From positions 1 through 32,834 of IMG/VR virus record IMGVR_UViG_3300028840_001438: a stretch of DNA of 32,834 nt; one strand, 5' to 3'. This stretch comes from a virus. This document shows, piece after piece, positions 1 through 32,834 of the stretch (position 1 is the stretch's first letter; each line of letters opens with the position of its first letter). The notes beneath the pieces are model-generated. The model ran no database searches. It was not told where the DNA came from and was given only the letters and a program-made list of their open reading frames with translations. Position numbers and translations under genes: made by a program.

Positions 1-17
1 GACGGACGGGGCTAACG

Positions 18-1133
18 ATGAGTGACAGCGGGCGAAGAATTCCAGACGAGCGACTGTTCGAGTTGACAGACGAAGATCGCGCGCGACTTGCGGAGCACGG
101 CGACGACGGCCGGATTGTGCTCGGCATGAGTGGGGGCAAAGACAGCGCAGCGGCGGCGCTAATGCTCGAACACAACGGCGTAACATTTACGCCCGTGTTT
201 TTGGATACGGGCTGGGAGCACCCCGTTACATACGACTATGTTCGCGGGCCGCTCGCCGAACGCTTCGGACCGGTCACCGAGTTGCGTTCCTCGAAATATG
301 CCGGCATGGCGGATCTTGTCCGCAAGCGACAGGCGTTCCCGAGTCGCCGTATGCGCTTTTGCACGCAGGAATTAAAGTTCTTTCCGCTGCGGGATCATCT
401 GCTTTCGCTCGACGAGGACGTTATCAACGTGATCGAGATTCGCCGCGCAGAGAGTCTGTCGCGCAGCCAGTCGGCTCGGTGGGACTTTGACGCGTCGCTC
501 GATGCAACCGTTTGGCGTCCGCTCGTCGAGCACTCGTTCGACGACATTATCGCGATGCATCACGCAAAGGCGCTCGCGCCCAACCCGCTGTATTTACAGG
601 GCGCGTCGCGCGTCGGTTGTTTTCCTTGCATCCACGCTCGAAAGTCCGAGGTGTCTGTCGTCGCGGACATCTGGCCCAGTCGCGCGCGCGAAGTTTCTCG
701 ACTTGAGCGCGAGTTGACCGACAACTTCGCGCAGCGCATGGCGCAAGACGACGCCGTTCGAGCCAGCGTCGTCGAAAAAGCGCGCACGCGTGCGGCGTTT
801 CTTGCTGCTCGCGCTGATGGTGTCGAATGTTCGTGGTCCGACTGGAGAGACTCGCCGTCGCTCGCAACAACGCGGACGCGATACGCGAAAGACGAGAACG
901 ACGCGACAGTCGTTCGAGAGATCGAGCGGCTCTCGCGTCGCACGTTCTTTCACGCGAGAGGCGGCGACGACGCGCCTGATCCGTGGTTCGATGAAGTCGT
1001 CGAATGGTCGCGTACGGATCGAGGCGGCAAACAGTTCCGGTTGTTCGACTACACCGCGCGCGACGGCTGCACGCGTTGGGGGCTGTGCGACTCGGCGGAT
1101 CCTGAGCTCGTCCAGATTGAGGACAAGCGATGA
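18..1133 (+). CDS. PAPS-reductase-like PP-loop protein
   Basis: This 371-residue protein belongs to the phosphoadenosine-phosphosulfate reductase-like branch of the PP-loop ATPases. The nucleotide-binding loop SGGKDS is at residues 38-43, followed by the usual FLDTGWEHP stretch near residue 61. A conserved cysteine sits at 115 (RFCTQELK), and a CFPC pair at 201-204 lies in the family's G-x-x-R-x-G-C-x-x-C context. Such proteins are common in phages. Related enzymes act in sulfur transfer (sulfate assimilation, DNA phosphorothioation by DndC, IbrA), but the substrate here is unknown. The start has GGACGGGG upstream. Its stop overlaps the next start as ATGA, so the two are translationally coupled. 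It may work with the ParB-like protein at 23418-23960, as in IbrA/IbrB pairs, but this is only a family analogy. Confidence 0.85.
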   Translation: MSDSGRRIPDERLFELTDEDRARLAEHGDDGRIVLGMSGGKDSAAAALMLEHNGVTFTPVFLDTGWEHPVTYDYVRGPLAERFGPVTELRSSKYAGMADLVRKRQAFPSRRMRFCTQELKFFPLRDHLLSLDEDVINVIEIRRAESLSRSQSARWDFDASLDATVWRPLVEHSFDDIIAMHHAKALAPNPLYLQGASRVGCFPCIHARKSEVSVVADIWPSRAREVSRLERELTDNFAQRMAQDDAVRASVVEKARTRAAFLAARADGVECSWSDWRDSPSLATTRTRYAKDENDATVVREIERLSRRTFFHARGGDDAPDPWFDEVVEWSRTDRGGKQFRLFDYTARDGCTRWGLCDSADPELVQIEDKR

Positions 1134-1639
1134 CGCTGCGCACTCGAATCGACGACACGCTCGCGACCGGTTCGCTAACGTGGATGCGTCTGCATTTCAC
1201 GAATCACGCGCTCGACGCTGGGTTCGACATTCGCATTCGACGCAGCGGCGGTCGTAACCCGCAGCGATCGTGGGCGAATCCAATCCTGCGACGCATTCGA
1301 CTCCGCTCGAGCGTCGACCTCAACAGCGCGCGCGGCGTCGCGCTGCTCGCGCATGAAACGACGCACGCGCGTCAACAGGCCGGGTCGCTGCTCTATCGCG
1401 TCGCGTGGGGCCTGCGCTATCTGCTCGACCCGTGGTTCCGACGAGCTGCCGAGATTGAAGCGGAAGCGTGGTGGGTCGCGACGATGGTTCGCGCGCTCGG
1501 GTCCGGCGCGACGGTCGACGGATGGGCGCGCGCTTCGCATTCGCTCGGCGGCTGGAGACGTCCGCACCTCACACCGGGCGACCCGGAGCAGATGACCGAG
1601 CGCATTCGCGACCGCGCGCTCGAGATTCTGCCCGACTGA
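1130..1639 (+). CDS. HExxH metallopeptidase-like protein
   Basis: This 169-residue protein carries a zinc-peptidase motif HETTH at residues 75-79 and a downstream E-x-E-A-E segment around residues 108-112 that could supply the third ligand, as in gluzincin-type DUF4157 or SprT-like proteins. Between them lies a hydrophobic helix (SLLYRVAWGLRYLLDPWF). There is no signal peptide. The gene overlaps the preceding PP-loop gene by ATGA. Its TGA directly abuts the TAG of the oppositely transcribed tail gene, leaving no intergenic bases. The metal-site motif is seen directly; peptidase activity and any role (lysis, virion maturation, host takeover) are not known. Confidence 0.7.
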   Translation: MTLRTRIDDTLATGSLTWMRLHFTNHALDAGFDIRIRRSGGRNPQRSWANPILRRIRLRSSVDLNSARGVALLAHETTHARQQAGSLLYRVAWGLRYLLDPWFRRAAEIEAEAWWVATMVRALGSGATVDGWARASHSLGGWRRPHLTPGDPEQMTERIRDRALEILPD

Positions 1640-4600
1640 CTATTCGTGCTCGTAGAGCGCGACGCCCGCGACGACGAGTCCTGTCGCGGTCGAACCGAAG
1701 TGCGAGAGCTTCTGCGAGTCCGTCGAGCTCGACGAGTAGGACGGAGAGCGCACGCGGTCGCCCGCTGCGAGCCCGTGCGCTGCTGACAGCGTGACGATGC
1801 GCGTCGTTCGGTCGAGCGCGATAATCGTCCGCGTGTATCCGGTTGGCCAGCCGCCCGGAAGCGTCGCGGGTCGCAGTAGCACGGTGTCGCCGACGTCGAA
1901 AAAGTCCAAGTCCTCGACTGTTTGTCCTGTCAGCGGCTCTCGCGCGAGCGTGTAGACGTTCGCAGCGACGGTGATTTCGTCGACAGCGGGCGTCGCAATC
2001 ACTCGCAGCGATGGAGCAAAGCCGCCGACGCGCGCTCCGTAGTAAACAAGCTCAATGTCCGCGGTTCCGTTTTCAAGCGACGGAGCAATTGCGGTCACGA
2101 GACACGCAGCGGACGTCACTCCGCGCGATCCGTCGTAGTCTATGACGTCGGCGTGCGTCAGCTCGACGACGTCTCCGAGCGCGAGCAGCATTGCGCGACC
2201 GAGCGGCAGCGTTCCGCGAAACACGCGACGCGGGTTCGAGAGCAGCGCGAAGCGACGCGTCGAAATTGGAACGAACACAGACCGCAGATCGACGACCTCG
2301 CTTGAAACCGCAAGCCCGGATAGCTTTTCCTCTTGCGACTGCGCCTCGCCGCCGTGTCGCGGTATCGAGTCCGCGTCGCGGAATTCCACGCCCGGATGAT
2401 CGTCTGACCACATAAACGTCAACGCGTTTACGATCTCGTCGTCGACCATCGACTCGACAGTCGCGTCGGCGGTGAAATCGCTCGCAACGAGCGAATCGTT
2501 TGCTCGAGCAGCGGACGGACGAACGATCTGCACAAGTCGGACGAGACGCGCGCCGGTTAACCGGTCGATGCCCTGCGTGATTCCGTTCCCGAACGAACGC
2601 GCGAGCGGCCCCACGACGTCCGCGACCTCTTTCGGGTCGTCGCGGTCAAATCGCGTTAGGATTGACGACAGGCCGGGCGGTCCGTTGCCCGCTGCGACGA
2701 TCGACGACTGATCGAGCTGCGACGTATCCATGCCGAGCCCGTCATGCAAAACGTCGTATGTTCCGCGCACGTTGTCGCCGTGCGCGGACGCGAGTATCTG
2801 CCCGACCGCGACCGGCATTGTCACCGCTGCGAGTGCGACCATCGGGCGCGCGACGATCGGCGCGTCAAAGTCGACCATCGAAACAGGCCACGGATACGCC
2901 TGCCAGTCTTCGTCATTGAACCGGACCTGCGCGGTGTTCTCGGTCAGCGTGTACGAGTAAACGGTTCGACCGTCCGGCGCAGCGTGCGAATTGATAGCGG
3001 ACACGCCGACAGTCTGCCGGACTTGATCGCCGCTCGGGTGCGTTCCTTGCAACTCAAGTTGCGCGGGCAACACGCCGCCGAACACATCGTCATCGAGCGT
3101 GATTCGTCGTTCGCCGTGTTGATAAAACGCGAGCGGACATCCGACCATCGGAACGACTGCTCGACCCTGCGAGTCTGGACCGGGATCGAACCGATTTCCG
3201 CGCTCCGGTATCCATCGACGACCGACAGGACCATAGCCGCCCGGCTCGTTCGGCGATTGCGGCTGAATTCCGACGACGCAGACCGCATCGACGTTGCCCT
3301 GTTCCTGCGGAATCCCGCCGACGATGTTTACGACGAGCGCGCGCGCTGGGACGTTTGGCGTCAGCGCGAGACGCGTTCCGCCCGCCTCAAGTCTGATGTC
3401 CGCCCATCGACCGTTCGGGCTTGTGTACGTTCCAGGGCTCCAGTCCGCGTTGACTTTGTCAATCAGCGCGCTCGGCCACGCGAGAACTTCCGGCGACGTC
3501 GAGCCGTCATGAAACACCGCTTCGATGTAATCGAACAGGATCGGATTCCGCGCGCGGCGGTTTTCCTGCGCAGCCCACGCGCCGGACGTCTGTATTTCGT
3601 TCCGCGGCGGCGCGGTCGCGAACGCGTTGATTTCACTCAGATCGGAACCGCTCGTCTCGATAACGCCGCGCCGCACATCGCCGGACGCAAAAGTCGGGTC
3701 GAAAATTGCCGCCGCGTCTGCAATCTGATCCGCCGTGACTTCGATTGTCCCAGCGCCGCCCGCTCCAGCACTCGCCCAGATGTCGACGACGTCAATTCCC
3801 GCGCCTAGCGGCATCACTATCGACGCGCGCGCGCGCCCGGCGTAACCATCGCTGAAAACATGAACGCCGCGCGATACGGTCGTTTCCTGCGCAACTCCGT
3901 ATCCGGGCAGCTTGTTTTTTAGACGCGCGACGTCCGGCGCGAGAGTGACTGTGATCGTAACGCCGTCCGCGTCGAGTCGCGGCGGCTGATCGATGAACCC
4001 GCGAACGAGATCGATCGCGTTTGCGACGGAGCCGTCATCGCGGAGCACATAGCCGAGCAGTCGAGCTCGTCGACCTCGAAACGCGACGCACTCGCTCGTA
4101 ACGAGGGGGGCGAACCCGCCCGAGTCGACGACGAAATGCGCAGACGCCTGCGTGCCGAGCTGTCCGCGAGTAAGCCCCGTGAACAGCGTCGAGCCGGAAA
4201 CGCCGGTGTACGACAGGCATTCTTGACCGATCCAGAGATAGCCCGCGCCCGCGAACGCGCTGTTATCCGCGACAGTCAGCGACGCAAGCGCGGCGCCCGG
4301 TGCCTGCGATGCGACGTCCGCTGCAAGTCGCGTCGCGCTCGTCGCTCCGTTTGCGCCCATGCGGAGCAGCGCGGACGCTGCGCCGTTGCCGCCGAGCTCG
4401 ATCGGTCCGGTGTCCGCGATCTTGACCGTCGCGCCGCCGCCGTCTGCGATCATCTGCGCGAGGTCGAATCGCGAGCTCTCGAGCACGGTTCCGCCGCGAC
4501 CGACGAGCAGACCGGGCCGCGCGACGTACGGAGACGAGACGCCCGGATCTGCGTGCGAGTAGAAGCGCTCCGCGAGCCCGTCGATTTCGAGAACGAGCGC

Positions 4601-4645
4601 GATACGTTCGCTCTCGCGCGTCCAGTCCTGCACGATCGTTGTCAC
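1640..4645 (-). CDS. Tail tip/hub protein
   Basis: This is the last gene of the leftward structural operon and encodes about 1001 residues. I chose the GTG at 4645 because it overlaps the TGA of the upstream gene as GTGA, the habit of this operon; a TTG 18 bases further up is less likely. Around residues 160-205 it has the pattern (I/L)W-IG-x-E-x-L-x-Y-TG...F-x-G-LTRGQLGT...H, seen in many phage minor tail and baseplate-hub proteins. The rest is long and beta-rich with Gly/Ala/Asp, without a recognised catalytic motif. Its size, position downstream of the tape measure and end-of-operon place suit a central tail-tip protein that contacts the host. It could include the receptor-binding part, since no separate fibre gene is seen. 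Confidence 0.7.
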   Translation of the reverse strand: MTTIVQDWTRESERIALVLEIDGLAERFYSHADPGVSSPYVARPGLLVGRGGTVLESSRFDLAQMIADGGGATVKIADTGPIELGGNGAASALLRMGANGATSATRLAADVASQAPGAALASLTVADNSAFAGAGYLWIGQECLSYTGVSGSTLFTGLTRGQLGTQASAHFVVDSGGFAPLVTSECVAFRGRRARLLGYVLRDDGSVANAIDLVRGFIDQPPRLDADGVTITVTLAPDVARLKNKLPGYGVAQETTVSRGVHVFSDGYAGRARASIVMPLGAGIDVVDIWASAGAGGAGTIEVTADQIADAAAIFDPTFASGDVRRGVIETSGSDLSEINAFATAPPRNEIQTSGAWAAQENRRARNPILFDYIEAVFHDGSTSPEVLAWPSALIDKVNADWSPGTYTSPNGRWADIRLEAGGTRLALTPNVPARALVVNIVGGIPQEQGNVDAVCVVGIQPQSPNEPGGYGPVGRRWIPERGNRFDPGPDSQGRAVVPMVGCPLAFYQHGERRITLDDDVFGGVLPAQLELQGTHPSGDQVRQTVGVSAINSHAAPDGRTVYSYTLTENTAQVRFNDEDWQAYPWPVSMVDFDAPIVARPMVALAAVTMPVAVGQILASAHGDNVRGTYDVLHDGLGMDTSQLDQSSIVAAGNGPPGLSSILTRFDRDDPKEVADVVGPLARSFGNGITQGIDRLTGARLVRLVQIVRPSAARANDSLVASDFTADATVESMVDDEIVNALTFMWSDDHPGVEFRDADSIPRHGGEAQSQEEKLSGLAVSSEVVDLRSVFVPISTRRFALLSNPRRVFRGTLPLGRAMLLALGDVVELTHADVIDYDGSRGVTSAACLVTAIAPSLENGTADIELVYYGARVGGFAPSLRVIATPAVDEITVAANVYTLAREPLTGQTVEDLDFFDVGDTVLLRPATLPGGWPTGYTRTIIALDRTTRIVTLSAAHGLAAGDRVRSPSYSSSSTDSQKLSHFGSTATGLVVAGVALYEHE

Positions 4646-5337
4646 GCGACGCTCGCTTCCCAAAGCTCCCAGATCGAAACGCCGCGGACGCGTATATCGC
4701 CGGTCCCGCCGTCGTAATCGATGACGACCTCGACATCAGTGTCGACGCCGGAATTCGGAGCGCCGGTCGCGTCGAGATTGAGCAGTCGCGGAGCAGACGC
4801 GAGGACGCTCGTATCGTCCGCGACTGTGCCTGTTGTGCTCCACTGCGGAGCGCCCGCCGCCCACCACGGAGTGCCGAGCAGATTCGGCACGACTGGAGCG
4901 ATCATCGTGCAGCCGTTGTCGACGACGCCGCCCGCCACTCCGTTAATGTTCGGCGTGCGAACGGACGCGACGACGTCGCTCGACGGACCTATCTCCGCGT
5001 CGCAGAGCACCGCGACCCAGAGATAGCGAGCCCATGCAGAGGTGCGGAAACGAAAGCGGCTGTCCTCATAGGTGAACGTGTTCCCAGACGCGACCGCGGT
5101 TACAAAATCCGGCTCGATTCCTCCGTTCTGCTGTCGAGCGAGCGTCGTTCGTCCGCTGTTCGTATAGAGCGGCAGAGGCGACCACGAACAGAACGCGGGT
5201 CGCGCTCGATATCCGTACGACGCGCACGCAGCGAGAACGACAGGCGACGCCCAGCCGATGCCGTCGACTGGAGCTGCGGAGCGCACGACGAATCCCGGCG
5301 GCTCGTCTGGGAATCTGCGCGGTACTGTTGCCGCCAC
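4642..5337 (-). CDS. Minor tail protein, hypothetical
   Basis: This 231-residue protein has a GTG start one base after the stop of the upstream gene (TAG at 5341-5339), and a GTGA overlap with the tail hub gene downstream. The predicted protein is beta-rich with many Gly, Thr, Trp and Asp residues and no transmembrane segment. It ends in a VRGVSIWELWEA motif resembling the end of the upstream 402-residue protein (VDVRSVSAWGA), which hints at a shared beta-sandwich domain. I do not recognise the family. Position between tape measure and hub suggests a tail-tip component or adhesin, an inference from synteny only. Confidence 0.6.
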   Translation of the reverse strand: MAATVPRRFPDEPPGFVVRSAAPVDGIGWASPVVLAACASYGYRARPAFCSWSPLPLYTNSGRTTLARQQNGGIEPDFVTAVASGNTFTYEDSRFRFRTSAWARYLWVAVLCDAEIGPSSDVVASVRTPNINGVAGGVVDNGCTMIAPVVPNLLGTPWWAAGAPQWSTTGTVADDTSVLASAPRLLNLDATGAPNSGVDTDVEVVIDYDGGTGDIRVRGVSIWELWEASVA

Positions 5338-5338
5338 G

Positions 5339-6547
5339 CTACGCTCCCCACGCGCTGACGCTGCGCACGTCCACGCTGGGAGTGTAGCCGGATTTCCCTG
5401 CGTCTGGGTGTATTAGAAACAGCCCGCCGAGATCGTAAGGACCTTGAGCCGCGGGCCAGTGCTGACGATGACCGACGCGCAACTGATCGCGAATAGCTCG
5501 CAAATCGACGGTCGTGCTTTGCCACGACTCGACGCCGCTGGAGAAATCCAGACGAGCGACGCCGTCCGCTGGGTTGATCGGATACTCGTACGGCTCCGCG
5601 AACCAGCCGCGTCCGTTGTTGTGGTAGATCGGCCGCGCGGGCAACTGCGACGCATGCGCGATGTAAACGGACGCAGTGCCCGATCCGTTGCGCAGTCCGC
5701 GAACGTGGATCGTCAGCGAACGTCCTTCGGGATGGACCGGGATGAAGCCGCCCATGCCCTGCAAGCGCAGCGCGTCCGCTTCGCTTCCGTCGACCGCGCT
5801 CCAGTTGTGAACCGGCGCGACGCGGTTTCGCAGATGCTCTCCGTTCTGCCCGAGAATGCGCGCGAGGTCCGCGGACACCGGCATTCCTGCGACAAATTCC
5901 TCGTCGTGCAGCGGGTCGAACGTTTCTCCGCTGTTTGGCTCGGTTAGCGCTGCGCTGATGGTCGGTCGCACATACTCGAATTTCACGCCGAACACGATCG
6001 GACCTTCTGTCGCGGTCGCAGACGTGCCGCGCAGATCCATGTGAATTTCCTCGTATGTGCCGGTTGTGTCGAGGTCGAGGTCGTTCGCTCCGGTCGCAGC
6101 TCCGGGCGAGTCGAACCATTCGAACGCGGTTGCGCTCGGGCTAATGACGACCTCGCCTGCGCCCGCGCTCGCGCGCGACTTGATGGACGTAAAGCGAATG
6201 TCCTGTCCGGTTGGATACGTCGCGCCCCACGTTTTTTTGGTGGCGATGAGCGGGCATCGCACGCTGATGCGCAGCAGGTCGTGTCTATCGGTGAGGATCG
6301 GGATCCGCCATTTGCACAGCGTCGCGTAGGACGCACCGCCGCCGCCTGCGAGGACGTAACACTCGCCGTCTGTCCACCACTGCGACACCGCGGGATGCAG
6401 CGTGCCAAGGTCGCGCGCCGCTCTGTTTTGGAGTCGAGCGACCTCGCGCCACTCCGCGGTCGGGATTGTCGCGCCGTCTCCGTAGATCGGCGCGACGGGC
6501 GCGAACAATTCGTGCGCGACTTTTGTTGTCGACGTCGAGACAGTCAC
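5339..6547 (-). CDS. Minor tail protein, hypothetical
   Basis: This 402-residue protein starts at a GTG overlapping the upstream gene's TGA (GTGA). It is rich in short beta-type segments, Gly, Ser, Thr and aromatic residues, without signal peptide, membrane segment or known catalytic motif. The C-terminus (VDVRSVSAWGA) resembles the C-terminal motif of the next gene product. Location among tail-tip genes after the tape measure suggests a structural tail-tip or receptor-binding role. The family is not recognised. Confidence 0.6.
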   Translation of the reverse strand: MTVSTSTTKVAHELFAPVAPIYGDGATIPTAEWREVARLQNRAARDLGTLHPAVSQWWTDGECYVLAGGGGASYATLCKWRIPILTDRHDLLRISVRCPLIATKKTWGATYPTGQDIRFTSIKSRASAGAGEVVISPSATAFEWFDSPGAATGANDLDLDTTGTYEEIHMDLRGTSATATEGPIVFGVKFEYVRPTISAALTEPNSGETFDPLHDEEFVAGMPVSADLARILGQNGEHLRNRVAPVHNWSAVDGSEADALRLQGMGGFIPVHPEGRSLTIHVRGLRNGSGTASVYIAHASQLPARPIYHNNGRGWFAEPYEYPINPADGVARLDFSSGVESWQSTTVDLRAIRDQLRVGHRQHWPAAQGPYDLGGLFLIHPDAGKSGYTPSVDVRSVSAWGA

Positions 6548-7767
6548 GGCAGCACCGCGAGTCGATGCACCGCCTCAAAGCGCAGCGCAACCGCGCCAAC
6601 CTCGTATGCGGCCTCGATGACCGGCTCGTCGCTCGGGTCGCGCTTGCACCGCACTCGACCGAGTCGACCGCGTCGCTCGACGTTGTAGAGATTGCCGTAC
6701 GACTGATCGACCGAGTCCGCAGCTCGTCGCGGATCGCTCCAGTCCTGATACAGATGCAGCGGCATGCCTTGTGCCGCGTACGGCAGAACGCGGTCGAGAT
6801 AGTGCGATTCCTCGTCCGTCGCGGACGCCTCGCCGCCGATGTAGACGGACGCCTCGATTCCCTGCGCATTGAGCAGAACGAGCGACGCTGCGTCTCCGTC
6901 GTTGAGTCGTCGCGCGCCTGCGTCCTGTTCGCGCAGTCGTCGCACGTACATCGCGGGTCGCGTCGGGACGATGAGTCCGGGGCAAGGATAGGTCGCGGTC
7001 ATATAGTCGAACGGGCCGACCGAGCTCGGCACCTCCGAGCCGGTGAAACCGAGACGCGCAGCGAACGCGGCAGACGGAAAGCCCAGATCGGTGAGCGTCG
7101 TCGGGTACGCGCAGACAACGTGCCCGTCTGCGTTGATGTACCAGCGGACGCGCGGCTCGCTTCCCTCGTCTGCGTCGAAATCCTCGAGCGTGTAGACGCC
7201 AGAGACGAGCGCGGAATCCGCGTCGCCCTCGTCGCGCGTCCGCACGTAGGTCGGCACGGAGTGACAGCCGGGGATCGTGAGCAGTAGCGCGTAACCGAGG
7301 CCTTTTTTGACGCTGATCCCGATTCCGAGCGTGCCGGACGTATTGCCGCGCACCCAGTCGAGCGTCGCTGTCAGCGACGGAGCTTGCGCGCCTATCTCGA
7401 ACCCGAGCTCGTTTCCGCTGCTCGCGGTGTAGACCTGAATGTCGTACGTGTCGTTGCTGATGACGACTCGATCGTTGCTGTCGATGTACGCGTCGAACGT
7501 GCCGAGCGGAGCGCCGGGCGACGCGTCTGCGAGCGCTTGCAGATCGCCCGCGAGGTCGTAGGCGCGCGTGTAGACGCCCGCGACGCCCGTGCGAGTGACG
7601 CCGGACCCGTATCCATTGAGGAACGTCAGAACATCGTCATAGACGCCGATGTCGGTCGGCAGCACTCCGTAACCGCCGCCGCGATCGATCACCTGCACGC
7701 CTGCAAACGGTCGAGCGTCAAAGCGCGCGGACAGCGCGATCCGCGGGTTGTAGTGAAACGACGGCAT
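6544..7767 (-). CDS. Minor tail protein, possibly distal tail
   Basis: This 407-residue protein starts at an ATG preceded by GGAGG eight bases upstream. It is the first gene after the tape measure, the place usually taken by the distal tail protein in siphovirus operons. The sequence is beta-rich with several Gly/Ser/Thr loops and no membrane segments. The C-terminal third contains an RLR-rich stretch and segments compatible with a beta-sandwich. No diagnostic motif of the Dit family is visible to me, so the call rests on gene order. Confidence 0.55.
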   Translation of the reverse strand: MPSFHYNPRIALSARFDARPFAGVQVIDRGGGYGVLPTDIGVYDDVLTFLNGYGSGVTRTGVAGVYTRAYDLAGDLQALADASPGAPLGTFDAYIDSNDRVVISNDTYDIQVYTASSGNELGFEIGAQAPSLTATLDWVRGNTSGTLGIGISVKKGLGYALLLTIPGCHSVPTYVRTRDEGDADSALVSGVYTLEDFDADEGSEPRVRWYINADGHVVCAYPTTLTDLGFPSAAFAARLGFTGSEVPSSVGPFDYMTATYPCPGLIVPTRPAMYVRRLREQDAGARRLNDGDAASLVLLNAQGIEASVYIGGEASATDEESHYLDRVLPYAAQGMPLHLYQDWSDPRRAADSVDQSYGNLYNVERRGRLGRVRCKRDPSDEPVIEAAYEVGAVALRFEAVHRLAVLP

Positions 7768-7779
7768 TCGTTCGTCCTC

Positions 7780-9777
7780 CTACGCGGGCAGCGCGCGACG
7801 CGTCGAGTCGTAGCGCGAACCACGAACCGCGGCACGATTGATGCCGCGATCGAGCGATTCACCGCCCAAGAACACGTTAAACGTCGATTGCCGCGACGAC
7901 CCGCCGCGCAGCGGTGCGCCGCTTCCGCGACGGATCGTGCGCTCGCTCTCGATGTCGCCGCCTGTCACTCGACCGGAGCCGCCGCTCGCGCCGCCCGTCA
8001 CTCCGGGAATCTGCGCTTTGACGTCGCCGCCGAGCGCGACACCGGAGCCGACGAGCGCGAGCCCGACGCCGAGCCCGGCCGCAGATGCAGTCGCGAGAGG
8101 ACCGGCCAGCGGCTGAAGCCACGGGACGAATGCGAAAATGCCGGCAAGCGCAAGAAAGCTAATCGCCTGCGCCATAAGCTGTTGTCCTGCGAAAACAAGC
8201 GCATTCCCGAGCGCGACGTTAAACGCCTCGCCTGCGAACAGCGCAGACACCGCGGCCTGACCGAACGCCTGCGTGATTTGTCCGATCGCTGGAGCAGCGA
8301 CGCCCGCGATTATCTGCGACGCAGACTTCGCGGAGGACGCGAGACGCGCCCACGCTGCGGCGTTCGCGTCGAGCATCGAAATCGACGCGAATCGCGATTC
8401 GCGCTCCGACTCTGCCGCCGCCGCTTCTGCCGCGCGCTCGCGTCGTCGCGCTTCAATGCGCGCCTCAACGCCCTGCGCGACGAGTCGCAACCGCTGTTGC
8501 TCGAGCGCTTCCGCTTTGCGCTGCGCTTCCGCCTGCGCTGCGAGCTCGCGCGCGGCCTGTTCGCGTGCGGTGTCCTGCAACGCGCGTCCGCGGTCGAATT
8601 GCTCTCCGCGACGACCGCGTCCTCGTCGAGCTGCGAGCGCGCGCTGTCGCGCGGCTTCCGCTGGGTCTGCGACGCCGACGCCGAAGCGCTGGATGAATGC
8701 GGGCAACGCGTCCGGCGTCAGCGACCCGCGAATCGCGCCGGTTACGCGGTCGAACGCGCGCTCCCATGCTCCCGCGACTGCGTCTGCCGCGTTGACGAAC
8801 GGCTGTGCGGCGTTTTTTGCGGACGCTTTCGCGGCGCTCGCAAACTGCGTCGCGGCTTCGGCGAAGCGGCTTTGCAGCGCTTCGATCCTCTGCGCCGCCA
8901 CCCGCTGGGCGCTGTGGCCCTGCGTGTAGAACCGCGCCAGTTTCTCGTATTCGGTCCACGCTGCGCGCGCGGCGTCTCCGCTGTCGCGCAGCGCTCGAGC
9001 AGTCTCGTTCGAGCGCAGGCGCGCGCGCTCCGTCGCGCCGCTGAAGTCGTCAAGCGCCATCAGTGCGCGACCGAACGCGACGCTAAACAGCTTTGACGCT
9101 GCGTCGCCGACGTTGTCGAGCTCCGCGGACAGTCGCTCAAACTGATCTGCCGCGCGGTCGGTCGGCGCAGAGGCGATCAGCTTGTTTCCGGCGCGCACGA
9201 ATTCGTTAAAAAACGCCTGTTTCTTCTGCGCGTCGTCGAGCTGCGCTGCGGTTGTGCCGATGCTCGCGGCATAGCGCTTGTACGCGCCTTCGGTGTCGAG
9301 AACGATTCCGAGATTGTCGAGCCAGAGCTTCGACTGTCTGGCGAGCCCGACCGTGACGGACTCCATGGCGAATCGAACATCGATCCCGAGAACGCCGGCC
9401 GCGCTCTTTGCGACCTGCGTTGCTTTCTGGAATTGCTGCTGATTGAGCCCGAGCGCCTGCGCCATGTTGTTGAAGCGCAACAGGTCCGCGTCGGTAACGG
9501 TTCCAGCGACAGCGGCACGCAGGCGGTTGACGTCCGCTGCGGTCGTTCCGAGACGACGCGCGGCGTTCTCGAGGTCGCGGAGCTTCGCGCCCTCCGCGGC
9601 TTGTTCCAGTGCGACGTTGAACGCTGCAAACGCTGCGCCTGCGGCGGTCGCGCCCGCTGCGGCGACCTTAAGCGCGGTGTTTACGCCGCCGAGCGCGGAG
9701 GACACGCCTTTGAGATCGCGTTTCGCCTTGTCTGCGCCCTCGACCAACAGCCGCACGATTTCACGGGTGATCGCCAC
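7780..9777 (-). CDS. Tail tape measure protein
   Basis: About 665 residues from the GTG at 9777. This start overlaps the stop of the upstream GT frame by one base (TAGTG) and fits the clearly protein-like beginning AITREIVRLLVEGADKAKRD; an upstream extension to 9951 reads only an arginine-rich shadow of the chaperone gene. The protein has an Ala-rich hydrophobic helix near residues 35-52, long charged helical and coiled-coil stretches (REQAARELAAQAEAQRKAEA in the middle), and a C-terminal hydrophobic Gly/Ala region (about residues 545-610). This is the usual design of a tape measure that sets tail length and is threaded during DNA ejection. By the family rule of roughly 0.15 nm per residue the tail would be near 100 nm. 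Confidence 0.85.
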   Translation of the reverse strand: MAITREIVRLLVEGADKAKRDLKGVSSALGGVNTALKVAAAGATAAGAAFAAFNVALEQAAEGAKLRDLENAARRLGTTAADVNRLRAAVAGTVTDADLLRFNNMAQALGLNQQQFQKATQVAKSAAGVLGIDVRFAMESVTVGLARQSKLWLDNLGIVLDTEGAYKRYAASIGTTAAQLDDAQKKQAFFNEFVRAGNKLIASAPTDRAADQFERLSAELDNVGDAASKLFSVAFGRALMALDDFSGATERARLRSNETARALRDSGDAARAAWTEYEKLARFYTQGHSAQRVAAQRIEALQSRFAEAATQFASAAKASAKNAAQPFVNAADAVAGAWERAFDRVTGAIRGSLTPDALPAFIQRFGVGVADPAEAARQRALAARRGRGRRGEQFDRGRALQDTAREQAARELAAQAEAQRKAEALEQQRLRLVAQGVEARIEARRRERAAEAAAAESERESRFASISMLDANAAAWARLASSAKSASQIIAGVAAPAIGQITQAFGQAAVSALFAGEAFNVALGNALVFAGQQLMAQAISFLALAGIFAFVPWLQPLAGPLATASAAGLGVGLALVGSGVALGGDVKAQIPGVTGGASGGSGRVTGGDIESERTIRRGSGAPLRGGSSRQSTFNVFLGGESLDRGINRAAVRGSRYDSTRRALPA

Positions 9778-10714
9778 TACCGCGCCCCCTGTCGTTGCGC
9801 CCGCTCCAATTCCTCGCGCTGTATCGTATCGCGTTCGGCGGTCACTACGCACACCGCATCGACCGCAGCGGCGGACATCGGGCCGAGAACGCTTTCGAGC
9901 GCGCCGCCGTTCGCTGCGACGCGCAGCGCTCGAAAGACGCGACCCACCCACGGCTCGGTGCTTGGTCCGCCGCGCAACTCGTCGCGCTCAACCGTGCTCA
10001 TTTGCGAGCCGCCAAACAGCGACAGCGGACAGACTCTCCAGCGCGTTTCATCCATCATCGGGTGAGGATAAACCTCCATGCCCGGCGTCTCGCGCATTTG
10101 CTCGCCACATCTGCCGCGCCGCTCCCACGTCTCCGGGCGCTCCGCGCAGTGACGACAGGACCAGCGATTGCCGCTGTCGTCTTCTGCGTATCGAACCGCT
10201 AAACGGAGCGCGAGAGCTGCGCTTTTGGGAGGACGGACACCCGTTCGATGTGCGTCGCGAGCTCGACCGCTGCCGCTGTGCTGTGCTCGATGACGTACGC
10301 GACCTCGTCGTCCGGGTCGACCATCGCTGCGCGACAGAGCTCGAGCGCGCGCGCTTCCATATAGCGCGCGTGTCGATTGATGCGCTCGACGTCCTCGTCG
10401 TCGAGAAATTCGAGTCCGCTCGCGTCTTTCGACTGCACCGCGGACGCGAGCAGTCGCGCGCCGCTGACGCTGCGGCGCGCACCGGGCGACTCGTTCGCGC
10501 GGTCCTCGCACGCGTCGAGCTCGCGTCGCGACAGCGGTCGCACGGTGATTCGCGTTGCGGTGTCTGGAATCGTCAGGAAGGACAGGTCGCTCGTTTCAGC
10601 GTAGCGCGCGAGCGCTTCCGCGTCGTTGTTCTCTGCGATGTCCGGGTCGACGGCGAGAACGACCGAAACGCGGTCGTCCGTTGACAGACGCGCGATCGCG
10701 CGAGTGAGTGCCAC
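9777..10714 (-). CDS. Tail assembly chaperone GT (-1 frameshift fusion)
   Basis: The G gene continues in the -1 frame to the stop at 9779-9777, which overlaps the tape measure start. A perfect slippery heptamer CCCAAAA (10229-10223, zero-frame codons CCA AAA, G codons 163-164) joins the frames. Slippage would give about 312 residues: 164 from G and about 148 from the T frame. The T part contains a cysteine cluster (WSCRHC, then RGRC, then WRVC) that may bind zinc. In lambda and relatives the G and GT proteins chaperone the tape measure while the tail tube assembles. The T frame has no better independent start, and without the frameshift some 420 bases would be uncoded. Confidence 0.85.
10199..10714 (-). 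CDS. Tail assembly chaperone G
   Basis: This 171-residue acidic, helical protein lies between the tail tube gene and the tape measure, the standard place of the gpG-type chaperone. It starts at an ATG with GGGAG upstream. It terminates just after the CCCAAAA slippery site, so most ribosomes should make this short form and a minority the GT fusion. The middle of the protein is rich in Asp/Glu/Arg helices (FLDDEDVERINRHARYMEAR). No enzymatic motif is visible. The role is assigned by synteny and by the frameshift signal. Confidence 0.85.
   Translation of the reverse strand: MALTRAIARLSTDDRVSVVLAVDPDIAENNDAEALARYAETSDLSFLTIPDTATRITVRPLSRRELDACEDRANESPGARRSVSGARLLASAVQSKDASGLEFLDDEDVERINRHARYMEARALELCRAAMVDPDDEVAYVIEHSTAAAVELATHIERVSVLPKAQLSRSV
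10223..10229 (-). promoter_or_regulatory. Programmed -1 frameshift slippery site
   Basis: On the minus strand the sequence is C CCA AAA, an exact X XXY YYZ heptamer in the G reading frame, eight codons before the G stop. A slip of one base back leads directly into the open T frame that ends at the tape measure start. The following GC-rich sequence could form a stimulatory structure, but I did not identify a specific one. Confidence 0.85.
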
Positions 10715-10739
10715 TGTATTTTCTCCCGCTGCGTGGGTT

Positions 10740-10775
10740 GAGCGCGGACGGACGGGGCAACGACCGCCCGCGCTC
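10740..10775 (-). terminator. Hairpin between tail tube and chaperone genes
   Basis: An inverted repeat with arms GAGCGCGG and CCGCGCTC, extended past one mismatch by CGG/CCG, lies in the 87-base gap downstream of the tail tube stop. There is no T-run after it on the minus strand. It is therefore more likely an attenuator or an mRNA-stabilising 3' stem for the highly expressed tail tube message than a full rho-independent terminator. Confidence 0.4.
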
Positions 10776-10801
10776 GGCTCAGATCGTGGACAGATGCACG
10801 A

Positions 10802-12088
10802 CTACCGCACGAACCCGAGCACGAAATCGAGGTTCGCAGTCTGCGACGTCCCAGCGGTGTCGCCGCCGTACTGCCCCGCCCGCCACGTCATGCGCTGCTG
10901 ATTGATGCCGTTCTCGCCCTCCTGCGGCAGCGAGTCGTTCGTCAGATGCGCCGCCGGGATGCTGATGCAAAATCCCATGCCCTCGCCCTGTCGACCGCAG
11001 CCGATCAGAATGTTGCGTCGTCGACTATTGATGAAGTCGGTTCGGATCGTCGAATTGAGCTCTGTGCGCTCGACGGTCAACGTCGCCTCGATGTCCGCAA
11101 GTTCGAGCGCGGACAAACCCATCTGATTCGCCGACCCGCCCTGCTGCTGCCACGTCCCGACAATTTCAAGCGACCACGAACCGACGTTTAGGACGTTGCG
11201 CCCGAGCGCGTAGGGCGCGGTCGCGTTCCCGATCGCGTCGCTGTAGACAAAGTAGCTGCCGAGGAACGTGGCGACGGTGCCGTCCGCGACGCTCGGGTCG
11301 GTCATCGACGCGGAGCCGTCATCGTCGATGATGAGCGCGGGCACCATTTCGACAGTGACGTAAACGAGCCCGTCGCGCGGTTCAAGCGTCGCGCGACGAC
11401 AGCGACAGCCTACCGCGATGTATCGGTGCGCCAGCATATCGAAACGAATCGCGACGCTTGAACCGAGCGAAAGATTCGTGCCGAGCGACGGACCGAGCAC
11501 CGCAGCGAGTCGCATAACGTCCGCTACGTTCGGGGTGCCGGACAGCGCGGGCGAGCAAGTCAGATCGTTTCCGCCGCCGCTACTCGCTTCGGTCACAACC
11601 GAATATTCGACGCGCCCGTTTTCGGTCCACTGGAAAGGGCGACCCGCGAGCATGTTCGCCGCGATCGTCGGCTCGAAGTTGTTTGCGTCGGTGCCGCCGA
11701 CAACCGTGTCGGTATCCGCGCCCGCATCACTAAACCCAAGCAACGTATTGAGACAGCGCATGATCGGGATCTGGTTATACGCGCTAAACGTCGTCGCAGC
11801 GCCGATCCCACGCACCGGAGCCGTCAGCGTCAGCGCGTCGATTTTCCGACCGGGCTGCGGCGTTCCGCTTACGTTCACAGTCACCGGCTCGGGCGGCAGA
11901 CGTCCGACGCTCGAACGCGTCAGCTCGAGATCGACGTTCGGCGTCTCCTGCCCGTCGTATGTGCCCTCCGCGCGCTCGAATTCACCCGAGGTAAACGTGA
12001 GCCCGGAGACGTCAGGGACAGGCGACGTCGCGGACGGAGAGCCGAACGCGGATTCCTCCGCGACGCTGATTGTCTGTAGAGCGGGCAT
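10802..12088 (-). CDS. Major tail (tube) protein
   Basis: This 428-residue protein starts at an ATG with a strong GGAGG five bases upstream, as expected for a highly expressed structural gene. It is beta-rich (repeated Thr/Val/Gly segments such as GLTFTSGEFERAEGTYDG) and has no membrane segment. It lies directly before the G/GT chaperone and tape measure genes and after the tail-terminator-like gene, which is the canonical tail tube position. It is longer than a minimal tube protein, so it may carry an additional surface domain. A hairpin follows its stop. Confidence 0.75.
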   Translation of the reverse strand: MPALQTISVAEESAFGSPSATSPVPDVSGLTFTSGEFERAEGTYDGQETPNVDLELTRSSVGRLPPEPVTVNVSGTPQPGRKIDALTLTAPVRGIGAATTFSAYNQIPIMRCLNTLLGFSDAGADTDTVVGGTDANNFEPTIAANMLAGRPFQWTENGRVEYSVVTEASSGGGNDLTCSPALSGTPNVADVMRLAAVLGPSLGTNLSLGSSVAIRFDMLAHRYIAVGCRCRRATLEPRDGLVYVTVEMVPALIIDDDGSASMTDPSVADGTVATFLGSYFVYSDAIGNATAPYALGRNVLNVGSWSLEIVGTWQQQGGSANQMGLSALELADIEATLTVERTELNSTIRTDFINSRRRNILIGCGRQGEGMGFCISIPAAHLTNDSLPQEGENGINQQRMTWRAGQYGGDTAGTSQTANLDFVLGFVR

Positions 12089-12100
12089 ACCGTCCTCCGG

Positions 12101-12547
12101 TCATTCTTCGATGTAGATTACCAACAGCGGACGCGAAACCGCCAGACCGCCATCCGTCTCGTCGATCTGAACGTCTTCGTCGCGAATCACGATCGCGTCG
12201 ATGCCGACTGAGCCCCAATTTGCCGGGTCGCGAAGGCGCAGCATGATATCCAGCGTATCTTGTGCGACGGCGCGGCGAACGCGCTCATCGTGGCCGGCGT
12301 AGACCTCTCGAATTTGCAATCGCTCGCGCACGCGAATCATCGCCACGCCGGTCATCGGATCCTCAACGACGCCCAGCGAATCGAGCGCGAACGCGCGGTG
12401 CGCAGATTGCGCCGCGAGGTCGTCCATCAGCGGAGCTGCGCCGTTGCCGTCGTCGAAACAGGTGTGCGGCGTCGCTGGGTCAAACGACGGAATGATCGAC
12501 CGCAATTGCGCGATGATGTGGTCGCGAATCGGTCCAACTTTGCTCAT
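12101..12547 (-). CDS. Tail terminator/tail completion-like protein
   Basis: This 148-residue protein begins with an amphipathic helix (IRDHIIAQLRSIIPSF) and ends in a beta strand (SRPLLVIYIEE), the general layout of tail terminator proteins (gpU or P2 gpR type). It overlaps the upstream gene as ATGA and lies directly before the tail tube gene. In that family the protein caps the tail tube and joins the head. The assignment relies on order and size and not on a specific motif. Confidence 0.55.
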   Translation of the reverse strand: MSKVGPIRDHIIAQLRSIIPSFDPATPHTCFDDGNGAAPLMDDLAAQSAHRAFALDSLGVVEDPMTGVAMIRVRERLQIREVYAGHDERVRRAVAQDTLDIMLRLRDPANWGSVGIDAIVIRDEDVQIDETDGGLAVSRPLLVIYIEE

Positions 12548-13077
12548 CGCTGGCGACTCCGATCCATTGCGCGGCGAACGAGTTTCGTCAGCACTCTCCG
12601 CAGCGCCTTGCGATCCTGCGGAGAGACGCCGACGAATTTGCGCGACGCGTTGACGCCCTGTCCGTAGATCGCGGCCTGTCCTGTCGGGCCGATTTCCGCG
12701 AGATAGCGAAGCACGCGAACGACGCGCACGCTTCGTCGCAGTTGACCGGACAACGTCAGGTCGACGTTCGCGTCTTCGCCGCTGTAGCGACGCGACAGCC
12801 GCTTATATTCGTTGTATCCGCCTCGATAGAACGTCGAGCCGCCGTCCGTGCGTCGTCCGCCTTTTGGCGCAAGCCGCTTCGCCGTCTCGCCGCCTATGTA
12901 AATCGGCGTGCGACTGTAGCGCTTAAACGTCCGATCGCGAACGTCGCGTCCGCGATGAAACGTGCGGACGAGCATTGACCCGTGGACGTTCTGCGCGAGC
13001 TCTCGCATTTCCGCAATGCTCCAAAGACGCACCGGAAGGCCCGGTCCGACCGTGCGAGTGTGGACGCGCAGACGCAT
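12544..13077 (-). CDS. HK97 gp10/virion morphogenesis-like protein
   Basis: This 177-residue basic protein has a central YIGGETAKRLAPKGGRRTDG region and an L-SGQLRRSVRV segment followed by a GPTGQAAIYGQ turn. This pattern is typical of phage virion morphogenesis proteins (HK97 gp10, Mu gpG, P2 gpS), in which a strand pair follows an SG-x-L-x-x-S motif. It is Arg-rich at the C-terminus. Its start abuts the upstream stop, and its stop overlaps the next start by ATGA. Likely role: head-tail joining or tail completion. Confidence 0.65.
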   Translation of the reverse strand: MRLRVHTRTVGPGLPVRLWSIAEMRELAQNVHGSMLVRTFHRGRDVRDRTFKRYSRTPIYIGGETAKRLAPKGGRRTDGGSTFYRGGYNEYKRLSRRYSGEDANVDLTLSGQLRRSVRVVRVLRYLAEIGPTGQAAIYGQGVNASRKFVGVSPQDRKALRRVLTKLVRRAMDRSRQR

Positions 13078-14061
13078 TCAGCGCCCCTCGTCAATGTCGA
13101 TATAGATGTGCGACGCCTCGAACGCTGACGTAAACGTGCCGGTCACAAGCGTCTGCGACGGCTGCGCGTCGTCGACTTCGTTCGCGTCGACAACTCCATC
13201 GTCGTCGATGTCGATCCACTCCGGGCGCGCAAGCGCTTCCGCAATGAGTCGTTCCGCTTCCGCGCGCAGATCTGTGCGCGGCTCAGTGCCCGGCGCGAGA
13301 CGACGCCCGTTCTCGACAAGATGCGCGGCCATGTACGCGTGCGCGACGCGAAACTGACGACCCGATAACTGATCTGGGTAGACGTCCGCGTCTAGCCGCA
13401 CCGCGATTGCCTGCTCGAGCAATTCGAGCGCGGCGTCAATCTGCGGGCTCATCGAGTCCTGCCGACCGGGAACAACGACGCTCGGGACAAGCGCGGCGAG
13501 GTCCGCATCAGTGAGCCCGGTGTTGAACGGAACGCGGACAAGTTGCAACACGCCGCGCGACGCGGTTTCGAGCTCGACGCCGAGGCCGTTGAACCGTCGA
13601 TCGTAGGTCATTCGCCACGCGATGTTCCGCAGCGGGGAGGCGCCAAGGTCCGCGGACGCAATCGTCGCGGCGTATGTGAGCCACTGGACAGTCGCGCCGA
13701 GCCCGACGTCGATCGGGTGCGGCAGCGGACGCGAGAGCACGATTTCCGTGTCGCTGTTGAACCGTTCAACCTGCGCAATCGCGAACCCGCCGTCTTGTCC
13801 GATGACCGCGATCGCGCCGAAGTCCGGCCCGGTGCACGCGTTTGTCGGCGTCGATGACCCGATCGTCAGTGTGCGGCGATCGTTTGCAATCGCAGACAGC
13901 GCAGCGGGGTTCGTCAGCGGCAGCGGGGTGTCGACGATGTCGGTTCCGTCCGGCTTCGTCAGCGTCAACAACGGAGTCGTTGTCAGCGGACCCGGTGCAC
14001 GCCAGACGAAAGTGTGATCCTCGCCGATGACCGCTTTTCGCTGCGTGTTTGCTGCGCTCAT
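13078..14061 (-). CDS. Head-tail connector/neck protein, putative
   Basis: This 327-residue protein lies between the gpF-like gene and the gp10-like gene. The first half is beta-rich, beginning with a TFVWRAPGPLTTTPLLTLT-type strand pattern. The second half has helices (IDAALELLEQAIAVRLDADV, LRAEAERLIAEAL) like those of head-completion adaptors. An acidic DIDDDGVVDANEVDD segment near residues 275-290 resembles a calcium-binding dockerin/EF-type loop and may bind a metal. Stop and start overlap neighbours as ATGA or abut. The function is inferred from position. Confidence 0.5.
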   Translation of the reverse strand: MSAANTQRKAVIGEDHTFVWRAPGPLTTTPLLTLTKPDGTDIVDTPLPLTNPAALSAIANDRRTLTIGSSTPTNACTGPDFGAIAVIGQDGGFAIAQVERFNSDTEIVLSRPLPHPIDVGLGATVQWLTYAATIASADLGASPLRNIAWRMTYDRRFNGLGVELETASRGVLQLVRVPFNTGLTDADLAALVPSVVVPGRQDSMSPQIDAALELLEQAIAVRLDADVYPDQLSGRQFRVAHAYMAAHLVENGRRLAPGTEPRTDLRAEAERLIAEALARPEWIDIDDDGVVDANEVDDAQPSQTLVTGTFTSAFEASHIYIDIDEGR

Positions 14062-14969
14062 CGCGCGCCCCCTTGGTTCGCTTCTGCTACGTCAGCGCTG
14101 GACGCGCGCTCAATACCAGCGCGACGCGCCTCGTCCGGGCCCATCGCGACCCACGAATGCCGACAATTATATCCGCCGCCGGCAAACAACGGCGACACAG
14201 CGGTTTGACCGTTCGACAGTCCTGCGATTTGATCGCGCGTCAGCGCCTTGCCGACGAGCGGGCGACAAAACGGACGCGTGACGCCGTCGAGCGGCCCAAG
14301 ATACACGCGAACAAGCTCCGCGCCCGCGCGCTCCGCCTGTAACACGGCTTCCTCTTGTGCAGCTCGGTCAAATTCCGCCATGCGTGTGCGCGCCTCTGTG
14401 ACCGCGCTCGAAACTCGTCGGTTTTCCTCCTGAACGATGCGTTCGACAACGTCCGTCAACGTCTCACCGATGACCGCGGAGCGCATACCCGACAGGATGC
14501 GCGACGCCATCGGTCGCTCGATGACGTTTTCCCACGACTCGAGGTGGTCTGCGACTGTCGCGTCGATCGCGAGACGCGCTGCGGGCTCGTCGAGAATTCG
14601 CGACGCGTTCGGAACGCCTGCCGCTGCGAGTCCATCGTCCGCAAGATTCGCGAGTTCTGGATAGCGCGCGAAGAACGCCGCTTCCGCTTCGGTCATTCCA
14701 GCGCGACCGAGCAGATCGAGCACGTTTTCGAGACGCGTCGCGAGAATCGACGCGCGCATTCGGTCAGTCACAGTCGAGCCGGTGAGCGCTGCGCGCAACT
14801 CGTCTCCAAGCGCGTCGACAACCGCGTTCAAATGCCGCTTCAACGCGTTCGCCGCGTCGTCTGTGATCTGGAGTCTGCGCCGAACGATTGAGACGAGCTG
14901 CGCGGAGACGCCGACATCGTCGAGCGAATCGAGCGAGTGAACGTGACCGCATGATTCAGCGATGAGCAC
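14058..14969 (-). CDS. Mu gpF-like head morphogenesis protein
   Basis: This 303-residue protein has the C-terminal signature of the SPP1 gp7/Mu gpF minor head protein family: YLGPLDGVTRPFCRPLVGKA at about residues 240-259, then GGGYNCRHSW near 277. These residues include the conserved Cys/His pair. The N-terminal two thirds are helical. The family binds the portal and packaged DNA and aids head assembly. The start is GTG with GGAG five bases upstream. The gene lies after the major capsid gene; in Mu the equivalent gene comes directly after the portal, so the order here is rearranged. Confidence 0.8.
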   Translation of the reverse strand: MLIAESCGHVHSLDSLDDVGVSAQLVSIVRRRLQITDDAANALKRHLNAVVDALGDELRAALTGSTVTDRMRASILATRLENVLDLLGRAGMTEAEAAFFARYPELANLADDGLAAAGVPNASRILDEPAARLAIDATVADHLESWENVIERPMASRILSGMRSAVIGETLTDVVERIVQEENRRVSSAVTEARTRMAEFDRAAQEEAVLQAERAGAELVRVYLGPLDGVTRPFCRPLVGKALTRDQIAGLSNGQTAVSPLFAGGGYNCRHSWVAMGPDEARRAGIERASSADVAEANQGGAR

Positions 14970-14998
14970 GTCCGCTCCGTTCGACAGTGGTAGGGAGT

Positions 14999-15038
14999 GG
15001 GGACGACGTCAACGCGGGAGAGTGTTGACGCCGTCCCC
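14999..15038 (-). terminator. Strong hairpin downstream of capsid region
   Basis: Two 15-base arms (GGGGACGACGTCAAC and GTTGACGCCGTCCCC) pair with a single mismatch around a 10-base loop. They sit in the 110-base gap between the 84-residue protein gene and the gpF-like gene. No T-run follows on the minus strand. It may reduce read-through from the highly transcribed capsid genes or protect the capsid mRNA 3' end. Confidence 0.5.
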
Positions 15039-15079
15039 GGTTCGCAGCCCGCGGGCGGTGGGCTTGCGATCTGTTCGCG

Positions 15080-15334
15080 CTACGATGCGGGCTCCGCGTC
15101 CGGTTTTGCCTCCGAGCTCGATGCAGCGTTGTTCGACTTCCGCTTGCGCGGCTTTCGTCCGGTCACTGCGACGAGCGCGGGCTTGCCGTCCACGCCGAGC
15201 ACGATCGCGTTCACGCGCTTCGCGTGCGACTCGTCGAGCTCGACGACCTCGCCCGCCACGGCGTTCTGTGCGCGCGATGCGCCGTGTCCAATGCCCTGCG
15301 ATCTGTCCGCGGGTTCCCACTTGTAGCGCGTCAT
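15080..15334 (-). CDS. Small head-region protein, hypothetical
   Basis: This 84-residue protein starts at an ATG with GGGAGGAC upstream. It has a short N-terminal segment (MTRYKWEP), a small beta-rich middle, then a lysine/arginine-rich stretch (RKPRKRKSNNAA) and an acidic-Ala tail. It lies directly downstream of the major capsid protein gene. The clear ribosome-binding site and orientation support a real gene. It may be a head accessory protein; I do not recognise a family. Confidence 0.6.
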   Translation of the reverse strand: MTRYKWEPADRSQGIGHGASRAQNAVAGEVVELDESHAKRVNAIVLGVDGKPALVAVTGRKPRKRKSNNAASSSEAKPDAEPAS

Positions 15335-15359
15335 CTGCTGTCCTCCCGCGCGCTGCGTC

Positions 15360-16433
15360 TCAGGCGAGACAGTTGGTCACGATCGTTCCGAGCATCGACG
15401 TCGCAACACTCTCCGAGTCGGGGATGACCTTTACCGCGCGATACAGATCCGTGTAAAAGCAGGTCGCGCGATTGTCCTCGACGTACTCGCTCGAAAGCGG
15501 GTTGTCGAGATCGGGCACCGCGAGGTGGATCGCGGCGGTCGGGCTGACCATTAGACCAGTGTTCGACAGACCTGCCTCGGGGCTTGGAAGCGAGAACAGG
15601 CCAAACGTCTCCGTGTTCCAGAGACGCGAGGTCGCGAACGACTGTCCCATTGCTGCGGAGCGCAGACGCGCGGCACCGACGAACACGGAACGAATGCCCG
15701 TCTCGCGAACGATTTTGTCTGAAACGCTTTGATAGGTCAGGACCGACGAGTCCTGTCGCACCGGGCCGTCCGCGAGGTCGCCGACGAGGTCGCGCATGGC
15801 GTCGTTCGTCTGGAGCGCGCGCATCAGGCCCTCACCGATGACGATCGACGCGTCCGCAGGCTCGAACAGGCCGTCCGTGGCATCGATGCGCGTCTCAATG
15901 AGCTTGACCAGATCGAAAATAAAATCCGACCCGGCGCTGTTGTATTGCACGCCCTTGCCGCTCGGGATTGTCGCGGCGGTGTAGTTCGTCGTCCACGAAC
16001 CCGTCGAGAACATCGCGTCCGCGACAGTCTTTTCCTGCCAAAGCTCCCACGCTATCGCGAGCTTAAGCTGTGCGCGCTGCTCCGGGTCCATCAGCCCGAC
16101 GTCCGCAGAGAGCTGATCGTCGAACTGATCCTCAACCGGGATGGATCGACCGACGCCGAGCACGTTGTCGACGGTGTAGGTCGTGGTAATCGGCGCGGTG
16201 TTGTTAAGCATGTTGTGAGACGTGCCCTTGGCGCGAGCGAGCGTCTCGACCTGCCCGAAGTAGTCATCCGGCTGTTCGATAATGAGCGAGCCGCCGCGAC
16301 GACCGCGCGGAACGTTCACCTGAACGTCCGACATCAGTCGCGCGCCGATAACCTTGCTCTGGATGCGCTCGAGCGACGGAACCCGCCCGACCTGCGCCCG
16401 GAGAATCTGCGAAATGGGATTCAGAGTGCCCAT
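15360..16433 (-). CDS. Major capsid protein
   Basis: This 357-residue protein has the size and place (after protease/scaffold and decoration genes) of an HK97-fold major capsid protein. The ribosome-binding site TAGGAGGT is near perfect and eight bases from the ATG, fitting very high expression. Sequence features in line with the fold are an N-terminal helical arm, a long spine-helix candidate (DPEQRAQLKLAIAWELWQEK, about residues 115-135) and a C-terminal beta-rich portion. No classical delta-domain cleavage site was identified. Assigned by synteny and composition. Confidence 0.8.
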   Translation of the reverse strand: MGTLNPISQILRAQVGRVPSLERIQSKVIGARLMSDVQVNVPRGRRGGSLIIEQPDDYFGQVETLARAKGTSHNMLNNTAPITTTYTVDNVLGVGRSIPVEDQFDDQLSADVGLMDPEQRAQLKLAIAWELWQEKTVADAMFSTGSWTTNYTAATIPSGKGVQYNSAGSDFIFDLVKLIETRIDATDGLFEPADASIVIGEGLMRALQTNDAMRDLVGDLADGPVRQDSSVLTYQSVSDKIVRETGIRSVFVGAARLRSAAMGQSFATSRLWNTETFGLFSLPSPEAGLSNTGLMVSPTAAIHLAVPDLDNPLSSEYVEDNRATCFYTDLYRAVKVIPDSESVATSMLGTIVTNCLA

Positions 16434-16463
16434 TGTTGTTGACCTCCTACGGAGTCGAGTGGT

Positions 16464-16850
16464 TCAGGGGATGGTGTGTCGCGCGGGAATCGCGTAGCAC
16501 AGATCGCCGTCCGCCGCGTCGCGCTTGCCAAGGAACAGCGCGCACGCCTCCTCAGTGCTCGCGCCCGGCTTGACGCGCCCGGTGGTCGCCTCGGTGACGA
16601 GCCACTGATGCGTGCCAGCGGTGATCGTCGCGCCGGCCTTGTAAAGCCGCGGGGCGCCGATGACTGCGACGCGAACCTCGCCGCCGCTGGCGACGTCCTC
16701 GTCCTGATCGATGACGCCGATCGCGTCCTCTGCGTCGGACACGCCGTCGCAGAGAACCACGGTGTTCGCCGCGGAGACGCGAACGGGCAGACCGCGCGGC
16801 GTGGTCATCGCCTCGCCTGCGGTAAACGTCTGGAGACAGGGATCGCTCAT
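16464..16850 (-). CDS. Head decoration protein (DUF2190-like)
   Basis: The protein has 128 residues from the ATG at 16850, which has GAAGGG upstream and begins one base after the upstream stop; a GTG three codons earlier (16859) is possible. The beta-rich sequence has a MTTPRGLPVRVSAANTVVL start and a region with AIGVIDQDEDVASGGEVRV and TITAGTHQWLVT. This resembles the small decoration proteins of the DUF2190 type that sit between protease/scaffold and major capsid genes. Probable role: binding to the outside of the capsid to stabilise it. Confidence 0.65.
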   Translation of the reverse strand: MSDPCLQTFTAGEAMTTPRGLPVRVSAANTVVLCDGVSDAEDAIGVIDQDEDVASGGEVRVAVIGAPRLYKAGATITAGTHQWLVTEATTGRVKPGASTEEACALFLGKRDAADGDLCYAIPARHTIP

Positions 16851-16851
16851 C

Positions 16852-17415
16852 TTACGCACCCTTCCGGGTAAACACGCGATCGAACGCGCCGGGGTGGTTC
16901 TGCTCGATGATGTCGCGCGCCTCGCGCTCGGTCTTCGCGTCGCCCTTGCTGATGAGCCTGTTAAGCTCGGTCAGATAGCCGCGCTGGGTCGAGAGCTCGA
17001 CCGGCAGATCCGCAGGCGCCTTCGCGCTCGGGAGCGAGGTCGCCGGCCACGCGCTCGACGCCGGAAGCGAGGACAGCGCGTCCACGCAGCTCCGCGCGTC
17101 GAGGTCGTAGATCCGCGCGAAGCGCTCGCGACTCGCCTCGGTGATTCGACCCTCGCCGATCGCGGCGTCAATGACCGCGTCGCGCTGTCGACGGTGCTCG
17201 GCCTGTCGCATCTGCTCGACCGTCGCGGAGAGCTCGTCGATCTTGGTCTGGAGCTCCGGTCGCTCGGCGGTCAGCGCGTCGAGCTTCGCGGACAGCTCCG
17301 CGACCTGTGCCGTCGCGGCATCGCGCGCCGCGGTGAGCTTCGCGACATCGCGCTCCGCGCTCTCTGCCCGCGCGGTGAGCTCCGCGAGGGCGTTTCCGTC
17401 GATGGGCTTATCCAT
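16852..17415 (-). CDS. Nested scaffold protein (internal start)
   Basis: The in-frame ATG at 17415 (protein beginning MDKPIDGNALAEL) is preceded by GGAGGAAGG with suitable spacing. This is a far better ribosome-binding site than the one of the full protease gene. Translation here would give a 187-residue scaffold consisting of the coiled coil and C-terminal tail only. Nested protease/scaffold genes are well known, for example lambda C/Nu3 and Mu I/Z. That this one is used is inferred from the site and the domain boundary. Confidence 0.65.
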   Translation of the reverse strand: MDKPIDGNALAELTARAESAERDVAKLTAARDAATAQVAELSAKLDALTAERPELQTKIDELSATVEQMRQAEHRRQRDAVIDAAIGEGRITEASRERFARIYDLDARSCVDALSSLPASSAWPATSLPSAKAPADLPVELSTQRGYLTELNRLISKGDAKTEREARDIIEQNHPGAFDRVFTRKGA

Positions 17416-17943
17416 CGTCCTGCCTTCCTCCGCACTCGCGGATAATTCCACCGGCTGCAATCCATCTTGCGCCGGATCCTCAGTTAGTGCGACCGCGACA
17501 AGAATCGGCCCGCCGAGGTCTTCGCCCGTTCGTACGTCGTAGCCGTTTCCGCGCGTCGGCGCGGGCGAGACTCGAAACGTGCCGCCGCTGCGAGCGACAA
17601 GGGCTCGACCGCGCTCTGTCCATCGCGGGCGACCGAACAGTCCCACTCCCGGCTCATGTCGCAGCGTGCGCGCGTCGATTTCTCCGAGAGGAATGTTTCG
17701 CTCGTCAGCGCGAAGCGCCGCGTCGTTGCTCGTCGACGCGTGTCGCAAATCGATCGGCACCGGATCGTTGCTGGAGCGGTTCGCCATCGCTTGCACGATC
17801 GACGCGAGCATTTCGTCCGTCACCTCGAGCCGCAAATCTCCGGTGTGCGGCGAGTAGATCGCGCCGACCCGAAATAGCTGAATCTCGCGCCCAACTGCGA
17901 GCAGAGTTGCGGCGTCGAGGTGTACGGCAGATGTGGAGTTCAT
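16852..17943 (-). CDS. Prohead protease with scaffold domain (Mu gpI-like)
   Basis: About 363 residues from the ATG at 17943; the open frame extends to a TTG at 17973, but neither start has a clear ribosome-binding site. The N-terminal part (about 1-165) fits the Mu gpI-type prohead protease: VPIDLRHAS (with the likely catalytic His), then GTFRVSPAPT, then GPILVAVALTEDPA. The C-terminal part (about 177-363) has a long coiled coil (LTARAESAERDVAKLTAARD and following) and a basic tail, as in a fused scaffold. An in-frame ATG with a good Shine-Dalgarno begins exactly at the scaffold part (listed separately). Confidence 0.75.
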   Translation of the reverse strand: MNSTSAVHLDAATLLAVGREIQLFRVGAIYSPHTGDLRLEVTDEMLASIVQAMANRSSNDPVPIDLRHASTSNDAALRADERNIPLGEIDARTLRHEPGVGLFGRPRWTERGRALVARSGGTFRVSPAPTRGNGYDVRTGEDLGGPILVAVALTEDPAQDGLQPVELSASAEEGRTMDKPIDGNALAELTARAESAERDVAKLTAARDAATAQVAELSAKLDALTAERPELQTKIDELSATVEQMRQAEHRRQRDAVIDAAIGEGRITEASRERFARIYDLDARSCVDALSSLPASSAWPATSLPSAKAPADLPVELSTQRGYLTELNRLISKGDAKTEREARDIIEQNHPGAFDRVFTRKGA

Positions 17944-17986
17944 CGATACGAAGATTGGCGAATCGCGGAACAAAGCGCAATGCCCG

Positions 17987-19366
17987 TCAGCCTAGCACGT
18001 CAGCCGGCGTGATTCGTCGGTTAAGCGTCGACTGTCGCGCGCCCGCTTCGCCCGGGTTCGGTGTCGGCAGCCCGACACCGCGATGCACCGCTGCGACGAC
18101 GTCCTCAGTCGGTACAAGCAGCCCTGCACTGGTCAGTCCGGGCAGAGCTTCGAGTCGCCGCACGAATTCCGGCGTTTTGACGCCCGAAAAGACCAGCTCG
18201 GGAACGTCCTCCTTGTCGACTTCGCCGAAGTTGTATTCGATGAGTCGTCCTATCGTTGGCGCGAGCGTGTCGCGCACCCACTCGAGCGCGTTAACTGCGA
18301 AGCGCTCCGCGCTGCGTTCCTGCACATCGCCAACGGAACGCGACCCGCTCGAGGTGATACCGAGGTCGAGAATCTGCGCGAGATACGAACGCAGCATTAG
18401 ATGATCGTGCAGCCGAATGACTTTTTCGAACATATCCGCGTCGATGCTCGACGCAGCGAGAGGACGCAGAACAAGATAATCTTCGGTCGGAGTCTGAACG
18501 ACGCTGCGGTTGATAGACCGCATCGCGGTCATCTGCTGTTGAATCGTGGCCGCGAGCGCATCGATCTGCGTTTCGGTGTAAACGCGCTCTCCCAGATGAT
18601 CGACTGCTGACCGCAGCGCAGGATGATTGATTTGCACGTGGACAGCGGGCACCGCGGCGCGCTCGACTGCAACCGCCATTGACTGCAACGCGTTCGACTG
18701 ATCGCGAAAATGCGACCAAACAGGACGCAACATCCCGCGCCCCTCGTAGTCTGCGCCGTTGCCGTCCCACACTGCGAGCGCGATGCGGTTTAGAGGGATT
18801 TCGACAGTGCGAAAACGACCGGCCGCATCGTTGACCCACTGCTCGACGCCTGCTAGCTCGCCGTCTGCGTCAGTGATCCAGCGATAGTGCGCGCGCGGAT
18901 CGCGCCATGCAAGACGCCGCAGCCAGTGCATGCGCTCGTCGTATGCGTATTGTTCCTCAAAATAAACGAACCCAGCGTCGAGCGCGTAGAGCAGCGACCG
19001 AACGACGCTCTCGAACGTCGCGCGGTTTCCTCTGCTGTCTGCGAGTCGCGAGGACCGCCCGTCGATCCCTAGATTCGAGCGCAGCAACTCCGCAATGTCG
19101 TCTCGTCCGCCCTGGATAGACCACTGCGCGGAAAGCAGGAACGAACGCATTTCGCGCGACGCGGTCGCGATCGTCGGGTTGCTGCGCAGCATTTCGAGCG
19201 CGGTCGCGTGCCACTGCGCGCCGCGCAGCGACGTAACGTGTTCCTGCGACTTAATGACGCCGTATTCCGGACCGTTGCCGGGCAGTCCGCGCAAGTCGCG
19301 TGGAGACTCGTTCGGAGTCTCGCGCATTTCCTCCGCGGTTGAATTGCTGACGACGTAAGAGCTCAT
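17987..19366 (-). CDS. Portal protein (DUF935/Mu gp29-like)
   Basis: This 459-residue protein resembles DUF935-type portals. It has an N-terminal ARG/ALEMLRSNPTIATA helix region, the segment DAGFVYFEEQYAYDE near residue 130, then WRDPRAHYRWITDADGEL and a PLNRIALAVW strand, followed by a helix-rich half with GRGMLRPVWSHF. A portal forms the twelve-subunit ring through which DNA is packaged. It follows the large terminase gene after an 83-base gap that holds no obvious gene. The first ATG has no clear Shine-Dalgarno; a second ATG at codon 14 follows GGAGG too closely to be convincing. Confidence 0.8.
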   Translation of the reverse strand: MSSYVVSNSTAEEMRETPNESPRDLRGLPGNGPEYGVIKSQEHVTSLRGAQWHATALEMLRSNPTIATASREMRSFLLSAQWSIQGGRDDIAELLRSNLGIDGRSSRLADSRGNRATFESVVRSLLYALDAGFVYFEEQYAYDERMHWLRRLAWRDPRAHYRWITDADGELAGVEQWVNDAAGRFRTVEIPLNRIALAVWDGNGADYEGRGMLRPVWSHFRDQSNALQSMAVAVERAAVPAVHVQINHPALRSAVDHLGERVYTETQIDALAATIQQQMTAMRSINRSVVQTPTEDYLVLRPLAASSIDADMFEKVIRLHDHLMLRSYLAQILDLGITSSGSRSVGDVQERSAERFAVNALEWVRDTLAPTIGRLIEYNFGEVDKEDVPELVFSGVKTPEFVRRLEALPGLTSAGLLVPTEDVVAAVHRGVGLPTPNPGEAGARQSTLNRRITPADVLG

Positions 19367-19449
19367 CGCGTTAACGATACGCGCCGCGCGTTGCCGCGGT
19401 CAATGTCGCGCGCAGCTCCAGCGACGCGTAACGACGCGACGCGTCGGGT

Positions 19450-20817
19450 TTATCGCATTGCGCGCCATTCGACGCGCTCTTCGACGCTCTCGCCGAGCAA
19501 CAGATCGCGTTTTGCTGGAGCGGGCACCGCGTCGACCCAGCGCAGGTTAATAGCCCAATATCGGAGCGCGTCCATTAAATGATCGGTGCGTCCGTCTTTG
19601 CGCGGCTCGTTGCCGCCGCTCGGCGGATACGAATAGCCCTGAATGCAGGACGCGATCGTCCGCGCGTTGACGTGCGCATCGCGCTCCCACGTTGAACGCA
19701 GAACGCAAAGCGAGCGTCGTCCGTCCGCTGCGGCAAACTGTCGACCCAGACAGAGCACGCCCGCAGGAATTGCGCGTCGCTCCGGTTCGGTCGTCGACAA
19801 CATCGGCGGCAGTCGAACGCCAAGCTCGTCACCGAGATGACGCACAAACAATCGCGCTTGCGTCGCGAGGTCTTTGTTCGTCGCGCTGCGAGCGTTGCCC
19901 GCTGGATCGCCGACGACGCGCGAGACGCGCAGACCTCGAGCGCGAATTCGAGCTGCGACGCGCTCTGCGTATTCGTAGACGCTGACGTCGCTCGGCTGCA
20001 CATCATCGACGATGACGTCGACATCGCGCGCGGTGTCGCGGACGATGATCGCTGCGGAGGGATTGTTGACGCCGAAGTCAGCCGCGACGATGCAGTCGCG
20101 CCCGATCAGATCGACGTTTGACACGAGATTTCCGTTCGGCCATTCGTCCGCGCGGAACATCGAATAGACCTGTCCCTCTGGCGGCATCGGTCGATTTTCG
20201 ACCATCGCTGCGTACCGAGCGGGCGACAGATTCGCGCGCGCGTTGTCGAACCATTCCGCAGTAAGATTGTCCGCGTTCGCGTGCGAGGTCGCCATGATGA
20301 CCGCGCCGCGTGGATGTCGCTCCGCTGCGCGCACCCACCACGCATCATGGATCGGAAGCCCGGCGCAGATGATGAGCGGCGGACCGGAGCCGTCGCGACC
20401 GACGCGCCCGGTCATGCGCTCGAGCACAGTCGGCGGCAAGTCTTGGCACTCGTCGATGACGGCAAATCCTAGGTTCGGACCCTCAAGACGCTTTCCGTCC
20501 TCGCCGGCCTGTGCGTAGTAGTTTAACATCCACAACACGCCGCCGTTCGGTGCCGTCCACGTTCGACCCTGCTCCGACTGCACCCAGCCGGTTGGACGCA
20601 ACCAATCGCGACAACTCGGAATCGAGACGAATTTTGCGCGCGGATATGTGTCCATAACCCACGCAGAGGTGCAGCCACCGCGAACGTCGTTTAACAGCCC
20701 GATCGACGTCGCAAGCCCGGACGTTTTGCCGCTTGCCCATCCCGCTTGAATCGCGACGAGCTGCGAGCCGCGCTGAATCTCTCGGATGATGTCGCGCTGT
20801 AACCTGTTCGGGGTCAT
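19450..20817 (-). CDS. terL: Terminase large subunit
   Basis: This 455-residue protein has both terminase domains. The ATPase shows Walker A QAGWASGKTS at residues 24-33 and Walker B GFAVIDECQDL at 117-127, with catalytic E123. The RuvC-type nuclease shows candidate metal-binding aspartates in CIVAADFGVNNPS (D247), VVGDPAGNAR (D304) and TDHLMDALRYW near the C-terminus. It cuts and pumps phage DNA into the prohead through the portal. It follows the small subunit after 12 bases. Confidence 0.92.
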   Translation of the reverse strand: MTPNRLQRDIIREIQRGSQLVAIQAGWASGKTSGLATSIGLLNDVRGGCTSAWVMDTYPRAKFVSIPSCRDWLRPTGWVQSEQGRTWTAPNGGVLWMLNYYAQAGEDGKRLEGPNLGFAVIDECQDLPPTVLERMTGRVGRDGSGPPLIICAGLPIHDAWWVRAAERHPRGAVIMATSHANADNLTAEWFDNARANLSPARYAAMVENRPMPPEGQVYSMFRADEWPNGNLVSNVDLIGRDCIVAADFGVNNPSAAIIVRDTARDVDVIVDDVQPSDVSVYEYAERVAARIRARGLRVSRVVGDPAGNARSATNKDLATQARLFVRHLGDELGVRLPPMLSTTEPERRAIPAGVLCLGRQFAAADGRRSLCVLRSTWERDAHVNARTIASCIQGYSYPPSGGNEPRKDGRTDHLMDALRYWAINLRWVDAVPAPAKRDLLLGESVEERVEWRAMR

Positions 20818-20829
20818 CGCGCGCCCGCG

Positions 20830-21279
20830 CTACTTGTCCGCCTTCTCATCGCTGGAGCTTTCCCGCTCTTTCGCGTCTGCGTCCGCCGCCGCCTGCGCCC
20901 ACTTTCGCCAGAAATCTTGTCGTTCATCCGACTGCGTTTCTGCGACCTCGAGCCGCTGTCGCGCTCCAAATTGCTGCGGGAAGTTGCGTTCGAGTAGCCA
21001 CGCATATGCGCGCCAATCGTTGTTGTCGCGTCCAATGCGCTGAATCTCCGCGAGCCAGCGCAGACCGGCCTTGTCGCGCGCGCGCATAATGCGTTCGCGG
21101 AAGTCGCGGTAAATTTTCGGCGCTCCGTCCTCCGCTCCGCGCTTCATCCAAAGCATCGACGAGTTTTTGCCGATGCCCGCGTGCGCTTCCGCCATGTTCA
21201 TCGTGGCGCCGCCGGAAATTGCCGTCTCCATCGTCGCGATGACCTGCTCGTTTAGTTTTGTCGGACGTCCGCGCGCCAT
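20830..21279 (-). CDS. terS: Terminase small subunit
   Basis: This 149-residue protein begins with MARGRPTKLNEQVIATMETA and a helix-turn-helix (AEAHAGIGKNSSMLWMKRG), then RDFRERIMRARDKAGLRWLA and a YAWLLERNFPQQFG segment. These are typical of phage small terminase subunits that bind the packaging site. The C-terminal tail is acidic/basic and lysine rich. It sits directly before the large subunit gene. The start overlaps the CoA-transferase-like stop by one base (TGATG). Confidence 0.85.
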   Translation of the reverse strand: MARGRPTKLNEQVIATMETAISGGATMNMAEAHAGIGKNSSMLWMKRGAEDGAPKIYRDFRERIMRARDKAGLRWLAEIQRIGRDNNDWRAYAWLLERNFPQQFGARQRLEVAETQSDERQDFWRKWAQAAADADAKERESSSDEKADK

Positions 21280-21977
21280 CAGAGAATCAGCCTTCCGTTA
21301 ATGTGTCGCAGATTCTTGAGTCGCCACGCGCGGTCGCGAACCGGCTCGACGGTCATCGTTCCGCGATGCTCGACGAGCGCATTCGCGCCGTCGTTCCCGT
21401 AGCGCTCTGCGTCGAACGGATGCGCGCCGCTTGGTCGATCGACGACGAGCTCGCCCTCGACAAGTTTCGCAAGCGCTGTCGCGTGCGGAATCACGCGATG
21501 TCCGACCTCGCCGCGCGCCCACATCGCCAGCAGTTTGAACGCGAGCCAGAGCCCTGCGGTCGTGTCGCCGATGTAGAAGTCGAGAAATCCGCCGAAGTCC
21601 GCCCACGCTTGCGCCTGAGCGACGACGTCGAAAGAGCGCTCGCCGATTTCCGGGCGCAAAGACACCCACGCTACGTGATGCTCGACTGCGAGTTGCTTGG
21701 GGATGATGTCCCAGCGAGCGAGCGTCGACGCGCGGAAGTTGTCGACGACAAGGTCGTATGCGGACAATCGCCTTTGCAGCGCGTCGCGCGCGTGCTCGTT
21801 TCGCACCTGTTTTCCAGCGTTAATCCAGCGCCAGAGCTCGTCGCCCATGTGCAAACTGTGGATCGGGTCGCGTGCGTCGAGTGTGCACTTGACGACGTCG
21901 AACCCTTGCTCGGCGAGAATCATTCCGGCGTATGCGGGCGCGATGTAGCTTCCGAGCTCGAGGACGCGCGGTTTCAT
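21279..21977 (-). CDS. CaiB/BaiF family III CoA-transferase-like protein
   Basis: This 232-residue protein matches the N-terminal and catalytic part of family III CoA-transferases. VLELGSYIAPAYAGMILAEQ at residues 5-24 and GFDVVKC form the first Rossmann-like unit. AYDLVVDNFRASTLARWDI at 73-91 is the family's second signature. The IGDTTAGLWLAFKLLAMWAR region supplies Asp138 at the position of the catalytic aspartate that forms the acyl anhydride in formyl-CoA transferase. It is only about 60% of usual length and appears to lack the small domain. Start overlaps the PanD-like stop (ATGA). It may load a carboxylic acid on CoA, or act as a divergent acyl-transferase; substrate unknown. Confidence 0.75.
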   Translation of the reverse strand: MKPRVLELGSYIAPAYAGMILAEQGFDVVKCTLDARDPIHSLHMGDELWRWINAGKQVRNEHARDALQRRLSAYDLVVDNFRASTLARWDIIPKQLAVEHHVAWVSLRPEIGERSFDVVAQAQAWADFGGFLDFYIGDTTAGLWLAFKLLAMWARGEVGHRVIPHATALAKLVEGELVVDRPSGAHPFDAERYGNDGANALVEHRGTMTVEPVRDRAWRLKNLRHINGRLIL

Positions 21978-22333
21978 CGCTTGTGCTCATACTGAAACGT
22001 CGTCGAGATTCGATTTCCCTCGCCGCAGTAGACAACGTCCGCAGGCTTGAACGACTCGCGCATTGCATACGCGATGATGACGCAGCGATCGTCGAGCTCT
22101 CCGAGTCGAGCGCCGCCGCCGTTAAGCGACAACTCCGCGTCGCGACCCTCGATTGCATATGTCGTCCAGCGTTCGCCGTTGTTTAGATTGATTACGTCGA
22201 CGCGCTCGAATGGCTCGATGTTCGCAGCCTTAAGCAGCGCAGGACACACCGCGATCGAGCCGTGATATTCGACGGATTTCGCGGTCACTCGAATGTTGTG
22301 GATCTTTGCGCTGACGTAGTGTCGCAACGTCAT
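21974..22333 (-). CDS. PanD-like aspartate 1-decarboxylase
   Basis: This 119-residue protein is collinear with bacterial PanD (126 residues in E. coli), the pyruvoyl enzyme that makes beta-alanine from L-aspartate. The key residues are all present: K10, H12, Y23, the self-cleavage pair G25-S26 in YHGS, R55, T58, Y59 and N71 in LSLNGGG. Conserved blocks are SAKIHNIRVT and WTTYAIEG. It overlaps both neighbours by ATGA, between an ABC-GNAT fusion and a CoA-transferase-like gene. In cells, beta-alanine feeds pantothenate and CoA. Here it could raise CoA supply or provide an amino-acid group for modification. Activity on aspartate itself is unproven; another amino acid substrate is possible. Confidence 0.85.
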   Translation of the reverse strand: MTLRHYVSAKIHNIRVTAKSVEYHGSIAVCPALLKAANIEPFERVDVINLNNGERWTTYAIEGRDAELSLNGGGARLGELDDRCVIIAYAMRESFKPADVVYCGEGNRISTTFQYEHKR

Positions 22334-23436
22334 GATGCACCGCCCTTTAGTGGAACGTAGCCGAAACTCGCCGTGCTTAATCTGCGCGTTTGTCGCTGTG
22401 ACTTGCGCAATTCAGCTTTTGCATTGGGTCCCGACTTTAAGCGCGCGCCTCTGCCGAGCATCTGCCAGCGCGGCGAGCGCGAATACGCGCGGATCATCGT
22501 CGGGTTTGCGGTTGAGTTGTGATAGCGAAACCCGCGCGCGTGCAGCCATTCGCCGAGCCAGTCGTCGAACCACGGTCCAATCCCTAGCCCCTGCCAGTCC
22601 GGCAGAACCACGAGCCTATGACCTCGTTTAATGTTGCGAGTGCGAGCGTGCGGGAAATGCAAAAACGAGTTAAACGCGACCGGCGCTCCATCGACGAGCG
22701 CGACGAACGCGCGACAAGCGCTGTGCAACTCCGCAGTCAGATAGTGGTGACGAGCAAAGAGTCGCCAAGCGGCCCGAGGCTGCGCAGTCTGTCGAATCTC
22801 GATGTCGACGCGCGGGCGGGGTTGAACCGACCTCCGCGCAAAGTGACTGTCCGCCATATCGAGAATCCAGTCGGGCTGTAGCCAGTCGATGACGTCGTAA
22901 TGACAGGTGACGGCGACGAATCGCCGTTTCATTCTGCGAACGTGCTTTGCGATTGCTGCGCTCGCGACGCGCGCGACCTGTCGATCCACAACGGACGTAA
23001 ATTCGTCGAGGACGACGAGTTCGGGTTCCTCGATGAGCGCGCGCGCGACTGTCGCTCGAAACTGCTCGCCGTTCGACAGCGTGCCGAAGGGACGCATCCA
23101 AGCAGGAGGCGTCGAGAAACCGACCTTTCCGAGCGCTGTCGCGATGTCGCGTGTCGAAACGTCGTTTGGGAAGTCGTCGAGTAGCGCGCGCGTCGCGCTC
23201 CAGTCGTAGCCCTCGACGATGTGCTCGCCAAACAGCTCGCGCGCCGCGGTCGTCTTTCCGCTGCCGGACGCGCCGACAATCAGACCGATACTCCAGTCGT
23301 CTGCGTCAATGTCAGTTTCAAACGTCCACTCGTTTCGAGAGGTCGTCGCCGCTGGGACGTCGAACAGCGACTCGATTTGTTTCACGCGCGGAGAGCGCTC
23401 GACGCTGCACTCGCGCGTCAGATGATGGCGCGGCAC
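22330..23436 (-). CDS. ABC-ATPase fused to GNAT acyltransferase
   Basis: I take the GTG at 23436 (368 residues): it lies seven bases after AGGAGG and overlaps the end of the ParB-like gene by 19 bases; further upstream the frame is only an arginine-rich shadow. Residues 48-215 are an ABC ATPase with Walker A GASGSGKT (55-62), signature LSNGEQFR (120-127), Walker B LVVLDEF (140-146) and H-loop His179. Residues 222-325 are a GNAT domain with LFARHHYLTAEL and acyl-CoA-binding motif VVLPDWQGLGIG (276-287). There are no membrane segments, so it is not a transporter. Phage GNAT proteins of this type can be base-modification enzymes (Mu Mom is a GNAT); that link is inference. Confidence 0.85.
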   Translation of the reverse strand: MPRHHLTRECSVERSPRVKQIESLFDVPAATTSRNEWTFETDIDADDWSIGLIVGASGSGKTTAARELFGEHIVEGYDWSATRALLDDFPNDVSTRDIATALGKVGFSTPPAWMRPFGTLSNGEQFRATVARALIEEPELVVLDEFTSVVDRQVARVASAAIAKHVRRMKRRFVAVTCHYDVIDWLQPDWILDMADSHFARRSVQPRPRVDIEIRQTAQPRAAWRLFARHHYLTAELHSACRAFVALVDGAPVAFNSFLHFPHARTRNIKRGHRLVVLPDWQGLGIGPWFDDWLGEWLHARGFRYHNSTANPTMIRAYSRSPRWQMLGRGARLKSGPNAKAELRKSQRQTRRLSTASFGYVPLKGGAS

Positions 23437-23960
23437 GTCAAACCCTCCTGCTCGAACGTCTCGAGCATTTCGCGCTGATGCGCTTCGCTGTCGCACTCGA
23501 CGATAATCGCGAACGTTTCGCCGATGTCGTCGACTCCGGCGTCGCCGGGCTCTGGCAGCGTGTCGTTTAGGTCGTCGAGCAACGCGTCGAGTCGTAGATC
23601 GTCCATCAGTTGCGGCGACTCCGCGCGAATCTGCTCGAGCAGCGATTGCAGACCGTCCGTAAATTCGCCTGCAATGTGCGGGGAGTTTAGCGCGACGTTT
23701 AGCGCGCGCTCCTCCGCTGGCGAAAGCTCGACAAGCGCGACCTGCACCTCTTTCTCGCCCTGTGCGAGCAGCGCGCGCACGCGCTGATGGCCGCCGACGA
23801 TTGTGCTGGTCTTTGCGTTGACGACGATCGGCTGCACGAGCCCGAAACGGTCGAGCGAGCGTTTTAACCCGTTCATTGCCGGGCCGCTGATGGTGCGCGG
23901 GTTGTAGTCTGCCGCGACAAGCTCGTCGAGCGCTCGTCGTTCGTATCGAACCTCTTTCAT
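23418..23960 (-). CDS. ParB-like (ParB/sulfiredoxin fold) protein
   Basis: This 180-residue protein has the ParB N-terminal domain motifs: YNPRTISG (residues 19-26), FGLVQPIVVN (39-48), IVGGHQRVRALLAQG (54-68) and ALVELSPAEERALNVALN. The C-terminal part is acidic and lacks the ParB dimerisation domain. Stand-alone phage ParB-like proteins occur next to methyltransferases and PAPS-reductase-like proteins and may act as nucleotide-dependent DNA-binding or nuclease components. It overlaps the small membrane protein gene upstream (ATGA) and the ABC-GNAT gene downstream. Confidence 0.85.
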   Translation of the reverse strand: MKEVRYERRALDELVAADYNPRTISGPAMNGLKRSLDRFGLVQPIVVNAKTSTIVGGHQRVRALLAQGEKEVQVALVELSPAEERALNVALNSPHIAGEFTDGLQSLLEQIRAESPQLMDDLRLDALLDDLNDTLPEPGDAGVDDIGETFAIIVECDSEAHQREMLETFEQEGLTCRAII

Positions 23961-24091
23961 CGTTCGTCCTCGTCAAATCGCGTCATCGACTCGATGACCA
24001 ACAGCGCCGCCGCCGCCGGCAGAACAAGCCACGCCGGAACCGCTGCGATCGTCACCGCACAGTTAATCGCTCGGAGCGCTGCGCGTCTCAT
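23957..24091 (-). CDS. Small single-pass membrane protein
   Basis: A 44-residue peptide starts at an ATG that overlaps the stop of the zinc-ribbon gene (ATGA), and its own stop overlaps the ParB-like start (ATGA). It has a basic N-terminus (MRRAALR) and one hydrophobic helix (AVTIAAVPAWLVLPAAAALL), followed by an acidic tail. It could be a tiny holin-like or superinfection-related peptide, but no lysis enzyme is near. It might also tether a partner to the membrane. The overlaps on both sides argue for a real gene. Confidence 0.5.
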   Translation of the reverse strand: MRRAALRAINCAVTIAAVPAWLVLPAAAALLVIESMTRFDEDER

Positions 24092-24312
24092 CGCGGATCC
24101 TCGTCGAGCAAAATCCGCGCGTCGCGCGTCTCCGCTGCAAACTGGAACGCCGCAGCGCTTGCGACCTGCATCGGCAGCGCGCGCGGTCCTCGAGCCTCGA
24201 ATTCGCGCAAACACACTCCGCAGAGCGAGCCAACTTCCGTCGAGTGCAAGCCGACGTGCGCGTCAAATTTGCGCCCACAGCCGTCGCACTGCATCGTTTC
24301 TCGCGCCTTCAT
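24088..24312 (-). CDS. Small zinc-ribbon protein
   Basis: A 74-residue protein starts at an ATG overlapping the RusA-like stop (ATGA). It has two cysteine pairs, QCDGC near the N-terminus and LCGVC about 20 residues later, forming a likely four-cysteine zinc ribbon. A helical C-terminus follows (VASAAAFQFAAETRDARILL). Function unknown; a DNA- or protein-binding early protein is likely. Confidence 0.6.
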   Translation of the reverse strand: MKARETMQCDGCGRKFDAHVGLHSTEVGSLCGVCLREFEARGPRALPMQVASAAAFQFAAETRDARILLDEDPR

Positions 24313-24731
24313 TGCATCGTCTCCACTGTGACCGCGACCATCGGTCGCCCATCCTTTGCGGCGTACACCTTCGAGCAGTGCAGCTCCGCAACTTGCGCAT
24401 CGTCGCGCCAGAACCAACCGTCGAGCGCGTCGAGAATCGCTTTCGCAATGTTGTCGACGTCTGGACGACGATCGTGCGCGAGCTCTTCGTCCGGGTCTTT
24501 CTTTCGCATCAGCCGCTTCGGTCGCTCGAGCACTGCGGCGATAGTAACGCGAACAGGACCGTCGAGCGGATTAGGCGGTGAGGTCGCAAGCGCGTGCGCT
24601 CTCACGATCGACTCGTAGATCCGCGTCGCTTTCGGCGTGCGAGTAACGACGCGTCCGGTCTTTGTGCGACCGAATCGCGGACGACCTTTTGGCGTCGGCG
24701 GACCCGGCACGACAAACGCGTAAACGCTCAT
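24309..24731 (-). CDS. rusA: RusA-type Holliday junction resolvase
   Basis: A 140-residue protein from the ATG at 24731, which overlaps the upstream stop (ATGA). It begins with a VYAFVVPGPPTPKGRPRFGR strand-turn and carries the family signature RRPDVDNIAKAILDALDGWF (residues about 87-106), followed by DDAQVAEL. The aspartates in this segment are the metal-binding catalytic residues of RusA. It resolves branched DNA during phage recombination and replication, which fits the RecT and exonuclease genes in the divergent operon. Confidence 0.9.
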   Translation of the reverse strand: MSVYAFVVPGPPTPKGRPRFGRTKTGRVVTRTPKATRIYESIVRAHALATSPPNPLDGPVRVTIAAVLERPKRLMRKKDPDEELAHDRRPDVDNIAKAILDALDGWFWRDDAQVAELHCSKVYAAKDGRPMVAVTVETMQ

Positions 24732-24949
24732 CGGTCCGCCATCGCTTCGAGCCCCGCGCAATAAGCCCAGAGCTCCGCGACAGTTTTAAATTCCGCTGCG
24801 TCGAGCAGCGACGACCGATCGAACGTGACGAAAAACGACCCGCTCTCCGCGCCCGCGACGAGTTCAACGTGAGCGCCGACCGACTGTGCGGCCTCGGTCG
24901 CCTCGATGAATTTATGCACAACGACGGCGTCGCATAACGGCTCGCTCAT
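24728..24949 (-). CDS. Hypothetical small protein
   Basis: A 73-residue acidic protein (MSEPLCDAVVVHKF start). Its ATG overlaps the upstream stop and its stop overlaps the RusA-like start, both as ATGA. It is a mixed helix/strand sequence (VELVAGAESGSFFVTFDRSS) without a recognised motif. The only support is the tight coupling and protein-like composition. Confidence 0.5.
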   Translation of the reverse strand: MSEPLCDAVVVHKFIEATEAAQSVGAHVELVAGAESGSFFVTFDRSSLLDAAEFKTVAELWAYCAGLEAMADR

Positions 24950-25290
24950 CGCTGATACGCCGGAATGCTGCGCCGCTTGCGCATCGATTGAATCGTCGAG
25001 CGCGCGACGTTGCATTGTCGCGCGATGGTCGCGTCGCTCATTCGACCGAGAACGAGCAGCCGCGACGAGTCCGGTCGATGCAACTTGCAAGTCGACTCGA
25101 TTGCGACGATCGCCCAATAGCGCGCGCCGTTGACGCTCGGAATCACGCCCGCTTTGCCGTTTCGTACGAGACGGAGCAAAGCGTTCCGTACTCCGTATCG
25201 TCGCCGAGCGTTCATGCGTCGCATGATTTCGTCGAGAGATATCGCGTCGCGCTTGCGCGTCGGCAGAACATCGAGAGCTGACGCCCTCAC
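24946..25290 (-). CDS. Two-domain helix-turn-helix protein
   Basis: A 114-residue protein starts with GTG overlapping the upstream TGA (GTGA). The first half looks like a winged helix (ISLDEIMRRMNARRRYGVRN, then a NGARYWAIV wing). The second half is a homeodomain-like helix-turn-helix of the sort common in phages: GRMSDATIARQCNVARSTIQ followed by SMRKRRSIP. It probably binds DNA, perhaps as a transcription regulator of the operon. The longer upstream reading is an arginine-rich shadow and was not used. Confidence 0.65.
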   Translation of the reverse strand: MRASALDVLPTRKRDAISLDEIMRRMNARRRYGVRNALLRLVRNGKAGVIPSVNGARYWAIVAIESTCKLHRPDSSRLLVLGRMSDATIARQCNVARSTIQSMRKRRSIPAYQR

Positions 25291-25718
25291 GTTTCGTTTT
25301 CCCGCTGCTCGCGAAACTGCGACAGCGACTCGACGACGAACGCTCGGTCGATGCGCTCCGGGTCGACAGTGAGCAGAAAGTCCACGAACGACCGCGCTTT
25401 CTCCGCGCGTTCCTCCGCGCGCTGCGCGCGCTGCTCCGCTTCGTCTGCGCGTCGCGCCTCTCGAACCGCAGTGTCCCACGCGCGCGCTTCGCCGCTCGCG
25501 TGCTCGTGATAGCGCGAGCACACCGACGCGATGCGCGACGTCAGCGCGTCGAGCTCTGCGCGCGCAATTGCGCCGCTGTCGCCTGTCGCGTAAGTGGCTG
25601 CGTACAGACAACGCAGATTCGCGACCGCCACGTCCGTCGCGATGAGTCGCAGATCGGCGTCGTCCGCTCGCGCTTCTGCTTCTGCCGCCGCGTTCGCCGC
25701 CATTTCTGCGGGCGTCAT
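25287..25718 (-). CDS. Hypothetical helical protein
   Basis: A 143-residue protein from the ATG at 25718, overlapping the upstream stop by ATGA. It is Ala/Glu/Arg rich with a long predicted coiled coil (REARRADEAEQRAQRAEERA, about residues 88-107). The ends are more globular (FVDFLLTVDPERIDRAFVV). It has four to five scattered cysteines and tyrosines in the middle but no motif I recognise. Confidence 0.55.
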   Translation of the reverse strand: MTPAEMAANAAAEAEARADDADLRLIATDVAVANLRCLYAATYATGDSGAIARAELDALTSRIASVCSRYHEHASGEARAWDTAVREARRADEAEQRAQRAEERAEKARSFVDFLLTVDPERIDRAFVVESLSQFREQRENET

Positions 25719-26086
25719 CGACGATACTCCGCAGCCCACTCGGCGAGCGCGACATGAGCCTCGGCCTCGGTGTCGTGCAGATGGTCGCAACCCTCGACGA
25801 CGCCGCATTCATCAACCACGACCCAACCGGGCCCGATCGCTGCGCCACAGACCGACAACCACTGCCGCCCCGTCATCTCCCGCGCCCATTCGAGCGCCGC
25901 GCGCATGGTCCCGCCGTCGAGCACATCGGGCACATAATCCGCGAGCGCGTTGTTCGTAAAAACGCCCCACTTGCATCGACGTCCCAACAAGACCGCGTCG
26001 CTGCGCACCGCGCTTGTCGCTGCAACGAACCGCTCGCCCAGCTTCCGACGTTTTGCGTCGTCCATCGTTCTCCCGCCGTCTGTCAC
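25715..26086 (-). CDS. Hypothetical protein
   Basis: A 123-residue protein. The GTG at 26086 overlaps the helicase stop as GTGA with GGAGG six bases upstream; an ATG seven codons later has GGGAG and is an alternative. The sequence has a basic N-terminus, a Trp/Gly/Cys-containing middle (RQWLSVCGAAIGPGWVVVDE), and an acidic, His-rich C-terminal helix (CDHLHDTEAEAHVALAEWAA). The Cys/His content might bind metal. No family recognised. Confidence 0.55.
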   Translation of the reverse strand: MTDGGRTMDDAKRRKLGERFVAATSAVRSDAVLLGRRCKWGVFTNNALADYVPDVLDGGTMRAALEWAREMTGRQWLSVCGAAIGPGWVVVDECGVVEGCDHLHDTEAEAHVALAEWAAEYRR

Positions 26087-27378
26087 CTCTGCACCTCCGC
26101 GAAACGCTGATGCGCTCGATGGAACATCAGCAAACAGTTTCCCACTGGCCCGCTTCGATTCTTGTCAAGCAACGCTTCGATCGCGAGCGGATCTGCGTCG
26201 CGCGTCTGATCGTCCTCGACTCCGAGCATCAGAACCGCGTGCGCAAATTCTTCGACCGCACCAGAGCCTCGAATCGCGCTCATCGGCGGGGCCCCTCGAG
26301 AGTCTTTGCGCGAGCGATTGCACTGCGCGAGAACGACGAGCGCGACGCGCTCTCGATGCGCGATTGCGTGAAGTCCCTCGACTGTCGCGCGAATCGCGCG
26401 CTCGTCGTTCTCGCCGTCGCGATGCCCCATTAAATGCAGGTGATCGACGATGACGACTCCGACTGTCGGAAATCGCGCTCGAGCAGCGTGCACGCTCGAA
26501 AGAATGTCGCCAACTGTCGGACGCGGCTTGTCGCGTATCAGAACGTTTGCGGGTCGAGCATTCGGTCCGTGAATCCACGCGGATAGTTTCGCGCCGACGT
26601 CGAACATCGTCGCGTTTGCGCTCGCGTCCAGATGATGCAGCGGAATCGACGCGCCGCTCGCGAGATGTCGCTGCGCGAGCTCTGCCGCCCACGTCTCGCC
26701 AGTCACATACACGTGCGCAGTGTTCGGATGCTGCGCCGCTGCGGCTTTGATGATGTGCAGCGCGAGCGCGGTTTTTCCGGTTCCCGGACCTGCGCCGACG
26801 TACAGACACCGACCGGGCATCAGTCCGCCGTTTCCAAGTCGTCGATTCAACCCGTCGAGTCCTGTCGTGTATCCCGGCGCGGGCTCTCCGCGACTGCGTC
26901 GCTCAAACCGATCGCGCACGGTTCGCACCGCGTCCGCCGTCGCGTCTGCGAGCGAAACCATGTGTCCTGCGACGCCCGCCTGCATCGAGAGCTCGACGAG
27001 CTGCGAGATTGCCTGTCCGACGAGTTCGCGCGCCTGATGCGGCTCGACCGTGCTCGCGTCGACCGCAAGCGCTGCGAGCGCTGACGAGACGCGCCGCGCG
27101 AGATACGAGTCCGCGACAAGCTCTGCGAGCTGTTCTGCGTCGCGCGCGTCGTCGACCGACATTTGCAGCGCATACAGCCGCTCGAGGTCGTAGCGCTTCG
27201 CGCTCGCGAGCGCAGTCGCGCTCGGAAGCGTGCCCGACTCTGCGAGCTCCAGCGCGGAGGCGTAGACGCCGCGCAACTCTGGATCGCGTATCGCGTCCGC
27301 AGATATCCGCTCGCGAACGAGGTGAATCGTTGATGGTGCCGCAAGAATGCTCGCGACAAGGAAACGTTCTGCGCTCAT
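26083..27378 (-). CDS. dnaB-like: DnaB-type replicative helicase
   Basis: This 431-residue protein has the N-terminal helical domain of DnaB (residues 1-110) and a RecA-type core. Walker A GAGPGTGKTA is at 195-204, VYVTGETWAAELAQRHLASG at 223-242, Walker B VVIVDHLHLM at 308-317 (HL where DYLQLM is usual), LAQCNR at 350-355, and the arginine-finger region SAIRGSGAVEEFAHAVLML at 367-385. It unwinds phage DNA at the fork. It lies just downstream of the initiator gene, the same order as lambda O/P, and would be loaded at the iterons described there. Confidence 0.92.
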   Translation of the reverse strand: MSAERFLVASILAAPSTIHLVRERISADAIRDPELRGVYASALELAESGTLPSATALASAKRYDLERLYALQMSVDDARDAEQLAELVADSYLARRVSSALAALAVDASTVEPHQARELVGQAISQLVELSMQAGVAGHMVSLADATADAVRTVRDRFERRSRGEPAPGYTTGLDGLNRRLGNGGLMPGRCLYVGAGPGTGKTALALHIIKAAAAQHPNTAHVYVTGETWAAELAQRHLASGASIPLHHLDASANATMFDVGAKLSAWIHGPNARPANVLIRDKPRPTVGDILSSVHAARARFPTVGVVIVDHLHLMGHRDGENDERAIRATVEGLHAIAHRERVALVVLAQCNRSRKDSRGAPPMSAIRGSGAVEEFAHAVLMLGVEDDQTRDADPLAIEALLDKNRSGPVGNCLLMFHRAHQRFAEVQR

Positions 27379-27391
27379 CGAGTGCGCTCGC

Positions 27392-28129
27392 TCATTGTCT
27401 CCCGCTCTCCCGCTGCGACCTCCGCGCGTCGCAGTATCGTTGATACTCGTCCGGCGTCATTTCTGTAACCGGTTTCTGCGCGACCGCGCTCGACTGCTCG
27501 CGCTTAAGTCGCGCGCGAAGCATCGACACCGGATGATCTGCCGCGTCCATTTCGCGCGATGCGGACAAACAGCGCTCGAGGCCGTGCGTCTCGATGAGCT
27601 GCACCGCGATCGACTGCTCGTTGTACGTCCACGCTCGTCGACGCTTAAGCGAACCGGCCAGCGCGTTGAGCAGTTGCACGCCCGGAGGAGTCTCCGTCGC
27701 TGTCCACGGCTGGAGCGGAACGACTGCCGCCGTCTCGCGTACATGTGCGCGCGCGACGCTGGATTCTTCTCTGGATTCTTCTCTTTCTCTTACGGGTGAC
27801 TCTATGACACCCCCCCCGTGACTCTCTGACACCCCTCCCGTGTCGCTCTGACACCGGTGTCGCTCTGACACCGGTGACTCTCTGACACCGGTTAGCATGT
27901 AGCGCGACGCTCTGCCGTTCGTCCTCTCGACGACGATCAGCCCCGCCAATTCGAGCTCTCGCAAACAGCGCAGCGCGGTTCGTCTCGCGACTCCAGAGTC
28001 GAGCGCGAGTTGCGCGACGGACGGCCACGCTGCGCCGCTTTGGTCAGCGCGAGACGCGAGCGCGTACAGCACAGCGCGCGTCGATCCAACGATGTCGACT
28101 CGCTCGCGAGCGTGGATGATCCATTTCAC
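27392..28129 (-). CDS. Replication initiator-like winged-helix protein
   Basis: The protein has 245 residues from the GTG at 28129, which overlaps the upstream TGA (GTGA). Residues 13-70 are a winged helix of the HTH_36 type: VLYALASRADQ, WPSVAQLALDSGVARRTALR, then CLRELELAGLIVVER. A low-complexity linker (about 80-125) is encoded by iteron-like DNA repeats and a 12-base tandem repeat. The C-terminal third is helical with an AWTYNEQSIAVQLIETHGLE segment. The architecture recalls lambda O, with origin repeats inside the initiator gene and a DnaB-type gene next. A plain transcription factor is the alternative. Confidence 0.7.
   Translation of the reverse strand: MKWIIHARERVDIVGSTRAVLYALASRADQSGAAWPSVAQLALDSGVARRTALRCLRELELAGLIVVERTNGRASRYMLTGVRESPVSERHRCQSDTGGVSESHGGGVIESPVREREESREESSVARAHVRETAAVVPLQPWTATETPPGVQLLNALAGSLKRRRAWTYNEQSIAVQLIETHGLERCLSASREMDAADHPVSMLRARLKREQSSAVAQKPVTEMTPDEYQRYCDARRSQRESGRQ
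27761..27784 (-). repeat. 12-bp tandem repeat, AT-richer segment
   Basis: Two exact copies of GGATTCTTCTCT (plus strand) stand head to tail at 27761-27772 and 27773-27784, followed by TTCTCTTA. The 32-base segment is clearly richer in A/T than its surroundings and is pyrimidine-only but for a few purines. Adjacent to iterons, it may be the unwinding element of an origin. Confidence 0.6.
27796..27889. repeat. Five iteron-like repeats, putative replication origin
   Basis: Five copies of a 16-base unit with consensus GTGWCKCTCTGACACC lie at 27796, 27818, 27840, 27857 and 27874, with start spacings of 22, 22, 17 and 17. Each unit is a hyphenated dyad; the copy at 27857 reads GGTGTC-N5-GACACC perfectly when the preceding base is included. 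Since 22 and 17 are not multiples of three, the copies fall in different reading frames of the initiator gene. This means they are conserved as DNA and not as protein repeats, as expected of protein-binding sites in an origin. Confidence 0.75.
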
Positions 28130-28398
28130 CGCAAGCGCTCCGCGCGCTCGACTCCGTCGCGCCACGTCCAACGGCCCCAAAAATGCGCACTTTCGTGACC
28201 CGGAGCGCCCGCGCAAAGCACTGACGTCGCACTGTCTCCAAGTCGCGCGGACGCGTCGCATCGCTCGGGCGGTTTCGGCCATGGTTCGCGATCGTCAACG
28301 TCTTCTGCGAGCGTGTCGCATATGCGCTGTTCGATGCCGCGTCGTCCGACTGTGCGCGCAAGGTGCATCAGCTTCGCGCGTCGACTGCGCGACGTCAT
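28126..28398 (-). CDS. Hypothetical early protein
   Basis: A 90-residue protein starts at an ATG overlapping the upstream TGA (ATGA) and ends in a GTGA overlap with the initiator gene. It is Arg-rich at the N-terminus (MTSRSRRAKLMHLARTV), with an acidic middle and a C-terminus rich in Trp, Gly and His (ESAHFWGRWTWRDGVE). No family recognised. The overlaps on both sides support that it is translated. Confidence 0.55.
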   Translation of the reverse strand: MTSRSRRAKLMHLARTVGRRGIEQRICDTLAEDVDDREPWPKPPERCDASARLGDSATSVLCAGAPGHESAHFWGRWTWRDGVERAERLR

Positions 28399-28583
28399 TC
28401 TGCGTTGTCGCGCGCGTCTGCGAGCGCTTTCGACGCGGCGATTGTGTGCTTCAAACACGCCTCAAATACCGGCCTCGCCTCGGGCAGGCGCTCAATGTCT
28501 GCCAGAATCGCACGCTCTCGATCGCGCAGAGCGCAGGCAATTTCGATCAGCGCGAGCTTGTCAATTTCGATCTGAATTTTCAT
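28395..28583 (-). CDS. Small helical early protein, first gene of leftward operon
   Basis: A 62-residue protein from the ATG at 28583, with AGGGAGA in the leader. It begins MKIQIEIDKLALIEIACALR and is strongly helical with charged heptads, likely a small coiled-coil or regulatory protein. It is first after the leftward promoter and ends in an ATGA overlap. The longer upstream reading would run into the promoter region and was rejected. Confidence 0.6.
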   Translation of the reverse strand: MKIQIEIDKLALIEIACALRDRERAILADIERLPEARPVFEACLKHTIAASKALADARDNAE

Positions 28584-28613
28584 TCGTCGTTCTGTCTCCC
28601 TCAGTGTCGTCTT

Positions 28614-28643
28614 ACGATATGCGCACATCGTTTTATGCGTCAA
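28614..28643 (-). promoter_or_regulatory. Putative leftward sigma70-like promoter
   Basis: On the minus strand TTGACG (28643-28638) is followed after 18 bases by TATCGT (28619-28614), or after 16 bases by CATATC. The leader to the first ATG at 28583 would be about 20-25 bases and include a ribosome-binding site. It would drive the early part of the leftward operon. Confidence 0.5.
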
Positions 28644-28656
28644 GTGTAGTTTCATG

Positions 28657-28685
28657 TTGACTCGAGCATGATGCGTCGTCATCAT
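28657..28685 (+). promoter_or_regulatory. Putative rightward sigma70-like promoter
   Basis: TTGACT (28657-28662) is followed after 17 bases by CATCAT (28680-28685). Transcription would begin at about 28691-28694, at or next to the ATG of the XRE-type gene at 28694. The mRNA would therefore be leaderless or nearly so. The only purine-rich motif (GGAG) is one base from the ATG, too close to serve as a ribosome-binding site. Confidence 0.5.
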
Positions 28686-28687
28686 GC
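28666..28687. promoter_or_regulatory. Dyad operator for the XRE-type regulator
   Basis: Perfect 8-base arms GCATGATG and CATCATGC flank a 6-base centre (CGTCGT). The dyad covers the spacer and -10 element of the rightward promoter and lies just upstream of the leftward -35. A bound dimer would repress the rightward promoter and could affect the leftward one. Confidence 0.6.
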
Positions 28688-28693
28688 TGGAGT

Positions 28694-28897
28694 ATGAACG
28701 GAGCAACCTTGAAACAACACCGACAGGCGGCCGGGCTAACGCAGCTCGAGCTTGCGAAGCGGCTGAATACGACGCAGCCGCAGATATGTCGCTGGGAGCA
28801 GTCGGGCGTGCACGACACGCGAATCATTCAACGCATTGCGGAAGCGCTCGACGTGAAAACTCGCGTGCTTCTGCTCGACGTTATCAACGCGGCTTGA
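28694..28897 (+). CDS. XRE/Cro-CI-type transcription regulator
   Basis: A 67-residue single-domain helix-turn-helix protein: LKQHRQAAGLTQLELAKRLN, then TTQPQICRWEQSGV as recognition helix region, and IIQRIAEALDVKTR. It has no C-terminal oligomerisation or cleavage domain, so it is closer to Cro than to a full CI repressor. It is the first gene of the rightward operon and probably regulates its own promoter through the dyad just upstream. Whether it supports lysogeny cannot be said. Confidence 0.85.
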   Translation: MNGATLKQHRQAAGLTQLELAKRLNTTQPQICRWEQSGVHDTRIIQRIAEALDVKTRVLLLDVINAA

Positions 28898-28916
28898 GCC
28901 GCAAAGCGGGAGAACA

Positions 28917-29360
28917 ATGAGAGACTACGACGCATGGGCGACGGGCGGGTCGCGCACATCGTGCCAGCACTGCGGACGACGCGGCCGTCAGGTCGACTTC
29001 GCGTTCGGCTGTGAGCGCTGCGGCGAGGTCATCGAAGAGGCGCAACACGGCGTGCGACTGCTGTTCGCGTGTTGCTGGGCGGCGGACGCCGGATTCGATT
29101 ACTGGAACGCGCCGGGGCTTTCGTCCGACTGGAACGCGGGTTTCGCGTATTTGTGGGACGGCTACGACAGCGACGATCTGTTAAACATCGACGAGGACGA
29201 GGTTTGGAGCGACACGCAGAGCGCAGAGCCGTCGCATTGCATCGTCAACGCGCGACAGTGGTGGTGCGATCGTTCGATGCAGCGCGTCATCGACGCGGAG
29301 GACGCGCACATCGACGCGATGATCGCAGCGTGGCGACAGCGCATTCCGGGGGCGCTCTGA
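28917..29360 (+). CDS. Zinc-ribbon early protein
   Basis: A 147-residue protein with GGGAGA upstream of its ATG. Two cysteine pairs at C16/C19 (CQHC) and C32/C35 (CERC) form an N-terminal zinc ribbon. The rest is acidic and rich in Trp and Asp (LWDGYDSDDLLNIDEDEVW), ending in a helix (IDAMIAAWRQRIPGA). The acidic surface suggests a protein-binding or DNA-mimic-like tail. Function unknown. Its stop overlaps the next start by one base. Confidence 0.65.
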   Translation: MRDYDAWATGGSRTSCQHCGRRGRQVDFAFGCERCGEVIEEAQHGVRLLFACCWAADAGFDYWNAPGLSSDWNAGFAYLWDGYDSDDLLNIDEDEVWSDTQSAEPSHCIVNARQWWCDRSMQRVIDAEDAHIDAMIAAWRQRIPGAL

Positions 29361-29629
29361 TGCGCGCACCGGGAACGACAGCCGCGGACGACGAGGTCGC
29401 GTGCGCTCGCGCGGTTAACAACGCAGCGAAGATCCTCGCGGGGTGGCTGCGCGTCGAGGCGAACGCGGTCGAGAACAACGACAGCGCGGCAGCGGAGGGC
29501 GCTCGACGTAACGGCGAGCTTGCGCGCGCAGAGCTGCGCAAGTGCGAGCGCGCGCTGACGCGCGCTCAACAGGACAGCGCACGCGAACGACGATCGTGGT
29601 TCCAGCGACGCGCGGAGCAGCGACGATGA
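29360..29629 (+). CDS. Hypothetical helical protein
   Basis: An 89-residue, almost wholly helical, Ala/Arg/Glu-rich protein starts at an ATG overlapping the upstream stop (TGATG). Its stop overlaps the exonuclease start (ATGA). The C-terminal half (ELARAELRKCERALTRAQQD) is a likely coiled coil. It could be an accessory factor for the exonuclease it is coupled to, but no family is recognised. Confidence 0.55.
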   Translation: MRAPGTTAADDEVACARAVNNAAKILAGWLRVEANAVENNDSAAAEGARRNGELARAELRKCERALTRAQQDSARERRSWFQRRAEQRR

Positions 29630-30609
29630 TTCTCGAAACGTACGACACGCGCGCACAGTGGCTCGACGCTCGACGTCGAGGGCTCGGCGGAACCGATGTC
29701 GCTGCGCTGCTCGGAGCGACGTCCTACTCGTCTCCGTGGCGCGTCTGGGCGGACAAGCGCGGGATTGAGCTGCCAGAGCCGAAGGGCGAGGCGTTGACGC
29801 TCGGCAGCTTGTTCGAGGAAGCCGTCGCGATGGCGTGGTCCGACAAGTCGGGTCGGCTCGTTCGTCGACTTGACAACGTCATCGTCGTACACGACGAGCA
29901 CGCGTTCGCGCGCTACTCGCCGGATGGTTTCGTGCATGACGGAGCGAGCGGGCCGCTCGCGGGAATCGAGCCGGTCGCAGCGTACGAGGGCAAGGTTAGC
30001 GCGGGCTATGCTGCGGAGTGGGGCGCGGACGGATCCGACTGCGCAGTCGGCAACGTGCCTGAAGCGTATCGCATTCAACTCGCGTGGCAGCTCGCGGTCA
30101 GCGGACTGTCGAGCGGCGTGCTCGTTTGCCTTTATCGAGGCACGGCAATTCGCGAATATTGGATGCAGCGCGACGCGGAGCTCTCGGAGCGTCTGCTCGC
30201 GTTCGCGGGCGAGTGGTGGCGACGACACATCGAGAACGACGAGCCGCCGCCGCTCGACGCGACTGCGCACTGCGCGCAGACGTTGACGATGCAGGCGGGC
30301 ACGCCGCACGGAGAGCGAGAGGTCGACCGCGAGCTCGCAGACGCAGCGGAGCGCTACGACGCGCTACGTCGCGAAGCGAAGACGCTCGACGCGAGCATTA
30401 AGGAGTGCGCGAACGAGATTCGCGCACTCATGGGCGCAAGCGAGGTCGCGACCGGCAGCGGGTGGAAAGTGTCGTGGGCGGACGGCAAGCCACCGGAGCG
30501 CATCGATCTTGAGCAACTGGAGAACGAACACCCAGACGCGTACGAAGCGTGTCGGTATGTCGGACAGGCGGCGCGCACTCTGCGCGTCACACGCAAGCGG
30601 GAGAAGTGA
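29626..30609 (+). CDS. YqaJ/lambda-exonuclease-type recombination nuclease
   Basis: 327 residues from the ATG at 29626. Family motifs: RRRGLGGTDVAALLG (residues 16-30), LGSLFEEAVAMAW with E64/E65, YSPDGFV with D100, EGK at 121-123 as the E-x-K catalytic pair, and VPEAYRIQLAWQLAVSG (144-160). These match PD-(D/E)XK exonucleases that chew 5' ends to give single strands for an annealing protein. The gene is directly followed by the RecT-type gene (TGATG), the usual SynExo pair. The C-terminus has a coiled coil (about 245-280). Confidence 0.9.
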   Translation: MILETYDTRAQWLDARRRGLGGTDVAALLGATSYSSPWRVWADKRGIELPEPKGEALTLGSLFEEAVAMAWSDKSGRLVRRLDNVIVVHDEHAFARYSPDGFVHDGASGPLAGIEPVAAYEGKVSAGYAAEWGADGSDCAVGNVPEAYRIQLAWQLAVSGLSSGVLVCLYRGTAIREYWMQRDAELSERLLAFAGEWWRRHIENDEPPPLDATAHCAQTLTMQAGTPHGEREVDRELADAAERYDALRREAKTLDASIKECANEIRALMGASEVATGSGWKVSWADGKPPERIDLEQLENEHPDAYEACRYVGQAARTLRVTRKREK

Positions 30610-31487
30610 TGAGCGAGCAGACCGAGTTGATTCATCCGACGACGGGCGAGGTCGTCGAGCAGCGACAGCAGAGCGACGACCCGTTGACGCGGTTCGTCGA
30701 GCACGTCGTCGCAGAACGCATGGGCGAGGTCGTCAGCGACGACGCGCTGCGACGGAAGTTTATCGAAGCCGCGACGCTCGCGGTCGCTGCGTCGCCGCAG
30801 TTGATGGACGCGAGCGCGAACAACCCGGAATCGTTCGCGGCGTCTATCGTCAAGGCTGTCTCGGTCGGGCTGTCGGTCGATCCGGCGATGGGCGAGGGCT
30901 ATCTTGTTCCAGTGTGGGACAAGCACCGGCGCGCGAACGTCATCGGCTTGTGGCTCGGATACAAGGGATTGCGCAAACTCGCGCTGCGCGACCCGGACAT
31001 CGTCTCGGTCTACGCTGACGTCGTCTATCACGGCGACCGCTTCGAGTGGCAGACCGGCACCGAGCACAGCATCATCCACCAGAGGAACATCGACGCGGAC
31101 GGACCGCCGCTCGACGAGGGCGACAAGTTGCCGTCGCACATTCGCGCGGCGTACGCAGTTGCAACGCTCGCGAACGGCGATCGAATCGTCCGCGTGCTCG
31201 CGCGCTGGGAGCTCGCAGACGCTCGCGAGCACGCGTTGACGACAGGAAAGAAGCGAAAGACGTTCGGGCCGTGGCACTCGCACGCGGAGGCGATGTGCAG
31301 CAAAACCGCGCTTCGTCGACTGCTGACGCGCGACGTTCCGCTGCGCGCAGACTTGTCGGAAGTGCTCGCACATGAGACGAGCGAGACGCCAAGCGGCGGC
31401 GCGCGTCGCGTCGCGCCGGTCGTCACACCGGAGGCGAGCGGCAACGATGACATCAGCGCCCGACTCGACGCGCAGCGCTCGCGATGA
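30609..31487 (+). CDS. recT: RecT-type single-strand annealing protein
   Basis: 292 residues. Typical RecT blocks are NPESFAASIVKAVSVGLSVD, then GEGYLVPVWDKHRRANVIGL, then WLGYKGLRKLALR, and near residue 220 FGPWHSHAEAMCSKTALRRL. It anneals the single strands made by the upstream exonuclease for phage recombination or replication-linked repair. The start overlaps the exonuclease stop by one base. The C-terminal 40 residues are low-complexity and probably disordered. Confidence 0.92.
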   Translation: MSEQTELIHPTTGEVVEQRQQSDDPLTRFVEHVVAERMGEVVSDDALRRKFIEAATLAVAASPQLMDASANNPESFAASIVKAVSVGLSVDPAMGEGYLVPVWDKHRRANVIGLWLGYKGLRKLALRDPDIVSVYADVVYHGDRFEWQTGTEHSIIHQRNIDADGPPLDEGDKLPSHIRAAYAVATLANGDRIVRVLARWELADAREHALTTGKKRKTFGPWHSHAEAMCSKTALRRLLTRDVPLRADLSEVLAHETSETPSGGARRVAPVVTPEASGNDDISARLDAQRSR

Positions 31488-31780
31488 CGTGGCGCAACAA
31501 CAACGACGAGACGTTCTACGTCGCCGGCCTGTTCGTCGCGACCGTTCACGGCTCGCGCGGCTGGAAAGTCGAGCTCGACGGAGAGCTCGTCAGCGATGAT
31601 AGCGACAGCGTCGCGCGCATCATCGTCGCGGAGGGCAACGACGGAGACGACGCGGCGACTGCGCTGCGCGCGCTGTCCGACATCGCACACGAGACGCTGC
31701 GCGCGCTTCCCGCGGAGTTTCGCGACGACGCGCACGCGGACGCGGAACAGAACGACCTACAGCTAGGGCTCGAGTTGTGA
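31484..31780 (+). CDS. Hypothetical acidic protein
   Basis: A 98-residue acidic protein with ATGA overlap to the RecT-type gene. The N-terminus is a small beta unit (FYVAGLFVATVHGSRGWKVE), followed by an Asp-rich loop and helices (ALRALSDIAHETLRALPAEF). It may be an accessory recombination or anti-host factor by location. Family not recognised. Confidence 0.55.
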   Translation: MTWRNNNDETFYVAGLFVATVHGSRGWKVELDGELVSDDSDSVARIIVAEGNDGDDAATALRALSDIAHETLRALPAEFRDDAHADAEQNDLQLGLEL

Positions 31781-32103
31781 CGTCGCGACGCGTCATACCG
31801 TACGCGGACAGCGCACCCGAGACGTTTAGCGTTCCAGCGCTCTGCGTTGAACTGGGATACGAGGTGGTCGGCTCAGACGACGCACACGCGTTCGTTACGC
31901 AGTGCGGACACGCAGTGCGCGACGCGTGGATCGCCCGACACGGCGTGCGTCCGCGGACGGAGTTAACGCGCAAGTCGAACGGCAAAGGCAAACATCATAA
32001 AGCGCGCTATCCGTGGACGTTCAGGTCGACAGCGATCGCGGTGATTCGTCGCGTCGCGGAGGACGCAGACGCAGCGCAGCGCGCCCAACTGTCTTTGTTT
32101 TAG
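31777..32103 (+). CDS. Hypothetical early protein
   Basis: A 108-residue protein with a GTG start overlapping the upstream stop (GTGA). The last part, KGKHHKARYPWTFRSTAIAV, followed by IRRV, faintly recalls the C-terminal segments of some phage DNA-binding early proteins, but I cannot place it in a family. Two cysteines and a histidine (ALCVEL, TQCGHA) are present. The composition is like its upstream neighbours and unlike the methyltransferase that follows. Confidence 0.5.
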   Translation: MTSRRVIPYADSAPETFSVPALCVELGYEVVGSDDAHAFVTQCGHAVRDAWIARHGVRPRTELTRKSNGKGKHHKARYPWTFRSTAIAVIRRVAEDADAAQRAQLSLF

Positions 32104-32131
32104 TCCGCGGGCGTCTGCGATGAGAGATGAG

Positions 32132-32834
32132 ATGAGCTTTAAGATCCTTCGCGGCGACTGCCTCGACGAGTTGGCGCGGTTGCCGGACGCGAGCGTGCAT
32201 GCGGTCGTGACGGACCCGCCCTATGGGCTGGGCAACACGTCGCCCGAGAACGTCGCGGCCTGCCTGCGTGCGTGGCTCGATGGCGAGCGGCACGACGCAA
32301 GCGGCGGCGGATTCATGGGCAGAGAGTGGGACGCGTGGGTGCCCGGTCCCGAGGTGTGGCGCGAATGCCTGCGCGTGCTCAAGCCGGGCGGGCATGTTCT
32401 GGCATTCGCCGGGACGCGCACGGTTGACCTGATGTCGATGGCGCTGCGGCTCGCCGGGTTCGAGGTGCGGGACATGCTCGCGTGGCACTATGGGTCGGGG
32501 TTTCCGAAGTCGCTGGACGTGTCGAAGGCTATCGACGCGGCGGCGGGCGCGGAGCGGGACGTGGTGGGGTCGAAACTGGGGCTCCCCGGCTACCACCTGA
32601 GCGGGCACAGCGGGGGCGAGGCGTTTTCTGCTGGCCTGTCGTCGAGCACACCCGAAACGCGCGCAAAGTCAGCGGAAATCACAGCACCCGCCACCGACGC
32701 CGCCCGCGAATGGTCCGGCTGGGGTACCGCGCTCAAACCCGCGTGGGAACCCATCATCCTCGCCCGCAGGCCGCTGGCGAGCACGGTCGCCGCGAACGTG
32801 TTGGAGCACGGCGCGGGGGCGCTGAATGTGGACG
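32132..32834 (+). CDS. DNA methyltransferase (N6-Ade/N4-Cyt), 3' truncated by window end
   Basis: An open frame of at least 234 codons runs off the right end. It starts MSFKILRGDCLDELARLP with the catalytic motif TDPPY (residues about 29-33) near the N-terminus. CLRVLKPGGHVLAFAGTRT and YGSGFPKSLDVSKAID follow, then WGTALKPAWEPIILARRPL near the end. This order (DPPY before the SAM-binding motif, which would lie beyond the window) is that of beta-class amino-methyltransferases common in phages. An ATG at 32120 is an alternative start. Codon use shifts markedly at about 32104 (more CTG, CCC, GGG), suggesting recent acquisition. Confidence 0.88.
   Translation, partial: MSFKILRGDCLDELARLPDASVHAVVTDPPYGLGNTSPENVAACLRAWLDGERHDASGGGFMGREWDAWVPGPEVWRECLRVLKPGGHVLAFAGTRTVDLMSMALRLAGFEVRDMLAWHYGSGFPKSLDVSKAIDAAAGAERDVVGSKLGLPGYHLSGHSGGEAFSAGLSSSTPETRAKSAEITAPATDAAREWSGWGTALKPAWEPIILARRPLASTVAANVLEHGAGALNVD

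Follow-up and report, generated by a model that had tools for sequence, protein, structure and literature searches.

A putative −1 frameshift and a conserved set of four cysteines in the tail assembly chaperone region of a siphovirus-like phage

How two overlapping reading frames in front of the tape measure gene of the virus record IMGVR_UViG_3300028840_001438 are expressed, and what the cysteines encoded by the second of them are for, are the questions raised by this locus. The record was analysed whole (32,834 bases, GC 64%; hereafter the window), and its virion genes lie on the minus strand, as do all features given below. PHROGs searches recognised a portal protein (phrog_113, E 2e-32), a major head protein (phrog_1005, E 2e-9), and the tape measure protein (7780–9777, GTG start; phrog_3779, tail length tape measure, E 1.2e-10). 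The presumed major tail protein (10802–12088, 428 aa) is named from its position only; it had no match in PHROGs and is 83% identical to its counterpart in the related record L002, described below. Between its gene and that of the tape measure lie the two frames in question: an ORF of 171 aa with a GTG start (10199–10714), taken as the unshifted tail assembly chaperone product G, and the T domain frame (9777–10229), conserved in relatives, which runs for 150 residues from CCC AAA AGC to TAG. This TAG (9779–9777) overlaps the GTG start of the tape measure gene as TAGTG, which bears out an earlier sequence-only reading in which the T frame ended on that start.

Searches with G, T, and representatives of the cysteine-containing T domains described below returned nothing convincing from Pfam, PHROGs, NCBIfam, or PDB sequences, so the identity of G and T rests on position and on relatives. 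Against the phage collection, G reached a best E value of 0.5, which is chance level. Five of six such chance-level matches fell in Microbacterium phages, within genes for tail chaperones or in one without a name. Window T gave no match, or matches at chance level only, in the phage collection and none in the plasmid collection. One match beside a tape measure gene, in Pseudomonas phage UAntarctica (E 0.07), was rejected, being antisense to an annotated gene whose product contains no cysteine.

The heptamer CCCAAAA is located at 10223–10229. It begins on the last base of a G codon (CTC CCA AAA GCG), so that it has the X XXY YYZ phase relative to G, as the sequence-only reading had stated, and the G stop codon starts 28 nt past this first base of the heptamer. 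A shift at this point would give an LPK–S junction and a GT fusion of about 312 aa. When the G ORFs of the window, L002, and L005 were scanned throughout, CCCAAAA was the sole XXXYYY site with A or T as Y. The heptamer occurs twice in the window, counting both strands, against 0.6 expected, and at least two copies were found in 12 of 100 shuffles; because the heptamer by itself is thus unremarkable by chance, the case for the site rests on its phase, its place, and its conservation.

Relatives were identified by searches of IMG/VR viral contigs, whereas scans of genome contigs gave none. The G–T region was found in 3300005613_000231 (L002), 3300001419_000051 (L004), 3300005613_000542 (L005), 3300017990_000249 (L006), and 3300017987_001286 (L007), the five coming from four metagenome ids. 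L006 and L007 are the same over the stretch compared, so that the six records represent five distinct sequences, and both end inside T, 93 nt in. The 13-mer CTCCCAAAAGCGC, which contains the heptamer, is identical in the window and all five further records. In the comparisons of the window with L005 and with L006 it is the longest identical run around the site, between flanks that are 48–49% identical; in the close pair L005–L006 it is not the longest. G itself is 46% (tblastn) or 51% (alignment) identical to its L002 homologue and 31–32% identical to those of L005 and L006. No supported RNA structure was found downstream of the site, as 1 of 22 pairs showed a two-sided change, the covariation term spoke against a structure, and single-sequence z-scores ranged from −0.3 to −2.0; nor was a Shine–Dalgarno-like stimulator common to all relatives seen upstream on inspection by eye.

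Conservation of the T frame can be followed from the site onward. T of the window is 65, 64, and 43% identical to T of L002, L004, and L005, respectively. Ungapped comparison 3′ of the G stop gave 5, 7, and 20 substitutions at T-frame positions 1, 2, and 3 between the window and L002 (20 of 32 in third position) and 12, 12, and 23 between the window and L005 (23 of 47). The corresponding G-frame signal upstream is weaker in window–L002 (20, 18, and 27) and L005–L006 (9, 4, and 21) and absent, again without gaps, from window–L005 (26, 30, and 32) and L002–L005 (26, 29, and 27). GC content at third positions is 0.82–0.96 in the G frame upstream and 0.74–0.88 in the T frame downstream, so the periodicity switches frame at the site. 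When the open T frame of the window, including 94 codons before the heptamer, was compared with that of L002 by BLASTP, similarity began four residues before the heptamer-encoded PKS, with 90 further residues of the query lying beyond the start of the match. Together with the 13-mer in six records, this conservation supports the proposal that the heptamer joins G to the T frame.

The cysteines that had been noted in SCRHC, GRC, and RVC are present, and alignment of the related T domains, which had been suggested as a check, found four of them invariant in the full-length domains. Numbered from the P of PKS, window T contains C25 and C28, which form a CxxC (10146–10157), C41 in GRC (10107–10109), C67 in VCP (10029–10031), and C127 (9849–9851). 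The CxxC is invariant in five aligned T domains, including the partial one of L006, and the third and fourth cysteines are invariant in the four of full length, giving CxxC-x12-C-x25-C in 4 of 4 (window, L002, L004, and L005). These cysteines are four residues among 50 invariant columns, in an alignment of the only four full-length T domains found for the window's own family, two of which are close to each other. C127 is not conserved in L005 and is therefore probably not part of a site. Window T had no Pfam match at E ≤ 1, to a zinc ribbon or finger family or to any other, and an AlphaFold model from five sequences reached a pLDDT of 43.

Such cysteines had also been called uncommon in tail chaperones, which holds for named control phages but not for the uncultivated relatives surveyed by way of the tape measure protein. 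The T domains of lambda, HK97, P2, phiC31, TM4, D3, Haunter, and T5.142 (the last taken as T by position) contain 0–2 cysteines each, and inspection by eye found CxxC in none of the eight. Two more named phages differ from each other, the T-position gene of UAntarctica having no cysteine and the T of OP947162 containing a CxxC. The survey of IMG/VR was anchored on a tape measure alignment and covered the best 80 of 151 relatives, three of them records of the window's own family; at each locus the rule was to take the frame whose end lay closest to the tape measure start. Upstream DNA was too short at six of these loci and a candidate frame was absent at 10, leaving 64, or 47 after clustering at 90%. 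At least four cysteines and a CxxC were present in the last 165 residues of 21 of these 47 non-redundant T-position frames (best 80 of 151), two of the 21 being from the window's own family, compared with 0 of 47 for the first 160 residues of the tape measure matches and 2 of 76 for downstream ORFs of at least 150 codons. Because the frame was picked by rule, the 26 negative representatives may include genes other than T. In 15 of the 21 cysteine-rich frames the stretch from the frame's upstream stop to the CxxC was free of start codons; in the other 6 it contained one. Short, classical-looking T frames without CxxC were found at 12 loci, with AAAAAAA in front of 8 of the 9 listed.

Several kinds of cysteine-rich T domain could be distinguished in the survey. 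Type B (e.g. L057) comprises 21 loci at 40% linkage, and its alignment of 14 sequences has four invariant cysteines (CxxC, FxC, and YC) among 22 invariant columns. In T-frame phase, the 13 type B junctions listed read GGGGGAA in 10, GGGGGAG in 1, and GGGAAAC in 2; most of them were missed by a strict XXXYYY scan, and the GGGGGA reading comes from inspection. The PRFect paper (PMC10885494) lists GGGGGAA among frameshift motifs that have been observed. The slippery sequence of type D (e.g. L056) is AAAAAAC in 5 of 6 and GGGAAAA in the sixth. L108 has an AAATTTT site, and its C-terminal half matches type B (E 2.6e-6). Searches of the phage collection with one T domain each of types B and D gave no match. 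The AlphaFold model of a type B T reached a pLDDT of 63 and, in Foldseek, had no PDB match at E ≤ 0.001 and one viral match, the unnamed BFVD entry A0A516LCZ5 of 108 residues, which is 66% identical over 105 columns. Type B, type D, and L108 resemble window T in their T position, in having a CxxC with further cysteines, in mostly lacking a start before the CxxC, and, in those listed, in having a slippery sequence at or near the start of the frame. They differ in cysteine spacing, and their homology with window T is not established.

A named phage with a comparable locus is OP947162 (Rhodobacteraceae phage LS06-2018-MD06), the tape measure protein of which is related to that of the window (E 6e-14 over 25% of the query). 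As in the window, its T lies in the −1 frame between G and the related tape measure gene and contains a CxxC, a Trp seven residues past the second cysteine, and a later CP, and no start precedes the CxxC of OP947162; in contrast to window T, it has a run of eight A as slippery site, an insert before the CP, and a third cysteine that is nearer and not aligned with C41. Profile comparison of this T with the window family gave E 0.0027 as a single comparison, with a probability of 11%, which is suggestive of homology. In a joint alignment of the window family, OP947162, and L108, the CxxC is the only invariant part of the cysteine set, the CP being in register in 5 of 6 rows and the third cysteine out of register. 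The window family matched type B over 13 columns around PxWxxxxF only (E 0.012 and 0.045) and type D and L108 by short, weak matches only (E 0.06 and 0.14), and OP947162 T gave E 0.16 against type B with its relatives. Because these profile links are weak or not significant, common ancestry of the cysteine T domains is put as possible.

Some type B relatives bear on whether the cysteines act as a set. L039, L073, and L075 sit behind A runs, and L075 is linked to type B by profile comparison (E 1e-15). In these three, the CxxC and the third cysteine are missing together at the aligned places and the fourth is kept, as would be predicted if the cysteines shared one metal site; this joint presence and absence is consistent with such a site and does not prove it. 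The same three T domains carry cysteines elsewhere (2–4 in all), and a further type B relative, L100 (E 9e-10), has cysteines near the aligned places with altered spacing.

These comparisons bear most directly on the reading in which the frameshift is real and the cysteines bind no metal, being instead structural, redox-active, or disulphide-forming. This is unlikely, but it keeps appreciable weight: the AlphaFold model of T is poor, and the T domains of control phages manage without a CxxC. Against it stand the four invariant cysteines with their CxxC, in a protein that would be expected to reside in the reducing cytoplasm, and the joint absence of three of the four from three type B relatives. 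A putative metal site, probably for zinc, is thus the best reading of the four T cysteines, in line with the zinc-like appearance that had been ascribed to them.

The remaining alternatives concern the frameshift itself. That T is an independent gene with its own start and the heptamer is incidental appears very improbable. T had been described as otherwise startless, which is true of L005, L006, and L007 but not of the window, where GTG 10511, inside G and 282 nt before the heptamer, opens the T frame into an ORF of 244 aa. The part added by this GTG is arginine-rich, similarity with L002 begins close to the heptamer and not at the GTG, and GTG 10511 is unlikely to serve as the T start. Upstream T-frame GTG codons are found 189–663 nt before the heptamer in the window, L002, and L004, inside or before G. 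In L005, L006, and L007, however, the T frame is closed by a stop 24, 26, and 26 codons upstream of the heptamer, and no ATG, GTG, TTG, CTG, or ATT/ATC/ATA lies between that stop and the heptamer, which excludes a start for the whole T domain in these three. An internal start would have to be used instead. ATG codons occur in the window T frame from 132 nt after the heptamer, A0A516LCZ5 is shorter than the matching type B T frame, as an internal-start gene call would be, and the annotation of OP947162 covers no more of T than its final 56 residues, as a separate hypothetical protein gene. A shorter T product from an internal start is therefore possible, but the first T-frame ATG of L005 lies 180 nt past the heptamer, beyond three of the four cysteines, and an incidental heptamer sits poorly with conservation of the 13-mer.

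Slippage of RNA polymerase on the A run, in place of the ribosome, would give the same fusion, and the eight A of OP947162 could slip in this way. The AAAA of the window and its family is short for polymerase slippage, and all six records keep the CCC part, which matters only if tRNAs re-pair, so this route is given a very slim chance. The window is a single uncultivated record, and a sequencing or assembly error, or one broken gene, could be imagined at the G/T break, but the same arrangement and 13-mer in five further records, with substitutions that respect the T frame, contradict this and leave it a negligible chance.

A −1 slip of the ribosome is accordingly the reading that we prefer: given the identical 13-mer in six records, conservation of the T frame from the site onward, and the start-free T of three relatives, the window virus very probably makes a longer chaperone in this way. 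Most ribosomes would terminate at the end of G, and a minority would move back by one base on C CCA AAA, the P-site tRNA-Pro and the A-site tRNA-Lys re-pairing to CCC AAA, and go on to complete the GT fusion. By analogy with lambda, the tape measure protein would be covered by many copies of G and few of GT, whose T part may recruit the major tail protein. The Cys4 set (CxxC, C, and CP) would most likely bind one structural metal ion, probably zinc, which may stabilise a T fold that docks on the tail tube subunit. Taken as a whole, that the locus encodes the G/GT tail assembly chaperone pair of a siphovirus-like phage, made by frameshifting and with a metal-binding Cys4 T, is considered probable, and is not put higher because the relatives that lack three of the cysteines hold cysteines elsewhere and because room is needed for cysteines without metal.

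A conserved −1 frameshift of tailed-phage tail genes was reportedly described by Xu, Hendrix and Duda in 2004. Like lambda gpG/gpGT, the window pair consists of two overlapping frames between the (presumed) major tail and tape measure genes, with an in-phase −1 heptamer near the end of G that is kept in relatives, a T frame that overlaps the tape measure start, and no upstream T start in three relatives, the upstream GTG codons of the window, L002, and L004 being unlikely starts. The heptamer is CCCAAAA, whereas that of the lambda record is GGGAAAG, and window T has the conserved Cys4 set, unlike lambda T with its 0–2 cysteines and no CxxC. No likeness to a known G or T family was found, so that the window pair would appear to work like G/GT while common descent with known G/GT pairs is not shown. 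For the lambda pair, the review PMC5009743 gives a molar ratio of 30:1 and has G attach to the tape measure protein and T to the major tail protein. A Cys4 T domain was not found described in extracts of the literature on zinc or cysteines in tail chaperones, among the matches listed.

As judged from sequence, the tail frameshift is convincing and ordinary as a device, and the Cys4 kind of T is the added part: a class of T domains that share a conserved cysteine set and follow a variety of slippery sequences. Such T domains can be missed or shortened by gene callers because the frame has no start. It is tentatively suggested, as a possibility we would not yet call likely, that metal-binding Cys4 T domains made by frameshifting are widespread in uncultivated siphophages, that the cysteine module may have been lost as a unit or gained repeatedly, and that it may make tail assembly depend on zinc or redox state by way of how the minor, frameshifted form alone folds. 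Within tail assembly the T domain is poorly understood; if it is metal-stabilised, it could be easier to purify and solve, and changes to its cysteines would offer a clean test of the role of T.

Upstream of the tape measure gene in loci L034–L108, which come from a survey of uncultivated IMG/VR relatives anchored on that gene, several Cys-rich T families were found that look unrelated to one another and lie behind differing slippery sequences. No convincing match to Pfam or PHROGs was obtained for the 10 Cys-rich T representatives scanned from these loci, nor to NCBIfam for the 6 of these 10 that were tested. Compared with the related T of locus L057, those of L039, L073, and L075 are missing three of the four aligned cysteines together, and the slippery sites before them are A runs.

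In Rhodobacteraceae phage LS06-2018-MD06 (OP947162.1; locus L028), G (L028:2248–2712) is annotated as "ribonucleotide reductase." Annotation of its Cys-rich T, in the -1 frame (L028:2700–3185), covers the last 56 residues only (3015–3185), with a small out-of-frame ORF (2848–2982) annotated beside this fragment.

Other genes of the window were judged by eye. The product of 18–1133, which lies on the plus strand, opposite to the virion genes, resembles a phosphoadenosine phosphosulphate reductase. On the minus strand, 21279–21977 encodes a class III (CaiB-type) CoA-transferase-like product, unusual in phage, and 22330–23976 and 23418–23960 what looks like an ABC-type ATPase linked to an acetyltransferase-like part, alongside a ParB-like product whose reading frame overlaps. 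Together, the ATPase/acetyltransferase-like and ParB-like products and the CoA-transferase-like one perhaps form a DNA modification set.
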